From: Hyphomicrobium album
GTDB lineage: Bacteria; Pseudomonadota; Alphaproteobacteria; Rhizobiales; Hyphomicrobiaceae
Assembly (NCBI RefSeq): GCF_009708035.1
Contig: NZ_WMBQ01000001.1
Coordinates: 868,001-932,000 of the forward strand
Length of the DNA: 64,000 nucleotides
Direction of reading: 5' to 3'
In this document: piece by piece, positions 1 through 64,000 of the stretch
Numbering within the stretch: the stretch's first letter is position 1
Layout: every line of letters begins with the position of its first letter
The notes under the pieces: generated by a model
Seen by the model: the letters and a program-made list of their open reading frames with translations, nothing else
The model's database searches: none
What the model was told of the DNA's origin: nothing
Program-made: the position numbers and the translations under genes

Positions 1-179
1 GGCTCCAGCACCAGGATCTTGCGACCGTCGAGCCAGCCTTCGTCCATCAGCGCCAGCGGAACGCGGGTCGTCTTGCCGGCGCCGGGCGGCGCGACGAGCA
101 CGGCAGACGAGCGCGCGGCTAAGGCAGTGCGCACCTCGTCGAGGATCGCGTCGATGGGAAGCGGTTCGGCGAACTTCAT
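1..179 (-). CDS. hrpB: ATP-dependent helicase HrpB, N-terminal fragment (cut by window edge)
   Basis: The minus strand is open from an ATG at 179 to base 1 and encodes about 59 residues. It opens with [16 protein letters not shown] and contains a Walker A motif, [15 protein letters not shown], near residues 30-44, followed by a [10 protein letters not shown] stretch. This order is the start of HrpB-type DExH helicases, which are RNA-helicase-like proteins. The rest lies outside the window, so the family call rests on the N-terminus alone. It follows recJ on the same strand with a gap of about 50 bp and may be the last gene of that string. Confidence 0.75.
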
Positions 180-228
180 GCCCGGTGTATCGAGGAACCG
201 GCACCGTTTCGCAACCGTCGCTCGGCGA

Positions 229-2067
229 TCAGCCCTGGCGGCGCGGGTCGGCCGCATCCTCGATGTGGAGCTCCAGCCGCTCGCGGCCGTTGAAGGACGA
301 GCGCTTGATGGTGCCGGCCACGTGCAGCGGCAGCCCCCCGGCGTTCATCAGCATTTCGCCCAGCGGCTCGCCCGCGGCGCGGAAGGCGATGCCCTCGAGC
401 TTGGTGCCGTCGGCCGATTGCAGCACGCACCGCACGTGGTTCTCGCCGACGATCTTGGCGAACTTCACGTTGGTCGCCGGAAAGGCGAAGCGCGGCGCCG
501 GATTGCCCTGCCCGTAAGGCCCGACGCGGGCGATGAGGTCGATCAGCTCGTCGGTCACGCCCGCGGGCGTCAGGGCACCGTCGATGTCGAGCGCGTCGCG
601 CTCGCGTGCCTGGCCGACGCCGTCCGCGAGCCTGGCGTGCAGGAACTGCTCCAGCACCGCGAGGTTCTCGCGCGCTACCGTCAGTCCGGCCGCCATCGCG
701 TGACCGCCGCCCTTGACCAGGTGCCCCGCCGCGACCGCCGCACGTACCGCGCCGCCGATGTCGGCGCCCGCCACCGAGCGCAGTGAACCGGTGCCTTCGC
801 CCCCGGTCTCGGCATTCCAGGCGATGACACACGACGGCAGGCGGAACCGCTCGGTCAAGCGGCTCGCGACGAGCCCGACGACGCCCTTATGCCAGGTGTG
901 CGAGCCGAGCATCAGCAACGCCGCGTCGGGGCGCTCGGCGAGGCGCACCTCGGCCTCGGCCAGCGCCTCTTCCAGCATCTGCTTCTCGAGCGCGCGCCGC
1001 TCCTTGTTCAAGCGGTCGAGCAGCACGGCGATGCGCGCCGCCTCCACCTCGTCCTCGCCGGCGAGAAGCTTCGAGCCCAGCGCCGCGTCGCCGATGCGGC
1101 CGCCGGCGTTGATGCGCGGGCCGAGGATGAACCCGAGGTGATAGGGCGAGGGCGGCTCGTTCAGACCCGCCGCGTCGTTCAGCGCCTTAAGCCCCTTGTT
1201 GCGACGCCAGCGCATGACCTGCAGACCCTGCATGACGTAGGCGCGGTTGAGGCCGACGAGCGGCACCACGTCGGCGACGGTCGCCAGGGCCACCAAGTCG
1301 AGCTCGGCGATCAGATCGGGCTCGGCGGTCCCGTTCGCGTAGAAGCCGCGGCGGCGCAATTCCCGCGTTGTCGCCACCAGCACCAGGAAGGCGACGCCGG
1401 CGGCGCACAAGTGTCCGAGGCCGGACACGTCGTCCTGCCGGTTGGGATTGACCACGGCGACGGCGGTGGGCAGCACCTCGTCCGCCTGATGGTGATCGAT
1501 GACGACGACATCGCAGCCGAGCTCGCCGGCGCGCGCCAATGGCTCGCGGCTCGTCGTGCCGCAGTCGACGGTGACGATGAGCTGCGCGCCGTCGTTGACC
1601 AGCCCTTCGATGGCGGCCGGGTTCGGCCCGTAGCCCTCGAACAGCCGGTCGGGAATGTAGATGCGCGCCTGCAGACCATGATGGGCGACGAAGCGGGCCA
1701 CCAGTGCCGCCGACGACGCGCCGTCGACGTCATAGTCGCCGAAGATGGCTATCGACTGCCGCTTGACGATGGCGTCGGCGATCCGCGCCGCCGCGGCGTC
1801 CATGTCGCGGACGCTGCTCGGGTCGGGCATCAACGCCTTGAGAGTGGGATTGAGCACCACGGGCACATCGTCGATCGCGATGCCGCGCGCCGCCAGCACG
1901 CGCCCCAAAAGCTCCGGCAGTCCGTGCCGCTGGCTGATCGCACCGGCGCGCAATTGCGCCTCGCCCGTCAGTCGCTCGCGCCACGCGTAACCGTTCGCCG
2001 ATGCCGATACGCCGAGAAAGGGCGGCGCGGCTGTCGCCGCATCCCGTCGCTTGCGCACCGCGACCAT
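229..2067 (-). CDS. recJ: Single-stranded-DNA-specific 5'-3' exonuclease RecJ
   Basis: RecJ degrades single-stranded DNA 5' to 3' in recombinational repair and mismatch repair in the cytoplasm. The product is about 612 residues, normal for the family. The DHH phosphoesterase core is visible: [18 protein letters not shown] (motif I), [14 protein letters not shown] (the DHH motif) and VVNPNRQDD. The DHHA1 part near residues 440-470 contains the GGGHAMAAG motif. An ATG at 2067 is preferred; a GTG two codons upstream at 2073 is also possible. It lies in a same-strand run with glpX, hom and an aminotransferase. Confidence 0.95.
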
Positions 2068-2170
2068 GCCCACCCCCTGGATCGACTCGCCTCAGGCGAA
2101 GTTCACCATCCACCCGCTGAGTTGGCGATACGAGTGGGCCGGTTATCCACAGGCCATCCAGCAATGTTGC

Positions 2171-2686
2171 CTAGCTGCGATAGTGCCGCCACAGCCGCAG
2201 GATCGTGCGGTGGACCTCGTCTGGCTCTTTGTTGAACGGCTCGAGATTGATGCCCACGACGTTCGTGCGTGCCATCGACCACGGCAAGCGCATCAGCGAG
2301 CGGTAGAATTTCTGCCGCCGCCAGTCGGCGACGAGCGCACTCGACAGCCGCTCCTTCAAGGCGATCTGCAGCTCGTGGATCGTGCTGGCGCGAACAGCCA
2401 CCTCGACCAGTTCGATGCGCTCGATCGCGCGCCAGCGGATCAAACCTAAGCCTTGGATGAAAATGCCGTATTGGTTGGCGCCCATGGCCGGGCGCCGTTC
2501 GAGCAGCGGGACGTTGTAGTAGGTGACGCCCGCCGCGGCGACGCCCAGAACCAGCCACAGCGACTGGCCGGTGACGAGCGCCGCAGCCAGCATCGCCGCA
2601 GCGAGAAAGGCGACCACGTAGACCGGGGCCTGAATCTCTTCTCCGCCGTAGGTGACGGAGTACCCGCCGGCATCGCGCTCGTCCAC
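2171..2686 (-). CDS. Hypothetical protein with two membrane segments
   Basis: The product is 171 residues from a GTG at 2686. Two adjacent hydrophobic segments lie near residues 22-58 (VVAFLAAAMLAAALV and LWLVLGVAAAGV). They are followed by a cytoplasmic-looking domain with a PH-like pattern (NQYGIFIQGLGLIRWRAIERIEL), then a basic tail. Small bacterial proteins with two helices and a PH-like domain are common, but I cannot assign a named family. It sits between glpX and recJ on the same strand, so co-transcription is likely. Confidence 0.7.
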   Translation of the reverse strand: MDERDAGGYSVTYGGEEIQAPVYVVAFLAAAMLAAALVTGQSLWLVLGVAAAGVTYYNVPLLERRPAMGANQYGIFIQGLGLIRWRAIERIELVEVAVRASTIHELQIALKERLSSALVADWRRQKFYRSLMRLPWSMARTNVVGINLEPFNKEPDEVHRTILRLWRHYRS

Positions 2687-2774
2687 GGCGCCCCCTTCGC
2701 AAGACGCGTCCTCAGCCCGCCATTCTTTCGGAACGAAGGCGCCTGTTCAAGGAGCATCACGCAGGGTCGGACGA

Positions 2775-3764
2775 TCAGACGCCGAAGCGACCGCCCACGT
2801 CGCGGCACTTGGACTTGATGCGCCGCACGGTGCCAGTCTTGGAGCGCATGACGACGGAATCCACCTCGGCGAATTCGCCGTGGAAGCGCACGCCGTCCAA
2901 CAGCGAGCCATCGGTGACACCAGCCGCGGAGAAGATCACGTCGCCGGCGGCCATGTCCTCGAGCACAAACTTCTTGTTGATGTCGGTGATGCCCATCGCC
3001 GCGGCGCGTATACGCTCCTCGTCGTTCGACGGCATGAGCCGCCCCTGGATCTGGCCGCCGATGCAGCGCAGCGCCGCGGCAGCGAGCACGCCCTCCGGCG
3101 CGCCGCCGGCGCCGAGGTAGATGTCGATGCCGGTCTCGTCTGGATCGGTCGTCCAGATAATGCCGGCGATGTCGCCGTCGGGAATGAGCTGCACGGCGGC
3201 GCCCGCGGCACGCACCGCGGCGATCAGCTCGGCGTGGCGCGGCCGGTCGAGGATGCAGGCGGTGATGTCCGACACCGGTACGCCCTTCGCCTTGGCCAGC
3301 GCGCGGATGTTGTCGCCGGCCGGCGCGTCGAGATCGACGAGACCGGGCGCGTAGCCCGGACCGATGGCGATCTTGTTCATGTACATGTCGGGGGCGTGCA
3401 GCAGTCCGCCGCGCTCGGACATGGCGAGCACGGCGAGCGCGTTCGGCATCGACTTGGCGCAGATGGTGGTGCCTTCCAGCGGATCGACGGCGATGTCGAC
3501 CTCGGGGCCTTCGCCGGAGCCGACCTGCTCGCCGATATAGAGCATCGGCGCCTCGTCCATCTCGCCCTCGCCGATCACGACCGTGCCGCGGATGGCGAGC
3601 TTGGCCAGCTCGCGGCGCATGGCATCGACCGCCGCCTTGTCGGCCGCCTTCTCGGCGCCGCGCCCGCGCAGGCGCGCCGCTGCGATCGCCGCCGCCTCGG
3701 TGACGCGCGTCACCTCGAGAACCAGCACGCGGTCGAGCCCTGAATTGCCGCCGATGTCCGTCAT
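2775..3764 (-). CDS. glpX: Class II fructose-1,6-bisphosphatase GlpX
   Basis: This enzyme hydrolyses fructose-1,6-bisphosphate to fructose-6-phosphate in gluconeogenesis. The 329-residue product matches the usual GlpX length. Family signatures include GTVVIGEGEMDEAPMLYIGE near residues 58-77, VDIAVDPLEGTTICAK (the metal-binding DPLEGT) and IYLGAGGAPEGVLAAAAL. The start ATG lies 28 bp after the hom stop. In many Rhizobiales glpX sits between hom and recJ, as here. Confidence 0.95.
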   Translation of the reverse strand: MTDIGGNSGLDRVLVLEVTRVTEAAAIAAARLRGRGAEKAADKAAVDAMRRELAKLAIRGTVVIGEGEMDEAPMLYIGEQVGSGEGPEVDIAVDPLEGTTICAKSMPNALAVLAMSERGGLLHAPDMYMNKIAIGPGYAPGLVDLDAPAGDNIRALAKAKGVPVSDITACILDRPRHAELIAAVRAAGAAVQLIPDGDIAGIIWTTDPDETGIDIYLGAGGAPEGVLAAAALRCIGGQIQGRLMPSNDEERIRAAAMGITDINKKFVLEDMAAGDVIFSAAGVTDGSLLDGVRFHGEFAEVDSVVMRSKTGTVRRIKSKCRDVGGRFGV

Positions 3765-3792
3765 AGCTGCACTACCTTTCGCGGCTCGGCCA

Positions 3793-5127
3793 CTACGCGC
3801 TTTCGAGCTTCTCGATACGTATCACCTGCGGCCGCTCCGACACCTTGCCGTCCTGCTCGATGGCGTCGACGGCGCTGCGGATCGCTTCCTCCGTCGTCTC
3901 GTGCGTGATCATGATGACCATCGCCGGCGAGCCGGGCTTCTGCCGGGCGACCATGCCGGGCAGTGCCGAACGCGGACGCCGCTGCACAATGCTTTCTATC
4001 GAGACCTCGCGGTCACCCATGCGCTTGGCGATCGCTGCCATGGCGCCGGGGCGATCGTAAACGGAAAGCCGCACGTAATAGGCCCCTTGATGCCTGCCCA
4101 GCCTCGACTTCGTATAGGGTTTGAGGCCCCGCGTCGGCGTGACCAGCGGCGGCATAACCGCGCCCCGGGCGATGTCCAAGACGTCGCTGGCGACGGCCGA
4201 GGCCGTGGCGCGACCGCCAGCACCGGGGCCGACGAGCAGGAGGCTGGCGCAGAAGTCGGCGTCGATGGCGACCGCGTTGGTGGCGCCCCACACCTCGGAG
4301 ATCGCCGATTCCTCCGGCACCATCGCCGGGTGCACACGCGCCTCGATGCCGCCCTCGGTGCGCGTCGCGACGCCGAGCAGCTTGATGGCGAAGCCCATGT
4401 CCTGGGCCGCTTCGATGTCGACCTCGCTGATCGACTGGATGCCCTCGACATCGACCTGATCGAAGCCGAGCTCGGTGCCGAAGGCGAGGCTCGTCAGGAT
4501 GGCGAGCTTGTGCGCCGTGTCGAAGCCGCCGATGTCGTAGGTCGGATCGGCCTCGGCATAGCCGAGGTCCTGCGCCTCCCGCAGCGCGTCGGCGAACGAG
4601 CGATGCTGGTCGGTCATCGTCGAGAGGATGTAATTACAGGTGCCGTTGAGGATGCCGTAGACGCGTGTCACCTCGTTGGCGGCGAGGGATTCGCGCAGCG
4701 TCTTGATGACGGGGATGCCGCCGGCCACCGCCGCCTCGAAGTTGAGCGCGACGCCCTTCTCCTCGGCCAGCTTGGCGAGCTTGACGCCGTGCTTGGCGAC
4801 CAGCGCCTTATTGGCCGTGACCACATGCTTGCCGGCATTCAGCGCCGCCTCGACAGCCGCTTTGGCGACGCCGTCGGAGCCGCCGATTAGCTCGACGAAC
4901 GCGTCGATGCTTGCGTCCTTGGCCAGCGCCACCGGATCGTCGAACCACTTGATGCCGGAGGTGTCGACGCCGCGGTCCTTGCCCTTACTGCGGGCCGAGA
5001 TGCCCACGATCTCGACCGGCCGGCCGGCGCGCTCGGCAACGCGCGCCTTGTGCGTATGGAGCAGCTCGAGCAGGCCAGCGCCGACAGTGCCAAGGCCGGC
5101 AATGCCCAGGGTCAGAGGCTTTTGCAT
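3793..5127 (-). CDS. hom: Homoserine dehydrogenase
   Basis: It reduces aspartate semialdehyde to homoserine, the branch point to threonine and methionine. The 444-residue product has an N-terminal NAD(P)-binding motif ([15 protein letters not shown]), the catalytic domain with ANKALVAKHG and GILNGTCNYILSTM, and a C-terminal ACT domain from about residue 355 (YVRLSVYDRPGAMAAIAKRM). It is monofunctional, with no aspartate kinase part. The ACT domain suggests feedback control by threonine, as in related enzymes. It starts 15 bp after the aminotransferase stop. Confidence 0.97.
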   Translation of the reverse strand: MQKPLTLGIAGLGTVGAGLLELLHTHKARVAERAGRPVEIVGISARSKGKDRGVDTSGIKWFDDPVALAKDASIDAFVELIGGSDGVAKAAVEAALNAGKHVVTANKALVAKHGVKLAKLAEEKGVALNFEAAVAGGIPVIKTLRESLAANEVTRVYGILNGTCNYILSTMTDQHRSFADALREAQDLGYAEADPTYDIGGFDTAHKLAILTSLAFGTELGFDQVDVEGIQSISEVDIEAAQDMGFAIKLLGVATRTEGGIEARVHPAMVPEESAISEVWGATNAVAIDADFCASLLLVGPGAGGRATASAVASDVLDIARGAVMPPLVTPTRGLKPYTKSRLGRHQGAYYVRLSVYDRPGAMAAIAKRMGDREVSIESIVQRRPRSALPGMVARQKPGSPAMVIMITHETTEEAIRSAVDAIEQDGKVSERPQVIRIEKLESA

Positions 5128-5142
5128 TGGAAACGCTGAGGG

Positions 5143-6381
5143 TTAGCGGCTGGCTTTGTGCTGAATCGGGATCACGTTATGCATCGTTTCCGGGGCCTGG
5201 GCGAGGAACTTTTTCAGGTTCCTGGCGGCCTGGCGAATGCGATGCTCGTTCTCCACCAGCGCAATGCGGATAAAGCCCTCGCCGTATTCGCCAAAGCCGA
5301 GCCCCGGCGACACCGCCAGGCTCGCCTTCTCGATCAGCAGCTTGGCAAACTCCACCGAGCCAAGTTCCTTGAACGGCTCGGGAATCGGCGCCCAGGCGAA
5401 CATCGTCGCCGGCGGGGGCGGGATGTTCCAGCCGGCCCGGCCGAAGCTCTCGACCAGGCAGTCGCGGCGGCTCCGGTAGACGGCACGGATCTCCTCGACG
5501 CACTCCTGCGGGCCATTCAGCGCCGCGGAGGCCGCCACCTGGATGGGCGTGAAGGCGCCATAGTCGAGATACGACTTGATGCGGGCGAGCGCCGCGATCA
5601 GCCGCTCGTTGCCGACCGCAAAGCCCATGCGCCAGCCGGGCATGTTGTAGGTCTTGGACAGCGAGGTGAACTCCACCGCGACGTCGACGGCGCCCGGTAC
5701 CTGCAGCACCGAGGGCGGCGGATTGCCGTCGAAATAGATCTCCGCATAGGCGATGTCGGACAGGATGATGAGGTCGAGCTTCTTCGCCAGCGCCACCGCG
5801 TCCTTATAGAAGTCGAGGTCGGCCACCATCGCCGTCGGGTTCGACGGATAGGAGAGCACGAGCGCCAAGGGCTTCGGGATCGTGTGCTGGCAGGCGCGCT
5901 CGACCGTGCGCAGGAACTCCTCGCCCGTGCCGGCCGGCAGATGCCGCATGGCAGCGCCCGACAATAGGAAGCCGAACTCGTGGATCGGATAGGTCGGGTT
6001 CGGCACCAGGATCACGTCGCCCGGGGCGGTGATCGCCTGCGCCATATTGGCAAAGCCTTCCTTCGAGCCGAGCGTGGCGACGACCTGCGTCTCCGGATCG
6101 AGCTTCACGCCGAAGCGGCGCTCGTAATAAGCCGCCTGCGCCCGGCGCAACCCAGGTATGCCCTTGGAGGCCGAGTAGCGATGCGTGCGCGGCTTGGCGA
6201 TCGTCTCGACCAGCTTGTCGACGATGTGCTGCGGCGTCGGCAGGTCCGGATTGCCCATGCCGAGGTCGATGATGTCGGCGCCACGCGCGCGTGCTGCCGC
6301 TTTCAGCCGGTTGACCTCGGCGAATACGTAGGGCGGCAGACGCTTGATGCGGTGGAAGTCCTCGTGCACGGGACGCCTCAT
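5143..6381 (-). CDS. Class I/II pyridoxal-phosphate aminotransferase (LL-DAP/alanine aminotransferase type)
   Basis: This PLP-dependent aminotransferase is about 412 residues. It belongs to the group often annotated as LL-diaminopimelate aminotransferase or alanine transaminase, encoded upstream of hom in many alphaproteobacteria. Visible motifs are IIDLGMGNPDLPTP, NPTYPIHEFGF, LSYPSNPTA, the Schiff-base lysine in SLSKTYNMPGWRMGF, and FIRIALVENEHRIRQA. I chose the ATG at 6381 because homologues begin near EDFHRIKRLPPYVFAEV. The open frame continues to a TTG at 6441. Substrate cannot be read from sequence; the neighbour hom favours an aspartate-family or alanine role. Confidence 0.9.
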   Translation of the reverse strand: MRRPVHEDFHRIKRLPPYVFAEVNRLKAAARARGADIIDLGMGNPDLPTPQHIVDKLVETIAKPRTHRYSASKGIPGLRRAQAAYYERRFGVKLDPETQVVATLGSKEGFANMAQAITAPGDVILVPNPTYPIHEFGFLLSGAAMRHLPAGTGEEFLRTVERACQHTIPKPLALVLSYPSNPTAMVADLDFYKDAVALAKKLDLIILSDIAYAEIYFDGNPPPSVLQVPGAVDVAVEFTSLSKTYNMPGWRMGFAVGNERLIAALARIKSYLDYGAFTPIQVAASAALNGPQECVEEIRAVYRSRRDCLVESFGRAGWNIPPPPATMFAWAPIPEPFKELGSVEFAKLLIEKASLAVSPGLGFGEYGEGFIRIALVENEHRIRQAARNLKKFLAQAPETMHNVIPIQHKASR

Positions 6382-6506
6382 TTCAGGGACGAGATCGGGC
6401 AGCGGCGATGAAACCGTGAACCATAGCCGGTCGCGCGCCAAGGCCCCGTGTTTACGCCCCTATGGCGGGTGCCGTCCAGACCCGCGGCATAGCCGGGCAA
6501 GTGAGC

Positions 6507-6779
6507 CTAGCGCGAATTCTCGATCTGACGCTCGGCATCCTGCTCGTGGGTGGCAGCCTTGCTCTTCAGCTCGTCCATCTCTTTCTGACGGTCCTGCGGC
6601 GATATGGAGGACGTGACGCTTGGCGCCGTATTCGGCAATGGCGTCGTGATCGTCGACGAACAGCCCTGCACGGCAAGGATCAGACCGAGCAGGCCGGCGG
6701 CCAAAAAAACGCGACGCGCAGCGCGCAGCGGCTCGACCGAGCCCCCGCGCAGGCCTTCCCGCGGCCGGATATCTTGCAT
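6507..6779 (-). CDS. Small outer-membrane-type lipoprotein
   Basis: The product is 90 residues. A basic N-terminus and the hydrophobic segment RRVFLAAGLLGLILAVQGC end in a lipobox (L-A-V-Q-G-C), so signal peptidase II cleavage and lipidation at Cys are expected. The mature part is short and polar with a charged, likely helical tail. I chose ATG 6779 because GGGAGA lies just upstream; an ATG at 6806 is possible. It is divergent from phaC. Function is not recognisable. Confidence 0.7.
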   Translation of the reverse strand: MQDIRPREGLRGGSVEPLRAARRVFLAAGLLGLILAVQGCSSTITTPLPNTAPSVTSSISPQDRQKEMDELKSKAATHEQDAERQIENSR

Positions 6780-6958
6780 ACCGTCTCCCGAACCCGATGG
6801 GGACATGGAATTACGCGATTCGACCGCTAGCCCAGAGATTCACGTGGACGCACGTTGTCCACACGTCCAAGTGACACTAGCCACCCAATGTCGCAAAACG
6901 TTGGCATAGAATGGCCAACACGGCGGCCGATGCCTGCAAACGTTGTTAAAGGGTCCCA

Positions 6959-8773
6959 ATGCCCGAGGCGAAACACGAGCCAGAAGCCGAGCTTCCGCCG
7001 TTCCAGACCGTGAACGCGGAGGAGCTGTCCCGCAACCTGCTGCGCTTGTTCGAGCAAGGCGGGAACGTGCTGACCGAGTTCATCGAGCGCAACGACTCGA
7101 AGATGGGACCCTACTCGGCAGCCACCGAGATCACCGAGGCAACCAACACGCTCTCCGACCTCGGCCGCCAGTGGCTCGCCGATCCGGCCCGCTTCGCCGA
7201 GGCACAGGGTACGCTGCTCCGCTCCTACGCCGAGCTGTGGAACAACACCGTGCGGCGCATGTTTGGCGAGGAAGTCGCGCCCGTCGCCGAGCCGGAGCCG
7301 GGCGACAGCCGCTTCAAGGATCCGGAGTGGTCGGCCAACCCCTACTTCGACTTCTGGAAGCAGGCTTACCTCGTCACCTCGAAGTGGGCCGAGGACATGC
7401 TGCACAACACGGAAGGACTCGACGAGCGCACCCGCCAGCGCGCCGATTTCTACCTGCGCCAAGTGGCGAGCGCCCTGTCGCCGTCGAACTTTCCGCTGAC
7501 CAATCCGGAAGTCGTGCGCGAGACGCTGGCGACGAATGCCGCCAACCTCGTCGCGGGCATGTCGCTCCTCGCCGAGGACATGAGGAAGTCGGGCGATCTT
7601 CTGAAGGTGAGCCAGACCGACACCACGGCTTTCGAGGTCGGGCGCAATCTGGCGACCACGCCGGGCAAGGTCGTCTTCCAGAACGACATCTTCCAGCTGA
7701 TCCAGTACGCGCCGACGACGGACCAGGTGCGCGAGATACCGCTGCTGATTATCCCGCCGTGGATCAACAAGTACTACATCCTCGATCTCACGCCGGCCAA
7801 GAGCCTCATCAAGTTCATCGTCGACCAGGGCTTCACCGTCTTCATCATCTCGTGGGTCAATCCCGATACCGCCCTCGCGCACAAGTCCTTCGAGGACTAC
7901 ATGCAGGAGGGCATCCTCACCGCGGCTGACGCCGTGCGGCGGGAGACGGGCGTCGATAAGATCAACGTCGTCGGCTACTGCGTCGGTGGAACGCTGCTCG
8001 CCACCACGCTCGCCTATCTCGCCGCGCGCGGCGAGGAGCTGTTCAACTCCGCGACGTTCCTCGCCACCCAAGTCGACTTTACGCACGCCGGCGACCTGCT
8101 GCTGTTCACCGACGAGGAGCAGCTCGACGGCCTCAACGAGCTGATGAGCGAGCGCGGCTATCTCGATGGCTCGCGCATGGCCAACGTGTTCAACATGTTG
8201 CGCCCGCGCGACCTCATCTGGCCGTACATCGTCAACAACTACCTGCTCGGCAAGAAGCCGTTCCCGTTCGACCTGCTCTACTGGAACCAGGACTCGACGC
8301 GCATGGCGGCCACCAACCACAATTTCTATCTGCGCGAGTTCTACAACCACAATTGCCTCGCCGCCGGCAACATGAGCATCGCCGGCACGCGCCTCGACGT
8401 GCACAAGGTGAAGCTCCCCGTCTACGAGCTCGCCACGAAAGAGGACCACATCGCCCCTGCCCGCTCGGTTTTCGCCGGCGCGCAGCTCTTTGGCGGCGAT
8501 GTCGCGTTCGTGCTGTCGGGCTCGGGCCACATCGCCGGCGTCGTCAATCCGCCCGATAAAATGAAGTACCAGTACTGGGCCGACGGCAAGCGCTCGGCGA
8601 AGTCGCTCGATCAATGGCTGGCGAGCGCCAAGGAGCACCCGGGCTCGTGGTGGCCGCACTGGGCGGAATGGTTGCACGAGCATTCGGGCGAATGGACCGT
8701 GCAGCGCGACCCCGGCGAGAAGCTCGGCGTGGTCGAGGACGCTCCTGGCAGCTACGTCAAAGCCAAGAGCTGA
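6959..8773 (+). CDS. phaC: Class I poly(3-hydroxyalkanoate) synthase PhaC
   Basis: PhaC polymerises 3-hydroxyacyl-CoA into storage polyester at granule surfaces. The 604-residue product is typical of class I. The conserved N-terminal region includes NPYFDFWKQAYLV, the alpha/beta-hydrolase core includes PPWINKYYILDL and FIISWVNPD, and the lipase-like box GYCVGG carries the catalytic Cys near residue 341. The later conserved Asp/His regions (ATKEDHIAPARS and SGSGHIAGVVNPP) are present. It probably heads an operon: the VIT1 gene starts 15 bp downstream. A phasin-type gene lies at 59.8 kb. Confidence 0.97.
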   Translation: MPEAKHEPEAELPPFQTVNAEELSRNLLRLFEQGGNVLTEFIERNDSKMGPYSAATEITEATNTLSDLGRQWLADPARFAEAQGTLLRSYAELWNNTVRRMFGEEVAPVAEPEPGDSRFKDPEWSANPYFDFWKQAYLVTSKWAEDMLHNTEGLDERTRQRADFYLRQVASALSPSNFPLTNPEVVRETLATNAANLVAGMSLLAEDMRKSGDLLKVSQTDTTAFEVGRNLATTPGKVVFQNDIFQLIQYAPTTDQVREIPLLIIPPWINKYYILDLTPAKSLIKFIVDQGFTVFIISWVNPDTALAHKSFEDYMQEGILTAADAVRRETGVDKINVVGYCVGGTLLATTLAYLAARGEELFNSATFLATQVDFTHAGDLLLFTDEEQLDGLNELMSERGYLDGSRMANVFNMLRPRDLIWPYIVNNYLLGKKPFPFDLLYWNQDSTRMAATNHNFYLREFYNHNCLAAGNMSIAGTRLDVHKVKLPVYELATKEDHIAPARSVFAGAQLFGGDVAFVLSGSGHIAGVVNPPDKMKYQYWADGKRSAKSLDQWLASAKEHPGSWWPHWAEWLHEHSGEWTVQRDPGEKLGVVEDAPGSYVKAKS

Positions 8774-8787
8774 AGCGGGCGGCATCC

Positions 8788-9486
8788 ATGATCCGGCCGC
8801 GCCACGCTGAGCATCACATGGTCGGCCGCATCGGCTGGCTGCGCGCTGCCGTGCTCGGCGCCAACGACGGCATCCTCTCGACCGCCAGCCTCATCTCCGG
8901 CGTCGCCGCCGCCGACGCCGATCACAGCAGCGCACTGATCGCCGGCATCGCCGGGCTCGTCGCCGGCGCCATGTCGATGGCGGCCGGCGAGTACGTCTCG
9001 GTGAGTTCGCAGGCCGATACGGAGAACGCCGAGCTCGGCCGCGAGCGCCAGGAGCTGACGGAAGACGTCGAGGGCGAGCGCCGGGAGCTGGCCGACATCT
9101 ACGTGAAGCGCGGCGTCGAGCCCGACCTCGCGCGCAAGATCGCGGTGCAGCTGATGGCCAAGGACGCGCTCGGGGCGCACGCCCGCGACGAGCTCGGCAT
9201 CTCCGAGATCACCGTGGCGCGCCCGGTGCAGGCGGCGCTCACCTCGGCCGCCACCTTCGCCGCCGGCGCCTCCATGCCGCTGTTGGCGACGCTCGCCGCG
9301 CCGGCCGGCTGGATCATTCCCGTCGTCACGAGCGTCTCGCTTGTGACACTGGCAGCACTAGGCGCCATCGGCGCGCGGGCTGGCGGGGCCAACGAGTGGC
9401 GGGCGGCGGGGCGCGTCGCCTTCTGGGGTGCTTTCGCCATGGCGCTGACCGCCGGCATCGGCGCGCTCGTCGGCGCCAAGCTCTAG
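8788..9486 (+). CDS. VIT1/CCC1 family iron/manganese transporter
   Basis: The product is 232 residues. The N-terminus HHMVGRIGWLRAAVLGANDG and the following GILSTASLISGVAAA are characteristic of the VIT1/CCC1 family, which moves Fe2+ or Mn2+ across membranes. A charged segment (near residues 75-140) between the second and third hydrophobic segments fits the metal-binding loop of this family, and three further hydrophobic segments follow near the C-terminus. The first in-frame ATG after phaC is at 8788, 15 bp past its stop, so co-transcription is likely. The next gene begins 12 bp downstream. Confidence 0.92.
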   Translation: MIRPRHAEHHMVGRIGWLRAAVLGANDGILSTASLISGVAAADADHSSALIAGIAGLVAGAMSMAAGEYVSVSSQADTENAELGRERQELTEDVEGERRELADIYVKRGVEPDLARKIAVQLMAKDALGAHARDELGISEITVARPVQAALTSAATFAAGASMPLLATLAAPAGWIIPVVTSVSLVTLAALGAIGARAGGANEWRAAGRVAFWGAFAMALTAGIGALVGAKL

Positions 9487-9498
9487 CCCGGTCGCTCC

Positions 9499-11079
9499 AT
9501 GTCCCCACGCTTCCCTGCCGTCGACGCCCTCTTCGAGCGCTTCACCCAAGGTATGCAGCCGGGCTGTGCCGTCGGCGTCATCCGCGACGGCGCACTCGTC
9601 CATGCCGCCGGCTATGGTTTCGCCGACATCGAGCGCAGCGAAGGCATCGACGCCGACACCGCCTTCAATATCGCCTCGACCTCGAAGCAGTTCACCGCCT
9701 TTGCGCTGCTGCTGCTCGCCCGCGACGGCCGGCTCTCTCTCGACGACAGCGTCCGCAAACATGTGCCCGACCTGCCGGCCTACACGGAAGCCGTGACGCT
9801 GCGCCAGCTCATGCATCACTTGGGCGGCCTGCGGAGCTATATCGAGTTGCTGCTGCTCGGCGGCCGCACGTTCGCCGAGCGCACCACGCGCGAGGATGCG
9901 CTGCGCGTCATCGCCCGCCAGCGCGGCTTCGACGACGTGCCGGGGCACGCGTTCGCCTACAGCAACACCGGCTACTTCCTCATGTCCTTGGTTGTCGAGC
10001 GCGTCAGCGGCCGCACGCTCGCCGAGTTCTCGCAGGCGGAAATCTTTGCGCCGCTCGGCATGCGCCGTACCTCCATCGTGGACCGCTATCCGATCGATAT
10101 CGCGCACAGTGCCCGCGGCTATGCGGTGAAGGAAACTGCGGTGAAACTTTCCGAATCCGCTTGGGAGCAGACGGGCGACGGCCAGGTGCACACCACCATC
10201 GGCGACCTCGCGCTGTGGGACGCCAACTTCTACGCGCCGCGCGTCGGCGACGCCCAACTCATCGCCGAGATGCTGCGCGCGGGCGTGTCCAGCGATGGCC
10301 ACGACGTCGGCTACGGCGGCGGTCTCTTCCTCTCGCGGCGCCACGGCCTCGCAACCGTCAGCCACGGCGGCGGTTGGGCTGGCTACCGCAGCGAGCTCTT
10401 GCGCTTCCCCGAACTGCGCACGAGCGTCATCGTCCTCGCCAACCGCGAGGACGTCGACGCCTGCGCGCTCGCGCAGAAAGTGGCGCAGGCGGTGCTCGAC
10501 CTGCCCGAGCGCAAGCAGGCCGAACCGCTGCCGTATCTTACCGGGCTGCGCGCCGGGCCGTCATGGACGGCGCCGGCGCCCGGCATGTATCGCGGCGCGG
10601 CGGGGCAATACCTGCGCGTCCTGCAAGAGAATGACGGACTGGCGATCGCCTGGGGCAGCGGCAAGTATCCGCTCAGCCTACGCGACGACGAACTTCTGCA
10701 GTTCACTGCCGGCGGCGACGCGTTCATCGCCGCGAGCTACGTCGGTGACGACGGACGCCAGCACTTCGCCGCGCAGCTCGACGACGAGGTCGCCGACCAC
10801 GTGTCGGTGGGCGACTGGGCGCCGGACCTCGCTGCCTTCGCCGGCCGTTACACGAGCGAGGAATGCGACGGCCACATCGAGCTCCGCGCCGACGGCGCCG
10901 GCCTCGAGGTCGATCAGTTCGGCGCCACCCGCAACCTGCACGCCGGCGCGGAAGGCGATCTCGTCACCGACGCGGGCGTGGTCTTGCGCGTGCCGCCACG
11001 CGCCGAGGACGGCACCTTCGTCTTTGCCAGCTGGGGCCTGCGCGGCCTCACCTACCGACGACGCAACCCACGCACATGA
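9499..11079 (+). CDS. Serine hydrolase of the beta-lactamase/class C penicillin-binding fold
   Basis: The product is 526 residues. The N-terminal ~350 residues form a beta-lactamase-like domain with the SxxK motif (ASTSKQFT, Ser60-Lys63), the Y-x-N motif (FAYSNTGYF) and an HGG motif (SHGGGWAGYRS) in place of KTG. The C-terminal ~170 residues look like the beta-barrel domain found in EstB/peptidase-type homologues. No convincing signal peptide is visible. The family includes esterases, D-amino peptidases and true beta-lactamases, so substrate is open. It lies 12 bp after the VIT1 gene. Confidence 0.85.
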   Translation: MSPRFPAVDALFERFTQGMQPGCAVGVIRDGALVHAAGYGFADIERSEGIDADTAFNIASTSKQFTAFALLLLARDGRLSLDDSVRKHVPDLPAYTEAVTLRQLMHHLGGLRSYIELLLLGGRTFAERTTREDALRVIARQRGFDDVPGHAFAYSNTGYFLMSLVVERVSGRTLAEFSQAEIFAPLGMRRTSIVDRYPIDIAHSARGYAVKETAVKLSESAWEQTGDGQVHTTIGDLALWDANFYAPRVGDAQLIAEMLRAGVSSDGHDVGYGGGLFLSRRHGLATVSHGGGWAGYRSELLRFPELRTSVIVLANREDVDACALAQKVAQAVLDLPERKQAEPLPYLTGLRAGPSWTAPAPGMYRGAAGQYLRVLQENDGLAIAWGSGKYPLSLRDDELLQFTAGGDAFIAASYVGDDGRQHFAAQLDDEVADHVSVGDWAPDLAAFAGRYTSEECDGHIELRADGAGLEVDQFGATRNLHAGAEGDLVTDAGVVLRVPPRAEDGTFVFASWGLRGLTYRRRNPRT

Positions 11080-11167
11080 TTTGCACGCTGGCTATTCGCA
11101 ACGCGCTTTGCTAGCGTGGATGCCAGTTATATTTGCCTCGCCGATTGCTATTTTTTGAGCGGCGCAT

Positions 11168-12343
11168 ATGCATTTCCGCTGGCATGTATTTGTCGCGTCT
11201 TTGTTTCTGGCTGCCGCCGTGAGCGGCATCCTTGTGCAGCAGGCCGATGCTCAATCCGTGCACGAACTGCAAGCCGCACCGACGAACCGGGTCGTCGACA
11301 CCGATGGCGAGGCGCGGGAACTCGTCGCCGAGGTGCTGAAGCAGTACGGCCTGAAACTCAACGACGACGATTGGGAAATCTATATCACCGCCGACGGGTC
11401 GGACACGCCCAACGCCGCCGCGAATTTCACTGGCAAGCGGCAGATCGCGTTCAATACCGCATTCATGCGCCGGCTGGGCGAGCGTTCGGGTGACAACTGG
11501 ACCTTGTACGCGATCGCCGCGCACGAGCTCGCCCACCACCTCGGCAACCATGTCTTGCGGCCCTATTTCCGCCGCCAGCTCGCCGAGCGCGAGGCCGACT
11601 ACCATGCCGGCTTCGTGCTGGGGCGCATGGGCGCTCCCTACACGCGGACCATCGATGTCGTCCGCTGGCTGCCGGATATGGCGGCCGAGTATCCATCGCG
11701 CGCCCAGCGCCTGTGCGAGATCGGGCGGGGATGGCGCGATGCCAACCGGCTGGCGCCGCTGCAGTCGCCCCCGGAAACCCGCAGCGCCGTTACCACGACG
11801 CTGCAATCCTGCGAGGGGAGCCAGCCCGACGAGAGCGTCTACCGGCTCCGCAGAAACCGCGACATCTACGGCCACGACATTGCGTTCAACGGCAAGATCG
11901 GTATCCCCGGCGTCGAGCTTTCGACGTGCGCCGCCTATTGCGCCGAGCTGCCCGAATGCAAGGCGTTCAGCTTCGATAGCTGGCACGGATGGTGCTTCCC
12001 GAAGTCGGCAGTGGCGGCGTCGAACGCCGATCCTCCCTCAGTCATTGGAGTGAAGCGGCCGGCGGCGATTCCGGCCGTCGACCAGACACTGATTTCCGGC
12101 TTCGTTCTCGTGCGCAACCGGCGCTTCCGCGACGCGCCTGACCCTCCGCCCGCTGCCGTCGTCAACTTCGACGCCTGCAAGCGCCAATGCGCCGAGAGCA
12201 CCCACTGTGTCGCCTTCAGTTTCGAGAAGGCGAGCAAGGTCTGTTCTATGTTCCGCGCCACCGTTGGCCACTACATCGATGAGTTGGCCGACAGCGGCTA
12301 CAAGCAGCAAAGGCCCCGCACTCCCCCTCCCCAGCCATTTTAG
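11168..12343 (+). CDS. Secreted zincin metalloprotease-like protein with two PAN/apple-type modules
   Basis: The product is 391 residues. Residues 1-28 form a signal peptide (VASLFLAAAVSGILVQQADAQ). A M48-like zincin core follows: AAHELAHHLGNH (HExxH near residue 119) and EREADYHAGFVLG downstream, which would supply the third zinc ligand. The C-terminal half has two Cys-rich segments of PAN/apple type: one with LSTCAAYCAELPECKAFSF and one with FDACKRQCAESTHCVAFSF. Such modules bind carbohydrate or protein. The gene ends 25 bp before the tyrosinase start on the same strand, so the two may be co-expressed. Confidence 0.75.
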   Translation: MHFRWHVFVASLFLAAAVSGILVQQADAQSVHELQAAPTNRVVDTDGEARELVAEVLKQYGLKLNDDDWEIYITADGSDTPNAAANFTGKRQIAFNTAFMRRLGERSGDNWTLYAIAAHELAHHLGNHVLRPYFRRQLAEREADYHAGFVLGRMGAPYTRTIDVVRWLPDMAAEYPSRAQRLCEIGRGWRDANRLAPLQSPPETRSAVTTTLQSCEGSQPDESVYRLRRNRDIYGHDIAFNGKIGIPGVELSTCAAYCAELPECKAFSFDSWHGWCFPKSAVAASNADPPSVIGVKRPAAIPAVDQTLISGFVLVRNRRFRDAPDPPPAAVVNFDACKRQCAESTHCVAFSFEKASKVCSMFRATVGHYIDELADSGYKQQRPRTPPPQPF

Positions 12344-12368
12344 ATCGTTCGTATTTTCGAGGTGCTCC

Positions 12369-13910
12369 ATGATCTCCTCCAATTCGCGGTCGTTCGACCG
12401 CCGGACATTCCTGGGCGGCATGGCTGCCGCCTCCGGCATGCTGCCGTTCTCGAACTGGATCGCGTTGGCGGGCGCATCCACGGTGCGCGAGCGTCCCGAG
12501 GCATCAACGGCAAGAGGCCAGCAGATGCTCGCCGTCTACCGCAAGGCAGTCGGGCTGATGAACGACAAAGCCGTGTTTCCCCAACACCATCCGCACAGCT
12601 GGCGCTTCCAGGCCAACATCCACAACTATCCGAGTGACGAGCCCGTTAGCGCCGTCTTCACCGCTGCAGCCGGCGAGAATGCGCAATTGGTCGCCGAGCG
12701 CCGCAAGCTGGCGCTTGGCCCCGACGGCAACGGCAGCGGCGGGATTTGGGCGACGTGTCCGCACCACCTGCCGGATGTGCAATTCCTTCCCTGGCACCGG
12801 CTCTACCTCGCCTACTTCGAGCAGATCATCGAGAAGGTGGCGGGTGCGCCGTTCGCGCTCCCCTACTGGGACTACCTCGACCCGAACAAGCGCCACATGC
12901 CCGACATGTTCCGCGACGCGACCATCGGCGGACAGACGAACTGGCTCTACTACAAAGATCGCAGCTCGCGCTTTGTCAGCGACGGACTGAGCGAAAACTC
13001 CATCGTCACCCTGCAGAGCACACCCAGGGCGAACCTCATGAAGACCCCCAACTTTTTCACCAACGTCCGCCGCGCCGGCTTCAGCGATGCGCTGGAGGAG
13101 GATCTGCATGACCAGATCCACGGCGCCATCGGCACCAAGATCGGCAACAAGGTAGTGGGAATGGCCACCATCCGACTTGCCGCCCGCGATCCGATCTTCT
13201 GGCTGCATCACGCCAGCATCGATCGGCTGTGGGAGAGCTGGCGCAAGCCGGGGCCGGACGGCAAGTCGCCGCGTGACCCCAATGCCGCGAACTCCTGGTA
13301 CGCGTCGAAGTACGCGTTCATCGACGGGGCAGCCGCCGCGCAACGGGACAAGGGGGCCGCCTTCGTGCTGGTGGCGGCTGCCAACCTCAAATACCGCTAC
13401 GACAATCTTCATCCGGCACCCGACATTGTCGTGGCGGCTGGCGCCGACACGCCGTCAGGACCGCCGACGCGCATTCAAAGCGGCGAGACGACCGGCCAGA
13501 AGATCACCAACGAGGGAGACAGTGTCAGCATCCCGCTGAAGCCCGCCGTCAACGAGGGCGTCGCCCTGGGCTTCAGCAACAATCCGGCGAGCCGCTATAG
13601 CCTGCTCATCAAGCTGCGCACGGCGCCGGAGCCCGGCGTGTACCAAGTTTACATGGATGTGCCCGGAACAGCGGGCGGGCCTGTGACCCAGGCGCTGGTC
13701 GGCTCTTTCAGCCTGTTCCGCGTCGGCGCGCATTCCGAGCACGGCGAGGCGCACGGACCGACAGACGAGACCGTCGTCATCGATGTCACGGCCAAGGTCA
13801 ACGAGAAGGTCATAGACCCGCTGAAGCCCGGCAAAGTGACCGTGCGGGCGAGCTACCTCGACGCCCCAGTCGACATCACCGTCAATGCGGCGGAGATCGT
13901 CGCCAAGTAA
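12369..13910 (+). CDS. Tat-exported tyrosinase-family copper oxidase
   Basis: The product is 513 residues from the ATG at 12369. The N-terminus carries a twin-arginine signal (SFDRRTFLGGMAAASG), so folded export is expected. The type 3 copper centre is visible. The CuA part has ICPH-like ATCPHHLPDVQFLPWHRLYL, with an upstream His-rich stretch HHPHSWRFQANIHNY. The CuB part has LHDQIHGAIG and FWLHHASIDRLWESW. The last ~150 residues form a C-terminal beta-rich domain. The family hydroxylates monophenols and oxidises o-diphenols to quinones; exact substrate is unknown. Confidence 0.92.
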   Translation: MISSNSRSFDRRTFLGGMAAASGMLPFSNWIALAGASTVRERPEASTARGQQMLAVYRKAVGLMNDKAVFPQHHPHSWRFQANIHNYPSDEPVSAVFTAAAGENAQLVAERRKLALGPDGNGSGGIWATCPHHLPDVQFLPWHRLYLAYFEQIIEKVAGAPFALPYWDYLDPNKRHMPDMFRDATIGGQTNWLYYKDRSSRFVSDGLSENSIVTLQSTPRANLMKTPNFFTNVRRAGFSDALEEDLHDQIHGAIGTKIGNKVVGMATIRLAARDPIFWLHHASIDRLWESWRKPGPDGKSPRDPNAANSWYASKYAFIDGAAAAQRDKGAAFVLVAAANLKYRYDNLHPAPDIVVAAGADTPSGPPTRIQSGETTGQKITNEGDSVSIPLKPAVNEGVALGFSNNPASRYSLLIKLRTAPEPGVYQVYMDVPGTAGGPVTQALVGSFSLFRVGAHSEHGEAHGPTDETVVIDVTAKVNEKVIDPLKPGKVTVRASYLDAPVDITVNAAEIVAK

Positions 13911-13961
13911 ATCTTTGCGCGGGCGGCGGCTGGCGCAGCGCAGCGCCGCCCGCCGCAGCCG

Positions 13962-15029
13962 TCAACGATTGAACTCCCAGTACGCCTTGTTGTCGCGCGT
14001 CGTCCGCCGCGCGTAGTGGCGCTGCTTGGCCGGGTTGAGCCACGGTCGCAGCGCGTTCTGGTCGAACACATCCGCCAGGTCGGCGAACAGATCGTCGACC
14101 TGCATGTAGGCGTTGTGGTTGAACTCGAACAGCGCCGTCTCGTTCGAGACGTCGATCGTTGCCATGTTGGGAAGCACGATGGGCCCGTTGCCGGCCGAGA
14201 TGAGGCCGGCGCGTGGGCCCCCGCCGCCGAATTCCGGTGCCACCCGCAGTGCCCGGTCGTTGTCCGACACCCACAGCGTCGCCCCGCCCGCAGCCGCGAC
14301 GATCCGCGGAGCGGCGCTGAGGAACTCCGCACGTTCGACGTCCGGCGAGCACAGCAATATCTGGCCGAGCTTGCGCATCCGCGGTGCGGAGGCGAGCGTG
14401 CGCATCAGCAGCCGATTGCCGAGCGAATGCGAGATGATGTGGATGCGGTCGACGGCGGGAGCGGCGTCGAGCGCCTGCAAGAGCTCCGCCAGCGCCACCT
14501 TGCTGGCATCGACGGTGGCCGCGTCGGCGCGATAGCTGGCCGGTGTCCATGAGGCGAGCGAGGGCCAGGAAAAAACGGCCACGTCACCCTTGAAGCCGAT
14601 CTTGCCGGCCACGTGGTTGGCGAGATGGGTGGCACCTTCGATCGAGTTGTTGAAGCCATGCACGTAGAGCAGCACCGGCTGCTTTGCCCCCGGCTGCCGG
14701 GCGAGTGCTTCGCCGATGTTGCGCGGCTCGATCGGGCTCACCTTTATCGGCTCGGCATCGCTCGTCTCGCCTTGCGTCTGGTCGATCAGCGCATACGACA
14801 AGCGGGGCGAGCGCTCATTCGAAAACCCCGCCGTCGTCGTCAATGTGCCGTCGTCGGTGCGGGCTCGGTTCGTCGCGATCACGAACTTTCCTCCTTCGCT
14901 TAGCTGTAGCGGAGGGTTCGTGTCGGCTTTGGCGCCCACGGCGAAGCCGAGGTTCAGCACAGCGATGACAAGGTGGGACAGACGGGCAGCGCGACGCACA
15001 CGGGGCATCGCCGAGGCAAGTTTGCGCAT
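13962..15029 (-). CDS. Exported alpha/beta hydrolase of the DUF900 type
   Basis: The product is 355 residues from ATG 15029, with an N-terminal signal peptide (ARLSHLVIAVLNLGFAVGAKA). The hydrolase core shows LLYVHGFNNSIEGATHLAN and the nucleophile elbow IISHSLGNRLLMRTL. This pattern fits the DUF900/esterase-lipase family. The last His of a triad may lie in the EFNHNAYMQ region. Substrate is unknown. It faces the tyrosinase gene convergently with about 50 bp between stops. Confidence 0.8.
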   Translation of the reverse strand: MRKLASAMPRVRRAARLSHLVIAVLNLGFAVGAKADTNPPLQLSEGGKFVIATNRARTDDGTLTTTAGFSNERSPRLSYALIDQTQGETSDAEPIKVSPIEPRNIGEALARQPGAKQPVLLYVHGFNNSIEGATHLANHVAGKIGFKGDVAVFSWPSLASWTPASYRADAATVDASKVALAELLQALDAAPAVDRIHIISHSLGNRLLMRTLASAPRMRKLGQILLCSPDVERAEFLSAAPRIVAAAGGATLWVSDNDRALRVAPEFGGGGPRAGLISAGNGPIVLPNMATIDVSNETALFEFNHNAYMQVDDLFADLADVFDQNALRPWLNPAKQRHYARRTTRDNKAYWEFNR

Positions 15030-15147
15030 GGAAAAGTCCTCAACAAAAAAAGGCATGCAAAATGGTTTTGTAGAATGCAGCAGGTATTGTGCATCACAGA
15101 CGTCGTCGCGGCCAGCGTCAAGGCGACTGGCCGGCGCGCATTCCGCA

Positions 15148-15184
15148 GAAAAAGAGGCGGCGCCGGACGTGAGCCCGGCGCCGC
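15148..15184 (-). terminator. Rho-independent terminator after glnII
   Basis: On the minus strand the glnII stop is followed about 28 bp later by a perfect 10-bp stem (GCGGCGCCGG / CCGGCGCCGC) with an 8-nt loop. A CTCTTTTTCT tract follows immediately. Confidence 0.85.
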
Positions 15185-15211
15185 TTTGCTTCGGTAGTGC
15201 CCGGTCGCGAG

Positions 15212-16249
15212 TTACGCGGCCTTGGCGGCAGCGCCGGTCGCAACGCCCGAGATCGTCTTCAGGATCTGCGAAGCGATCTGGTAGGGGTCACCCTGCGAGT
15301 TCGGACGGCGATCCTCGAGGTAGCCCTTGTAGCCGTTGTTGACGAACGAGTGCGGCACGCGGATCGAGGCGCCGCGGTCGGCGACGCCGTAGCTGAACTT
15401 GTTCCACGGCGCCGTCTCGTGCTTGCCGGTCAGGCGCATGTGGTTGTCGGGGCCATAGACCGCGATGTGCTCGTTGATGTTCTTCTCGAACTCCTTCATC
15501 AGAGCCTCGAAGTAATCCTTGCCGCCCACCTCGCGCATATAGGTCGTCGAGAAGTTGGCGTGCATGCCCGAGCCGTTCCAATCGGTGTCGCCCAGCGGCT
15601 TGCAGTGGAACTCGATGTCGATGCCGTACTTCTCGCAAAGGCGCAGCATCAGGTAGCGGGCGATCCACATCTCGTCGGCGGCCTTCTTCGAACCCTTGCC
15701 GAAGATCTGGAATTCCCACTGGCCCTTGGCCACCTCGGCGTTGATGCCCTCGTGGTTGATGCCGGCGAAGAGGCAGAGGTCGAGATGCTCCTCGACGATC
15801 TTGCGGGCAACGTCGCCGACGTTCTTGTAGCCGACGCCGGTGTAGTAAGGGCCCTGCGGCGACGGGAAGCCCGAGTCGGGGAAGCCGAGCGGACGGCCGT
15901 TCTTGTAGAAGAAGTACTCCTGCTCGAAGCCGAACCAGGCGCCGGCGTCGTCGAGAATGGTGGCGCGCTTGTTGGTGGCGTGCGCGGTCTTGCCATCCGG
16001 CAACATGACTTCGCACATCACCAGCACGCCGTTGGTGCGCGCGCCGTCCGGATAGACTGCGACCGGCTTCAGCACGCAGTCGGAGCTGTGCCCCTCGGCC
16101 TGCAGCGTCGAAGAGCCGTCGAAGCCCCACAGCGGCAGCTCCTCGAGGGCGGGGAAGGAGGAGTACTCCTTGATCTGCGTCTTGCCGCGCAGGTTCGGAA
16201 CCGGCGTGTAACCGTCGAGCCAAATGTACTCGAGCTTGTACTTCGTCAT
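15212..16249 (-). CDS. glnII: Glutamine synthetase type II (GSII)
   Basis: It makes glutamine from glutamate, ammonia and ATP. The 345-residue product is the short eukaryote-like GSII found in rhizobia and relatives, not the ~470-residue GSI. Conserved parts include LPLWGFDGSSTLQAEGHSSD, FGFEQEYFFYKNGRPLGFP, GINHEGINAEVAKGQWEFQI, HCKPLGDTDWNGSGMHANFS and RGASIRVPHS. There is no adenylylation-site region of GSI type. In rhizobia GSII is transcribed under NtrC/sigma-54 control. The upstream region holds a 17-bp palindrome that fits this. Confidence 0.97.
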   Translation of the reverse strand: MTKYKLEYIWLDGYTPVPNLRGKTQIKEYSSFPALEELPLWGFDGSSTLQAEGHSSDCVLKPVAVYPDGARTNGVLVMCEVMLPDGKTAHATNKRATILDDAGAWFGFEQEYFFYKNGRPLGFPDSGFPSPQGPYYTGVGYKNVGDVARKIVEEHLDLCLFAGINHEGINAEVAKGQWEFQIFGKGSKKAADEMWIARYLMLRLCEKYGIDIEFHCKPLGDTDWNGSGMHANFSTTYMREVGGKDYFEALMKEFEKNINEHIAVYGPDNHMRLTGKHETAPWNKFSYGVADRGASIRVPHSFVNNGYKGYLEDRRPNSQGDPYQIASQILKTISGVATGAAAKAA

Positions 16250-16404
16250 TGCTCAGTCTCTCCTAGTTTGACGACGTGATGCTGGGTCAATCCTGGTGCT
16301 CGCCCGGAGCTTGCGGCCACGACGACGAGCGGGTCTTGTGTTGTTGGCACGTGACGGGCGCGGGGACGGCGAGATCGTGCAACAGACCTCGAATACGTCT
16401 CCCA

Positions 16405-16418
16405 GCAACCCGGCCTCC
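16405..16418 (-). promoter_or_regulatory. Weak sigma-54-like -24/-12 candidate for glnII
   Basis: Reading the minus strand, GGGAGG-N5-TTGCT gives GG and GC with the exact 10-nt spacing of sigma-54 promoters. The -12 box TTGCT is good, but the -24 box keeps only the GG of TGGCAC. It lies about 115-130 bp downstream of the palindrome at 16533-16549, a usual enhancer distance. This is inference; no other spaced match was found on this strand. Confidence 0.3.
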
Positions 16419-16532
16419 CTCGTTCTTGAGGTGAGCCTCGCCCGGGGGCGGCGCGCCGAAGCGCGGAACCTGTGGCGGTTGTGCGGGTTCACCTTCGCCA
16501 GGAATGCTAGCGAAAGATGCAATTCGTTGCGT

Positions 16533-16549
16533 GCCCATAATATGGGCAT
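16533..16549. promoter_or_regulatory. 17-bp palindrome, possible NtrC binding site
   Basis: TGCCCATAATATGGGCA is a perfect 7-bp inverted repeat with a 3-nt spacer. Its outer TGC...GCA and 17-bp length match the NtrC consensus layout (TGCACCA-N3-TGGTGCA), but the fourth base pair differs. It sits in the 426-bp divergent region between glnII and the DUF2735 gene, so it could serve either promoter. Confidence 0.5.
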
Positions 16550-16675
16550 TTGCTGGCTGTTAATTGGGCAGGGGCTCACTTTGGTATCGGCGGACCCGTC
16601 GCGACATGAGATGATCCCGACTCAGCGTTTCCACGCTGAAGAGGAGAGCAACTAAGGTCTAGAGAGAGAACTGAA

Positions 16676-16888
16676 ATGACCACGCACCAGCAGCGGCCTA
16701 CGGCCAAGATCTACTCCTTCCCGGCGGGCGGCCGTGCGCCCCCGAACCGCTACCGCACGACCACGATGCCTAACCCCCGACTCACATCCCTCCGCGCTGC
16801 CGCCGAACCGGCGCCGCATATCGTCTATGGCTCGAGCTGGTATCACCAGGAAGCCGTCGACGAGGCCGAGGACTCCTGGAGCCGCTAG
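16676..16888 (+). CDS. DUF2735-type small protein linked to glnII
   Basis: The product is 70 residues. The N-terminus TTHQQRPTAKIYSFPAGGRA resembles the DUF2735 family, small soluble proteins often encoded beside GSII in Rhizobiales. The ATG is preceded by GAGAGAACTGAA. The tail SSWYHQEAVDEAEDSWSR is acidic. Position divergent from glnII, with a shared palindrome, suggests nitrogen-responsive expression and perhaps a role in modulating GSII; function is not established. Confidence 0.75.
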   Translation: MTTHQQRPTAKIYSFPAGGRAPPNRYRTTTMPNPRLTSLRAAAEPAPHIVYGSSWYHQEAVDEAEDSWSR

Positions 16889-16926
16889 GCATCTAGGATT
16901 GTCCACGCGTGGCGCCGCCCCGGGCG

Positions 16927-17856
16927 TCACGCGCCGAAGATGGACCATTCCATCCGTTTAGAGAGCCGCTCGAGCGCCAACTGGCCGAGCTGCGAATTCC
17001 CCGAAGCATCCAGCCCCGGCGACCACACCGCGATCGACGCCTTCCCCGGCACGATGGCCATGATCCCGCCGCCGACGCCGCTCTTGCCCGGCAGACCCAC
17101 GCGGTAGGCGAACTCACCCGACCCGTCGTAGTGCCCGCAGGTCAGCATCAGCGCATTGATGCGCCGGGCGCGCTCGGGCGTTACCACCGGCAGAACCGTC
17201 GTCGGGTCGTTGCCGAAGTGCGCGAGGTAGCGCGCCGCCATGGCGAGCTGCCGGCACGACATGGCAATGGCGCAGTGGTGAAAATAGACGCCCAGCGTGT
17301 AGTCGACCGGTCCTTCGATGACGCCGAACGACTTCATGTAGTTGGCGAGGGCGATATTGCCGAAACCGGTGCGCTGCTCGGAGGCGGCAACCTTGTCGTC
17401 GATATAGATCGTGTCGTCGGCGGCGACGTACTGCATGAAGCGCAGGATCTCGCCCAGCGCCTCGCGCGGCTGGTGGCCGCCGAGGATGGCGTCGGTGACG
17501 GCGATGGCGCCGGCGTTGATGAACGGGTTGCGCGGGATGCCCTTCTCGTACTCGAGCTGCACGATCGAGTTGAAGCGGCTACCCGATGGCTCGCGGCCGA
17601 CGCGCTGCCATAGCCGGTCGCCGAACTTGCCCAGCGCCAAGGTGAGCGTGAACACCTTGGAGATGCTCTGGATCGAGAACGGCGTATCGGCGTCGCCGGC
17701 GGCAGCGACCTTCCCCTCCGCATCGATCACGACGAGGCCGAACGCCTTCGGGTCGACGCGGGCGAGTTCGGGAATGTAACTCGCTACCTCGCCCCGCTGC
17801 GGCATGTCCCGCATCTCGGCGACGATCTCATTGACGACGGTTTCGAGTTTCGACAC
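16927..17856 (-). CDS. glsA: Glutaminase A
   Basis: It hydrolyses glutamine to glutamate and ammonia. Serine-dependent glutaminase motifs are present: [12 protein letters not shown] (nucleophile Ser in SxxK), [13 protein letters not shown], and the late [20 protein letters not shown] block. I chose GTG 17856 (AAGG upstream), giving 309 residues, close to the family norm; a TTG at 17889 also opens the frame. It faces the DUF2735 gene convergently with 38 bp between stops. This puts a glutamine-consuming gene two genes away from glnII. Confidence 0.93.
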
Positions 17857-17895
17857 GTGCGCTGCCTTCGTTGATGGCGGCGCACACAATGCGCG

Positions 17896-17924
17896 AGGGG
17901 CGTCCCGCTTGGAAGGACGCCCCT
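17896..17924 (-). terminator. Hairpin after the alkylsulfatase gene
   Basis: AGGGGCGTCC and GGACGCCCCT form a perfect 10-bp stem with a 9-nt loop just past the alkylsulfatase stop (minus strand). No T-tract follows, so it may stall, protect the 3' end or act with Rho. Confidence 0.5.
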
Positions 17925-17939
17925 AGCCGCAGGCGAGTG

Positions 17940-19919
17940 TCACGGCGTGACGATGTTGAACCAGAACGGATAGGTGTCGAGCAATCCCAGGAAATCGCTG
18001 AACGACTGCTTGTTGCCCTCGACCTTCAGGTCACCAGCGGCTATGGCGTCATCGATCGTTGTCGTCTTCAGTTGAATGCTATCGAGCGTGTTCTTGGTCA
18101 GCGTCAGCATTGCGTCGGGCGTCTCGACGAATTTGGGGCTGTAGTTCAACGTGCCGTTCTCGACGAAGAGCGCGTACTTCTTATTGAGATCGGTGAAGTT
18201 GATGTTGAGCCCGATCTTCTTACCTTCCGCCTTTGGACCGTTGAGCCGCACGCCGAGGTAGTCGAACAGCAGTTCGGGCGACATCGCCTTTATCGTGTCA
18301 GGGCTTGCGGTATCGATCCCGCCGGAGTTCGGCACGCCGTGGCGCAGCTCATAGGCGCCCTGCAGATAGACCGACCGCCACGGACCGGATTCGGCCTGAT
18401 AGCCCATCTGTTCGTAGGCATCGGCCAGAAGCTCCTTGGCCTCTTTGTTCGATGGATCGGCGAACACGACGTTCTTCAGTGCCATCGCCACCCATCGATA
18501 TTGTCCCTTGTCGAAATCGCCCTTGGCCTTCGCGATGATTGCCGGCGCACCGCCCATGTACTCGACATATTTCACAGCCGCCTCCTCAGGCGGGAGCTCG
18601 TCGAGCGTGGTTGGGTTGGCGTCATAGAAGCCCATGTACCGCTGATAGACGGCGCGGCTATTGTGCTTGACGGTGCCGTAGTAGCCGCGATTGAACCACG
18701 ATTGGTCGAGCTCCTTCGGCAGCTTGATCATGTTGGACAGCTCGACGCCGGTGTAGCCTTCGTTCATGAGGCGCACCGATTGATCGTGGATGTACTTGTA
18801 AAGGTCGCGCTGCTTCTTCAAGTAGTCGATGATGCGCTCGTGCCCCCACATTGGCCAGTGATGGCTCGCGAACTCGACGTCGATGTTTGGGCCGAACATA
18901 TCGATGGTCTGCTGCAGGAAGCGTGCCCAGGCCGCAGCGTCGCGCACCTTGGCGCCGCGCAACGTGAGTAGGTTGTGCAGCGTGTGCGTCGTGTTCTCCG
19001 CCATCCACATCGCCTTGAACTGTGAAAAGAAGGTATTCATCTCCGACGGCGCTTCCGTGCCGGGCGTCATCTGAAATTCCACGTCGATGCCGTCGATCGT
19101 CAGCTTCGTGCCCGTCTTGGAAATCGTCTCCGATGGCACGATCAGCGTCGCGGTTCCGGTCGATGTGGTTGGCCCGAGACCGCCGCTCACGCCGCCGACC
19201 GGCGAGCGCGGCAGCAGTGCGCCGTACATGTAGATGGCGCGACGGCTCATGGCGTTGCCCGCAATGACGTTCTCGCTCACCGCTTCCTCGGTGAAGCCTT
19301 CCGGCGCGATGATGCGCACCTTGCCGGACTTCACATCGTTCTCGTCGACGATGCCGCGTACGCCACCGTAGTGGTCGACGTGGGAATGGCTGTAGATGAC
19401 GGCAACGACCGGCTTCTTGCCGAGGTTCTCGCTGACGAGATCGTAGGCCGCCTTGGCGGTTTCCGTGGAGATGAGTGGATCGCCGACGATCCAGCCGGTG
19501 TCGCCTTGAATGAACGTCATCACCGACAGGTCATAACCGCGGACCTGGTAGATGCGGTCGGTCACCTTGAACAGCCCGTAGTGGAGCCCGAGCTGCGCGT
19601 TGCGCCAGAGGCTGGGATTTACCGAATCCGGCGCCGGCTTATCATCGCCGATATAGGTTTTGTACTGCTCCAAATCCCAGACGACGTTCCCCTTGGCGTC
19701 TTTGATGGTGAGCTTCTCTGGCCGCGCAACGAAGCCGCGCTGAGCGTCCTCGAAGTCCTGTTTGTCGCTGAAGGGCAGCGAATTCAACACGGCGGCGTTG
19801 GCCGCCTTGGTCGCTTCGCTCGCCGGCTTGGACTGTGTCTGCGCGAGGGAAGCTATGGGAATAAGCGCGCAAATGAGGGCTGTTGCGGCGCCAGCGATCA
19901 GAGCTGATTGACGAGCCAT
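17940..19919 (-). CDS. SdsA1-like alkyl sulfatase (metallo-beta-lactamase fold)
   Basis: The product is 659 residues from ATG 19919, preceded by a strong GGGAGGAG. A signal peptide (ALIAGAATALICALIPIASLAQ) points to periplasmic export. The zinc-binding motif IYSHSHVDHYGGVRGIVDE (HxHxDH) matches SDS hydrolases, with further ligands in MWMAENTTHTLHNL and VEFASHHWPMWG. The C-terminal SCP2-like domain (from about residue 530) is also typical. The family cleaves primary or secondary alkyl sulfates to alcohol and sulfate, giving carbon and sulfur. Confidence 0.93.
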   Translation of the reverse strand: MARQSALIAGAATALICALIPIASLAQTQSKPASEATKAANAAVLNSLPFSDKQDFEDAQRGFVARPEKLTIKDAKGNVVWDLEQYKTYIGDDKPAPDSVNPSLWRNAQLGLHYGLFKVTDRIYQVRGYDLSVMTFIQGDTGWIVGDPLISTETAKAAYDLVSENLGKKPVVAVIYSHSHVDHYGGVRGIVDENDVKSGKVRIIAPEGFTEEAVSENVIAGNAMSRRAIYMYGALLPRSPVGGVSGGLGPTTSTGTATLIVPSETISKTGTKLTIDGIDVEFQMTPGTEAPSEMNTFFSQFKAMWMAENTTHTLHNLLTLRGAKVRDAAAWARFLQQTIDMFGPNIDVEFASHHWPMWGHERIIDYLKKQRDLYKYIHDQSVRLMNEGYTGVELSNMIKLPKELDQSWFNRGYYGTVKHNSRAVYQRYMGFYDANPTTLDELPPEEAAVKYVEYMGGAPAIIAKAKGDFDKGQYRWVAMALKNVVFADPSNKEAKELLADAYEQMGYQAESGPWRSVYLQGAYELRHGVPNSGGIDTASPDTIKAMSPELLFDYLGVRLNGPKAEGKKIGLNINFTDLNKKYALFVENGTLNYSPKFVETPDAMLTLTKNTLDSIQLKTTTIDDAIAAGDLKVEGNKQSFSDFLGLLDTYPFWFNIVTP

Positions 19920-20206
19920 TCGCTCCTCCCAGAAAGCGTTGATTGGTGTGGACGCGGGCGCATAGGAATTATGCCGATCACGGAAGGTATTCGTTTGTAA
20001 ACGGAGGGTATTGCCAACTGTTCCGATCTGCAGCACGCCATTTTGGTGTAAGGTAAAATCTCAATTTCAATTGCGAGGCACCGCTGCTGGGCTGCTCGCA
20101 TAGGGCACGCGGACCACGTGCGCGTGGACGCACTCGCCGCTACGGCGGAGAATGAAGTCAAACCAAAATGGAGGAGCGGGCCGCGTTAGCGCGTGGGGCG
20201 TCCGTC

Positions 20207-21595
20207 CTACTTATCTAGGGGGACACTCATGGCGCACACCACGCCGCCCGGAGCGTACTCTAATCGTACGTTCTCAAGGACGAGCTCGATCAGCGTGGAG
20301 CCGAACCCCTTGCGCTCCGGTGGCGGCACTGCTGGACCCCCGCTCTCCCGCCAGGTGAGACGCACGTGCGATTGTCCCTCGGGGAGCCAGTCGATATGGA
20401 CCCGACCTTCCGCATTGGACAGCGCACCGTACTTGACCGCATTGGTCGCAAGCTCATGCAGCGCCAGCGTGAGATGTGAAGCGTTGGCCGCGTTGACGGC
20501 GCAGTCGGGTCCCTCGACGACAATACGCTGTACCGGGAACGGCTCGAGCGCTTGCTCGACGACCCGGCGCATCTGTGCCCGGTTCCAGGTCTCGCTGGTC
20601 AAGAGCTCATAGGCTCCCGCCAACGCGCGCAGGCGCCCACCGAACGTCTCGCGCTCCTCCTTCGGGACGCTGCGCAGCGTCTGGTTCGCAAACGCTTGGA
20701 CCATGGCGAGCGTGTTCTTTACCCGATGCTTCATCTCCCCGAGCAGCATTTCGCGGTGCGCCTCGGCCCGCTTTCGGTCGGTAATGTCGCGCGCAATCTT
20801 CGAGGCGCCGACCACGCGGCCGGCGGCGTTCCTGAGCGGCGACACGGTGATGGAGATGTCGATGAGCTCGCCGTTCTTGCGCTGGCGAACGGTTTCGTAG
20901 TGGTCGATACGCTCTCCGCGCATTATGCGCTGCAGGATCTCCGGCTCTTCATCCAGGCGATCCGTAGGGATCAGCATGGTGACCGGCTGGCCGATCGCCT
21001 CCTCGGCCGTGTAACCGAACACGCGCTCCGCCCCGGTGTTCCAGGTCCTGATGATGCCGCTGGTGTCCTTGCTGATGATCGCGTCGTCCGACGACTCGAC
21101 GATCGACGCCAACCGCTGCGATGCACGCTCGCTCACGTCGAGCAGCATGTTGACCGCGCCGATCAAGAGGCCGGCGTCGTCGAAAAGCGGCGTCGGATGC
21201 GCCAAGAACAGAACACGCGTGCCGTCGGGGCGCTCTGCCACCACTTCCATGCCCGTGATCGGCCGCTGTTGCTTGAGCGCCATCGCCATCGGGCACTCGT
21301 CGTGCGGCAACGGCGTGCCATCCGGCCAAAAGAGCTTCCAGGAACCGCAGAACTCGCTCGAGCCGAGCTTCGGAGTGCAGCCCCACAGCTCGACGGCTGC
21401 CGCATTGAAGAAGGTGATACGTCCGGCGGTATCGGTCGTGTAGATCGCCGTCGGCAAGGCATGCATAACCTGCCGCAAACTTGCGACGGAAACCCAATCC
21501 CCGAAACCGGTTGCTGGATGCAGGGCCGCTACGAGCTGAGTGGTCGCTGCCGCGATGGTATCCTTTGCCTCAACGGCCGGCATATCGCCGCGCAT
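20207..21595 (-). CDS. PAS-PAS sensor histidine kinase of the HWE family
   Basis: The product is 462 residues with no clear membrane segment, so it is probably cytoplasmic. Two PAS domains lie near residues 40-155 and 165-285 (the second with IIRTWNTGAERVFGYTAEEA). The HWE signature follows: GEMKHRVKNTLAMVQAFANQ with the phospho-acceptor His, then ALHELATNAVKYGALS, and LTWRESGGP carrying the W-x-E. Such kinases sense light, redox or small ligands in Rhizobiales. No response-regulator gene lies nearby. Start could also be the ATG at 21583. Confidence 0.92.
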   Translation of the reverse strand: MRGDMPAVEAKDTIAAATTQLVAALHPATGFGDWVSVASLRQVMHALPTAIYTTDTAGRITFFNAAAVELWGCTPKLGSSEFCGSWKLFWPDGTPLPHDECPMAMALKQQRPITGMEVVAERPDGTRVLFLAHPTPLFDDAGLLIGAVNMLLDVSERASQRLASIVESSDDAIISKDTSGIIRTWNTGAERVFGYTAEEAIGQPVTMLIPTDRLDEEPEILQRIMRGERIDHYETVRQRKNGELIDISITVSPLRNAAGRVVGASKIARDITDRKRAEAHREMLLGEMKHRVKNTLAMVQAFANQTLRSVPKEERETFGGRLRALAGAYELLTSETWNRAQMRRVVEQALEPFPVQRIVVEGPDCAVNAANASHLTLALHELATNAVKYGALSNAEGRVHIDWLPEGQSHVRLTWRESGGPAVPPPERKGFGSTLIELVLENVRLEYAPGGVVCAMSVPLDK

Positions 21596-22039
21596 TCATT
21601 GCTCCGATTATCCCACCGGGCTCTCACCATGGACGAGCGGTCCCCGGTTGGCAATTGTCCTAAGATGTAGGACTGACGAGGCCCATTATATCCAAATTGC
21701 CATAACCGCTCCCAACCAATTGGGAGGAGGAACTGGCGCCTTTTCCAGCCCGTTAGGATTTGCGATTGGAGGCGCCCGTGGCCACGAACCTTGCGCAGCG
21801 TCGCCGGTCACTGCCCGTCGCGGACACCTCGCCCCCCGAGACGATCGTCGACAACTGGTGCGTCTCGGCAGAGGCCGCTGGAGGAAATCGCTCCGCCGCT
21901 CGCGGCTGCCGATCGATAAACCGCGCCGCCAGCGCGTCGCCCGAAACCCGGAAGTTGCCCGCCGGGTTTCGAGGTAGCTATAGGCTCGAAATCTGTACTG
22001 CTTCGGACAGAAGTCCGAGGAGCAGTTCGTCGATAGCCG
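21596..22039. other. Intergenic stretch without a supported gene
   Basis: These 444 bp separate the HWE kinase start from the EF-hand gene stop. Short open frames occur on both strands, but none has a good ribosome site, hydrophobic pattern or family motif. The left part presumably holds the kinase promoter. I see no hairpin with a T-tract. Confidence 0.4.
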
Positions 22040-22372
22040 TTACTGGCACTCAGGCTTGTCGGGGTTACCCTGGCACGGGCACCAGGAACTATCGGCCGAC
22101 TTGCATGACTTGCCGTAGGCCGATGCAATCTTGTCCGCCGCAGACCATTCCTTCTCACTAATGCTGTTGTTGTTGTTCTTGTCCAAGGCCGAGAATTCCG
22201 GCGTGGCGGCTCCAAGACTCAGCTTTGGAGAGTTCGTGTTCCACTCGTTGCGGCTCACGGTGCCGCTGCCATCGGTATCGACGGTCTTCATCTTGCCAGC
22301 CCAGTCGTCGGCGACGGCGACGGTTCCGGAAAGCAGCAGAACCGAAACAATGGCGACCCACTTGTTGGTCAT
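22040..22372 (-). CDS. Secreted EF-hand calcium-binding protein
   Basis: The product is 110 residues with a signal peptide (residues 1-21, AIVSVLLLSGTVAVA). Two EF-hand loops are visible: residues 32-43 (DTDGSGTVSRNE, fully canonical) and 64-75 (DKNNNNSISEKE, with Asn in place of the usual Gly at position 6). The C-terminus has four Cys (CKSADSSWCPCQGNPDKPEC), likely disulfide-bonded in the periplasm. It probably binds Ca2+; the target is unknown. Confidence 0.85.
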   Translation of the reverse strand: MTNKWVAIVSVLLLSGTVAVADDWAGKMKTVDTDGSGTVSRNEWNTNSPKLSLGAATPEFSALDKNNNNSISEKEWSAADKIASAYGKSCKSADSSWCPCQGNPDKPECQ

Positions 22373-22584
22373 TGCGTCTTCTCCCTAATACGTAGTTCTA
22401 TTGTCATGACAATTTGTCGCCCTTCGCGGGCAACGACCCTCCCCCCAGTTTCGGCGGCGGGTCGCCACGAGTAGACGGCCGCGAATTGCGCCCGACCAGG
22501 GGGAAGCGTGGCATGGGCGATGGGCAATGGTGGCAGATCGGTTAGGCACCTTTGCATCCGCGTATGGTTCGTTGCCCCCGGCCA

Positions 22585-22980
22585 TCACTCGCGCACGCCC
22601 GCCTCGACGTTGTTGCCGTCCGGGTCGAGGACGAAAGCGGCGTAATAGCTCATCGCCTCAGGCCCGCGCGGCCCTGGCGCACCGTTGTCGATGCCGCCGG
22701 CATCCAGCGCCGCGGCGTAGAACCTGTCGACCGCCGTGCGGTCCTTGGCGGCGAAGGCCACGTGGATCGGCGCCGCCGACGTCCTATGCGCCGCCGTCCA
22801 GAACGCCGGCAGCGCCGTGCCGACCCAGATGAAAGGAAGCGGCTCCTCGGCGCTGCGACCGACGAGGAAGGACTCATCCGTATTGTCGATGGTCGCCAGG
22901 CCCAGCGCATTGGCGCAGGCGTCATAAAAGCGGCGCGCCGCCTTAAGGTCCTTCACGCGAAAGCCCATGTGGTCGAGCAT
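22585..22980 (-). CDS. VOC family (glyoxalase-like) protein
   Basis: The product is 131 residues. It starts MLDHMGFRVKDLKAARRFYD, typical of vicinal oxygen chelate proteins, and has the paired region IHVAFAAKDRTAVDRFYAAA and FVLDPDGNNVEAGVRE. Metal ligands would be the early His and late Glu. The family includes glyoxalases, dioxygenases and resistance proteins, so no substrate is assigned. Length fits a single VOC unit that dimerises. Confidence 0.85.
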   Translation of the reverse strand: MLDHMGFRVKDLKAARRFYDACANALGLATIDNTDESFLVGRSAEEPLPFIWVGTALPAFWTAAHRTSAAPIHVAFAAKDRTAVDRFYAAALDAGGIDNGAPGPRGPEAMSYYAAFVLDPDGNNVEAGVRE

Positions 22981-23231
22981 GGTTAGTCTCCTCTATTTCC
23001 ATGCCCATGAACGCCTGAGCGTCCCCCAAGGTTGTAGCGGCGCGTCGGCCGGATGCGGCGCAGTGACCACGGGACGGCCGGAGCGTCCGACACATTCGGG
23101 CCACCATCGAAACGGCTTGATGCGTCGGCGCCCGCGATAATCTATGATGCCAGCCTGCAGATATTCGGCATCGCTGCGCCGCCGTCTTGCTTCTCCACGT
23201 CCCCGTATCCCGCTTGCGTAAAGGTAACCGC

Positions 23232-24251
23232 ATGGCCGACGCCCGCTTCTTCCATCGCGCCGGCCCATTTGTGCTGGCCGACATCGCCGCCGTCGTTGGC
23301 GCCGAGGCCCTCCTTCCCGACGATGCGACGGTCTCCATCAGCGATATCGCCGCCCTCGATTCCGCCGGCCCCGACGACATCAGCGTCTTCCACGACCTCC
23401 GCTACCTGAATGCGCTGGCCCCGAGCCGCGCCGGTGCCATCATCATCAGCCGCAAGCTGGCGCATCACGCCCCGGCCGAGAGCCGCCTCGTCTATGTCCC
23501 CGATCCGCGCCGCGCGTATGCGCAGGTCGGCCGCCTTTTCTATCCGCCGCAGACGCTGGTCCCCGTCGTGCATGCCTCCGCGACCGTGCACCCCAGCGCC
23601 CATATCGGACAGGGCACGCAAATCGATCCGGGTGCCGTCATCGGCCGCGATGCCGATATCGGTGAGCGCTGCCACATCGGTCCCAATGTCGTCATCGGCG
23701 ACGGCGTGCTGATCGGCAACGATTGCCGCATCGGCGCCAACTGCTGCATCAGCCACGCGCTCATCGGCCATCGCGTCGAGATCGAGACGTGCGTCACCAT
23801 CGGCTCGCAGGGCTTCGGCTTCGTGCCGGGACCGGCGGGGCTCGAGCGCATGCTGCAGCTCGGCCGCGTCGTTATAGAGGAAGGCGTGAAGATCGGCGCC
23901 AACTGCGCCATCGACCGCGGCGCCACCGAGGACACGGTGATCGGTGCCGGCTCCGTGCTCGATAACCTCGTGCACATCGGCCACAACGTGCGGCTAGGCC
24001 GCCACTGCGTGATCTGCGGACAGGTCGGCATCGCCGGCAGCACTGTCGTCGGCGATGGCGTGATGATGGGCGGCCAGACCGGCGTCGCCGATCACCTCAA
24101 TATCGGTTCGCGCGCGCAGATAGCGGCTAAGAGCGGCGTCATGCGCGACGTTGCCGCCGGTTCCGTCGTCGGCGGATTTCCGGCGGTCGGCATCAAGGAT
24201 TGGCATCGCCAGACCACTTCGATCGCCCGCCTGTCCAAGAAGGTCGTGTAG
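23232..24251 (+). CDS. lpxD: UDP-3-O-acylglucosamine N-acyltransferase LpxD
   Basis: It adds the N-linked acyl chain in lipid A synthesis. The product is 339 residues from ATG 23232. The N-terminal uridine-binding domain covers residues 1-100. The rest is a left-handed beta-helix of hexapeptide repeats (IGQGTQIDPGAVIGRDADIG and onward). The catalytic His is in LDNLVHIGHNVRLG. No bamA, fabZ, lpxA or lpxB lies next to it, unlike the canonical lipid A operon. It may be a second LpxD. Confidence 0.9.
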   Translation: MADARFFHRAGPFVLADIAAVVGAEALLPDDATVSISDIAALDSAGPDDISVFHDLRYLNALAPSRAGAIIISRKLAHHAPAESRLVYVPDPRRAYAQVGRLFYPPQTLVPVVHASATVHPSAHIGQGTQIDPGAVIGRDADIGERCHIGPNVVIGDGVLIGNDCRIGANCCISHALIGHRVEIETCVTIGSQGFGFVPGPAGLERMLQLGRVVIEEGVKIGANCAIDRGATEDTVIGAGSVLDNLVHIGHNVRLGRHCVICGQVGIAGSTVVGDGVMMGGQTGVADHLNIGSRAQIAAKSGVMRDVAAGSVVGGFPAVGIKDWHRQTTSIARLSKKVV

Positions 24252-24273
24252 CGCCGACGCGATAAATTCCGCA

Positions 24274-24834
24274 CTAGCGAAGCCGCTCGGGGGCCACGCC
24301 GCTCATCAATGACGGAAGCGTGGGACCCGTGCCGCCTTTGCTCGTGGCGGCCGAGGCCGTACGGCTGCGCCCAACCTCCTTCTGCGCCAAGGTCACGAAA
24401 CGCCGCGCCGCATCTTCGGCAACGCAGCACATGCGGCGTCGAGCCTCCTCGTCGGCGCCACCGAAGGCGCCGGCTATCTGGTGCGCCAGTATTACCTGGT
24501 CGAGTATGTCGGGGCGCCGGCCTTGGAACGCCTCCGGCTTGTCGATCCCATGATCCCCAGCGCGCTCGTTCTTGAAGAACAATCGTCCCTGCTCGGCGAG
24601 CACCGACGTCGCGAAATAGATATCGTGCAGCTTCGCTGCCTCAATCTCCGGCGGTAACGGCACGCTGCGCCGCTGGCAGATCAGGACGAGGCTCTGCATA
24701 TTGTGGATGACGTCGTTCGACCACGCGAGGACCTCGCCTTTCCGCAGCGCGGCTTCACGGGCCCTTCGCCAAGCGACGAGCAGGCCGCCAAGAGCGACGA
24801 ACGCCGAAACAACGGCGGCCAGGAATTCCCCCAT
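24274..24834 (-). CDS. Hypothetical protein with N-terminal membrane anchor
   Basis: The product is 186 residues. One hydrophobic helix (residues 4-21, LAAVVSAFVALGGLLVAW) is followed by a basic segment and a soluble domain with no recognised motif (WSNDVIHNMQSLVLICQRR and FATSVLAEQGRLFFKNE). The size and layout suggest an inner-membrane protein with a cytoplasmic domain. It converges on lpxD with 22 bp between the stops. No function can be assigned. Confidence 0.65.
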   Translation of the reverse strand: MGEFLAAVVSAFVALGGLLVAWRRAREAALRKGEVLAWSNDVIHNMQSLVLICQRRSVPLPPEIEAAKLHDIYFATSVLAEQGRLFFKNERAGDHGIDKPEAFQGRRPDILDQVILAHQIAGAFGGADEEARRRMCCVAEDAARRFVTLAQKEVGRSRTASAATSKGGTGPTLPSLMSGVAPERLR

Positions 24835-24930
24835 CTAACGTCCCCCCTACCAACCTACGTCGCTAGCCGCCGAATGCGTCAAACGTGCGCCAGCGCCTGC
24901 TCGAGGTCGGCGAGGGACGTTGCCGGCGCT

Positions 24931-25527
24931 CTACCTCCCCGCCACGTCCGTCCAGTTGATGACCTGCACGCGACGGTTCACGGCGGCGAGCGGCTCGTCG
25001 GCAGCCTTGAGCTGCTCCTCGCCGTAGCCGACCGCCATCAGCTTCGCCGGATCGATCGGAAAATTGGTGACGAGAAAATCGCGAACGGCTTGCGCGCGCC
25101 GCTGCGAGAGGCGCTGATTGTAATCAGCCTCTCCCTTGGCGTCCGTGTGTCCGCCGACGATGAAGGTGCCGCCCGCAAGCCGCTTGTCCGCCAGCGCCTG
25201 CCCCAACGTTTTCAGCGCAGAAAGCGCCGAGGGCGCGATGACAGCCGAATTGAAATCGAAATAGACCTCGAGGTCGGCGGTAGGAAGATCGTCGCGCCGC
25301 ACGGTCTCCGCCACGTCTTTGCGTTCTTTGGTGGTCAGCTTGCGGCCGCCTTTGACGCTCGGCGGGCGTTCCTTATTTGTCGCGACCCCAGCGCCCGGCT
25401 TCCGTGGCTTCACCTGCAGCTTGTCGATCAGATCGTCGACCGTGGGCGCGTCGGCGGCCTGTCCAACCAACACGGACAGAAGCAGGAAAGCCACGCCGCC
25501 AAGCAAGGTAAACCGCGTCTTGAACAT
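24931..25527 (-). CDS. OmpA-family peptidoglycan-associated protein
   Basis: The product is 198 residues from ATG 25527. A signal peptide (LLGGVAFLLLSVLVGQAADA) precedes a linker and an OmpA C-terminal domain near residues 85-195. The domain has VYFDFNSAVIAPSALSAL, IVGGHTDAKGEADYNQRLSQ, RRAQAVRDFLV and a final NRRVQVINW. The Asp and Arg of these motifs bind diaminopimelate in peptidoglycan. There is no lipobox. It is downstream of metY with 74 bp between them. Confidence 0.85.
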   Translation of the reverse strand: MFKTRFTLLGGVAFLLLSVLVGQAADAPTVDDLIDKLQVKPRKPGAGVATNKERPPSVKGGRKLTTKERKDVAETVRRDDLPTADLEVYFDFNSAVIAPSALSALKTLGQALADKRLAGGTFIVGGHTDAKGEADYNQRLSQRRAQAVRDFLVTNFPIDPAKLMAVGYGEEQLKAADEPLAAVNRRVQVINWTDVAGR

Positions 25528-25601
25528 GACTGCGTCCTCGACCCGCCACCGCAATTGTAGCACACCTCGTGTGCAATGGAGCGCACGGCCTCGACCGATG
25601 G

Positions 25602-26900
25602 TCAATCGAGCTGCGCCAGCGCCTGCTCGAGGTCGGCGATGATGTCGTCCTTGTCCTCGATACCGATCGACAGGCGCACCACGTCCGGCCCCGCGCCAGC
25701 CGCCGTGCGCTGCTCGTCGGTCAATTGCCGGTGCGTCGTCGACGCCGGATGGATGACCAGCGAGCGCGTGTCGCCGATGTTGGCCAGGTGGCTGAACAAT
25801 TTCAGCGCGCCGACGAACGTCACGCCCGCCTCGTAGCCGCCCTTGAGCCCGAAGGTGAACACCGCGCCGGCGCCCTTGGGGCAGATCTTCTTTGCCAGGG
25901 CGTGGAACTTGCTCGACGGCAGGCCCGCATAGCTCACCCACGCCACCTTTGGATGCTTCTCGAGCCATGACGCGACGGCGAGGGTGTTGTCGCAGTGACG
26001 CTGGATACGCAGCGGCAGCGTCTCGCTGCCGGTCAGAATGAGGAAGGCGTTGAGCGGCGCGATCGCCGGCCCGAGGTCGCGCAGACCCATGACGCGCGCG
26101 GCGATGGCGAAGGCGAAGTTGCCGAACGTCTCGGCGAGCTTCATGCCGTTGTAGGACGCGTTCGGCTCGACGAGCGTCTTGTACTTGTGCTTGGCACCGA
26201 GCCAATCGAAGGTACCGCAATCGACGATGACGCCGCCCACTGAGTTGCCATGGCCGCCGATGAACTTGGTCAGCGAGTGCACGACGATGTCGGCGCCGAA
26301 CTCCTTCGGCTGGCAGAGGTAGGGCGTTGCCAGCGTGTTGTCGACGATGAAGGGGACGCCCGCCTTCTTGGCGATCGCCGCAATCGCGGGAAGATCGACG
26401 ACGACACCGCCGGGATTGGCAATGGATTCGACGAATATCGCGCGCGTCTTCGGCGTGATCGCCTTCTCGAAGCTCGCCGGGTCGGTCGCGTCCGCCCACT
26501 TCACGTGCCAATCGAACTTCTTGAACGAGTGATTGAACTGGTTGACCGAGCCGCCATAGAGCTGCCGCCCGGCAACGAACTCATCGCCCGGCTCCAGCAG
26601 CGTATGGAAGACGAGAAACTGGGCCGCGTGCCCAGAGGCGACGGCGAGCGCCGCCGTGCCGCCTTCCAGGGCCGCGATGCGCCCTTCGAGCGCCGCCTGC
26701 GTCGGGTTTCCGATGCGGGAGTAGATGTTGCCGAACACCTCCAGCCCGAACAGCGCCGCGGCGTGGTCGGCATCGTTGAACACGTAGGAGGTGGTTTGAT
26801 AGATCGGCGTCGCGCGGGCGCCGGTGGAAGCGTCGGGGGCAGTGCCCGCATGCACGGCGAGGGTCGCAAACTTCGGCGCTGATGAAGGGGTGTCCGACAT
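25602..26900 (-). CDS. metY: O-acetylhomoserine sulfhydrylase (aminocarboxypropyltransferase)
   Basis: This PLP enzyme of the Cys/Met metabolism family makes homocysteine from O-acetylhomoserine and sulfide. The 432-residue product is longer than cystathionine gamma-synthase and fits MetY. Motifs include ATPIYQTTSYVFNDADHAA, YSRIGNPTQAALEGRIAALE, the lysine region VVHSLTKFIGGHGNSVGG, and ETLPLRIQRHCDNTLAVA. It connects to hom at 3.8 kb, which supplies homoserine, although the genes are 20 kb apart. Confidence 0.93.
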   Translation of the reverse strand: MSDTPSSAPKFATLAVHAGTAPDASTGARATPIYQTTSYVFNDADHAAALFGLEVFGNIYSRIGNPTQAALEGRIAALEGGTAALAVASGHAAQFLVFHTLLEPGDEFVAGRQLYGGSVNQFNHSFKKFDWHVKWADATDPASFEKAITPKTRAIFVESIANPGGVVVDLPAIAAIAKKAGVPFIVDNTLATPYLCQPKEFGADIVVHSLTKFIGGHGNSVGGVIVDCGTFDWLGAKHKYKTLVEPNASYNGMKLAETFGNFAFAIAARVMGLRDLGPAIAPLNAFLILTGSETLPLRIQRHCDNTLAVASWLEKHPKVAWVSYAGLPSSKFHALAKKICPKGAGAVFTFGLKGGYEAGVTFVGALKLFSHLANIGDTRSLVIHPASTTHRQLTDEQRTAAGAGPDVVRLSIGIEDKDDIIADLEQALAQLD

Positions 26901-27121
26901 CGTCTACTCCGCATGGCCGCATGGATGATGGCGGTCTAGGGAGGCGATGGCGGGGGACAAGTCAACGCCCAAGGCGCAGAGTTGCCGCTGCCGGGCAGAA
27001 ATTGGATCGCAATCTTATCTGGCTCGTCCGCTCTCGTTACCCCGGCGAGACCGGTTGGAGCCAAGACTCAAGGCGGTTCCGCCGGGCGTGGCGCGGCCGC
27101 CTCAATCCGTCATCTGGCCGG

Positions 27122-27328
27122 CTAAGCCTTTGCGAAACGGCCCGAACGGCCGCAGCTGAACTTGCGGATCGTCCAGTTCGGATTGCCTTCCGTCCACTTC
27201 GCCAGCTCCATCTGGCCGTACATCATGCACTGCTGCGGCGTGACGGATTCCGCGGCAAATGACAGGTGCACGTCCTTGCACTTGTTTGGATCGCTGATGA
27301 AGCAGACCATTGCGACGACTTCAATCAT
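27122..27328 (-). CDS. Small conserved hypothetical protein of Rhizobiales type
   Basis: The product is 68 residues. It has an N-terminal hydrophobic beginning (MIEVVAMVCFISDPNKCKDV) and conserved-looking SVTPQQCMMYGQMELAKWTE and IRKFSCGR segments with three or four Cys. I recall similar short proteins in Rhizobiales genomes, all without function. No signal peptide is clear. It stands alone, upstream of a 450-bp gap. Confidence 0.65.
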   Translation of the reverse strand: MIEVVAMVCFISDPNKCKDVHLSFAAESVTPQQCMMYGQMELAKWTEGNPNWTIRKFSCGRSGRFAKA

Positions 27329-27778
27329 GGGTCACCCCCAAGGTTCCTGCCGAAATCACCCTCGTGAGAGGGCCGGATCCGCCTTGGTGTGTCCTCGTCG
27401 CTTCTTGTTGTTGTTATTTAGCAGCGTAGGGCCGAATCGACATCTGCTCAAGTTTCAATCATAGGCATTCGCTGCCTAAGGGACGAACACGTCAAATAAC
27501 TCGGGATAGTGTGCTTGGAACACATCTAAGTATGGATGATTCCAGTATTTTCCTCTGGAGGCCGGCGAGTGGACTTAGCCAATGGTTTACCTTGACGGGC
27601 TCTCGACTGACGGCTTTTTGGGCAAATCATGCTGCGCCGCACAATGCTCCGCCGACCCCATTTGCTGCGCTAGCGAGATCGAACATCGATTGCGCGCTTC
27701 CCCCCACCGGCTACAACGAGAAAGAGCCGTCACAGACCGGCCCCCAGACCGGCCATAAGCGCAAATAATCCTATTTCG
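27329..27778. other. AT-richer intergenic stretch, no supported gene
   Basis: This 450-bp stretch is visibly richer in A+T than its flanks (for example around 27400-27560). An 85-residue open frame at 27511-27768 has no motif and no family resemblance. The stretch must contain the promoters of the small gene at 27122 and of the acyl-ACP-synthetase gene at 27779. It may also hold remnants of older sequence. Confidence 0.4.
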
Positions 27779-29362
27779 ATGACCCAAACATTCGATCCCG
27801 CTCGCGCGCGCACCACCCTCTTTTCCGGCTTCGTCGAAGCCGCGGGCCGAAACGGCGTCAACACGGTCATCCTCGAGGACGCCGACGGCAATTCCCTCAC
27901 CTATGGGCGGCTGATCCTCGCCAGCCTCGTGCTGGGGCGCCGGCTCGCCAAGATCACGCGGCGCGGCGACAATGTCGGCGTGTTCCTGCCCAACGCCGTC
28001 GGCCTGCCCGTCACGCTCCTCGGCCTCAACGCCTACGACCGTGTCGCCGCGGTGCTCAACTTCTCCGCCGGCAAACGCGCGCTCGCCTCCGCCATCCGCA
28101 CGGCGCAGCTGCGCATCGTCTTGACCTCGAAGCGCTTCGTCGAGGCCGGCAACTTCGAGGAGCTCATCGCCGCGCTCGCCGAGACCGAATACGCGCCCGG
28201 CGCCAAGACCCGCATTGTCTATTTGGAAGACGTGCGCGCCGGCATCGGCATTGTCGACAAGCTTGCCGGCGCGGCACGCACGACTCTCGCCAAGTTCCTT
28301 TACGGGCCCACGCCAGAGAAGGCCGACAAGCCCGCCGTCGTCCTCTTCACGTCGGGCACCGAGGGCGTGCCCAAGGGCGTCGTGCTTACCAACGCCAACA
28401 TCCTCGCCAACGTCGATCAGGCGCGCGTCCACCTGCAGCACGTACTCGTGCCCGGCGAGACGCTTCTCAACCCGCTGCCGATCTTCCACTCGTTCGGACT
28501 GACGGCCGGCACCTTCACGCCGCTGTTCGCCGGCGTGAAGTGCGTGCTCTACCCGAGCCCGCTGCACTACCGGCAGATCCCGAAGTTCATCGACAAGGTG
28601 AAGGCGACGCTCATGGTCGCCACCGACACCTTTCTCGGCGGCTACGCCCGTGCCGCCGAGCCGGGTCAGCTCAAGAGCTTGAAGTACGTCGTCTGCGGCG
28701 CCGAGAAGGTGAAGGAGCCGACGCGGCAATTGGTGAAAGCCAACGGCACCGAGATCCTCGAAGGCTACGGCGTGACCGAGACCTCTCCCGTGCTCGCCTG
28801 CAACCTGCCCGACACGAACCGCTACGGCACTGTCGGCCGCCTCCTGCCCGGCATCGAGGCGCGGCTCGAAGAGGTCCCCGGCCTCAGCGACGGCAAGCGT
28901 CTGTTCGTGCGCGGCCCCAACGTGATGGCCGGTTACATCCTCGCCGACAATCCGGGCGTGCTCGTCCCGCCCGCGGACGGCTGGCACGACACCGGCGACA
29001 TCGTCAGCATCGACGACGGCTTCGTCGCCATCCGCGGCCGCGCCAAGCGCTTCGCCAAGCTCGGCGGCGAGATGGTGTCGCTGGCGGCGGTCGAGACGCT
29101 GGCCTGCGGCCTCTGGACGGACTCGCAGCACGTGTGCCTGAGCTTCCCCGACCCCCGCAAAGGCGAGCAGCTCCTGCTCGTCACCGACAAGCCGCAGGCG
29201 AGCAAGGATGAACTCCTCGCCCACGCCCGCCGCGAAGGTTTCCCCGAGCTGTGGGTGCCGAAGTCCATCCTCATCGTCCAGGCGGTCCCGGTGCTCGCCT
29301 CCGGCAAGGTCGACCTGCAGGCGACCGTCGAGCTGGCGCGCCAGTCCAGCGCCGTCGCCTAG
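27779..29362 (+). CDS. AMP-forming acyl-ACP/acyl-CoA synthetase (Aas C-terminal-like)
   Basis: The product is 527 residues of the ANL adenylating superfamily. It has the P-loop VLFTSGTEGVPKGV, the GYGVTETSP motif, WHDTGDIV and the final-lysine region LASGKVDLQATV. The overall pattern resembles the acyl-ACP synthetase half of Aas. Here the acyltransferase half of Aas is absent. It could recycle free fatty acids into phospholipid or act as a fatty-acyl ligase. Its partner acyltransferase is not in the window. Confidence 0.82.
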   Translation: MTQTFDPARARTTLFSGFVEAAGRNGVNTVILEDADGNSLTYGRLILASLVLGRRLAKITRRGDNVGVFLPNAVGLPVTLLGLNAYDRVAAVLNFSAGKRALASAIRTAQLRIVLTSKRFVEAGNFEELIAALAETEYAPGAKTRIVYLEDVRAGIGIVDKLAGAARTTLAKFLYGPTPEKADKPAVVLFTSGTEGVPKGVVLTNANILANVDQARVHLQHVLVPGETLLNPLPIFHSFGLTAGTFTPLFAGVKCVLYPSPLHYRQIPKFIDKVKATLMVATDTFLGGYARAAEPGQLKSLKYVVCGAEKVKEPTRQLVKANGTEILEGYGVTETSPVLACNLPDTNRYGTVGRLLPGIEARLEEVPGLSDGKRLFVRGPNVMAGYILADNPGVLVPPADGWHDTGDIVSIDDGFVAIRGRAKRFAKLGGEMVSLAAVETLACGLWTDSQHVCLSFPDPRKGEQLLLVTDKPQASKDELLAHARREGFPELWVPKSILIVQAVPVLASGKVDLQATVELARQSSAVA

Positions 29363-29579
29363 GTCGAAATCGCCCCCAGCGCCTCCGGAAGTGGCCGCTT
29401 CGCGCGGCAGGCGTGGCGCCGCCACAACGAGCGTCTGCGAGAACGCGACGCACCCCGCGACAGCCCTTGACCAGGGCGCCGACCTCTTACATGGATGGTG
29501 CATAAGGCAGGTCGCACCGCGGCCTGCCACGAGGGGACGCCAAGACCTTTTTCCACATCTAGCGAGAGTGCGAAAAGCC

Positions 29580-29834
29580 ATGTCGACGACCACGGCGCCG
29601 GCGCGCGTTGAGGGTACGAACGTTGTGGTTATGCAGACGCCGACCCTTCAATGGGCACTGAAGCGTGCGCTGCTCGGCGTCGTGATCCTATTCGTTACCA
29701 TCGCTGCGGCGGCAACCCTGCTGTATGCGTCGATCGAGCCCGAGGACGAGGGTGCCCCGTCCCTGAGCGCACCAGCGGGCGCCGCTCCGGCGCGCTTCTC
29801 GGCACCACCCGTGGATATGCCCCGCCGCGCCTAA
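29580..29834 (+). CDS. Small single-pass membrane protein
   Basis: The product is 84 residues. A basic N-terminal part (LQWALKRALL) leads into one transmembrane helix (LGVVILFVTIAAAATLLYAS, residues 32-51), then an Ala/Pro-rich tail likely in the periplasm. ATG 29580 has a weak AG-rich site upstream. It has no recognisable family. It lies between the synthetase and rimK on the same strand. Confidence 0.55.
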   Translation: MSTTTAPARVEGTNVVVMQTPTLQWALKRALLGVVILFVTIAAAATLLYASIEPEDEGAPSLSAPAGAAPARFSAPPVDMPRRA

Positions 29835-29957
29835 GCTAGCGGCCAATTGAGCGCAGCCCGAGAGCCCTACTTTCCTCGCAATTGCCGATGATGCAGCGCG
29901 GGTTGCCCTGCGCTGCTATTCATGGCTCGTTAGGGTAGCCCGCTCTAGGGGTGCTCG

Positions 29958-30863
29958 ATGCGCTTCGTGATGCTCGCCCGCAATCCGCAGCTCTACTCCC
30001 ACGTACGGCTGTGCGAGGCGGCCCGGGCGCGCGGCCATTCGATCGACGTGGTCAACACTCTCCACGTCCACATGAACATCACGTCCAACCAGCCGCTGCT
30101 TCGCTACAACGGACGCCGCCTGCCGATCTACGACGCGGTCATTCCGCGGATTGGCGCGTCCATCACCCACTACGGCCTCGCCGTGCTTCGTCAGTTCGAG
30201 ATGCAGGGCGTCTATCCCTTGAACGAGAGCGTCGCCATCGGCCGCTCGCGCGACAAGCTGCGCGCGCTGCAGCTGCTTGCCCGCGAGGGCATCGGCCTGC
30301 CGGTGACGGCATTTGCGCACGGGCCACGCCACGCCGAGGACGTCATCAAGGAGGTCGGCGGCGTTCCCGTCGTCATCAAGCTCCTCGAAGGCACACAAGG
30401 CATGGGCGTGATCCTCGCCGAGACGGAAGGCTCGGCCAAGTCGATCATCGAGGCGTTCAGCGCCGCCAACGTCAACATCATGGTGCAGGAGTTCATCCGC
30501 GAGGCGAACGGCTCCGATATCCGCGCCCTCGTCATCGGCGGCAAGGTTGTGGCGGCCACCAAGCGTATCGGGCGCCCGGGCGAGTTCCGCTCCAACCTGC
30601 ACCGCGGCGGCACCGCAGTGCAGATCGAGCTGACCAACGAGGAGCGCTCCATCGCATCCCGCGCCGCAACCGCGCTCGGCCTCAATGTCTCGGGCGTGGA
30701 CATGGTGCGCTCGAGCCATGGCCCTCTGGTCATGGAGGTCAATTCCTCGCCCGGCCTGGAAGGCATCGAGGGCGCCACGGGCATCGACATTGCGAGCCAG
30801 ATCATCGATTTTCTGGAGCAGAATGCCTCATACGGCAAAACCGAGACCAAGGGCGTGGGTTAG
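29958..30863 (+). CDS. rimK: Ribosomal protein S6 modification ligase RimK (ATP-grasp)
   Basis: RimK adds glutamate residues to the C-terminus of ribosomal protein S6. The 301-residue product matches the E. coli enzyme in length. Signature regions include [33 protein letters not shown], the ATP-grasp core [18 protein letters not shown], and [18 protein letters not shown] with Mg2+ ligands. The next gene, bpt, also encodes an enzyme that joins amino acids to proteins. Confidence 0.95.
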
Positions 30864-31043
30864 ACCGGCTCTAAAGTTGCCGCGCCCTCTATTTCATTGC
30901 CGGAACGCATTGTTAGGGCTTTGCAGTCTCAACCGGGGTAAAGTCGAGAGGCGCCTTGATCGCGCCCTAACGGCTCACTTATCATCAGCTTGCGGTGAGT
31001 GGTGCAGAGGGCGCCGCAGCACCAGGGCGAGGACAGTCGGCGA

Positions 31044-31787
31044 ATGACGGAGCAGCAAAAGCACTTTCCGGAATTCTACGTCACCGCTCCCCAGCCTTGC
31101 CCCTATCTACCCGGCCGCCAGGAGCGCAAGCTTTTTACGCACCTCACGCAGGAAAAGCCGGCCGGCCTCATCGACAATCTTCTGCGCGGCGGTTTCCGTC
31201 GCAGCCAGAACATCGCCTACATGCCCTACTGCGAGGGCTGCCAGGCGTGCGTGTCGGTGCGCGTCGTCATCGACGAGTTCGTCATCGGCCGCTCGATGCG
31301 CCGCGTCTTGGACAAGACGCGCCACCTCGAAGCGCGGCGCGTGCCGCCCGAGCCGACGTCCGAGCAGTTCGGCCTCTTCCGCCGCTACATCGACGCCCGC
31401 CACTCCGACGGCGGCATGGCCGACATGACCGTGCTCGACTACGCGATGATGGTCGAGGACAGCGTCATCAACACCTTCGTCACCGAGTACCGCGAGAAGC
31501 CGGAGAACCCGCTCGACAGCGATCCCGACAGCTGGCCGCTCAAGGCCGTGGCCTTGTGCGATCTGCTCTCCGACGGCATCTCGATGGTCTACAGCTTCTA
31601 CGACCCCAACATCGAGCAGCTGTCGCTCGGCACCTACATGATCCTCGAGCACGTCGAATACGCGCGCACGCTCGGCCTGCCGTATCTCTATCTCGGCTAC
31701 TGGATCAACGGCTCGCGCAAGATGAACTACAAGATGCGCTTCCAGCCGCAAGAGCAGCTCGGCCCCAACGGCTGGGTCCGCACGTAG
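31044..31787 (+). CDS. bpt: Aspartate/glutamate leucyltransferase (Bpt, ATE family)
   Basis: Bpt transfers leucine from Leu-tRNA to N-terminal Asp or Glu, marking proteins for ClpS/ClpAP degradation. The product is 247 residues from ATG 31044. ATE-type regions are present: the N-terminal Cys cluster (QPCPYLPGRQERKLFTHL), MPYCEGCQACVSVRV with CxxC, and LPYLYLGYWINGSRKMNYK near the end. The alternative ORF start at 30999 gives a 15-residue extension without homology-like features. It lies 180 bp after rimK. Confidence 0.92.
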   Translation: MTEQQKHFPEFYVTAPQPCPYLPGRQERKLFTHLTQEKPAGLIDNLLRGGFRRSQNIAYMPYCEGCQACVSVRVVIDEFVIGRSMRRVLDKTRHLEARRVPPEPTSEQFGLFRRYIDARHSDGGMADMTVLDYAMMVEDSVINTFVTEYREKPENPLDSDPDSWPLKAVALCDLLSDGISMVYSFYDPNIEQLSLGTYMILEHVEYARTLGLPYLYLGYWINGSRKMNYKMRFQPQEQLGPNGWVRT

Positions 31788-31811
31788 GCGTGCGAGGCTC
31801 GCGCGGCTCGC

Positions 31812-33473
31812 CTATTCCGCGGCGTTGGGCATGATCCGCTGGGAAGGATCGCAGGCCGCGGCAAATGAATGAGCACTTGCCATGCGCCAGGCAGTGCCGA
31901 AGTGCGCATTCTGCGTTCCGCGCAACAGCTCGCCCGGTTCCATGAATTGGTATTGCTCGGCGAAGGTGACGACGCGGTCGGGGGCGGCGCGACGCATGAA
32001 GTGGTGGGGGCGCAGCTCGCCGGGATGGTCGAGGCCTGCGGCCGCCACCAGCTCGGCCAGCGCCTTCACCGTCTGCTTATGAAAGCTCGCCACCCGCACC
32101 GACTTGTCGGTCACGACGATGGCCCGCTGACGCGTCAGGTCCTGGGTGGCGACGCCGGTCGGGCAATGGCCCGTATGGCAGGTCTGCGCCTGAATGCACC
32201 CCACCGCAAACATGAAACCGCGGGCGGAGTTGCACCAGTCGGCGCCCAGCGCCATGACGCGCGCCATGTCGAAGGCTGAGGTGATCTTGCCCGAAGCGCC
32301 GAGCTTTATGCGCTCACGCAACCCGGCGCCCACCAGCGCCGAGTGCACGAAGGCCAAACCGTCGCGCAGCGGCATTCCCATATGATCGATGAACTCCAGC
32401 GGCGCCGCACCGGTGCCGCCTTCGGTGCCGTCGACCACGATGAAATCCGGCGTGATGCCGGTTTCCAACATCGCCTTGACGAGCGCCAGGAACTCCCACG
32501 GGTGTCCAACGCACAGCTTGAAGCCCGTTGGCTTGCCGCCCGACAGCCTCCGCAGCTCGGCGATAAAGCGCATCATCTCGACGGGCGCCGAGAAGGCGGA
32601 ATGGCGCGCCGGCGAGACGCAGTCCTTGCCGGCCTCGACAAGCCGGATGCGGGCGATCTCGCGCGTCACCTTGGCGGCTGGCAGGATGCCGCCGAGCCCC
32701 GGCTTGGCACCTTGGCTCAGTTTGATCTCGATCATCTTGACCTGATCGATGGCGGCCGTTTCCGCGAAGCGCTCGGGCGCGAACGTGCCGTCCTTGTTGC
32801 GGCAGCCGAAATACCCGGTGCCGATCTCCCAGATGATGTCGCCGCCGTGCGCGCGGTGATACGGGCTGAACCCGCCCTCGCCGGTGTCGTGGGCAAAGCC
32901 ACCCAGCTTGGCTCCCTTGTTCAGAGAGCGGATGGCATTGGCCGAGATGGAGCCGAAGCTCATGGCCGAGATGTTGAACACGGACGCCGAATAGGGATGC
33001 CGGCAGTCGCGCCCGCCGATGAGAATGCGAAACGGCTCCTTGGCGACGGGTTTCGGCGCCATGGAGTGATGCAGCCACTCGTATTCGGTGCGGTAGACAT
33101 CGTAGTGCGTCCCGAACGGGCGCTTGTCGAGCTCGTGCTTGGCGCGCTGATAGACGATGGCGCGTTTGTCGCGCGGAAACGGCATGCCCTCCTTGTCGGA
33201 CTCGAAAAAGTACTGGCGCAGCTCGGGGCGGATATTCTCGAGAATGAAGCGCAGATGGGCGGCGATCGGATAGTTGCGCAGGATCGCGTGCCGGCGCTGC
33301 GTCAGGTCGCGCAGCCCGAGGAAGGCGAAGGCACCGAAAAAGGCGAGCGGCAGAAGGTAGTAGGGAAGGCTGGCGGGTTCGCGCCACGCGGCCACGCCAA
33401 AGGCGCCAGTTCCGGCGAGCGCGATCGACAACAGGATATAGCGTGGGCTGAAGGGGAGCAGCAGCGCGCGCAT
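31812..33473 (-). CDS. Membrane-anchored FMN-binding glutamate-synthase-like protein
   Basis: The product is 553 residues. Two N-terminal hydrophobic helices (YILLSIALAGTGAFG, YYLLPLAFFGAFAFLG) are followed by the GltS central FMN domain, including FNISAMSFGSISANAI, KPGLGGILPAAKVT and VVDGTEGGTGAAPLEF. A GCIQAQTCHTGHCPTG stretch has the C-x5-C-x4-C spacing of the GltS 3Fe-4S cluster. The glutaminase domain of true glutamate synthase is absent. The family is widespread and its substrate is not settled. It converges on bpt with 24 bp between. Confidence 0.85.
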   Translation of the reverse strand: MRALLLPFSPRYILLSIALAGTGAFGVAAWREPASLPYYLLPLAFFGAFAFLGLRDLTQRRHAILRNYPIAAHLRFILENIRPELRQYFFESDKEGMPFPRDKRAIVYQRAKHELDKRPFGTHYDVYRTEYEWLHHSMAPKPVAKEPFRILIGGRDCRHPYSASVFNISAMSFGSISANAIRSLNKGAKLGGFAHDTGEGGFSPYHRAHGGDIIWEIGTGYFGCRNKDGTFAPERFAETAAIDQVKMIEIKLSQGAKPGLGGILPAAKVTREIARIRLVEAGKDCVSPARHSAFSAPVEMMRFIAELRRLSGGKPTGFKLCVGHPWEFLALVKAMLETGITPDFIVVDGTEGGTGAAPLEFIDHMGMPLRDGLAFVHSALVGAGLRERIKLGASGKITSAFDMARVMALGADWCNSARGFMFAVGCIQAQTCHTGHCPTGVATQDLTRQRAIVVTDKSVRVASFHKQTVKALAELVAAAGLDHPGELRPHHFMRRAAPDRVVTFAEQYQFMEPGELLRGTQNAHFGTAWRMASAHSFAAACDPSQRIMPNAAE

Positions 33474-33565
33474 GGCACAGTATCCCCGCGTTCGGCGATG
33501 ATGTGCTGTTGTAAGACGTGCGACTGTAGGTTTTGCGACACGCGGAACTAAACGTGTAGCAGTGG

Positions 33566-34177
33566 CTACTGCGCGAGCGCGGTGTCCAGCTTCTGGAACA
33601 TGTAGGTCCACTTCGCCGTCTGCGTGTCGACGAGTGTCTGCATGCGCGTCTTGAGGCCCCCGAGCAGCGTGCAGTCGGGCGTCGGCGCCTCGGCGCCCTC
33701 CTGCCCGAGCGTCGAGATGTCGGCGAGCAGCCGCTCCGATTCCTGATCGTAGACGGCGATCTTGTCGTCGCGCACGAACGGCGCCGCCTCCTTCAAAAAG
33801 GCGTCGTGGCTCCAGCCGCGCTTGTCCTTCAATTGGCGCAGCTTCTCCTGGAAGGCCGGTTTGTTCTGCAGGTTGAGGTCGCGCAGCGCGCCGGCCGCGT
33901 CGTCGACGACCGCCTCGAAATCGGCCTTGCCGCACACCTGCCCCGCCGCGCCGTCCGGCGCCGCCTTCGGGGCGACGAGATCGGGCGCCGCAAACCCCTT
34001 CACCCCGTCCGGAGCCTGCTCCTTGGGAAGCTGCTGGTTAGGCTTGGCAGGTGCGGCGGGGGCCGCGGGCGTCTCGACGGGAGCCCAGGAACCGGGTTTG
34101 TCGGGGGTCGCTTGCGCCCATGCCCGGGCGCCGGCCAGCCCGCCAGCCGCGACGAGCGCCAGCAGTACCACCCTCAT
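33566..34177 (-). CDS. Exported hypothetical protein with Pro/Ala-rich linker
   Basis: The product is 203 residues. ATG 34177 has AGGA six bases upstream and gives a clean signal peptide (VVLLALVAAGGLAGARAWAQ). A Pro/Ala-rich linker follows, then a helical domain with two Cys (GQVCGKADFEAVVDDAAG, PTPDCTLLGGLKTRMQ). Two upstream ATGs in frame (34204, 34270) are less likely. No family recognised. It is downstream of the regulator gene at 34294. Confidence 0.65.
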   Translation of the reverse strand: MRVVLLALVAAGGLAGARAWAQATPDKPGSWAPVETPAAPAAPAKPNQQLPKEQAPDGVKGFAAPDLVAPKAAPDGAAGQVCGKADFEAVVDDAAGALRDLNLQNKPAFQEKLRQLKDKRGWSHDAFLKEAAPFVRDDKIAVYDQESERLLADISTLGQEGAEAPTPDCTLLGGLKTRMQTLVDTQTAKWTYMFQKLDTALAQ

Positions 34178-34293
34178 TGATTTCCTGATCCCCGTCCCGT
34201 TCATCCGACCAGTCCTAGCGGTCGCCCGTTTCCCCGGCAAGCCGCGGGGGCTCGCCGTTGTGTCAGCCACACATCCTGCGCGGGAATATAGCG

Positions 34294-35304
34294 CTACGAT
34301 CTCGTGGGGCTGGCCCGCCGCCCACGCTCAGGGGCCCTCAAATGCCCCTCCCGGATAGCCTTTGCGCAATGCGCGAGGAACAAGTACCCGATGGCGAAGA
34401 ATTCGTGGACCGCCTCGCTGAGCCGCGGCAGCAACACGATCCCATTGCCGCTCGAGCGATCCACGAGCCCGTCGGCGGCCGCGTCGTTCAACAGCTTGAT
34501 CACGTGCGTGCGCGAGGAGCCGATACGGCGGGCGAGCTCGGAAATTGAGATGTTCACCGGCGCGCCGTTCACCAAGGCATCGTCATCCGCGGCGCCGATC
34601 AACGCCAGGACGACGAACATGCCGCCCGCGCGCTCGCCGAAGATGCGCAGCGCTGGCGCCAAATCCAGCACCCGCAGGCCGGCGTCGTAGTAGGCGCATT
34701 GCAGTTGCGCCATCGCCGGCACGAAGTGCGGCTCCTCGACGGCCGCGAGCGCATGCGCCGCTTCCGTCAGCAACGGCGCGGAAGCCTCGAACTGGCACTT
34801 CCAGCGGTTCTGGTGCGCACTGATCAACCGCTCGGTCGGCACCAACTCGCGCCGGCGGCGGTCTTGCACCGATGGCCCCGAGCCCACGAAGTCGCCGAGC
34901 CGCATCAGCGTCAGCAGGGCGCTGGCCCGCGCGGGGCTGCAGGTGCCTGTCTCAGCGCAACGCCGGCGCAAGCGCCCCGGCGTCAGACCGACGCCTGCAG
35001 CATCGCGATTGAAGTGCAGATCGACGGCCATCAGCCCGACCATGTAGCGGCCGCGGTCGTTGATGATGAGATTGAGCAGCCGGTTGCCCTGATGTAGCGC
35101 GAGCGTGCCTCGCGCCGTCGTGCGCACCGCTGCCGCAAACCCGGGCCGCGCCCGCAGCGCCGAGCGCGCCTCCAAGGCGAGAGGTCCGTGGGCCGAGGTC
35201 AGCTCCGCGACCGTGAAGGGCGTCGCCAGGGGGGCCGGCTGACCCGCGCGCGCCGGTATCCACGTCCGCCCGATATGCGACTGAATTTCTACAGTTGAAC
35301 TCAC
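34294..35304 (-). CDS. Transcriptional regulator with C-terminal helix-turn-helix
   Basis: The product is 336 residues from a GTG at 35304. The last ~90 residues have a winged-helix pattern: VNISISELARRIGSSRTHVIKLLNDAAADGLV. The middle part is uncharacterised and all-alpha-looking. The gene is divergent from the Tat-exported sulfatase with about 125 bp between, so control of that gene is a reasonable guess. It is not a clear member of a named family; MarR- or Crp-like HTH is the nearest resemblance. Confidence 0.65.
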   Translation of the reverse strand: MSSTVEIQSHIGRTWIPARAGQPAPLATPFTVAELTSAHGPLALEARSALRARPGFAAAVRTTARGTLALHQGNRLLNLIINDRGRYMVGLMAVDLHFNRDAAGVGLTPGRLRRRCAETGTCSPARASALLTLMRLGDFVGSGPSVQDRRRRELVPTERLISAHQNRWKCQFEASAPLLTEAAHALAAVEEPHFVPAMAQLQCAYYDAGLRVLDLAPALRIFGERAGGMFVVLALIGAADDDALVNGAPVNISISELARRIGSSRTHVIKLLNDAAADGLVDRSSGNGIVLLPRLSEAVHEFFAIGYLFLAHCAKAIREGHLRAPERGRRASPTRS

Positions 35305-35429
35305 GCAAGATCCCGCGGCACGATCGACCCCGTCACAACGACGACCGGCCCACTCATGCCGAGCAATTCGGCTCGATTGGGGCGCCGTCGTGCCGGCCGG
35401 AACTTATAAGTCATTCCAAGGGGGAACCC

Positions 35430-37328
35430 ATGAGCGAGCCACGCGACGTCGACCGGCGCACGGCCCTGAAACTCGGCCTCGCCGGCGCCGCCGGTATGGC
35501 CGGCCTCAACGGCTCCTCGCCCGGCGAAGCTTGCGCGCAAACCGCCGGCGCAAGCTCCCAGCGCCGTCCCAACATCCTGTTCCTGCTCGTCGACGAGCAG
35601 CGCTACCCGACCGTCTACGAGAGCGAGGCGCTGAAGGAATTCCGCCGCTCCTATCTGCCGACGCAGACCGCGCTGGCCCAGAAGGGCATCACCTTCAACC
35701 GGCACTACGTCGCCTCCGTCGCCTGCGTGCCGAGCCGTACCTCCCTCTACACCGGCCACTATCCCTCGCTGCACGGCGTGGCCAATACCGACGGCGCCGC
35801 CAAGGCCGCCGAGGACCCGGACATGCACTGGCTGACGCCCGGCTCGGTGCCGACCATCGGCCACTATCTGCGCGCCGCCGGCTATCGCACCTACTGGAAG
35901 GGCAAGTGGCACGTAACCGAAGCCGACCTCAAGGTGCCCGGCACCAGCCAGGTCGTCACCAGCTACGACGCCAACGGCTTTACCGACCCCGCCAAAGAGA
36001 AGGTCTACCTCGAAGCCGACACGCTGGACCCGTTCGGGTTCTCCGGCTGGGTCGGCCCGGAGCCGCACGGCTCGGACCCGCTGCGCTCTGGCTCGTCAGC
36101 GCCGCAAGGCAAGCAGGGGCGCGACCCGGCGATCTCGGCGCAGGTCGTCAAGCTGCTGCAGGATCTCGAGGCGAGCGAAGACCGCACCCCGTGGTTCGTC
36201 ATGGCCTCGTTCACCAACCCGCACGACATCGCGCTGTGGGGTTTCTTCTCCAACATGATGACGCGCGCCCAGAGCAGGTACGACTTCAGCGTACCGGACT
36301 ACGTCCCGCAGGAGCCGTTCGACCAAGATCGGTTCGCCCGCACGCGACTAGAGAAGCTCGACGGCAAGCCTGCATGCCAGAAGTCCTACAAGGACGCCTA
36401 CAGCGCGTTCATGCAGCCGAGCTTCGCCAACGCGCAGTACTACCGCCTCTATTACAAGTTGCACGCCGACGTCGACCGGCACCTCGCCGAGGTGATGCAC
36501 GCACTCGATGCCTCGTCATTCCGTGACGACACCATCGTCATCTTCACCTCCGACCACGGCGACCTGCTCGGCTCGCACGGCGGCATGCACCAGAAGTGGT
36601 ACATGGCCTACGAGGAGGCGCTGCACGTGCCGCTCGTCATCGTGCCTCCGGGTACTGCGCAGGCGCGCGCCGTGTCGATGCCGACCAGTCACATCGATCT
36701 GGCACCGACGATTCTCGGCATCGCCGGCGTCGACGCCGAGGCGGTGCGCAGCGAGATCGCCTCCGGGTTCACCGACCCGCTGCCGCTTGTCGGCCGCGAT
36801 CTGTCGGCCATCGTCCGCGGCGAGGCCGGCGCGGCGAAGGCCGAGCCGATCTACTTCATGACCGACGACGACCCCAGCCGCGGGCTGGACCAGAAGAACT
36901 TCATCGGCATCGCCTACGATTCCGTTGTGCAGCCGAACCATGTCGAAACCGTCATCGCCGAGATCGATGGCGCCGTCTGGAAGTATTCGCGCTACTTCGA
37001 CCACCCGCGCTACTGGAGCGATCCGGGAACCCCGGGCGACGACGGCGTGCAGGACCTCGTCGTGAAGCCGCTGCGGCGCGAGGCCTCCGACGAAGGCACC
37101 GACAAACGGCTCTACCAGCAGCGCATCAAGACCACGCCCGCGGCCGAGGAAGTCGAGATGTACAACGTCACGGCCGACCCGATGGAGCTCGACAATCTCG
37201 CCGGCAATGCGGAGTGGAAGGAGCGCGAGGCGGCACTGCGCCAGCTCCTGGCCGAGCAATGCGCCAAGAAGCGCCTCACCCCGAGCTCGGGCGCAGTGCC
37301 CGGCGAAACCGCTTGCCGCGATGCTTGA
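35430..37328 (+). CDS. Tat-exported sulfatase (alkaline phosphatase superfamily)
   Basis: The product is 632 residues from ATG 35430, with AAGGGGG upstream. The N-terminus DRRTALKLGLAGAAGMAG is a Tat-type signal. The sulfatase signature VACVPSRTSLYTGHYPSLHG gives C-x-P-S-R, with Cys99 the expected formylglycine. Metal-binding parts are FLLVDEQRYP near the start and FTSDHGDLLGSHG later. The family cleaves sulfate esters; the specific substrate is open. A formylglycine-generating enzyme is not in the window. Confidence 0.88.
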   Translation: MSEPRDVDRRTALKLGLAGAAGMAGLNGSSPGEACAQTAGASSQRRPNILFLLVDEQRYPTVYESEALKEFRRSYLPTQTALAQKGITFNRHYVASVACVPSRTSLYTGHYPSLHGVANTDGAAKAAEDPDMHWLTPGSVPTIGHYLRAAGYRTYWKGKWHVTEADLKVPGTSQVVTSYDANGFTDPAKEKVYLEADTLDPFGFSGWVGPEPHGSDPLRSGSSAPQGKQGRDPAISAQVVKLLQDLEASEDRTPWFVMASFTNPHDIALWGFFSNMMTRAQSRYDFSVPDYVPQEPFDQDRFARTRLEKLDGKPACQKSYKDAYSAFMQPSFANAQYYRLYYKLHADVDRHLAEVMHALDASSFRDDTIVIFTSDHGDLLGSHGGMHQKWYMAYEEALHVPLVIVPPGTAQARAVSMPTSHIDLAPTILGIAGVDAEAVRSEIASGFTDPLPLVGRDLSAIVRGEAGAAKAEPIYFMTDDDPSRGLDQKNFIGIAYDSVVQPNHVETVIAEIDGAVWKYSRYFDHPRYWSDPGTPGDDGVQDLVVKPLRREASDEGTDKRLYQQRIKTTPAAEEVEMYNVTADPMELDNLAGNAEWKEREAALRQLLAEQCAKKRLTPSSGAVPGETACRDA

Positions 37329-37526
37329 TGTCGGCTCCCATTTTCGCCGTTGAAGCCGTTCAATTCACGCAAATGCCATATGCTTTATTTGCCGCCCCGG
37401 CTTTAAGTCAGGCCCAATAATTTTCCACCTACGATTTTTGCCCGGTGCGCTAGAGCCGCGCCATCGGACGACCGCAGTGCTACATTCGGCCGGTCGAAAT
37501 TCGACAGCGGCAGGGAAGGTTCTCCG

Positions 37527-37817
37527 ATGGATGTCACCTCACTTATTATCCAAGTCATCAGCGGCGCACTCGGCGGCAATGCCGCCAGCTCCGTCACGAA
37601 GGACACGGGCCTCGGCACGCTCGGCAACACCATCGCAGGCGCCCTCGGCGGCGGCGTTGGCGGCCAAATCCTCGGCTCCCTGCTTGGTCTCGGCGGCACC
37701 GCCGCGGCGTCCGGCCTCGACATCGGCACCATCGTGTCGGCGTTCCTGACCGGTGGCGTCTCCGGCGGCCTCACCGCGCTGGTGGTCGGCTTAATCAAGT
37801 CGAAGCTCAGCGCCTGA
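37527..37817 (+). CDS. Small glycine-rich hydrophobic protein
   Basis: The product is 96 residues. It is almost wholly Gly, Ala and Leu, with repeated small-residue patterns (TIAGALGGGVGGQILGSLLG, FLTGGVSGGLTALVVGLIK) that could form two or three membrane-embedded helices. A GAAGG site precedes the ATG. No family is recognised. Similar Gly-rich short proteins are often lipid- or membrane-associated. Confidence 0.55.
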   Translation: MDVTSLIIQVISGALGGNAASSVTKDTGLGTLGNTIAGALGGGVGGQILGSLLGLGGTAAASGLDIGTIVSAFLTGGVSGGLTALVVGLIKSKLSA

Positions 37818-37916
37818 CCTGGGTAAGCCGTCGGTTGCCTGCTCTTTGCAAGACACGCGCGGCACCCTGGCTGTAAGGTGCCGCGCTGAAAGTCGTGCAG
37901 GGGCACCGAACGGCTC

Positions 37917-38630
37917 ATGAACCCGATCAGGATGATCAAGCGCGCCGTCAATCGGCTGCGCAGCGAAGCGCGCGTCAACGGCATCGTGCTGCCCATCGAC
38001 CGCAGCGTGCTGTCGCCGCGCATGGAGTTGACGCTCGCCGCCGGACGCTACGAGCGGCGCGAGCGGGCACTGTCGGCGCGCATCATCCGCCCGGGCGACG
38101 TCGTGCTCGAGCTCGGCGCCGGCCTCGGCTTCCTTAGCTCCTACCTGCGCAAGTTCACGGGTGCCGGAAAGATCGTCTGCGTCGAGGCCAATCCGAACCT
38201 CATTCCCTACATCAGCCGCGTGCATGCCCTGAACGGCATCGACGGCATCGAGCTGCTCAACGGCGTGGTCGTGCCGCGTGCCGACGGCGCGGCGTCTATT
38301 CCGTTTTATTGCCGGCGCGACTTCTGGGCGAGCTCGCTCGACCCTTCGTCGCCGTTCGAATCCGTCGTCAGCGTCGGCGTGTTGAGCTTCCCCGACATTC
38401 TCGATCGCCACCGGCCCGACGTGCTGGTCATGGATATCGAGGGTGGCGAGCTCGAGTTGCTCACCGCGGCGAGCGCCGGTTCGATCCGCGCCGCCGTGAT
38501 CGAGACGCATCCCGGCCACTACGGTCCGGACGGCCTGCGCGCCATCGAGGCCAATTTCGCGCGGCTCGGCTTCGTCGAGGACGCGGCCGGCAGGGACCGC
38601 GACGTCCGCACTTTTGTGCGCCCCCGCTGA
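37917..38630 (+). CDS. FkbM-family SAM-dependent methyltransferase
   Basis: The product is 237 residues. Motif I is VVLELGAGLGFLSSYLRKF. A post-I acidic site is seen in KIVCVEANPNLIPYISR, and VLVMDIEGGELELL is the FkbM-type D-I-E-G motif. The family methylates sugars and small molecules or glycans. It is 100 bp after the Gly-rich gene and not part of an obvious glycan cluster. Confidence 0.88.
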   Translation: MNPIRMIKRAVNRLRSEARVNGIVLPIDRSVLSPRMELTLAAGRYERRERALSARIIRPGDVVLELGAGLGFLSSYLRKFTGAGKIVCVEANPNLIPYISRVHALNGIDGIELLNGVVVPRADGAASIPFYCRRDFWASSLDPSSPFESVVSVGVLSFPDILDRHRPDVLVMDIEGGELELLTAASAGSIRAAVIETHPGHYGPDGLRAIEANFARLGFVEDAAGRDRDVRTFVRPR

Positions 38631-38801
38631 GGGCTAGCCGGCCGCCCGTTAACCGTGTGCCGGATAATTCGCGGCGCGCTACAGCCAAAACGGGCGTAGC
38701 ATAGGGTGCCCCTCGGTCCTGCCCGTCCCGATCGATGGGGCATGAGGGCGTCTGCTACAGGGCTCGGGACGTCCTCGCAATTCGCTCGCACTGCATCTTA
38801 G

Positions 38802-41141
38802 TTAGAACCGCCCGCGCACCGTCACGCCGACGAGACGCTCATCGCCGACGGTTGCTTCATCGGCGTTGAAGCCGAGGGCCGTTACGTACTGCGCGTCGAA
38901 CACGTTTTTGGCGAACACCGTCAGCGTGTAGTGCTCCCACTCCCAGCCGGTGCGCACGTCGACCGTCGTGTAGCCATCGACGAACCGCAGCGGCGAGTTT
39001 TGCAGGTCGCCGCCGCTGTAGTAGCCGTCTGTGTGGCGCATGTTGGCGCCGGCGAACCAGCCGGAGCGGTCTTGGTACATACCGCCCGCCGCGACGGTGT
39101 AGGCCGGAGCATCGGGAAACTCATTGCCGCTGTAATTTTCCGTCGGCCCGACGAAGTTGTCGAACTCCGTACGCATCAGGCCCAGCGAGGCGTAGAGCTG
39201 CAGCGGCGCGACGGGGCGCCAGCGTGTCTCGATCTCGGCGCCGTAGGCGTGCGAGTTCTCGGCATTGAGGATGTAGCTCAGGGGGAAGCCCAGGCCGGTA
39301 CCAGCGCCGGTGAAGTCGAGCTCCTCGTCGAACGCCACCTGTTGATCCTTATAGTCGTAGTAGAATGCATTGCCATTGAGTGACAGCGTCTTGTTGAGCC
39401 AGGTAGACCGGTAGGACACCTCGTAGGCGTCGAGGTACTCGGGTTTCACAGTATTGAACTGGTCGGTCAGAAGTCGGTGCTCGGTGAACCCGTTGCGATA
39501 ACCCTTATTGTACGTGGCGCCGATCGTCTGATCGTCCGTCAGGTCGTATGTCAACCCGAGCCTCGGCAGCGCCTCGGTGAACTCATTCGAGAAACTTCCG
39601 TCTAGAGGCCGATAGTCGGGGCCTAGGAATATACTTGGAGCAAATGCATTGAAGAGAACCTGACCAGTCGTCGTGCTTGAGACCTCGTCGCGCAGCAGTC
39701 GGCCGCCGCCGATGACAACGAATTTATCCCAGAACCGGTAATGCAGATCGGCGTAGGCCGCCATGCTCTCGGTCTTGGCGTCGAGTATAAGATCCTGAAC
39801 CGGTAGAGCTGGCAGAAAGCCACCCGAGACGGCGGCATAGTCAAAGCTGTCTAGGGTGTCGTTCTTGGACTTGAACGATCCGTAGAACAGGCCAACCACG
39901 CCGGACAGGCCGTTGCCGCGGCTCTCGATCTCGAGCCGCAGATCTTGGGTAAAATCGCCTCCGACGCGCGTCACGTCGCGCGCATAGAGCGATCCCGCCG
40001 CCGAGCCGATGTCCGTTTCCGTGTCGGCGTACGCGGTGACGGAACGCAGCGTCATTCCCGGGGCGAAGCTATACCCGATGTCGGAAATGAAATTGTTGGT
40101 AAGCGTCGAGCGGAAGTCCACGAAGTCGGTCAGGCCGCTGACGTCCAGGACGCGATCGAAGAACGGCGGGGATACTGAGGTCACTGCCGGCGTGTCATCG
40201 ACGCGTGAGATCGTGAATAGCGCGCTCAGCCCCGGGATTGCGTCCGGCTCCAGCAAAAGCTTGCCGCGTATGGTGCGCAGCACGTCGTCGTCGAGCTTGT
40301 CATTCTCTGGATTGGTGTAAGTGATGCCGTGGTCGCGCTGGTAGGACTGGCCGGAAATGCGCAGCGCAGACTGCCCGACAACGATGGGCGCATTGAACAC
40401 GAAGCCGCCGCTCTTCAGATCGAAATCGCCGGCCGTGCCCTCGACGATCGCCTCCCACTTGTAGGTCGGATCGTGGGTCTTGATGAACACCGCGCCGGCC
40501 AGCGAATTGCGCGCCTGCAGCGCCGACTGCGGCCCGCGCAGCACCTCGACCTGCTCGACGTCCCACAGCCCGCGGGCACCGCGCCGCGTTGCCTCGGGGT
40601 TCTGCGTCGCGCCGTCGATCACCACCGAAATTAGCGGGGCGGCCGAAGGATTCTGGTTCTGCGTCAGGCCCTCCGAGTTGAGACCGCGGATGACGATGCC
40701 CGAATTGCCGCGCGAGCCTTCCGGCGCGCTGACGTTCGCCTGCGTGTTGAGCGCTTCCTGCAGATCCTGGATCTGCTCCTCGCGGATCTGCTGCCCGGTC
40801 ACGATCCCGATGCTTGTCGTCGTCGCCTGGAAGGAGCGGACCAGCTTCTCGCCTTCGACGGCGATGCCGGGCAGCGCCGTCTCGACTGGCGCCGGCGAGG
40901 CCGCTGCGGCCTGCGTCGCATTGGACTTGATCGCCTGCTTCTGCTTGTTGCGCTTGGCCGGTGCGGCCTCGGTCTCGACGTCGAGCTGCGGCAGCGCGAC
41001 GGTATCGGTAGCCGGCGTTTCCGCGGGGGGTGCGGCCTGCTGCGCGGCCGACGGCGGCGGGTCCTGGGCGTAGCTAGGCACGGCGGCAAGGATGAAAGCC
41101 ATCGCCGGCGCAGCCGCCAGCGCGAAACGCACGCAACGCAT
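38802..41141 (-). CDS. TonB-dependent outer-membrane receptor
   Basis: The product is 779 residues. ATG 41141 has TTGGAG upstream and gives a signal peptide (FALAAAPAMAFILAAVPSYAQ). A low-complexity Pro/Ala region follows, then the plug domain with LVRSFQATTTSIGIVTGQQI, GIVIRGLNSEG and VEVLRGPQSALQARNSLAGA. The barrel runs to the C-terminal VTVRGRF, ending in Phe. Substrate cannot be deduced; no siderophore or vitamin gene is adjacent. Confidence 0.93.
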   Translation of the reverse strand: MRCVRFALAAAPAMAFILAAVPSYAQDPPPSAAQQAAPPAETPATDTVALPQLDVETEAAPAKRNKQKQAIKSNATQAAAASPAPVETALPGIAVEGEKLVRSFQATTTSIGIVTGQQIREEQIQDLQEALNTQANVSAPEGSRGNSGIVIRGLNSEGLTQNQNPSAAPLISVVIDGATQNPEATRRGARGLWDVEQVEVLRGPQSALQARNSLAGAVFIKTHDPTYKWEAIVEGTAGDFDLKSGGFVFNAPIVVGQSALRISGQSYQRDHGITYTNPENDKLDDDVLRTIRGKLLLEPDAIPGLSALFTISRVDDTPAVTSVSPPFFDRVLDVSGLTDFVDFRSTLTNNFISDIGYSFAPGMTLRSVTAYADTETDIGSAAGSLYARDVTRVGGDFTQDLRLEIESRGNGLSGVVGLFYGSFKSKNDTLDSFDYAAVSGGFLPALPVQDLILDAKTESMAAYADLHYRFWDKFVVIGGGRLLRDEVSSTTTGQVLFNAFAPSIFLGPDYRPLDGSFSNEFTEALPRLGLTYDLTDDQTIGATYNKGYRNGFTEHRLLTDQFNTVKPEYLDAYEVSYRSTWLNKTLSLNGNAFYYDYKDQQVAFDEELDFTGAGTGLGFPLSYILNAENSHAYGAEIETRWRPVAPLQLYASLGLMRTEFDNFVGPTENYSGNEFPDAPAYTVAAGGMYQDRSGWFAGANMRHTDGYYSGGDLQNSPLRFVDGYTTVDVRTGWEWEHYTLTVFAKNVFDAQYVTALGFNADEATVGDERLVGVTVRGRF

Positions 41142-41591
41142 ACAGTACTCCAACGCAAGCACACTTGCAGCGGAGAGGTGTCAGTGCTGGAGCGCTTCGG
41201 ACGAACTCATCGGCATGCGGATTCCGCACGCCGCCGACGTCGGGCGTACCAGCTCGCTTGGCGCCTCCGAGCTGTCTTTTGAATTGTTTACTACCCGCGT
41301 AATGAATCCTAGTGCGGCGAGGCCACACCCCATCGAGGATCGACCGGTTCGGTCATTGACGGGGCGAAGCGCCTGCGCATCGAGATCGCCTGGCGGCGGT
41401 CCCCCGGCGTGATGGTCGCACCTGGCGCACAATCGCGTGAGGCAAACGTGTGCGTTGACGCCGGCTTCGTGATTGGCATGTGAGCGCGCCGACGCCCACC
41501 TTGATAGGCAGCGACGGCACTGCGCCGTCCAACTTTGCCAATCAACGCACCCTCAATCCCAAGCGACGGTGCCCTAGGGAGAAATACAGAC
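41142..41591. other. Intergenic stretch without a supported gene
   Basis: This region separates the divergent TonB receptor and PepSY-like gene. It includes a short AT-rich patch (TTTTGAATTGTTTACTACC near 41276-41294) that could be a promoter for the receptor. Open frames present are short and lack motifs. Confidence 0.4.
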
Positions 41592-41867
41592 ATGCTTCGT
41601 ACGCTCATCATCACCGCAGCCCTTGCCGCCCCGCTGGCGTTGCCCGCCACGGCCGAGGCGCCGCAGAACCCCGCCGCCGCCACCGAGCACAAGCTGAAAG
41701 GGAACCTGTTCAACGAGCAGCAGGCCCGCGAGCATCTTTCGCGCCTCGGCTACACCGGCATCTCGGATCTCAGCAAGGACGAGAACGGCACGTGGCGCGG
41801 CACCGCGCACAAGGACGGCAAGCTGCTGCAGGTTGCCGTGGGTGTGAAGGGCGGCCCGACCCAATAG
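41592..41867 (+). CDS. Small secreted PepSY-like protein
   Basis: The product is 91 residues with a signal peptide (LIITAALAAPLALPATAEA, residues 4-22). The mature part NEQQAREHLSRLGYTGISDL plus DENGTWRGTAHKDGK resembles a single PepSY unit, a periplasmic domain of unknown ligand often seen in inhibitors or sensors. It is followed by a good terminator, so it is a one-gene unit. Confidence 0.7.
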   Translation: MLRTLIITAALAAPLALPATAEAPQNPAAATEHKLKGNLFNEQQAREHLSRLGYTGISDLSKDENGTWRGTAHKDGKLLQVAVGVKGGPTQ

Positions 41868-41888
41868 CCCTCGCATCCGCGCTTGCAG

Positions 41889-41925
41889 CGGCGCCCGTGG
41901 CGACACGGGCGCCGTCTGCGTTTTT
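41889..41925 (+). terminator. Rho-independent terminator after the PepSY-like gene
   Basis: CGGCGCCCGTG and CACGGGCGCCG form a perfect 11-bp stem around a GCGA tetraloop. A TCTGCGTTTTT tract follows. It starts about 20 bp after the stop codon of the 41592 gene. Confidence 0.8.
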
Positions 41926-41966
41926 CGGGCTAAACTATGCGCGAACCCGCAACCCGATGCCGCGGA

Positions 41967-42401
41967 TCAGCGGCCGCCTTGGAAGTAATGTTCGAGCTGC
42001 TCGATGGTGAATTTCTGATCGTCGATAATGCATTTGACCATATCGCCGATCGAGACGATGCCGACGACTTTCTTGTGTTCGAGAACCGGCAAATGGCGCA
42101 CGGTTCTCTCGGTCATGACGGCCATGCACTCCTCGACCGTCTGGTCGAGACGTGCGCAGATCACTCTCGTCGACATGATCTCGCAGACCGTCGTCGACGG
42201 CGATGTCCGCCCTTTCAAGACGATCTTTCGGGCGTAGTCCCGCTCGGTGATGATGCCGACGAGATTCTCACCATCCAGCACGACCAGTGCCCCGACGTCG
42301 TGTTCGGCCATCATCGCGAGCGCATCGCGGACGGAAGCGTCCGGCCGAATGTGGTGAACGCCGTGGCCCTTTTCATTCAGTACATGTCGAACCGTGGGCA
42401 T
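41967..42401 (-). CDS. Two-CBS-domain protein
   Basis: The product is 144 residues made of two CBS repeats: DASVRDALAMMAEHDVGALV and TVEECMAVMTERTVRHLPVL, each followed by the strand-turn-strand DGENLVGIITERD or KKVVGIVSIGDM. CBS pairs bind adenosine nucleotides (AMP, ATP, SAM or c-di-AMP). I chose ATG 42401; another in-frame Met lies at 42425. It is 27 bp downstream of the kinase-BON gene, so it is likely its operon partner. Confidence 0.88.
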   Translation of the reverse strand: MPTVRHVLNEKGHGVHHIRPDASVRDALAMMAEHDVGALVVLDGENLVGIITERDYARKIVLKGRTSPSTTVCEIMSTRVICARLDQTVEECMAVMTERTVRHLPVLEHKKVVGIVSIGDMVKCIIDDQKFTIEQLEHYFQGGR

Positions 42402-42428
42402 TGGAAAATCAGCCCATCCGACCAACTT

Positions 42429-43259
42429 TCAATGTGCATGCGGCACGAAGGCAACGTGGCTTATTCTGCTTTCGACGCGCCTGACACCGGCGACGCCATG
42501 CAGCAGACGAACGGCGTCAACGATCAACTTCTCATCTGTCGTCGCCCCCGTCAGAGTCACCGTGCCGGCGGATACATGCGCCTCGAAACCAAGATGGAGT
42601 GAGTCGGACCCGAACCGATCGTCGATGGCGTCATGGACCCTCGCCAGTATCAATTCGTCCTTCAGTGCGCCGCGGGATTGCTCGGTCTCCTCGAACGCAG
42701 GGCTCTCTGCCAGGCGGACGATCTGCGCGACACAGTCTTCGACCGGGACGCGAGCGGTATTGAGGACGATGGAGTAGAGATGGGAATCTTCCCAGTCTAT
42801 CCCGAACAGCCTCTGTATCGTGCCGTTGTGGGCGGCATCGCTGCACTCGATCGCGTGACGCGCCGAGGCGGCCTCTTTGAGCCCGCGCCGCTGCATCAAG
42901 AGCTTTTCGCGAAAGGGCATCGGCGCGCAGATCCGCACGCATAGAACCTGCGGAATGGACTTCAAAATATGGGTCGCGCCCCAGCCCCTGATCACCACGT
43001 TCCCTCTGGCGGCGAGCTCCAGGATTTCTTGCGCCGTGCACCGCGACATCCTCTGGCGGTCCAGCTTCCACCGCTCCAGAAGCGACGCCTCACCCTCCAG
43101 TATCCGGTGAACCGCCCCTTCGCTCATGCCGGGGCGTTCGGCGATTTCGTGCTCGACAATCTCATGATGGATGATGGAAAGGCCCAGTCGCTCAGCCACG
43201 CCCGTGGCGACTTCACTTCCGCGGGTGGCCATCTCGCGCGTCATTGCAATGACGGTCAT
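42429..43259 (-). CDS. Cytidylate-kinase-like protein fused to a C-terminal BON domain
   Basis: The product is 276 residues. Residues 1-200 resemble the cytidylate-kinase-like (Cytidylate_kin2) family. That includes VIAMTREMATRGSEVATGVA at the start, where a P-loop-like element is expected but is poorly conserved, and NVVIRGWGATHILKSIPQVL. Residues 205-270 form a BON-type domain (RVHDAIDDRFG, VSAGTVTLTGATTDEKLIV, AGVRRVESRI). BON domains bind lipid or membrane surfaces. It lies upstream of the CBS gene and downstream of the YbaK gene. Enzymatic activity is uncertain. Confidence 0.75.
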   Translation of the reverse strand: MTVIAMTREMATRGSEVATGVAERLGLSIIHHEIVEHEIAERPGMSEGAVHRILEGEASLLERWKLDRQRMSRCTAQEILELAARGNVVIRGWGATHILKSIPQVLCVRICAPMPFREKLLMQRRGLKEAASARHAIECSDAAHNGTIQRLFGIDWEDSHLYSIVLNTARVPVEDCVAQIVRLAESPAFEETEQSRGALKDELILARVHDAIDDRFGSDSLHLGFEAHVSAGTVTLTGATTDEKLIVDAVRLLHGVAGVRRVESRISHVAFVPHAH

Positions 43260-43354
43260 GGCGTACTCCTATGCGCGGCAACGACGGCACGACCAAACCC
43301 GAGCCCCACGATCCGCGCCAACCCAACCCACGCCCGGCGACGATCCCCGTTGCC

Positions 43355-43828
43355 TCAATGGCTGGGGTTGGCGACAGCGGCGTGCGGAACGTTGGCCGTC
43401 AGACGGTGAAAATCGCGGCCGGTCACATGCACCAGCGTACGATGGTCGCCGCCCTCGAAATAGATATCGGCGAGGCCCTCGAGGCGATCGTCCATCACCG
43501 CCGGCAGCCCATAGGCGCCGGCGACGGGAGGCACGCATCCAGACTCGCAGTCGGCAAATGTCGCAGCCACTTCCTCTTCCGTCGCCAATCCGACGGGCTG
43601 CTTCAGCCATCGCCCAACTTCGTTCAGTTGCACCTCGCATGAGGCGGGCACGATGGCGAGAAGGTAGCCGTCCTTGCGGCTGATCAGAACGCCTTTGGCG
43701 AGGTTGGCCTCGGGGATTGAGTTGATGTGGGCCGTTGCCAACGAGGTTTTGGTTGGATCGTGGGTTATGACGTCATAGCCCACGGCCCGGCTGTGGAGAT
43801 ATCGCTGGAGCGAAGTCGCGAGACCCAT
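43355..43828 (-). CDS. YbaK/ProX-type aminoacyl-tRNA deacylase
   Basis: The product is 157 residues. The YbaK fold is seen in GYDVITHDPTKTSLATAHI, ANLAKGVLISRKDGYLLAIV (with the key Lys in the AKGVL motif) and DCESGCVPPVAGAYGLPAVM. The family hydrolyses mischarged tRNA. I chose ATG 43828. It shares strand with the kinase-BON gene 95 bp downstream, but a functional link is not clear. An alternative role is as a stand-alone regulator. Confidence 0.82.
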   Translation of the reverse strand: MGLATSLQRYLHSRAVGYDVITHDPTKTSLATAHINSIPEANLAKGVLISRKDGYLLAIVPASCEVQLNEVGRWLKQPVGLATEEEVAATFADCESGCVPPVAGAYGLPAVMDDRLEGLADIYFEGGDHRTLVHVTGRDFHRLTANVPHAAVANPSH

Positions 43829-44406
43829 GGCATGCCTCTCTTCCAGCCGGCGCACGGCCGGCCGCTATCACTGGCGGAAAGAGACTGCGGCATCGCTTGC
43901 CGGCAAGGTGGGCGGTCAACCCAAAGGCAGGGAAGAAGCGACCTTGCCCGCCGAGGCGAAGGGACGATCTCAATCACCGCCCAACGCTGCGTAATACTCT
44001 AATCTAAGTCCTCGCGAAGCGCCTCGCAATGACTTACCGAGGATGAGATTCTGTCGGAGGTCGGAGACCACCAAAACGCAGGAGCTGGAGCCCCCGACGC
44101 CCGAACACCTTTGCCAGGGCGCCAGACTGGCGCGCGCCTGCCGTCTGGGCCGATCATTGAGGACACCGCGAACGATGTTGCCGTCGAACGGATAATTCGA
44201 GATCAAGCCCAACGCCTGCGCCGCCCCGGATGGCGCGGAGCAAGGACTGGCCTTTCGACTGGTGCGGGCTCGCATGCAGCACCCGATTTGCACCGACCGC
44301 TTTTTAGGGATCGATACACTTTAATATAGAATTCACGGGCGGAGATACGTCGCTTGTAAAAATATAGGCTGTACACAAACTGGATGGTGGGTTCCCGGAC
44401 GCACAA
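43829..44406. other. Intergenic region of 578 bp, no supported gene
   Basis: No open frame here shows a motif or credible start. The part 44300-44400 is AT-rich (TTTAATATAGAATTCACG and AAAAATATAGGCTG) and probably holds the promoter of the GGDEF gene. Some short palindromic pieces occur, but nothing resembles a tRNA or a known small RNA. Confidence 0.4.
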
Positions 44407-45996
44407 ATGCCGCTCATAAAACTCTTCCGGCGCTACGAAATCGAGGTGGCTTTCGTATTCGCCATCCTCGTGCTGCTAGGAGCCGGGTTGAGCTCTTACC
44501 GGGCGCTCGAATCCGCCAAGGGCAGCGTCGGATGGGTGCGTCACACCTACCAGGTGATCGGCAGCATCGACGACCTTTCGGAATCTCTGGCGCTCATGCA
44601 TTCGAGCGGTCGCAGCTATGTCCTCACCGGCGACGACCGCTATAGAAGGCTCAACCGCGACGCCGTCACGGACTTCACGCGAGCCAATCTGCAGCTTATC
44701 GACCTGACGCGGGACAATCCTGAACAAGCCGCGCAAATGCCTGAGATAAAGCGGTTGATCGACCTCATCTCGCAGCGGTCCGAGACCGTCATCACAGCGC
44801 GCGCCAACTACGGCGCCGACCGCGCGATCGACCTTCTCCGGGCAGGCGAAGGCGCCCGCGCGCTCGAGGCTTTCCGCCAGCTCGCGACGACTATGAAGGA
44901 CGCCGAACTTCGCCTTCTCGAGCAGCGCGAGGAGCAGGCCAGCCAGGACTTCCTGACGACGCAAAACGCTCTCGCCGCGGCCACCATTCTCGCCCTCATC
45001 CTCACCGCCTCCGCTGGGCTCGGCACGGTGCGCGACATTCGCCGGCGCAAGACGGCGGAAGCTGAGCTGTTCCTCGAGAAGGAGCGCGCGCAGGTCACCC
45101 TCGCGTCGATCGGCGATGGCGTCATGCGCGCCGACGCTACCGGCAACGTCACCTTTCTCAATCGCGCGGGGACACTGCTCACCGGCTGGCCGGAGGACGA
45201 GGCGGTGGGCAAACCTCTCGGCGACGTGTTCACGGTTATCGACGCGACGACGCGCACGCCGATCTCGCAACGCATGCAGGTTGCCATCACCCAGGGGGCG
45301 GTGGCGCCGCTACCCGAGACGGCGCTGCTTGTCCGCCGTGACGGCAGAGAGGTTCCGATCGAGGATACCGTCGCTCCGATCCGCGACAGAGAGGGTAAGT
45401 TCACCGGCGCCGTGAACGTCTTCCGCGACGTCAGCGAAGCGCGCGAGGCGTCCCGCCGGCTCCGTCACGTCGCCCACCACGATCCGCTGACCGGCCTGCC
45501 CAATCGCGTGCTGCTCGACGACCGGATGGGCCGCGCCGTCGCCGTCGCCGACCGTCACTCGAGTAAGGTGGCGCTGCTCTATCTCGACCTCGACGGCTTC
45601 AAGCTCATCAACGACACGCGCGGACACGCCGTGGGCGACGAGCTTCTGAAGTCCGTCACCACCCGCTTGCTCGCCTGCGTGCGCGAATGCGATACGGTCA
45701 GCCGCATGGGCGGCGACGAGTTCGTCATCCTGTTGACCGCGGTGAACCAGCCGGAAGACGCGGCAATCACCGCCAACCGCGTGCTGCGCAGCCTATCCAT
45801 GCCACATGCCATCGACGGCGCCGAGCTAGCCGTCACCGCCAGCATCGGCATCAGCGTCTTCCCCGACGATGCACGCACTCCGGCCGAGCTGTTGAGCAAT
45901 GCCGACGCCGCCATGTACGAGGCGAAGACGAGCGGCCCGGCAAAATACGTCTTCTATCCGGCCCCGGCGGTCGATCCCGAGCAGCGCCGCGCCTAG
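44407..45996 (+). CDS. Membrane diguanylate cyclase: CHASE3-PAS-GGDEF
   Basis: The product is 529 residues. A first membrane helix lies at residues 13-30 (VAFVFAILVLLGAGLS). A CHASE3-like periplasmic four-helix domain covers ~35-190, and a second helix is at about 190-210. A PAS domain follows near 230-345, then a GGDEF domain from ~355 with HHDPLTGLPNRVLLDDRM and RMGGDEFVILL, so the active site is intact. An RECD I-site sits five residues before it, allowing c-di-GMP product inhibition. No EAL domain follows. Confidence 0.93.
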   Translation: MPLIKLFRRYEIEVAFVFAILVLLGAGLSSYRALESAKGSVGWVRHTYQVIGSIDDLSESLALMHSSGRSYVLTGDDRYRRLNRDAVTDFTRANLQLIDLTRDNPEQAAQMPEIKRLIDLISQRSETVITARANYGADRAIDLLRAGEGARALEAFRQLATTMKDAELRLLEQREEQASQDFLTTQNALAAATILALILTASAGLGTVRDIRRRKTAEAELFLEKERAQVTLASIGDGVMRADATGNVTFLNRAGTLLTGWPEDEAVGKPLGDVFTVIDATTRTPISQRMQVAITQGAVAPLPETALLVRRDGREVPIEDTVAPIRDREGKFTGAVNVFRDVSEAREASRRLRHVAHHDPLTGLPNRVLLDDRMGRAVAVADRHSSKVALLYLDLDGFKLINDTRGHAVGDELLKSVTTRLLACVRECDTVSRMGGDEFVILLTAVNQPEDAAITANRVLRSLSMPHAIDGAELAVTASIGISVFPDDARTPAELLSNADAAMYEAKTSGPAKYVFYPAPAVDPEQRRA

Positions 45997-46006
45997 ACGG
46001 TGAGGC

Positions 46007-46594
46007 TCAGGCGAGCCCCTCGTGCGTAAGCGCCAGCTTGACGGCCGGGCGCTCGCGCATGCGCGCACTGAAGGCGGCGAGGTTGTCAGGTACGGCGAGC
46101 TGCATCTTCGCCGCCCACATCAGCATCACGAACAGGTAGTCATCCGCCACCGTCGGCTGCGCTCCGAACAGGTACGGACCCTCGAACTTCGCAGCGACGT
46201 GCTTCAGCTTTTTCTCGACCGTCGCGCCGGCCTGCTTCTTCTCCGCGTCGGTCGATTGCGGGACGAACAGCGGGTGAAACGGCTTGTGCACCTCGCTGCC
46301 GATGAACGCCAGCATCTCGATGAGCCGGTGGCGACCGAGGGGCCCCCTGGGTACCGGCGCCGGGTTCTGGTCGGCGATGTAGGTCAGGATCGCGACATTC
46401 TCGGTCAGCACCTCGCCGTCGTCGAACTGCAGCGCCGGCACCGAGCCCTTCGGGTTGATCTCGGTGTACGAACGGCCGTCCTCCAGCTTGTGGGTCTTGA
46501 GGTCTACCTGCGCCAGATCGAACGTCATCCCGGCTTCGTGCAGGGCGATATGGTCGGCGAGGCTGCAGGCACCGGGGGAATAGTAGAGTTTCAT
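46007..46594 (-). CDS. Beta-class-like glutathione S-transferase
   Basis: The product is 195 residues. It starts with MKLYYSPGACSLADHIALHE, where Cys9 is placed as in the beta-class GST active site. The glutathione-binding turn NPKGSVPALQFDDGEVLTEN (with VPAL, cis-Pro) is intact. The C-terminal all-helical domain extends to residue 195. GSTs detoxify electrophiles or act in isomerisation; a specific substrate cannot be named. Confidence 0.9.
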   Translation of the reverse strand: MKLYYSPGACSLADHIALHEAGMTFDLAQVDLKTHKLEDGRSYTEINPKGSVPALQFDDGEVLTENVAILTYIADQNPAPVPRGPLGRHRLIEMLAFIGSEVHKPFHPLFVPQSTDAEKKQAGATVEKKLKHVAAKFEGPYLFGAQPTVADDYLFVMLMWAAKMQLAVPDNLAAFSARMRERPAVKLALTHEGLA

Positions 46595-46692
46595 GCGCGG
46601 GCACTCCTCGGCTCGGGCGAGCTAAACGCGCCATGCCCCACAACGTATCCCGCGACTGCAAATTAGGGCTGCTGGTCACTTAAAGTGGCGTT

Positions 46693-46872
46693 TCAACCGC
46701 TCGGCTCGATGGCCGTGTCGTGCGTGCCGGCCCGACCGCCGAACGTCTCGGAGGTGATCGACTTCGGGCCGAAGGAGATGAGCGCGAGCGTGGTGAGCAC
46801 AATGATCGTCACCATCATCTTGGAGAACAGGGTGCCTGCGGGAACTTGCGGCGACTGGCCGGGGTAAGTCAT
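46693..46872 (-). CDS. Small single-pass membrane protein
   Basis: The product is 59 residues from ATG 46872, which has a GGAGGAAG ribosome site. One hydrophobic helix (FSKMMVTIIVLTTLALISFG) is near residues 16-35. The C-terminal tail is polar. It resembles no named family. The strong ribosome site and lone position suggest a real short gene rather than a shadow. Confidence 0.65.
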   Translation of the reverse strand: MTYPGQSPQVPAGTLFSKMMVTIIVLTTLALISFGPKSITSETFGGRAGTHDTAIEPSG

Positions 46873-47089
46873 GGCTTCCTCCACAAACCAACTGCCCGCC
46901 AAGCTTATGGGCTGACGGCGACCCTGCCAAGATCGCGCCGATCACGCAGCGGCCGCGCGAGAGCGAAAAGCGCTGCAGCCGGCGCGCCCACGGGAGATGC
47001 CCCCAAACGGCGCCAATCTTGCCCAGACGAGCGCACATTCAGCAGCAAGATGATTTGCTGCCAACGAAGCGATTCGAGGGAACGGAATA

Positions 47090-47734
47090 GTGAGACGTGC
47101 CGCGGGCCACGCCCAGCGAACCGGCTTGATCTGGCGCCGTGTTGCCCGTGCCTTCGGGCTACTGGGCTTGGCCATGCTGCCGCCGCTCGCCGCGCTCGCC
47201 CAGGAGCGCACCAGCGCCTGGCAGACACAAACGATCCCCGAGGCGACCGTGCCGGCGCCGACGCCGGCCGCGGCCCCCGCCGTTCACGTCCCACCCGCCG
47301 CGCCGCCGAAGCAACTGACCGCACTCGAACGGCAGGCCGTGCAGACAATCGAGATCACCAACGCCTTCCGCCGCCGCAACGGCCTGCCGGAATTCAAGGA
47401 GGACCCGGTCTGCTCGGCGGCGGCCGTCGACCACGCGCAGGACATGGCGCGGCGCAGCTATTTCGATCACTTCGGCCCCGGCGGCACGTCGCCCACCAGC
47501 CGCTACAACCGCCGCAACACCGCGGGGCAGCGCGTAATCCGCGTGACCGAGAACATCGCCCGCGGTAACGGCACCACGCCCGAAAGCGCGCTGCGGATGT
47601 GGCTCGACTCCTCTGGGCACCGCAAGCATCTGGTCGGCAGGGAGATGAACCACATCGGCGTCGGCGTCGCCAACGGCTCGTGCTTCTTCGGCCCCTGCAC
47701 CTACTTCGTCCAGTGCTTCTCGCGCTGGCCGTGA
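47090..47734 (+). CDS. Secreted CAP/SCP-domain protein
   Basis: The product is 214 residues from a GTG at 47090. A signal peptide (FGLLGLAMLPPLAALAQ) precedes a Pro/Ala-rich linker and a CAP domain near residues 80-214. The domain has ITNAFRRRNGLPEFKEDPVC, AAVDHAQDMARRSYFDHFGP and WLDSSGHRKHLV, with a His/Glu-type site. The last Cys residues (GSCFFGPCTYFVQCFSRWP) could form disulfides. Function of bacterial CAP proteins is mostly unknown. Confidence 0.85.
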   Translation: MRRAAGHAQRTGLIWRRVARAFGLLGLAMLPPLAALAQERTSAWQTQTIPEATVPAPTPAAAPAVHVPPAAPPKQLTALERQAVQTIEITNAFRRRNGLPEFKEDPVCSAAAVDHAQDMARRSYFDHFGPGGTSPTSRYNRRNTAGQRVIRVTENIARGNGTTPESALRMWLDSSGHRKHLVGREMNHIGVGVANGSCFFGPCTYFVQCFSRWP

Positions 47735-47802
47735 CCCCTTAAAGATCGCTATATCTACACGCAGTGGGCGCCGCGTAGTACGCAACGTCGGCGGTCGGCC
47801 CG

Positions 47803-50800
47803 TTACGACATCGCGATCTGCCGCTCACGCAGGGCGCGCTCGATGGCGACGTGAAGATCGTTGATGACGGTCGAGCGGTGGGTGAGTTGCAGAACGAACG
47901 CGCGGACCTCGAACTCGAGCCCGGATGCGCCGAAGCCGACGAAGAACACGCTGGGGGCGGGCGCGTCGAGAACCTGAGGCGTTGCTTTTACGGCTTCCAG
48001 GATCGACATCTGTGCGCGCACCGTGTCCGTACCGTACGCAATGCCGATCTTCAGGGTCACGCGCGTGATGCTGTCCGTCAGCGTCCAGTTGATGACCTTC
48101 TCGGTGATGAGAGACTTGTTGGGGATGATGATCTCGCGGTTCTCGCCGTCGGTCATGCTGGTGGCGCGGATATGAATGCGCGAGACCGTGCCGGTGAGAT
48201 CGCCGATCGTCACCGTGTCGCCGACGCGAACCGGACGCTCGAAGAGGATGATGAGGCCGGAGATAAAGTTGGCGACGATTTCCTGCAGGCCGAAGCCGAC
48301 GCCGACGCCGAGCGCCGCCACGATCCACTGCACCTGGCTCCAGTCGAAACCGATGCTCTGGAAGGCGATGACCAAGCCGGCGATGGCGATCAGGTAGCGG
48401 CTGACGGCACTGATCGCATAGCGCGTGCCAGCCTCGATGCGCAGGCGGTGAAGCGCGGTGATCTCCAGCAGGCCTGGCAGGTTGCGCGCGGCAATAAAGG
48501 TGATGACGATGGTCGCCAGCGCCACCATGACGTTGGAAACCGTGACCGGGACGGTACGCGTCGCGCCGTCGGCCATAATCACCTGCTGCCAGAGCTGGAC
48601 GTCGAGCAGCGCCAGCGACGGAAGTGCCTCGCGCCAGAAGAAATAGAGCGCGGTGGCGAGAAGCAGGAACACCGAGAGCCGCACCAGCTGGCGTGACTGA
48701 TCGCTGATCGATGCGATGTCGACCTCGGGCTCCTCGACCGCTGGAGGCGGCGGCTCGCCCGTCGCGGCCTTTGCTTCGGCAATTGCCTGAGCCCGCGCCT
48801 TCTCGCGCCGCTCGACCGCTCGCTTGGTCTCGAGCCGCCGGCGCGCCACCAGAACCTCGCGCATGGCGACGCTGTAGACGAGAAACGCGCCGACGATAAT
48901 GGCCACCGAAAGCAGCAGCCCGTCGCGGAGCTGCGAGGCGCCGTCGTAGTAGCCCCACAGCGCGAGGCCGGCGATGGCGAGCGGCAGTAGCGAGAGAAGC
49001 GCGTGCCAGATCACGCGTGTCATCCACAACGGATGCGTCGGCGTCAGGCGGTCGGCGATGATGCCGCGCCGTGGGTCGATCACCCGGGCGATGTAGAGCG
49101 ATACCGCGATACCGCCGGCGAGAAACGCGAAGCGCCCGAGGCCGTCGCGCAGGCTCTGCAGGCTGCTGGCGTTGATCATGCCGAGGATGAAGGCGATCGG
49201 CGTGATGACGTACTTCAGCCAGATGGTGTTCTGGTACAGCGTGGCACGCGCCCGCTCGCTCCAGCCGAAGTGCGTCGAGAACAACCCGTTCTGCATAGAG
49301 ATGAACTGGATCAGCCGCAGAAACATCAGGAGGGAGGCGACGGCCAGTAGTCCGACGCCGACGCCGACCGCGAAGTCGGCCGCGAGCGGCGGTTGCACGA
49401 GCAGCCAGCCAGCATAGCCGAACAGAAGGGGCGTCTTGATCGCCAGCAGCGCCGAGATGAGCAGCGCCTCTGGCGTGCGCAGGTAATTGTCGGTCGAGTA
49501 GCGGCCGACGGCCTCCGCTATCCGCGCAAGGCGTGCGGTGAGGCGGCGGGAGAATACGACCAGCGCGCCGAAGGCGAACAGCACGATCGCGGTTGGTATG
49601 GGCCGATCGACGGCGCGCGCGAAAAGCGTCTGCCCCGTGACCTTCCAGGCTTCGAGATCGGCGATCCAGCCGAAGCTGGCGCGCACCTGGTCGAGCCAGC
49701 CGATACCGATCGATCCCGAGCTCGGCAGCCACAGCAGGCGGCTGTTAAGCAGCGCCCGCAGCTGCGTCGTCTGATTGAGGAGGTCGCGCTCGGCGCCGTT
49801 CTGCTCGGCGAGCTGGGCTATTCGCGTCACCAGCGCATCGTGCAGTTGCACGTAGAGATCGCGGCGCGCGGCGACGAGCTTCTCCAGCGCCGGACGCACA
49901 TGGTCTGGCACGGCCTTCTGCTCGGCGCGCTTGACGTGCGCCGCCAGCACGCGGTCGGCCATGCCGCCGGTGTCGGACATAGCGCGGCGCGCGTCCTCGG
50001 CCTGGAGACGCTGCAGACGAGCATCGACGATGGCCTGGTCGCGGTCGGCGATGCGCCGCTGCAGCCGCGCCGTGTCGGGGAGCTGCGCGCGCATCGCCCT
50101 CAGCAGCTCGCTGAACTCGCCGCCGATGCTGCCGATCTCGAGAACCTGTTGTGCGGAGACCTTGCTGTCGCGTACGCGCGCCAAATCCGCCTGGATCTCG
50201 GCGAGCCGCGACTTGCCTTCATCGAGCGCCCGCGTTGCATCGGCGCCCCGCTCGCGAATGACGTCGGTGTCCTTCACGTAGGCTTCGAGCAACGGGTGCT
50301 GCGCGGAAAGGCGCTTTGCCTCGCGGTCGGCGTCGGCCTGGCGCTTTGCCGCCTCCGCCTCCTTCAGCCTGTTGACGTGCGCCGCCACGATCGGGATGCG
50401 CTTTGAAAGCTTGTCGAACTTGGCGGCCGCAAGGTCACGCCGCGCCGTGGTCGACGCCTGCCGGGCCGGCAGCGCGATCAGCTCCTGCTCGAGCAGGTTG
50501 AGCTTGGCCGCGCGTGCGCGCCGCTCCGCCGTCACCGCAGCGCGCCGCGCGTCGACGACTACGGGATTGCTATCGCCCGCCTGGGCCTCGTCGGGATTTT
50601 CCAGCGCATCGAGCGCCTGCTTCTCGACCGTCTGCTCCTCGCGCGCCGCAGTCGCCCGCGTCGCCATCTCGCGCAGGCGCCCCTCGAGCTGGTCGAGATC
50701 CGCTTTAGTCGTCGCCGCCGCGCTGTTCGAGGCATCGAGCGCCTGCTGGGCCTCGCCGAGCGGCAGCTTGTCGACGCGCTTGGCGAATTCTTCCTCGCCC

Positions 50801-51291
50801 GGCTCCTTACGCAGTGCCTCGAGCTGCTGCTTGGCCTCGGTGATACGTTCCGGCGACTTCTGAGCGGATTCCTGGAAGCGCTTGGCGGATGCGGCGCTCG
50901 CCGACGCCGCCTCGAGATGCCCAAGCGCGGTGCGCAGGAGTGCAAGCGCCTGATCGCGGATGTCCGGCGCGACGTCGGTTCGCGCCTCGAACTCCTTGAT
51001 GCGGGACTTCATGCGCTCGATGGAGCGGTCGGCGGCTTCGGCCGGTTCGTCGCCACCCGGGGCCGGTGCGGCGCCAGGCGCCGGAACGGCCGCCTTCGCC
51101 GCCGGATCTGTCTGGGCCGGTCCCGGTGCCTGCGCGGGCGGCGCCGCTTTTTCCTCCGGCGTCGCGGCCTTTGCTGCGGGAGCCACGGTCTTCGGCGCTG
51201 CCGGTGCCTGCGCGTAACCCGCCACGGGCATCGCCAACAGAGCAAGCAGGAACGCGGTGCGTCCCAGTTTCAAACGGGGGAATGTCATCAT
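47803..51291 (-). CDS. Large MscS/MscK-type mechanosensitive channel
   Basis: The product is 1162 residues. A signal-like N-terminus (FLLALLAMPVAGYAQA) precedes about 500 residues of charged coiled-coil periplasmic domain (for example FAKRVDKLPLGEAQQALDAS), then about ten hydrophobic helices between ~590 and 1000. The MscS core shows AALGVGVGFGLQEIVANFIS, VGDTVTIGDLTGTVSRIHIR and GENREIIIPNKSLITEKVIN near the C-terminus. It should open upon hypo-osmotic shock. The large extra domain places it with MscK/KefA-type channels. Confidence 0.9.
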   Translation of the reverse strand: MMTFPRLKLGRTAFLLALLAMPVAGYAQAPAAPKTVAPAAKAATPEEKAAPPAQAPGPAQTDPAAKAAVPAPGAAPAPGGDEPAEAADRSIERMKSRIKEFEARTDVAPDIRDQALALLRTALGHLEAASASAASAKRFQESAQKSPERITEAKQQLEALRKEPGEEEFAKRVDKLPLGEAQQALDASNSAAATTKADLDQLEGRLREMATRATAAREEQTVEKQALDALENPDEAQAGDSNPVVVDARRAAVTAERRARAAKLNLLEQELIALPARQASTTARRDLAAAKFDKLSKRIPIVAAHVNRLKEAEAAKRQADADREAKRLSAQHPLLEAYVKDTDVIRERGADATRALDEGKSRLAEIQADLARVRDSKVSAQQVLEIGSIGGEFSELLRAMRAQLPDTARLQRRIADRDQAIVDARLQRLQAEDARRAMSDTGGMADRVLAAHVKRAEQKAVPDHVRPALEKLVAARRDLYVQLHDALVTRIAQLAEQNGAERDLLNQTTQLRALLNSRLLWLPSSGSIGIGWLDQVRASFGWIADLEAWKVTGQTLFARAVDRPIPTAIVLFAFGALVVFSRRLTARLARIAEAVGRYSTDNYLRTPEALLISALLAIKTPLLFGYAGWLLVQPPLAADFAVGVGVGLLAVASLLMFLRLIQFISMQNGLFSTHFGWSERARATLYQNTIWLKYVITPIAFILGMINASSLQSLRDGLGRFAFLAGGIAVSLYIARVIDPRRGIIADRLTPTHPLWMTRVIWHALLSLLPLAIAGLALWGYYDGASQLRDGLLLSVAIIVGAFLVYSVAMREVLVARRRLETKRAVERREKARAQAIAEAKAATGEPPPPAVEEPEVDIASISDQSRQLVRLSVFLLLATALYFFWREALPSLALLDVQLWQQVIMADGATRTVPVTVSNVMVALATIVITFIAARNLPGLLEITALHRLRIEAGTRYAISAVSRYLIAIAGLVIAFQSIGFDWSQVQWIVAALGVGVGFGLQEIVANFISGLIILFERPVRVGDTVTIGDLTGTVSRIHIRATSMTDGENREIIIPNKSLITEKVINWTLTDSITRVTLKIGIAYGTDTVRAQMSILEAVKATPQVLDAPAPSVFFVGFGASGLEFEVRAFVLQLTHRSTVINDLHVAIERALRERQIAMS

Positions 51292-51557
51292 GGCGCCCGA
51301 GGTAGCCGCATAGCTGGAGGCAATTAAGGCGCCGCAGCCTACTTCTGGCGAAGCACCCTGTTATCACTACCTTTTTCTACTTTTGGGCTTTTATGCGGCA
51401 TACGATCGGCGGCGGATCTCCTACCTCCCCGCGGATCGCCCGCGCGGCTCGCCTAAATTGCTGGCCCGAAGCTGTACGACCGCGGGATCGACTTCGGCGC
51501 TAGCCCCGCTGAAGCACAGAGATCGGGACGGCGGAGCAGTACAGAGCGGAAGTGCAA

Positions 51558-51680
51558 TCAGGCGCGTTTGCCGCATCGGCCGCAGGAGTACCAGTGCGGT
51601 GTGCCGCCAATCTCGACGTTGCCGTTATAGAAATGCCAAAGGTGACCTTTCAGCCAACAGATCCATTTGCCAAAACGCAT
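51558..51680 (-). CDS. Tiny Cys-rich protein, possible zinc ribbon
   Basis: Starting at ATG 51680 (GGGGGA upstream), it is 40 residues: MRFGKWICWLKGHLWHFYNG, then a C-terminal HWYSCGRCGKRA. A Cys and His early plus the CxxC pair late look like a tiny zinc ribbon (C/H...CGRCG). The frame remains open to ATG 51764. There is no certain homology; the call rests on motif and ribosome site. Confidence 0.5.
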   Translation of the reverse strand: MRFGKWICWLKGHLWHFYNGNVEIGGTPHWYSCGRCGKRA

Positions 51681-52015
51681 GACACGCATCCCCCAGGATG
51701 TGATCGCTCGCTCATCGCGCGAACGCATGAATTCTAGCGCCGGACCCGTCGCCACCGTTGTCATAGAGCGCTCGATGAATTGGCCAGGCGTGCTGCCAAT
51801 GTGCGCCGCACCAATTACCCATCGAAGGAAAAAGGTGTTGCTTGCACGCCGAAAGCAGCAGCAGCTTTGTTGGTAAAGGCCGGGCGACCAACTGGACGAA
51901 AAACCTTAGGTGGGTCGCAATCTCGAACAACGAGTTTGGAGAAGAGATCGAAGCCAGCCTCATCCGAGCGTGAGCCAGCGTGCCCGGCGATAGCAGCACA
52001 GGCCGACAATCCGAT
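51681..52015. other. Intergenic region of 335 bp
   Basis: It lies between the tiny Cys-rich gene and the patatin. Short frames on the plus strand (51667-51876) have no motif. It presumably contains divergent promoters. I see nothing else in it. Confidence 0.35.
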
Positions 52016-53068
52016 ATGCCTGCTGATCCCTTCGCAGTCCCGCGCGGAAGCGACCGCCAGCCGGTTCTGGTGGACTTCGCCTTGCAAGGCGGTGGCGCGC
52101 ACGGCGCCTTCACCTGGGGCGTGCTCGATAGGCTGCTGCAGGAACCGTGGCTGCACATCGACGCGATATCCGGCACGTCCGCCGGCGCCATGAACGCTGT
52201 CGTGCTCGCCCATGGTCTCCGCGAAGGCGGCGTGGCCGGTGCGCGCCGCGCCCTGGAGCAATTCTGGCAACGGATTTCGCGCGCCGCGCAGTTCAGCCCG
52301 GTGCAGCGCGGCCCCTTCGACATCCTGATGGGCAACTGGAGCCTCGATAACTCGCTGTCTTACCTGGCTACGGATCTGATGGCTCGGGTCTTGTCGCCTT
52401 ACGACCTCTATCCGACCGCGGCCAACCCACTGCGGGACATCCTGCTCGAGCAAGTGGACTTTGGGCGCTTGGCGCAGGCGCCCGTCAGGCTGTTCATCAC
52501 CGCGACCAACGTGCGTACCGGCCAGGGTCGTGTCTTTCGCAACGACGCGATCACCGCCGATGTTCTGCTCGCCTCCGCCTGCCTCCCCCAGATGTTTCGC
52601 GCCGTCGAGATCGACGGCGAGCCCTATTGGGACGGCGGCTTTGCCGGCAATCCGACCATCACCCCGCTGGTGCGTGAAAGCCAGTCGCACGACACGATCC
52701 TCGTGCAAATCAATCCTGTAGAACGCCCCGACGCGCCGCGTTCGGCGCGCGAGATCGCCAACCGCGTCAACGAGGTCTCGTTCAACGCGGTTCTCCTGAA
52801 AGAGCTGCGGATGATCGCGATGTTGCGCCAAGTCGCCGATCCGGGAACATCCGAAGGGGCGCGGTGGGCGCAGATGCGCATCCACCGCATCGCCTGTTCC
52901 GAAATGGCCGACTTCGGCTCGTCCTCGAAGATGAATGCCGAGTGGGCTTTTCTCGTCGTGCTGCGCGACCTTGGAAATCGATCGGCCGAAGCCTTCCTCG
53001 ATGCGCACGGCGCCGATGTCGGACAGCGCTCCTCCTATGACGTCGACGGCCTGCTGCTGGGCGTGTGA
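52016..53068 (+). CDS. Patatin-like phospholipase
   Basis: The product is 350 residues from ATG 52016 (a GTG 12 codons upstream at 51980 is an alternative). The oxyanion-hole motif LQGGGAHGAFTWGVLDRLL and nucleophile motif ISGTSAGAMNAVVLAHGL (G-x-S-x-G) are intact. The dyad Asp appears in YWDGGFAGNPTI (DGG). The family hydrolyses phospholipid acyl chains. No signal peptide or secretion gene is seen, so it is probably cytoplasmic. Confidence 0.9.
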   Translation: MPADPFAVPRGSDRQPVLVDFALQGGGAHGAFTWGVLDRLLQEPWLHIDAISGTSAGAMNAVVLAHGLREGGVAGARRALEQFWQRISRAAQFSPVQRGPFDILMGNWSLDNSLSYLATDLMARVLSPYDLYPTAANPLRDILLEQVDFGRLAQAPVRLFITATNVRTGQGRVFRNDAITADVLLASACLPQMFRAVEIDGEPYWDGGFAGNPTITPLVRESQSHDTILVQINPVERPDAPRSAREIANRVNEVSFNAVLLKELRMIAMLRQVADPGTSEGARWAQMRIHRIACSEMADFGSSSKMNAEWAFLVVLRDLGNRSAEAFLDAHGADVGQRSSYDVDGLLLGV

Positions 53069-53208
53069 CACCCGTGCCGCGCCGCCGAGCGGCGATATGC
53101 ACATCACCGTCAACGTCGTTATGGACGCTCGTCGTGAACGGCCATTGACATCCCCTTGGCGTGCAATATCGCTAGCCGCGTTGAACGTCGAAATGGGGGA
53201 GACGGGAA

Positions 53209-53571
53209 ATGACACGTGTGACAGCCGCGATTGCGGCAGCGATATTCGGAACGGTGTTGGCAATCGGCATGTCCGGCGTAGGCGGCGCCAGCGCGGAAGA
53301 GGACAAGCACTGGTACTTCGACGTCGTGAACGAATCGAACGACACCGTGCTCGAATTCCGCACGCAGGAAGACGGCGAGTGGAGCGAGAACTGGATCGAA
53401 AAGCGCATCGAGCCGGGCGACACGATCAAGCTCGACTTCGAGACGGACGAAGGCAAGTGCGAGGTGCGCACGCAGATCCATCTGGCCGACGGCGGCTACT
53501 TCGATGCGCCGGTCGACTACTGCAAGGCCAAGACGCTCGTCATTCAGCCGGGCACCTTGCTCTGGAAGTAG
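53209..53571 (+). CDS. Small secreted protein of unknown function
   Basis: The product is 120 residues. A signal peptide (AAIFGTVLAIGMSGVGGASA) ends near residue 29. The mature part is acidic and beta-rich, with two Cys (EGKCEVRTQIHL, PVDYCKAKT) likely to pair. A GGGGAGACGGGAA stretch provides a ribosome site. No domain is recognised. Confidence 0.7.
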   Translation: MTRVTAAIAAAIFGTVLAIGMSGVGGASAEEDKHWYFDVVNESNDTVLEFRTQEDGEWSENWIEKRIEPGDTIKLDFETDEGKCEVRTQIHLADGGYFDAPVDYCKAKTLVIQPGTLLWK

Positions 53572-53615
53572 CGGTCTCGCACCGCTAAGCGAAAAGCGCT
53601 GCGCGACAAACCGGC

Positions 53616-53637
53616 GGGCCGCCAGCGATGGCGGCCC
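53616..53637 (+). terminator. Hairpin after the 53209 gene
   Basis: GGGCCGCC and GGCGGCCC form a perfect 8-bp stem with loop AGCGAT about 45 bp past the stop. No T-tract follows, so it may be only an end-protecting structure or a Rho-aided stop. Confidence 0.4.
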
Positions 53638-53676
53638 ATGCTCGGCTGCTCGAGCGCCTGGCGGGGCAGAGCGAAA

Positions 53677-54297
53677 TCACTGGAAGCGGCTCGAGCCGAC
53701 TTTGCCCTGGCGGAAGGCCTGCAGCCATTCGTGGATGTCGGTCGTTCCCGGCTGGCGGGCGTGCATGGTGTCGACGCGGCGACCGTCGATCGACACCTCG
53801 ACCACCGACGCCGTGATGCCGAGTGGCGCAGAAATGAAGCTCACCGCCTGCTGCGTGCGCTGCAGAAGCCGGCGCCGCTCGTATTCACGCGCGTAGTCGA
53901 GATCGGGCAGCGGCGAATTGCCGGCAGGCGCTGCTTGCCGGCGCTCATACGGCGGCTCCTTGAACAGCTTTGCGGCGCGGTGGGCGGCGTAGGATTCGGC
54001 CAGGAAGCGGTCGAACCCGTAGTGCGTCTCATCGACGTCCCAAATCGCCTTCGCCGTGATCAGCAGCGCGATGTCGAAGATGATCGAGCCTTGCCGGCGC
54101 CCGACATCGAGGATCTTGAACCCTTCCCCGCGGTCGTCGACGCGCTCGGGCACCTTGCCGCCGGTGAAGTAGTGCGCGTGCGCGCCGAGCAATATCTGCG
54201 CGCCACCGATGACCTGCTTGGAGCCTGCGGTGCCGATGCCGTGGTGGCTGGCGGCGTCGAGCCCGTCGTAGCGGAGCGAGAGGATGTGTTTTGTCAT
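53677..54297 (-). CDS. Uncharacterised accessory protein
   Basis: The product is 206 residues from ATG 54297. The N-terminal part (ILSLRYDGLDAASHHGIGTA, QVIGGAQILLGAHAHYFTGG, FKILDVGRRQGSIIFDIALL) reads as a soluble domain with an alternating strand and helix pattern. The remainder is charged with a YAREYERRRLLQRTQQAV helix. I have the impression of an uncharacterised family seen in accessory islands but cannot name it safely. The in-frame extension to 54429 looks non-coding. It lies in the irregular 51.5-56.5 kb stretch. Confidence 0.6.
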   Translation of the reverse strand: MTKHILSLRYDGLDAASHHGIGTAGSKQVIGGAQILLGAHAHYFTGGKVPERVDDRGEGFKILDVGRRQGSIIFDIALLITAKAIWDVDETHYGFDRFLAESYAAHRAAKLFKEPPYERRQAAPAGNSPLPDLDYAREYERRRLLQRTQQAVSFISAPLGITASVVEVSIDGRRVDTMHARQPGTTDIHEWLQAFRQGKVGSSRFQ

Positions 54298-54512
54298 GCC
54301 CCTCAGATCGCTTGATTCTTTCTTGTGGCTCAAGCGTACTTTTCGCTTGCGTGCTTTCACGCGAATTAGATTCGCCGCCGCTTGTCGCTCCCTCGCCACT
54401 CTGGCGCAGGCGCATCGCAATAGATGCAAGTGCCTCTACGAACACCACGAGCAACCTCTCCGGGACGGCTGTAAGTGACCGCTGAGCATGTCGGCGGAAG
54501 CGACGGATTGGT

Positions 54513-54962
54513 TCAATCGCCCGCAATGAGCGACTTCAGCAGGGCTGTGCTGTCGGCAAAGTCCTTCAGCCCGCCGCGCCTTGCTTCCTCGATGGCTTCG
54601 ACGGTGGTGATGGCGGGCACCAGCGGCTTGAACGGCACGGCCTTCTCCGTGGCAAAGCGCGCCAACATCAAGCGGAAGACATCGTGCACGAGGCGTATGA
54701 GTTCCAACGTATGCGCGTCGGGCTTCCGGTAGATCAGCACCAGCTCCGGGCCGACGTGGCAATCCCGGCAGTCTTCGAAGATGCCGCTGAGCGGGTGATC
54801 GTGACAGTGGGCCGGAAGGGGTAGATCCGCCGCGAGCCTGTCGATGACGCCGAGGAGCGGCGTATCGAGGCGATGATCGCCTGCCTCCTTCTTTACGCGT
54901 TCGAAATCACTACGGAATTGAAGGGTCGGCTTGATTGTCCGAAATTCCAAGGGTTGGGCCAT
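54513..54962 (-). CDS. Chimera: YafQ-type toxin joined to the C-terminal half of a DinJ/RelB antitoxin
   Basis: One open frame of 149 residues. Residues 1-93 align by eye with YafQ (RelE superfamily mRNA interferase): DHPLSGIFEDCRDCHVGPEL matches YafQ DHPLQGSWKGYRDAHVEPDW. His56, His69 and His93 sit where YafQ has His50, His63 and His87. The YafQ Asp67-Trp68 pair is replaced by Glu-Leu, and the terminal Phe is lost at the join. Residues 94-149 (DVFRLMLARFATEKAVPFKP, then AIEEARRGGLKDFA) match the C-terminal, toxin-wrapping part of DinJ/RelB antitoxins. No ribbon-helix-helix antitoxin start and no second toxin gene are seen nearby. Whether it is active, self-inhibited or dead is unknown. Confidence 0.78.
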   Translation of the reverse strand: MAQPLEFRTIKPTLQFRSDFERVKKEAGDHRLDTPLLGVIDRLAADLPLPAHCHDHPLSGIFEDCRDCHVGPELVLIYRKPDAHTLELIRLVHDVFRLMLARFATEKAVPFKPLVPAITTVEAIEEARRGGLKDFADSTALLKSLIAGD

Positions 54963-55144
54963 AGGTACCGACTGACGCGCTCTGTGGGTGACGGCTTAAT
55001 CCCCGCAACCGGCTGGTTTTGGCCCCGCGTTCGGCCCTAGAGAGATGCAAATGCGCCATTGCAGGAAATGTCTGCAACGGGTCACAAGCGGCAATCAGGT
55101 TCAGAGCGCGTCGTGAGCTCTAGCCGTCTCCCGCTCAATTGCGC

Positions 55145-55175
55145 CTAAAACGCCGGGCCGAAGCTGTTCGAGCGC
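55145..55175 (-). pseudogene. Displaced 3' end of parC (9 codons plus stop)
   Basis: Minus-strand codons read R-S-N-S-F-G-P-A-F-stop, identical to the last nine residues of intact parC at 56547-56576. Eight of 30 bases differ and every difference is synonymous, while the last 12 bases (CCGGCGTTTTAG) are identical. Three further codons (G-Y-A against G-F-P) may belong to it. It lies 18 bp past the hydrolase stop, in the same frame. This fits an old gene end displaced by an insertion. Confidence 0.75.
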
Positions 55176-55192
55176 GCATACCCACCGTGACA

Positions 55193-56395
55193 CTATTCGT
55201 CGCAAGGAGGCCGTCGCAAATGCGACCCCGGAACGCTACATACTTCCTGCCAATATGAAGCGCTTGTTTCATTACGCTCAAGCACAAACTTCGCATCTCC
55301 GGATGACGCTAAGTCTGTAATAATTTGAAGGGCCTCCCACATTAGAGCAAAACGATCGGAGCGGGCTCTAACTTCCAAGTGCGCCGGCGATTTGTCTTCG
55401 ACCGTCATCCTCTTGAGCAGCCGATACTTAGCGTACTTAATGTCCCGCTCGGATATGCCGAGACGCTCTAAAGATTGCTTTTGGCCGTCCTTTATCGCGA
55501 GCTCGATAGCCTCCCGCGTTTTGATGTCGCGAGCCGCATTCACAACCTCTTCTCCGATTAGCGCATTTATGGCGATCTCGGCTCTCGCAGAGGCCAAATC
55601 GCGTTGCTGAACTGCTTCTTGGCGTTGCCCCCACACCCAAAATGCAAATGCGAGCAACGGGGCGAGATAGAATGTCAACTTCACGGGTTCTGCGTTATTG
55701 CCCATCCAAAACATTAGGCCGCGCAGCGGGCTCTCGTCTGGCGACATATTAAAGTGGTGAATGGGCTTGCTGGCGGTCAAAAGTTCCACCCAATTGTCCT
55801 GCATGTATTTATCATCGGGACTACCCTGCATATTTACGAAATAACCGCTATGGCCAAAGGGGGAAAACCGATTGCGAAAATTCTCGCTCGTCATCCCCGA
55901 AAATCCTACGCGGCCTGCCATTCCGGTGAACAGGACGAAGAACTGGCTAAGAAGCAGCACGGCATCTTGAGTGCCACAATCGTTGATTACACGCGAAACG
56001 CGCGAGCCGATCAAGCGCGCCCAATTGAACCCACTGCGCAATACGCTCCCGGACAGGATTACCGTATGTGTAGGTATTCTTTCATGTTCACTCAACCCCC
56101 AAAGGGCCCAGCCAATGACGTGCGTTCCGAAACTGTGGCCAACAAGATCGATTCTTAGCCATTCACGGGAGCGGCACAGAGCTCGAATCTCTTCTCTGAA
56201 CCTTCGGACAACTAACCACCGCGTCGGGGGGACTAGAAATGCCAAAATTGAAAAATACCCCAACTTGTAGTGACAAAATGCTATGTGATCCACGTCTCCG
56301 CTCGACCTTACGAGTCCTTCCAGGCGCTCCTGCCACTTTCCAAAGGTGCGAATTCCGTGCACGGTGATAATGAGATGTGATTTATTGGAGCTCAT
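55193..56395 (-). CDS. Membrane-associated alpha/beta hydrolase, horizontally acquired cargo
   Basis: The product is 400 residues from ATG 56395, with AAAAGGA upstream. The N-terminus LIITVHGIRTFGKWQERLEG is the oxyanion-hole region of an alpha/beta hydrolase, and DLVGHSFGTHVIGWALWG holds the nucleophile Ser. A hydrophobic helix (VKLTFYLAPLLAFAFWVWG) lies near residues 250-268. A charged, coiled-coil-like region (QRDLASARAEIAINALIGEE) follows, then a C-terminal soluble part. Base composition is richer in A+T than neighbouring genes. Function is unknown; a lipase-like membrane-acting role is only a guess. Confidence 0.75.
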   Translation of the reverse strand: MSSNKSHLIITVHGIRTFGKWQERLEGLVRSSGDVDHIAFCHYKLGYFSILAFLVPPTRWLVVRRFREEIRALCRSREWLRIDLVGHSFGTHVIGWALWGLSEHERIPTHTVILSGSVLRSGFNWARLIGSRVSRVINDCGTQDAVLLLSQFFVLFTGMAGRVGFSGMTSENFRNRFSPFGHSGYFVNMQGSPDDKYMQDNWVELLTASKPIHHFNMSPDESPLRGLMFWMGNNAEPVKLTFYLAPLLAFAFWVWGQRQEAVQQRDLASARAEIAINALIGEEVVNAARDIKTREAIELAIKDGQKQSLERLGISERDIKYAKYRLLKRMTVEDKSPAHLEVRARSDRFALMWEALQIITDLASSGDAKFVLERNETSASYWQEVCSVPGSHLRRPPCDE

Positions 56396-56546
56396 TCGAG
56401 CGTCCTTTTGCCCGTACGAATGAAAAGCCAATATTTGCGTCAAATCCAATTTCGTGGGAGCCGTAGAACGGCACTTCTTTCGATAAGCATCGGAAATCTG
56501 CTTGTTAGCAATAACTACGCAATCGTTTGGTTCGCGAAGCGTACAA

Positions 56547-58802
56547 CTAAAACGCCGGCCCGAACGAGTTGCTCCGCGGAAATCCCTTCGGCACCAGGCG
56601 CCCTGACTGCGCCCGCGCGCCCACCCACTCCTTGAGCTCGCTCCAGCTCAGCGTGAACGTGCGCCCGGCGCTGTCGGTCCACGTCAGGCCGTCGGCCTTC
56701 TTGAACACGCGCGCATCGGCCAGCGCGCCCTCTTTCGACTTCTGCAGGATGACGCCCTTGCCGCGCGTCATCTCGTTGATCTCCTCGAGCTTGAAGATCA
56801 GCATCTTGCGATTGTCGCCCAGGATCGCCACGTGGTCGGCGCCCACCGGCACCGGCACGATGAGCTTGGCCTCCTCCGGCTCCGTCACGTTCAACACCTG
56901 CTTGCCCTTGCGCGTCGAGGCGACGACCTCGTCCTCCGGCACGATGAAGCCGTAGCCGCCGGTCGAGGCGATCAGCAGCTTGCGTCCCGGCTGGTAGGGG
57001 AAGGCGTCGGAAATGTCGTGGTTCTCCTCCAGGTCGATCATCAGCCGCACCGGCTCGCCGTGGCCGCGGCCGCCCGGGAGCAGCGAGGCTTCGAGCGTGA
57101 ACACCTTGCCGTTGGTGGCGAGCAGCAGCAGCTTGTCGGTGGTCGAGGCCTTGATGGCCCGCTTGAGCTTGTCGCCCTGCTTGAACTCGAGCTTCGTCAG
57201 GTCGTCGACGTGGCCCTTCAGCGCCCGCACCCAGCCCTTGTCGGACAGGACGATGGTGATCGGCTCCTTCTCGATCAGCGCCGCGTCGAGATCGACGTCG
57301 ATCGTCGGCGCGTCGGCGAACGAGGTGCGGCGCCGGCCGAGCGGCGTCGACTTGGAATAGGTCTCGCGCACCTGCTTCACTTCCGACGCGATGCGCTCCC
57401 ACTGCAGCTCGTCCGACTTCAGGAGCTGCTGCAGCTCGCGCCGTTCCTTCGAAAGCTTGTCGTGCTCGGCGCGGATCTCGACCTCTTCGAGCTTCGACAG
57501 GCTCTTCAAGCGCAGGTTCAGGATGGCGTCGGCCTGCACCTCGGTGAGCTTGAAGCGGGTGATCAGCTTCGCCTTCGGGTCGTCCTCGAAGCGGACGATG
57601 CGGATCACCTCGTCGATGTTGAGGTAGGCGACGAGGTAGCCGTCGAGCACTTCCAGGCGGTGCTCGATCTTCCGCAGCCGGAACTGCGAACGCTTCACCA
57701 GCACGTCGACGCGGTGCTCCAGCCACTGGCGCAGCACGTCGCGCAGGCCGAGCACGTTGGGGACCTGCCCCGCCGACAGCACGTTCATGTTGAGGCCGAA
57801 GCGCAGCTCCAGCTCGGTCGAACGGAACATGCTCTCCATCAGCAGCAGCGGATCGACCGTGCGGCTCTTCGGCTCGAGGATGAGGCGGATCTCCTCGGCG
57901 CTCTCGTCGCGCACGTCGCCGAGCAGCGGCAGCTTCTTCTCCGTCATCAGCTCGGCGATGCGCTCGACGAGCTTCGCCTTCTGCACCTGGTAGGGCACCT
58001 CGGTGACGACGATCTGGTAGGTGCCGCGCCCCGTCTCCTCCTTCTCCCACTTGGCGCGCAGGCGGAAGCCGCCGCGGCCGGTCTTGTAGGCTTCGAGGAT
58101 GCTGTCACGCGGCTCGACCAGCACGCCGCCAGTCGGGAAGTCGGGGCCGGGGATCATCTCGACCAGCTTCTCGACCGTCGCGTTCGGATGCTTGATGAGA
58201 TGCAAGAGCCCGGCGCACAGCTCGTCGGCGTTGTGCGGGGGAATGTTCGTCGCCATGCCGACGGCGATGCCGGACGAGCCGTTGGCGAGCAGGTTGGGAA
58301 ACGCCGCCGGCAGCACCGCCGGCTCCTGCACGCGCCCGTCGTAGTTGGGGCGGAAGTCGACGCACTCCTCGTCGATGCCTTCCAAGAGCGCCGCCGCCAC
58401 CGCGGTCATGCGCGCTTCGGTGTAGCGCTCGGCGGCCGGGTTATCGCCGTCGATGTTGCCGAAGTTGCCCTGGCCGTCGACCAGCGGGTAGCGGACGGCG
58501 AAATCCTGGGCGAGGCGGGCCAGCGCGTCGTAGATCGCCTGGTTCCCGTGCGGGTGGTAGTCGCCCATCACCTCGCCGACGATCTTGGCGCACTTCAAAA
58601 ACCCGCCGTTCGGGTCGAGGCGCAATTCGCGCATGGCGTAGACGATGCGCCGGTGCACCGGCTTCAGGCCGTCGCGCACGTCGGGCAGCGCCCGGTGCAT
58701 GATGGTGGTCAGCGCGTACGCGAGGTAGCGCTCCTCCAGGGCATCCCTGAGGTTGATTGGCTCGATGCCGTCGGGGCCGGGCAGAATCGGTTTGTCGCTC
58801 AT
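56547..58802 (-). CDS. parC: DNA topoisomerase IV subunit A
   Basis: It decatenates replicated chromosomes together with ParE. The product is 751 residues from ATG 58802. The catalytic Tyr is in [11 protein letters not shown] (Tyr127), in the region after [15 protein letters not shown]. The C-terminal part contains the beta-propeller repeats ([37 protein letters not shown]). GyrA-box motifs are not evident, which favours ParC over GyrA. The QRDR reads [12 protein letters not shown], where E. coli has Asp79 and Ser80. The last codons are duplicated downstream at 55145. Confidence 0.96.
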
Positions 58803-59012
58803 AGGGCATGGGCTAGCGCGCGGCCGCTCGGGCGGCAAGCCTTAGGTTGCCGATGCAGCTCCCTTTCGCAGTGTTCCCCACGGAATTGCACAACCCCTTG
58901 TTTGGGCGTCCTTAACATACGGATCTTTCAATAGGCCCGAGGCGTGTGCACCTGCCGGTTCGTACGCTTCCGGTCGCAACGACCGAGTATGCGTATGCGA
59001 GGCGCGCCGCAC

Positions 59013-59660
59013 ATGGGCGATGATGCGTTTCCCACCTATACCGAGGCGGAGGAGTTCGCCGACACCCTCGTGCACGCCATCGGCGTGACGGTCGGCTTCA
59101 TCGCCGCCATCACGCTCGTCATCATGGCGCTTAAGCAGCTCCCCACCGACGCCGCCACCGCCGTCGTCATCTACGCGCTCGGCATGCTCGCCATGTTCTG
59201 CTTCTCCGCCGCCTACAATCTGTCGCGCGGGCCCAAGCGCTGGCTTTTGCGGCGCTGCGACCATGCCGCCATCTTCATCAAGATCGCCGCGACGTACACG
59301 CCGTTCGCCGTTGCCAAGATGGGCGGCACAACGGGCTTGGTCCTGCTCGCGGCCGTGTGGGGCATCGCGCTCGCCGGCGCCGCGGCGAAGCTCATCGCTC
59401 CGCACCGCGTCGCCGGCATGTCGACGCTTCTCTATCTGGCGCAGGGATGGTTGTGCGTGCTGACGATGCAGCCGCTGCTCTCGGCCCTATCGCCGACGTC
59501 GATGGTCCTGCTGCTCGTCGGCGGCGTGCTCTACACGGTAGGCGTCATCTTCCACCGCTGGGAGCGGCTCAGCTACCACAACGCCATTTGGCATGTCTTC
59601 GTGCTGGTGGCCTCCGCCTGCCACTTCGGAGCTGTGCTCGACGCGGTGGTATTGGGTTAG
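59013..59660 (+). CDS. Hemolysin III family (TrhA/PAQR-like) membrane protein
   Basis: The product is 215 residues, preferring ATG 59013. Seven hydrophobic helices are visible. The signature FADTLVHAIGVTVGFIAAI, FCFSAAYNLSRGPKRWLLRR, CDHAAIFIKIAATYTPFA and the final VFVLVASACHFGAVLDAVV contain the Ser/His/Asp/His cluster of PAQR-type proteins that bind a metal. A close paralogue lies at 62573. Confidence 0.9.
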   Translation: MGDDAFPTYTEAEEFADTLVHAIGVTVGFIAAITLVIMALKQLPTDAATAVVIYALGMLAMFCFSAAYNLSRGPKRWLLRRCDHAAIFIKIAATYTPFAVAKMGGTTGLVLLAAVWGIALAGAAAKLIAPHRVAGMSTLLYLAQGWLCVLTMQPLLSALSPTSMVLLLVGGVLYTVGVIFHRWERLSYHNAIWHVFVLVASACHFGAVLDAVVLG

Positions 59661-59792
59661 CGGAAGGCAGTGCGCCAGCCAATGAACTGCAGGCACACTG
59701 CGCCCGCGTTCAGAGAGACGACAAAACACGCCTGCATCAGGAACCGCCCTCCCCTCCACCGGTTATAGGCCATACCGGCAATGGAGGGCCCT

Positions 59793-60200
59793 ATGACACA
59801 ATCTGACCAGCGCGGCCCAATGAGCACGCAGGCATTGTTGCGCCAGCCAATTCTAGCAATGCAGCGGCCGACGCTCGAGGCCGTGGCCGAAATGAACGGC
59901 AAGCTCTACGAAGGCATCGCGGCGATGAACAAGGAGTGGACCTCCTTCGTCAATCGGCGACTCAAGGAAGATTTTGGGATTGCGGAGCAGCTCGCTGCTT
60001 GCACCACGACTGAGGACATGTTGCGCACCTGTACCGGATACGTCCGCACGGCGTGGACGGACTATCAATCCGGTCTCGAACAGATGACCCGACTAAACAG
60101 CGCTCTCGCGCAGCAGACACTCTCGGCGCTGCAATCGCATATGGATCGCGCCGTCAAGCAGAGCTCTGAGACTGGCCCGCAGGCGGGTGACACCGCCTAA
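59793..60200 (+). CDS. Phasin-family protein
   Basis: The product is 135 residues from ATG 59793, with GGAGG upstream. It is all-helical and amphipathic: AMNKEWTSFVNRRLKEDFGI, LRTCTGYVRTAWTDYQSGLE and MTRLNSALAQQTLSAL follow the phasin-2 pattern of W/F/Y spacing. Phasins coat polyhydroxyalkanoate granules. The polymerase gene phaC is at 6.9 kb. Confidence 0.75.
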   Translation: MTQSDQRGPMSTQALLRQPILAMQRPTLEAVAEMNGKLYEGIAAMNKEWTSFVNRRLKEDFGIAEQLAACTTTEDMLRTCTGYVRTAWTDYQSGLEQMTRLNSALAQQTLSALQSHMDRAVKQSSETGPQAGDTA

Positions 60201-60217
60201 TCAAGCTTTGCAGCAAA

Positions 60218-60490
60218 TCACGCGGGTAGCTGCATGTTGGCCTGGGAAAGGAGGAGTCGTTGCATGACGCGGATGCTTGCCTGCATCATCAGCATGGCAA
60301 CCTCCTCTTGCTCCGTGTCGAGGGCAAGCGCCCGTATGGCGTTCGCGTAGGCAGCGGCAGTCGAAGTGCCGAATGGGTTGTCAGGATGTTCGCTGTCGAA
60401 CGCCAGCGCCTTGACTTGCATCAGGGCCGCAAGCTCGATGGTTTCGGCTGTGATCCTCGCCGCTTGAGGGTTCAACTTAGGCATGTCCAT
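60218..60490 (-). CDS. Hypothetical 90-residue helical protein
   Basis: The product is 90 residues from ATG 60490 (alternative ATG 60484), with GAGCGGGG upstream. It is mostly helical with conserved-looking PQAARITAETIELAALMQVK and LDTEQEEVAMLMMQASIRVM parts. No signal peptide or metal motif is seen. It converges on the phasin gene with only 17 bp between the stops, so a storage-granule role is possible but unproven. Confidence 0.65.
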   Translation of the reverse strand: MDMPKLNPQAARITAETIELAALMQVKALAFDSEHPDNPFGTSTAAAYANAIRALALDTEQEEVAMLMMQASIRVMQRLLLSQANMQLPA

Positions 60491-60654
60491 CCCCGCTCGT
60501 TTTGTCGTGGTAATGCGCAATTCTAGCGCTTCCTCCCGCGGCGTGGACGTTCGGCAAGCGTAACGCTTGTGGATAGGGCACGTCGTCGGACGTGGCACTG
60601 GCTGAGCGGCGAGACAAATGCTCAAGCATGGCAGTTGGGGGAACGGAGGTCGGC

Positions 60655-61944
60655 TTAGGGGTAGAGGCCGCGCTCCTGCCGCGCCTTCAGGATGCGCTCG
60701 CAGGCGACCACGAAGGCCGCGGTGCGCAGCGAGATCGCGTGACGGTCGGCCTCGCTCCAAATCTTGCGCAGCGCGTCCGTGAGGATCGTGTCGAGCCGCG
60801 CGTCGATCTCGGCGTCCGTCCAGAAGAAGCTCGAGAAGTCCTGCACCCACTCGAAATAGCTGACCGTGACGCCGCCGGCATTGCAGATGACATCCGGGAC
60901 GACGAGAATTCCCCGGTCCGCAAGAATGTCGTCGGCACCCGCGAGCGTCGGCCCGTTCGCGCCTTCGAGCACGAGCTTGGCGCGTGTCCGCTTGGCGCGC
61001 TCCGGCGTGATCTGCGCTTCGAGCGCCGCGGGAATGAGGATGTCGCAGGCGACGTCCCAGAATTGTTCCTTGTCGAGGCACTCGCCGTCCGCGCAGGTGT
61101 GGACGCCGCGGCTGTCGTGCGCCGCCTTGACCTTGGCGACGTCGAGGCCGCTCTCCTTGAAGAGCGTCCCCTTGCTGTCCTGCACCGCCACGATCTTCGC
61201 GCCGGCATCGGCAAACAGCTTGGCGGCCGTCGACCCGACGTTGCCGAAGCCCTGGACGGCGACGCGCGCCCCCTCGAGCTTAAGACCGATGCGTCCCGCC
61301 GCTTCCCGGCCGGTGACGAACACGCCGCGCCCCGTCGCCGTGACGCGCCCCAACGAGCCACCGAGCTCGACCGGCTTGCCCGTGACGACGCCCGTCGCGG
61401 TGGCCCCGACGTTCATCGAGTAGGTGTCCATCATCCACGCCATGATCTGGGCGTTGGTGTTGACGTCGGGCGCCGGGATGTCCTGCTGCGGGCCGATGAT
61501 GATGCCGATCTCGCTGGTGTAGCGGCGGGTGATCTTCTCCAGCTCGCTTCGCGACAGCAGCGCCGGGTCGACGCGAATGCCGCCCTTGGCGCCGCCGAAG
61601 GGCAGGTTCACGGCCGCCGTCTTCACCGTCATCCAGGCGGCGAGCGCCATCACCTCCTCCAGGCACACGGCGGGGTGATAGCGCACGCCGCCCTTGCCCG
61701 GACCGCGCGACAGGTTGTGCTGGACGCGAAACCCCTCGAAGTGGCGCACGCTGCCGTCGTCCATCTCGACCGGGATGTCGACGATCAAGGTGCGCTTGGG
61801 ACGCTTCAGCGTCTCGGTCCAGCGGCCGAGCTTGCCGAGGTACGGCGCGACGCGATCGACTTGCGACAGGTAGGTGCCCCAGGCGCTGTCGGCGGCGCGC
61901 GACGCGTAGGAAAGCGAATACGAATGCTCGGTGCTCTCTGTCAT
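60655..61944 (-). CDS. gdhA: Glu/Leu/Phe/Val-family (glutamate) dehydrogenase
   Basis: It interconverts glutamate and 2-oxoglutarate plus ammonia. The product is 429 residues, the short hexameric type. Motifs include [39 protein letters not shown] with the catalytic Lys, [20 protein letters not shown], and the Rossmann motif [20 protein letters not shown]. It belongs to the same nitrogen theme as glnII and glsA. Cofactor preference cannot be stated with confidence. Confidence 0.93.
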
Positions 61945-62308
61945 GGGGGAATCCCGTCTCGTTGAACCAGCAGACCGTCACGGCACGGCCGGACATCAAT
62001 TGAGGCGTGCACGGACCCACGCATAACGCTCACCCGCCGCTAGGCGGGCCATATTTCACGTCCGGTGACACTAAAGTGACGTTTCAGCCCGCGCCCGCGC
62101 GCATTTGCAGCTTGCTTTGTCGGGCCTAAGCGCGCATTTTCCCGGCTCGAACTGGCCGGCAGACCGAGCCGCGGCGCTTAGGGCATAGCCCTCCGCCACG
62201 AGTTCTTTGAACCAACCATCATTCGAAACACCGAAGGGGCGGTGCGGACACGATCAACGTGCACGCGCCCGCCCATTGTCTTTTTATAGCCTCTAGGAAA
62301 CTGACCTC
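61945..62308. other. 364-bp region upstream of cspA
   Basis: No open frame is convincing. It must contain the gdhA promoter and the cspA promoter with a long 5' leader, as is usual for cold-shock genes. A short palindrome, CACTAAAGTG, lies at 62089-62098. Just before cspA an AGGA site precedes the ATG by about ten bases. Confidence 0.45.
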
Positions 62309-62518
62309 ATGACCAACGGCACCGTGAAATTCTACAACGCCAGCAAGGGCTACGGCTTCATCGCTCCCGACAACGGCGAGCGTGACGTGTTCGTCCACGC
62401 CACCGCCCTGGAGCGTGCCGGCATCCACAGCCTCAACGAAGGCCAGAAGGTCTCGTTCGAAGCTGGCGAGGACCGCAAGAGCGGCAAGGTCTCCGTGCAG
62501 ACCATCGAGCTCCTCTAA
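62309..62518 (+). CDS. cspA: Cold-shock domain protein
   Basis: The product is 69 residues. Both RNA-binding motifs of the CspA fold are present: [11 protein letters not shown] (RNP1) and DVFVHATAL (RNP2). The protein binds single-stranded nucleic acid and relaxes mRNA structure. A long non-coding leader before the ATG and a strong terminator right after the stop make it a single-gene unit. The start ATG is preceded by AGGA. Confidence 0.95.
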
Positions 62519-62525
62519 GAATACG

Positions 62526-62568
62526 AGCGGCCGGCGCGCGGGAAATCGCTGCGCCGGCCGCTTTTTTT
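62526..62568 (+). terminator. Strong rho-independent terminator of cspA
   Basis: AGCGGCCGGCGC and GCGCCGGCCGCT form a perfect 12-bp stem around a 13-nt loop. A run of seven T follows. It begins 7 bp after the cspA stop, and the next gene's ATG lies only 4 bp after the T-run. Confidence 0.93.
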
Positions 62569-62572
62569 GTAT

Positions 62573-63217
62573 ATGACCGAAGCGTTCCCATTCTACTCGC
62601 GGTCCGAGCTCGTCGCCGACGGCGTCGTGCACGTCCTCGGCATCGCCTTCGGCCTCGCCGGCCTCGCGGTGCTGCTCGCCCTGAGCCTCACCCACCTCGA
62701 CGCCGCATCCGCCACCGCCGTCCTCGTCTACGGCGCCGGGATGCTCGCCGTCTTCTGCTTCTCCGCCGCCTACAATCTGTCGCTGCGCAGCCGCTGGCGC
62801 TGGCTGCTGCGCCGGCTCGACCACGCCGCCATCTACGTGAAGATCGCCGCCACCTACACGCCCTTCGCCGCCTTGAAGCTCGGCGGCACGCCGGGCCTCT
62901 TGCTGCTCGCCGCCGTGTGGGGCATCGCCGCCTTCGGCGCCTCCGCGAAGCTGATCGCCCCGGCGCAGCTCGTGCGCACCAGCTACGTCCTCTATCTCGC
63001 GCAGGGCTGGGCCGGCGTGTTCGCCTTCGGCCCGATGGTCGAGGCGCTGTCGAGCACCGCGCTGTGGCTGCTGATCGCCGGCGGCGTGCTCTACACCGTC
63101 GGCGTGATCTTCCACCTGTGGCAGAAGCTGCCCTACAACAATGCCATCTGGCACGGCTGCGTGCTCACGGCATCAGGGCTGCACTTCGCTGCCGTGCTCG
63201 ACGCCGTGCTCATTTAA
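62573..63217 (+). CDS. Hemolysin III family membrane protein, second copy
   Basis: The product is 214 residues. The family signature appears in LVADGVVHVLGIAFGLAGLA, FCFSAAYNLSLRSRWRWLLR and LDHAAIYVKIAATYTPFA, with the last His in GLHFAAVLDAVL. Alignment by eye with the 59013 copy (AFPFYSRSELVADG against AFPTYTEAEEFADT) supports the ATG at 62573. The terminator of cspA ends 4 bp before this ATG, so no ribosome-binding site of normal form is present. Translation must start leaderless or by another route. Confidence 0.88.
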   Translation: MTEAFPFYSRSELVADGVVHVLGIAFGLAGLAVLLALSLTHLDAASATAVLVYGAGMLAVFCFSAAYNLSLRSRWRWLLRRLDHAAIYVKIAATYTPFAALKLGGTPGLLLLAAVWGIAAFGASAKLIAPAQLVRTSYVLYLAQGWAGVFAFGPMVEALSSTALWLLIAGGVLYTVGVIFHLWQKLPYNNAIWHGCVLTASGLHFAAVLDAVLI

Positions 63218-63362
63218 GACCAAGCCCGCCCCCCCGCATTCCGTCGGCACAGCAAACCCACTACATTGGCAGCGCCCAGCCGATTATCAGAGCCAGCGAC
63301 GAATTAGCCGCTGCAAGTCCAACTAACAATTCATTTGCACAAAGCGATTCATGGGGGTCCTC

Positions 63363-64000
63363 ATGCCAGAGAAAACGAATTCATACCTATTTTCAAACGA
63401 CAGCCCCAATATTGGCTCCCACCTAGATAGACTTGGCTTTGGAGCAATAGCCGAGCGGCTCGCGGCAGCCATTGTGAATCAGGCAACCGATGGCGGCTTA
63501 GTGTTCGGGATAGAGGGTCCTTGGGGCAGCGGAAAGTCGAGTCTCATCGCCCGACTGGAACAAACTCTGAAATCGCGTGACGACCCTCCCGAAATTGTCA
63601 ATTTTTCTCCGTGGCTCATAAAGTCTCGCGACGCCCTACTCGACGCCCTCTTCGAGGACCTAAGCACAGCAATCCGACGAATTGCTACTGCAGCGGAGGA
63701 GAAAAATAACGCCAAAAAGAGCAAGTCCAAGAAAGCTGCCAAAGAGATCGCTGAGAAAGCTGATGCGTTGCTGGGCAGCTACGCTTCGAGCGTCGGTCGA
63801 CTGGCAAAATTAGCGAGGATCGCTGAACTTGTGGTACCTGGAGCTGCTTTGGCGGGCGCAACTTTGGAGGCGGGGTCCAGTTTCATGGAATCCTTCGGCA
63901 AGCCGAAGGAGATTGTTGCCCAGAAGGAGCGCACAGCGACTGCACTGCGAGAGCTCAACAAGCGCATAGTTGTTTTTATAGATGATCTCGACCGATTGGA
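63363..64000 (+). CDS. KAP-type P-loop NTPase, N-terminal part (cut by window edge)
   Basis: The frame from ATG 63363 (GGGGGT upstream; ATG 63351 also in frame) stays open to base 64000, about 212 residues so far. Walker A is IEGPWGSGKSSLIARL near residues 50-65, and Walker B is IVVFIDDLDRL at the right edge. A segment with hydrophobic stretches lies between, as KAP NTPases show, and a Lys-rich tract (KNNAKKSKSKKAAKE) precedes it. Base composition is richer in A+T than the flanking core genes. KAP proteins often occur in defence and mobile islands. Confidence 0.85.
   Translation, partial: MPEKTNSYLFSNDSPNIGSHLDRLGFGAIAERLAAAIVNQATDGGLVFGIEGPWGSGKSSLIARLEQTLKSRDDPPEIVNFSPWLIKSRDALLDALFEDLSTAIRRIATAAEEKNNAKKSKSKKAAKEIAEKADALLGSYASSVGRLAKLARIAELVVPGAALAGATLEAGSSFMESFGKPKEIVAQKERTATALRELNKRIVVFIDDLDRL

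Follow-up and report, generated by a model that had tools for sequence, protein, structure and literature searches.

The locus of Hyphomicrobium album described here raises the question of why a secreted zincin with two PAN modules should be encoded directly ahead of an exported tyrosinase, and whether the one might act on the other. Latent tyrosinases of bacteria can be activated by trypsin in the test tube, and one such enzyme sheds its own lid, with no in vivo activator named in the accounts on which we draw (PMC10526336, PMC11609597). Where a secreted protease is encoded beside a capped tyrosinase or fused to it, that protease would be a concrete and cheap activator candidate. A search of the titles and abstract openings of the open-licence literature, which is weak evidence of absence, found no description of an M48-PAN protein or of a protease encoded alongside a bacterial tyrosinase. 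The DNA analyzed, referred to as the window, is the 64,000-nt stretch at forward-strand positions 868,001–932,000 of contig NZ_WMBQ01000001.1 (GCF_009708035.1), and its relevant features are listed in Table 1.

Table 1. Features of the zincin-tyrosinase locus, in window positions
Feature	Positions	Strand	Basis or remark
Strain-specific insert, 4.07 kb	11082..15148		Between beta-lactamase-fold gene and glutamine synthetase gene
Secreted M48 zincin with two PAN modules, 391 aa	11168..12343	+	Pfam, cysteine pattern, model m7deee55f06bd
Sec-type signal peptide, residues 1-28, no lipobox cysteine	11168..11251	+	Read by eye
HELAH zinc motif, residues 119-123	11522..11536	+	Sequence
EREAD, residues 140-144; E140 presumed third zinc ligand	11585..11599	+	Sequence
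YPSRAQR, residues 175-181; plug motif HPx4R with His replaced by Tyr175	11690..11710	+	Sequence
PAN module 1, Cys 254/258/264/276	11846..12037	+	PAN_4 match 232-271 and cysteines
PAN module 2, Cys 337/341/347/359	12080..12268	+	PAN_1 match 312-367 and cysteines
GAGGTG, ribosome-binding-site-like	12359..12364	+	4 nt 5' of tyrosinase ATG, read from sequence
Tat-exported LID-type tyrosinase, 513 aa	12369..13910	+	Pfam, model m95c07ab721e6 (pLDDT 82.1)
Catalytic domain	12480..13409	+	CuA H85, H132, H143; CuB H247, H251, H281
Linker between catalytic domain and LID, about residues 348-372	13410..13484	+	Lower model confidence
C-terminal beta-sandwich LID	13485..13907	+	Model, DUF7868-like
Phe450 codon, presumed placeholder residue	13716..13718	+	Alignment
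Alpha/beta-hydrolase DUF900, 364 aa	13962..15056	-	PF05990, 94.0 bits

The Two Genes Lie on a Strain-Specific Insert

The zincin stop codon (12341–12343) and the tyrosinase ATG (12369) are separated by 25 bp on the same strand, and no terminator-like site was found on either strand between 10900 and 14200, so that the term tandem is a fair one for the pair; we infer that the two genes are co-transcribed. The mechanical open reading frame of the tyrosinase begins earlier, at a GTG (12207), and the ATG is the likely start given the Tat-like leader that follows it. That leader has an RRTFLGG motif of the Tat type, scored by the NCBIfam Tat model at 10.8, below its cut-off of 16.7, and the protein matches Pfam Tyrosinase at 106.9 bits. 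The original prediction of a zincin ending 25 bp ahead of a Tat tyrosinase on the same strand is thereby confirmed.

Both genes, together with a convergent alpha/beta-hydrolase gene downstream of the tyrosinase, lie on one insert whose borders were defined by blastn of window positions 1–40000 against the corresponding regions of three congeners. The match to one of these (G150) stops at 11081 and restarts at 15150, and those to the other two (G153 and G155) stop at 9473/9474 and restart at 15149. The insert is absent from the matching site in all three, which are the only ones of seven congeners that could be judged, and the slot itself is variable, as it holds just the beta-lactamase-fold gene in G150, is empty in G153, and contains a gene that reads as GGDEF/EAL in G155. 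The window has no tRNA, no direct repeat of at least 14 nt was found to pair the two borders, and the GC content of the insert is inside the range of its surroundings, so an insert borne by a phage, plasmid or integrase is not supported. The hydrolase has a signal-like N-terminal stretch (by eye) and, of 398 phylum genomes, matched none at E ≤ 1e-30 other than its own; the congeners hold only paralogues of it, at about 30–37%.

The Zincin Is Predicted to Be a Protease With an Altered Plug

The upstream gene encodes, as originally described, a secreted HExxH protein with two PAN-like cysteine modules, which is borne out by the reading frame, the HELAH motif and the domain scores. The hydrophobic N-terminal signal ends, by eye, at ADA followed by Q. 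Pfam M48 (PF01435) matches at 27.8 bits (cut-off 20.3), and PAN_1 (54.5 bits, cut-off 21.4) and PAN_4 (32.4 bits, cut-off 27) each match in two stretches; NCBIfam assigned no family. The eight PAN cysteines form two blocks of identical spacing (C-x3-C-x5-C-x11-C), in a region (residues 226–391) where the model has a pLDDT below 50. The model is closest to BepA of Escherichia coli (VIA Z 10.2 over 143 residues), whereas Foldseek alone returned nothing at E ≤ 0.001, with BepA at the top at 0.04.

BepA and other M48 peptidases share with the zincin the HExxH motif, the third-ligand Glu and the modelled fold, and E140 is taken to correspond to BepA E201 (PMC7950410). E120 and E140 are invariant in an alignment of the zincin with seven relatives (A3, eight rows), although both HExxH histidines are missing from two of those relatives, L113 and L114. 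Proteolysis by the zincin is predicted from the retained HExxH motif and third ligand and from its BepA-like model. The two proteins differ in that BepA has TPR where the zincin has PAN modules, and in the active-site plug HPx4R, which is said to be conserved through the M48 family and in which the BepA residue is H246 (PMC7950410). The zincin has YPSRAQR at this position, and among the eight aligned rows HP is found in five, YP in two (the zincin and L115) and KP in one (L010). As a single regulatory residue is altered, we refer to the zincin as an M48 relative whose plug has changed, but Tyr175 may also reflect an enzyme that is altered in function or dead.

JspA of Sinorhizobium meliloti is likewise an exported alphaproteobacterial M48 protease, a LysM-containing lipoprotein that reduces the amount of one particular target, ExoR (PMC10659215). 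It has a lipobox and LysM, neither of which is present in the zincin, and JspA lacks its PAN modules; with no Cys in residues 1–182 and no LysM match, a JspA-type identity for the zincin was ruled out.

The Tyrosinase Appears to Be Capped by a C-Terminal LID

By alignment, all six copper-ligating histidines expected of a type-3 copper tyrosinase are in place, and the sole cysteine of the protein, C130, occupies the C-x-H position. The model matches HcTyr1 of Hahella sp. CCB MM4 (8b74) over its whole length (VIA Z 33.1, 378 residues, rmsd 3.1, model residues 39..512), such that the C-terminal domain appears to be a LID docked on the catalytic domain and covering the active site, although its DUF7868-like match (22.0 bits) is under the cut-off of 25. 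Phe450, which is invariant in all 48 rows of the tyrosinase alignment (A2), aligns with F397 of HcTyr1 (position by counting), the placeholder named in PMC11609597, and is presumed to be the placeholder over the copper site. The earlier question of whether the C-terminal domain is a cap is thus answered in favor of one by the whole-length match to LID-bearing tyrosinases and the invariant Phe. The linker between the two domains, with pLDDT values of 59 for residues 351–360 and 79 for residues 361–370, is the presumed place of a putative cut.

Once the LID is lost, the kcat of HcTyr1 with L-DOPA rises from 1.0 to 51 per second, yet that enzyme is reported to shed the domain with no protease involved, and HcTyr2 depends on its LID to be active (PMC11609597). 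HcTyr1 resembles the H. album enzyme in its LID-bearing fold, six copper histidines, C-x-H cysteine and placeholder Phe, with an identity of about 25%. The tyrosinase of Verrucomicrobium spinosum also has a Tat leader and is restrained by a C-terminal extension (0.67 versus 213 U/mg with L-DOPA) with no need for a caddie; it differs from the H. album case in that activation was by trypsin in vitro and that a co-encoded protease is not mentioned in the part of the account used here (PMC10526336). In a tree of tyrosinases, the H. album enzyme is a long isolated branch (1.54) that groups only loosely (82) with a 19-row clade, and as the program flags a meeting of long branches at this point, we make no claim as to its origin.

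In Marinomonas mediterranea the tyrosinase gene shares an operon with one for a helper, PpoB2, which is not a protease but a membrane copper chaperone (PMC2855505). The M48-PAN protein might then stand in for PpoB2 or a caddie as a chaperone-like or quality-control factor in the style of BepA and JspA, aiding folding of the tyrosinase or its copper uptake. BepA does have chaperone activity (PMC7950410), and the only neighbours of the H. album tyrosinase are the zincin and the DUF900 hydrolase, with no PpoB2 (DUF2182) or caddie-like gene adjoining it, whereas a PpoB2-like gene is directly downstream of 19 of the 80 tyrosinases in one set. We nevertheless consider such a role very improbable. 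To our knowledge no M48 protein is known to deliver copper, and the S8 and S1 proteases that accompany other tyrosinases (see below) are not known to us as chaperones.

The Exact Pair Is Not Conserved

Apart from the genome of origin, no genome gave a match that covered the zincin across both of its parts, either among the seven congeners or in samples drawn from the order (150 genomes), the class (385) and the phylum (398), each of which includes the genome of origin. The related-locus search of genome contigs yielded no zincin relative, six plasmid records match the zincin in parts only, and an M48 profile run against 102 tyrosinase loci had zero matches at E ≤ 1e-4. The M48-PAN and tyrosinase pair is not conserved in the genomes searched, where it is the only M48-PAN case, and the original refuting condition, an adjacency confined to this genome, thus tells against conservation of the exact pair.

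It could be, then, that chance brought unrelated accessory genes into the variable slot next to the gene for glutamine synthetase, and a pair seen once, the changing content of that slot in three congeners and the opposite strand of the hydrolase on the same insert all fit such an origin. The short same-strand gap with its ribosome-binding-site-like sequence and no terminator-like site, and the fact that both products look exported, argue against it, as does the recurrence of proteases near tyrosinases elsewhere, and we regard chance as an unlikely explanation.

Some Related Tyrosinases Are Linked to Other Secreted Proteases

In 8 of 60 clusters, related tyrosinases have a secreted endopeptidase of family S8, S1, M10 or M4 beside them or as a fusion partner. 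An S8 protease adjoins the tyrosinase in L029, L052, L148 and L053, an S1 protease in L074/L077/L078 and L152, and an M10 protease in L060, and in L151 and L154 an M4 protease is one gene away. Fusions occur in Aquabacterium terrae, Sinorhizobium americanum and a Rhodobacteraceae MAG, with S8 in L028 (A. terrae) and L147 (S. americanum CCGM7) and with S1 in L072. The two S8 fusions resemble the H. album pair in coupling an endopeptidase to a tyrosinase and differ in that the protease is a subtilase, in that both activities are on one polypeptide and, for L028, in the presence of PG_binding and OmpA modules, which are also on the tyrosinase polypeptide of L031.

Endopeptidases make up 9 of 151 adjacent genes versus 1 of 465 farther genes (Fisher 2e-5), plus two fusions, with profiles derived from proteases that had turned up next to tyrosinases and so are biased toward such cases; a Pfam S8 control is free of that bias but was run on the same loci that prompted the idea. 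Among 22 tyrosinase loci newly sampled across the class the difference was not significant (1 of 39 versus 1 of 143 genes, p = 0.38), the single protease as nearest gene being 1.05 kb away. Linkage hence exceeds the background in one sample but not in the other and is, given the fresh result, a minority feature, as most tyrosinase loci in both samples have no protease neighbour. Even so, the neighbouring and fused proteases hint at a recurring activation scheme.

The same loci bear on a joint attack on extracellular protein- or phenol-rich material, in which the protease would free peptides, the tyrosinase would oxidize tyrosines and phenols, the PAN modules would bind the material, and the LID would be lost by itself or through a general protease. 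Five peptidase families occur beside tyrosinases, and some loci have two or three proteases (S8 fusion, S1 and S8 in L147; S8 and S1 in L156; S8, S1 and S1 fusion in L072), which exceeds the need for one maturation cut. The PG_binding and OmpA modules of L028 and L031 suggest fixing to the cell wall, and in H. album an alpha/beta-hydrolase is encoded on the insert as well. The fusions, however, are explained equally well by a dedicated cleaver, and the insert has no binding or degrading module apart from PAN and the hydrolase; we consider joint attack rather improbable. The original interpretation is thus partly supported: of its two ideas, pro-tyrosinase processing and joint action on a polymer, processing is favored by the predicted LID and by the linkage seen elsewhere, but not by conservation of the exact pair.

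A Tentative Model for Activation of the Tyrosinase

We tentatively favor, at somewhat less than an even chance, the proposal that the co-encoded protease trims the LID of a latent tyrosinase while its PAN modules hold the substrate. The insert would thereby supply a zymogen-type tyrosinase along with its activating protease. The tyrosinase would be exported in a folded state by Tat, with the LID setting Phe450 over the dicopper site, and the M48 protease would be exported by Sec. Apple domains act as binding modules in factor XI-like proteases, and by analogy we infer that the two PAN modules grip the tyrosinase, which would allow the protease to cut the exposed linker around residues 348–372. 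Release of the LID would switch on phenol oxidation outside the cytoplasm. That other tyrosinases of this kind are beside or fused to secreted endopeptidases makes LID processing more plausible than it would be from one pair alone. Against trimming are the single occurrence of the exact pair, the weak fresh sample, the protease-free loss of the LID by HcTyr1 and the need of HcTyr2 for its LID, as well as the altered plug residue Tyr175 and the motif histidines lost in two zincin relatives. The M48 proteases in the accounts used here, moreover, serve in envelope quality control and signalling (PMC7950410, PMC10659215).

A broader version, which we consider possible but doubtful, is that dedicated maturation proteases of five or more families (S8, S1, M4, M10, and M48) were recruited time and again by bacterial LID tyrosinases, whether as neighbours or as fusions, and that PAN exosites offering the linker of the pro-tyrosinase to an M48 protease in which the usual self-inhibiting His is replaced would be a bacterial counterpart of the apple-domain zymogen cascades. 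The natural fusions of protease and tyrosinase can be tested as single polypeptides.

The M48-PAN and Tyrosinase Gene Pair

The original prediction placed the genes correctly: a secreted-type HExxH/PAN protein, here termed the zincin, is followed after 25 bp by a Tat-type tyrosinase. The M48 domain and both PAN modules of the zincin exceed the Pfam cut-offs, and its eight PAN cysteines fall into two blocks with identical spacing. A search of 10900-14200 gave no terminator-like site, and the two genes are likely to be co-transcribed, judging from the DNA.

Gene pair and variable stretches of the window
Feature	Position	Strand	Description
Zincin	11168-12343	+	391 aa; signal-like N-terminus, M48 domain, two PAN modules
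Tyrosinase	ATG 12369	+	25 bp past zincin; Tat-like leader; PF00264 106.9 bits
Variable slot	9474-15149		VIT1-family gene to glutamine synthetase; holds four genes in the window
Second stretch	17983-23216		Missing from the same three congener regions (G150, G153, G155); contents: alkyl-sulfatase gene (most of it), HWE/PAS histidine kinase, EF-hand protein, glyoxalase-fold protein

The Tyrosinase and Its C-Terminal Domain

The presumed copper histidines of the tyrosinase are H85, H132, H143, H247, H251 and H281, and C130 occupies the C-x-H position, both according to an alignment of 48 tyrosinases. Asp248 directly follows the first CuB histidine, and the residue at this place influences the monophenolase activity of tyrosinases. 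The suggestion that the C-terminal domain is a cap gains good support from the AlphaFold model (mean pLDDT 82.1), in which residues 39..512 match best with HcTyr1 of Hahella (8b74; Z 33.1, 378 residues, rmsd 3.1), followed by Ralstonia TYR and latent plant enzymes. Phe450, the sole invariant residue of the domain in the 48 rows, aligns in a profile alignment with chain position 397 of 8b74, a position counted by hand, and the same counting puts the first copper histidine at the published His43. In HcTyr1, Phe397 is described as a placeholder that projects into the active site; the form lacking the covering domain (LID) is reported to be about 10-fold more active, with kcat for L-DOPA rising from 1.0 to 51 per second (PMC11609597). 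The C-terminus scores 22.0 with DUF7868, under the cut-off of 25, and a LID in the window tyrosinase is well supported by the model and by the position of Phe450.

The M48 Protease Part

The zincin keeps HELAH and EREAD intact, and all eight rows of the M48-part alignment share E120 and E140. Both motif histidines are gone in two of seven relatives (L113:1471-2148 and L114:1591-2151, both on the minus strand), in which the Glu residues are kept and Arg replaces both HExxH histidines; these are possibly inactive M48-like proteins. The model of the zincin M48 part (pLDDT mostly 65-90) is similar in structure to BepA (Z 10.2, 143 residues); the PAN part, residues 226-391, models at pLDDT under 50. 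In BepA, HPx4R is described as a plug of the active site in which His246 sits on the zinc, and the authors of that work consider the H246N variant deregulated (PMC7950410). The zincin has YPSRAQR in place of this plug and could possibly be a deregulated, tyrosine-switched or impaired enzyme.

Conservation and Genomic Setting of the Pair

The original prediction named adjacency confined to this genome as an outcome that would refute it, and among the genomes searched the M48-PAN and tyrosinase pair was found in its own genome only. Counting that genome, the zincin had matches in 24 of 150 genomes of the order (E <= 0.001), 4 of 385 of the class (E <= 1e-5) and 2 of 398 of the phylum (E <= 1e-6), and no match beyond it covered the M48 and PAN parts together in any of these samples. 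In 102 tyrosinase loci the M48-like profile had no hit at E <= 1e-4. By the criterion of the original prediction, this speaks against the pair as a conserved system. Within the same taxonomic order, window-like PAN modules also occur in long frames of about 1850-2300 aa (L006, L011-L014, L016 and L018-L021), which resemble alpha-2-macroglobulins.

Against congener G150 the window DNA aligns through 11081 and then from 15150 on; against congeners G153 and G155 it aligns through 9473/9474 and then from 15149 on. On the resulting 4.07-kb insert, zincin and tyrosinase are accompanied by a convergent alpha/beta-hydrolase gene. The slot holds only a beta-lactamase-fold gene in G150, is empty in G153, and in G155 holds one GGDEF/EAL-like gene, assigned by reading its sequence. 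The insert is absent from the site in three of seven congeners, the other four (G151, G152, G154 and G090) lacking a close glutamine synthetase match by which the site could be judged, and neither the tyrosinase nor the zincin had a match in any of the seven. For the hydrolase, congeners have paralogues at 30-37% only, and a search of 398 genomes of the phylum gave no match at E <= 1e-30 beyond its own. That zincin and tyrosinase are chance neighbors in this slot is a less likely alternative.

Proteases Beside or Fused to Related Tyrosinases

Among 80 loci fetched by similarity to the window tyrosinase alone, two encode protease fusions, namely L028 of Aquabacterium terrae (1631 aa; S8, PG_binding, OmpA-like below cut-off, tyrosinase, DUF7868) and L072 of a Rhodobacteraceae MAG (tyrosinase, DUF7868, trypsin). 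Same-strand adjoining genes encode S8 (L029, L052, L053), S1 (L072 and the close relatives L074, L077 and L078) or M10 (L060) proteases, and a divergent one encodes M4 (L092). M4, M10 and M48 belong to one clan, and S8 and S1 to two others; because these families fall into three clans they are not all mutually unrelated. With simple gene calling, profile proteases made up 9 of 151 adjacent and 1 of 465 farther genes (Fisher 2e-5), a count biased by profiles built from such tyrosinase neighbors; the single farther one is the S8 of L072, part of the same cluster. An adjacent or fused protease was present in 8 of 60 tyrosinase clusters (60% identity). The polypeptides of L028 (2485-7377) and L031 (2-3436, truncated by a contig edge) combine tyrosinase, PG_binding and OmpA-like parts, and are perhaps cell-wall-anchored phenol oxidases.

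As a background, Pfam S8 was run on 49 whole genomes (254.8 Mb in all), which include 50 of the 80 loci, and matched 205 times; at that density 0.14 matches within 100 bp and 0.21 within 1 kb of a tyrosinase are expected by chance. Four were adjacent or fused (L028, L029, L052 and L053; Poisson 1.3e-5) and a fifth lay about 0.9-1.0 kb off (L072; 2.7e-6 with it included); the remaining 30 loci had no S8 profile match, and the expectation scaled by hand to 80 loci is about 0.23. Because the idea arose from the same loci, this control is a check against background and not an independent test.

Plasmid records with a match numbered 112, and 11 tyrosinase regions were opened: the top match, one with S8 in its label, and nine chosen for organism variety, all labelled just 'tyrosinase family protein'. 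In the first (Bradyrhizobium septentrionale) an S8 gene lies 27 bp downstream of the tyrosinase, and in the second (Sinorhizobium americanum) an S8-tyrosinase fusion is followed by a trypsin-like gene and a second S8. Within 4 kb, five of the nine carry an endopeptidase whose annotation names a typically secreted type: a trypsin-like gene 4 bp away in Paracoccus, divergent S8 and trypsin-like genes with one gene between in R. rhizogenes, S8 on the opposite strand at 1 kb in R. leguminosarum, and M4 with one gene between in Sinorhizobium meliloti and Rhizobium phaseoli. None lay within 4 kb in the other four (Caballeronia, Burkholderia stagnalis, Massilia and Photobacterium), a Xaa-Pro peptidase in the Photobacterium region being left out of the count. 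In the two rhizobial M4 cases, L151:3683-8973 and L154:1640-5371, M4 lies on one side of the tyrosinase or the other, and the intervening gene encodes a hypothetical protein.

PF00264 matched in 22 of 385 genomes of the class (21 besides that of the window). This fresh sample gave 23 loci, of which the tyrosinase profile recognized 22 (not L211) and one, L208, repeats L044. A protease was the nearest gene only in L191 (S8, 1.05 kb away), and proteases were 1 of 39 adjacent vs 1 of 143 farther genes (p = 0.38). Pfam on 18 neighbors found no peptidase besides that of L191, the remaining neighbors being covered by our own profiles only. At least four loci have tyrosinase frames under 340 aa (L193, L202, L203 and L207), and others differ in kind. 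Protease linkage is therefore a minority feature, mainly of relatives of the window enzyme, rhizobia and Paracoccus. Tyrosinases also adjoin a multicopper oxidase in L195:3718-10630 and L204:3616-5694, and the former has a LodA-type lysine oxidase as well.

Since endopeptidases of several families adjoin, or are fused to, similar capped enzymes, the likeliest reading, which we put a little short of an even chance, is that the neighboring zincin cuts the LID of the tyrosinase, the pro-tyrosinase processing of the original prediction. The uniqueness of the M48-PAN pair, the fresh sample and the self-processing of HcTyr1 weaken this case. Joint action of protease and tyrosinase on a polymer, the other proposal, is a less likely alternative.

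Other Tyrosinase Partners

A PpoB2/DUF2182-like gene lies directly 3' of the tyrosinase in 19 of the 80 loci, a known copper-chaperone arrangement (PMC2855505). Small proteins with a signal-like start are encoded 5' of several tyrosinases; the neighbors of the window tyrosinase include neither a PpoB2/DUF2182-like gene nor one for such a small protein. Two of the small proteins, from Nitrospira (L042:5369-5953 and L071:5309-5953), exceed the DUF7868 cut-off as LID-like proteins standing alone, just 5' of a tyrosinase bearing its own LID, and weaker similarity to them is seen in L027, L033, L035, L047 and L054. The Nitrospira proteins may possibly act as a stand-alone LID or a caddie-like protein.
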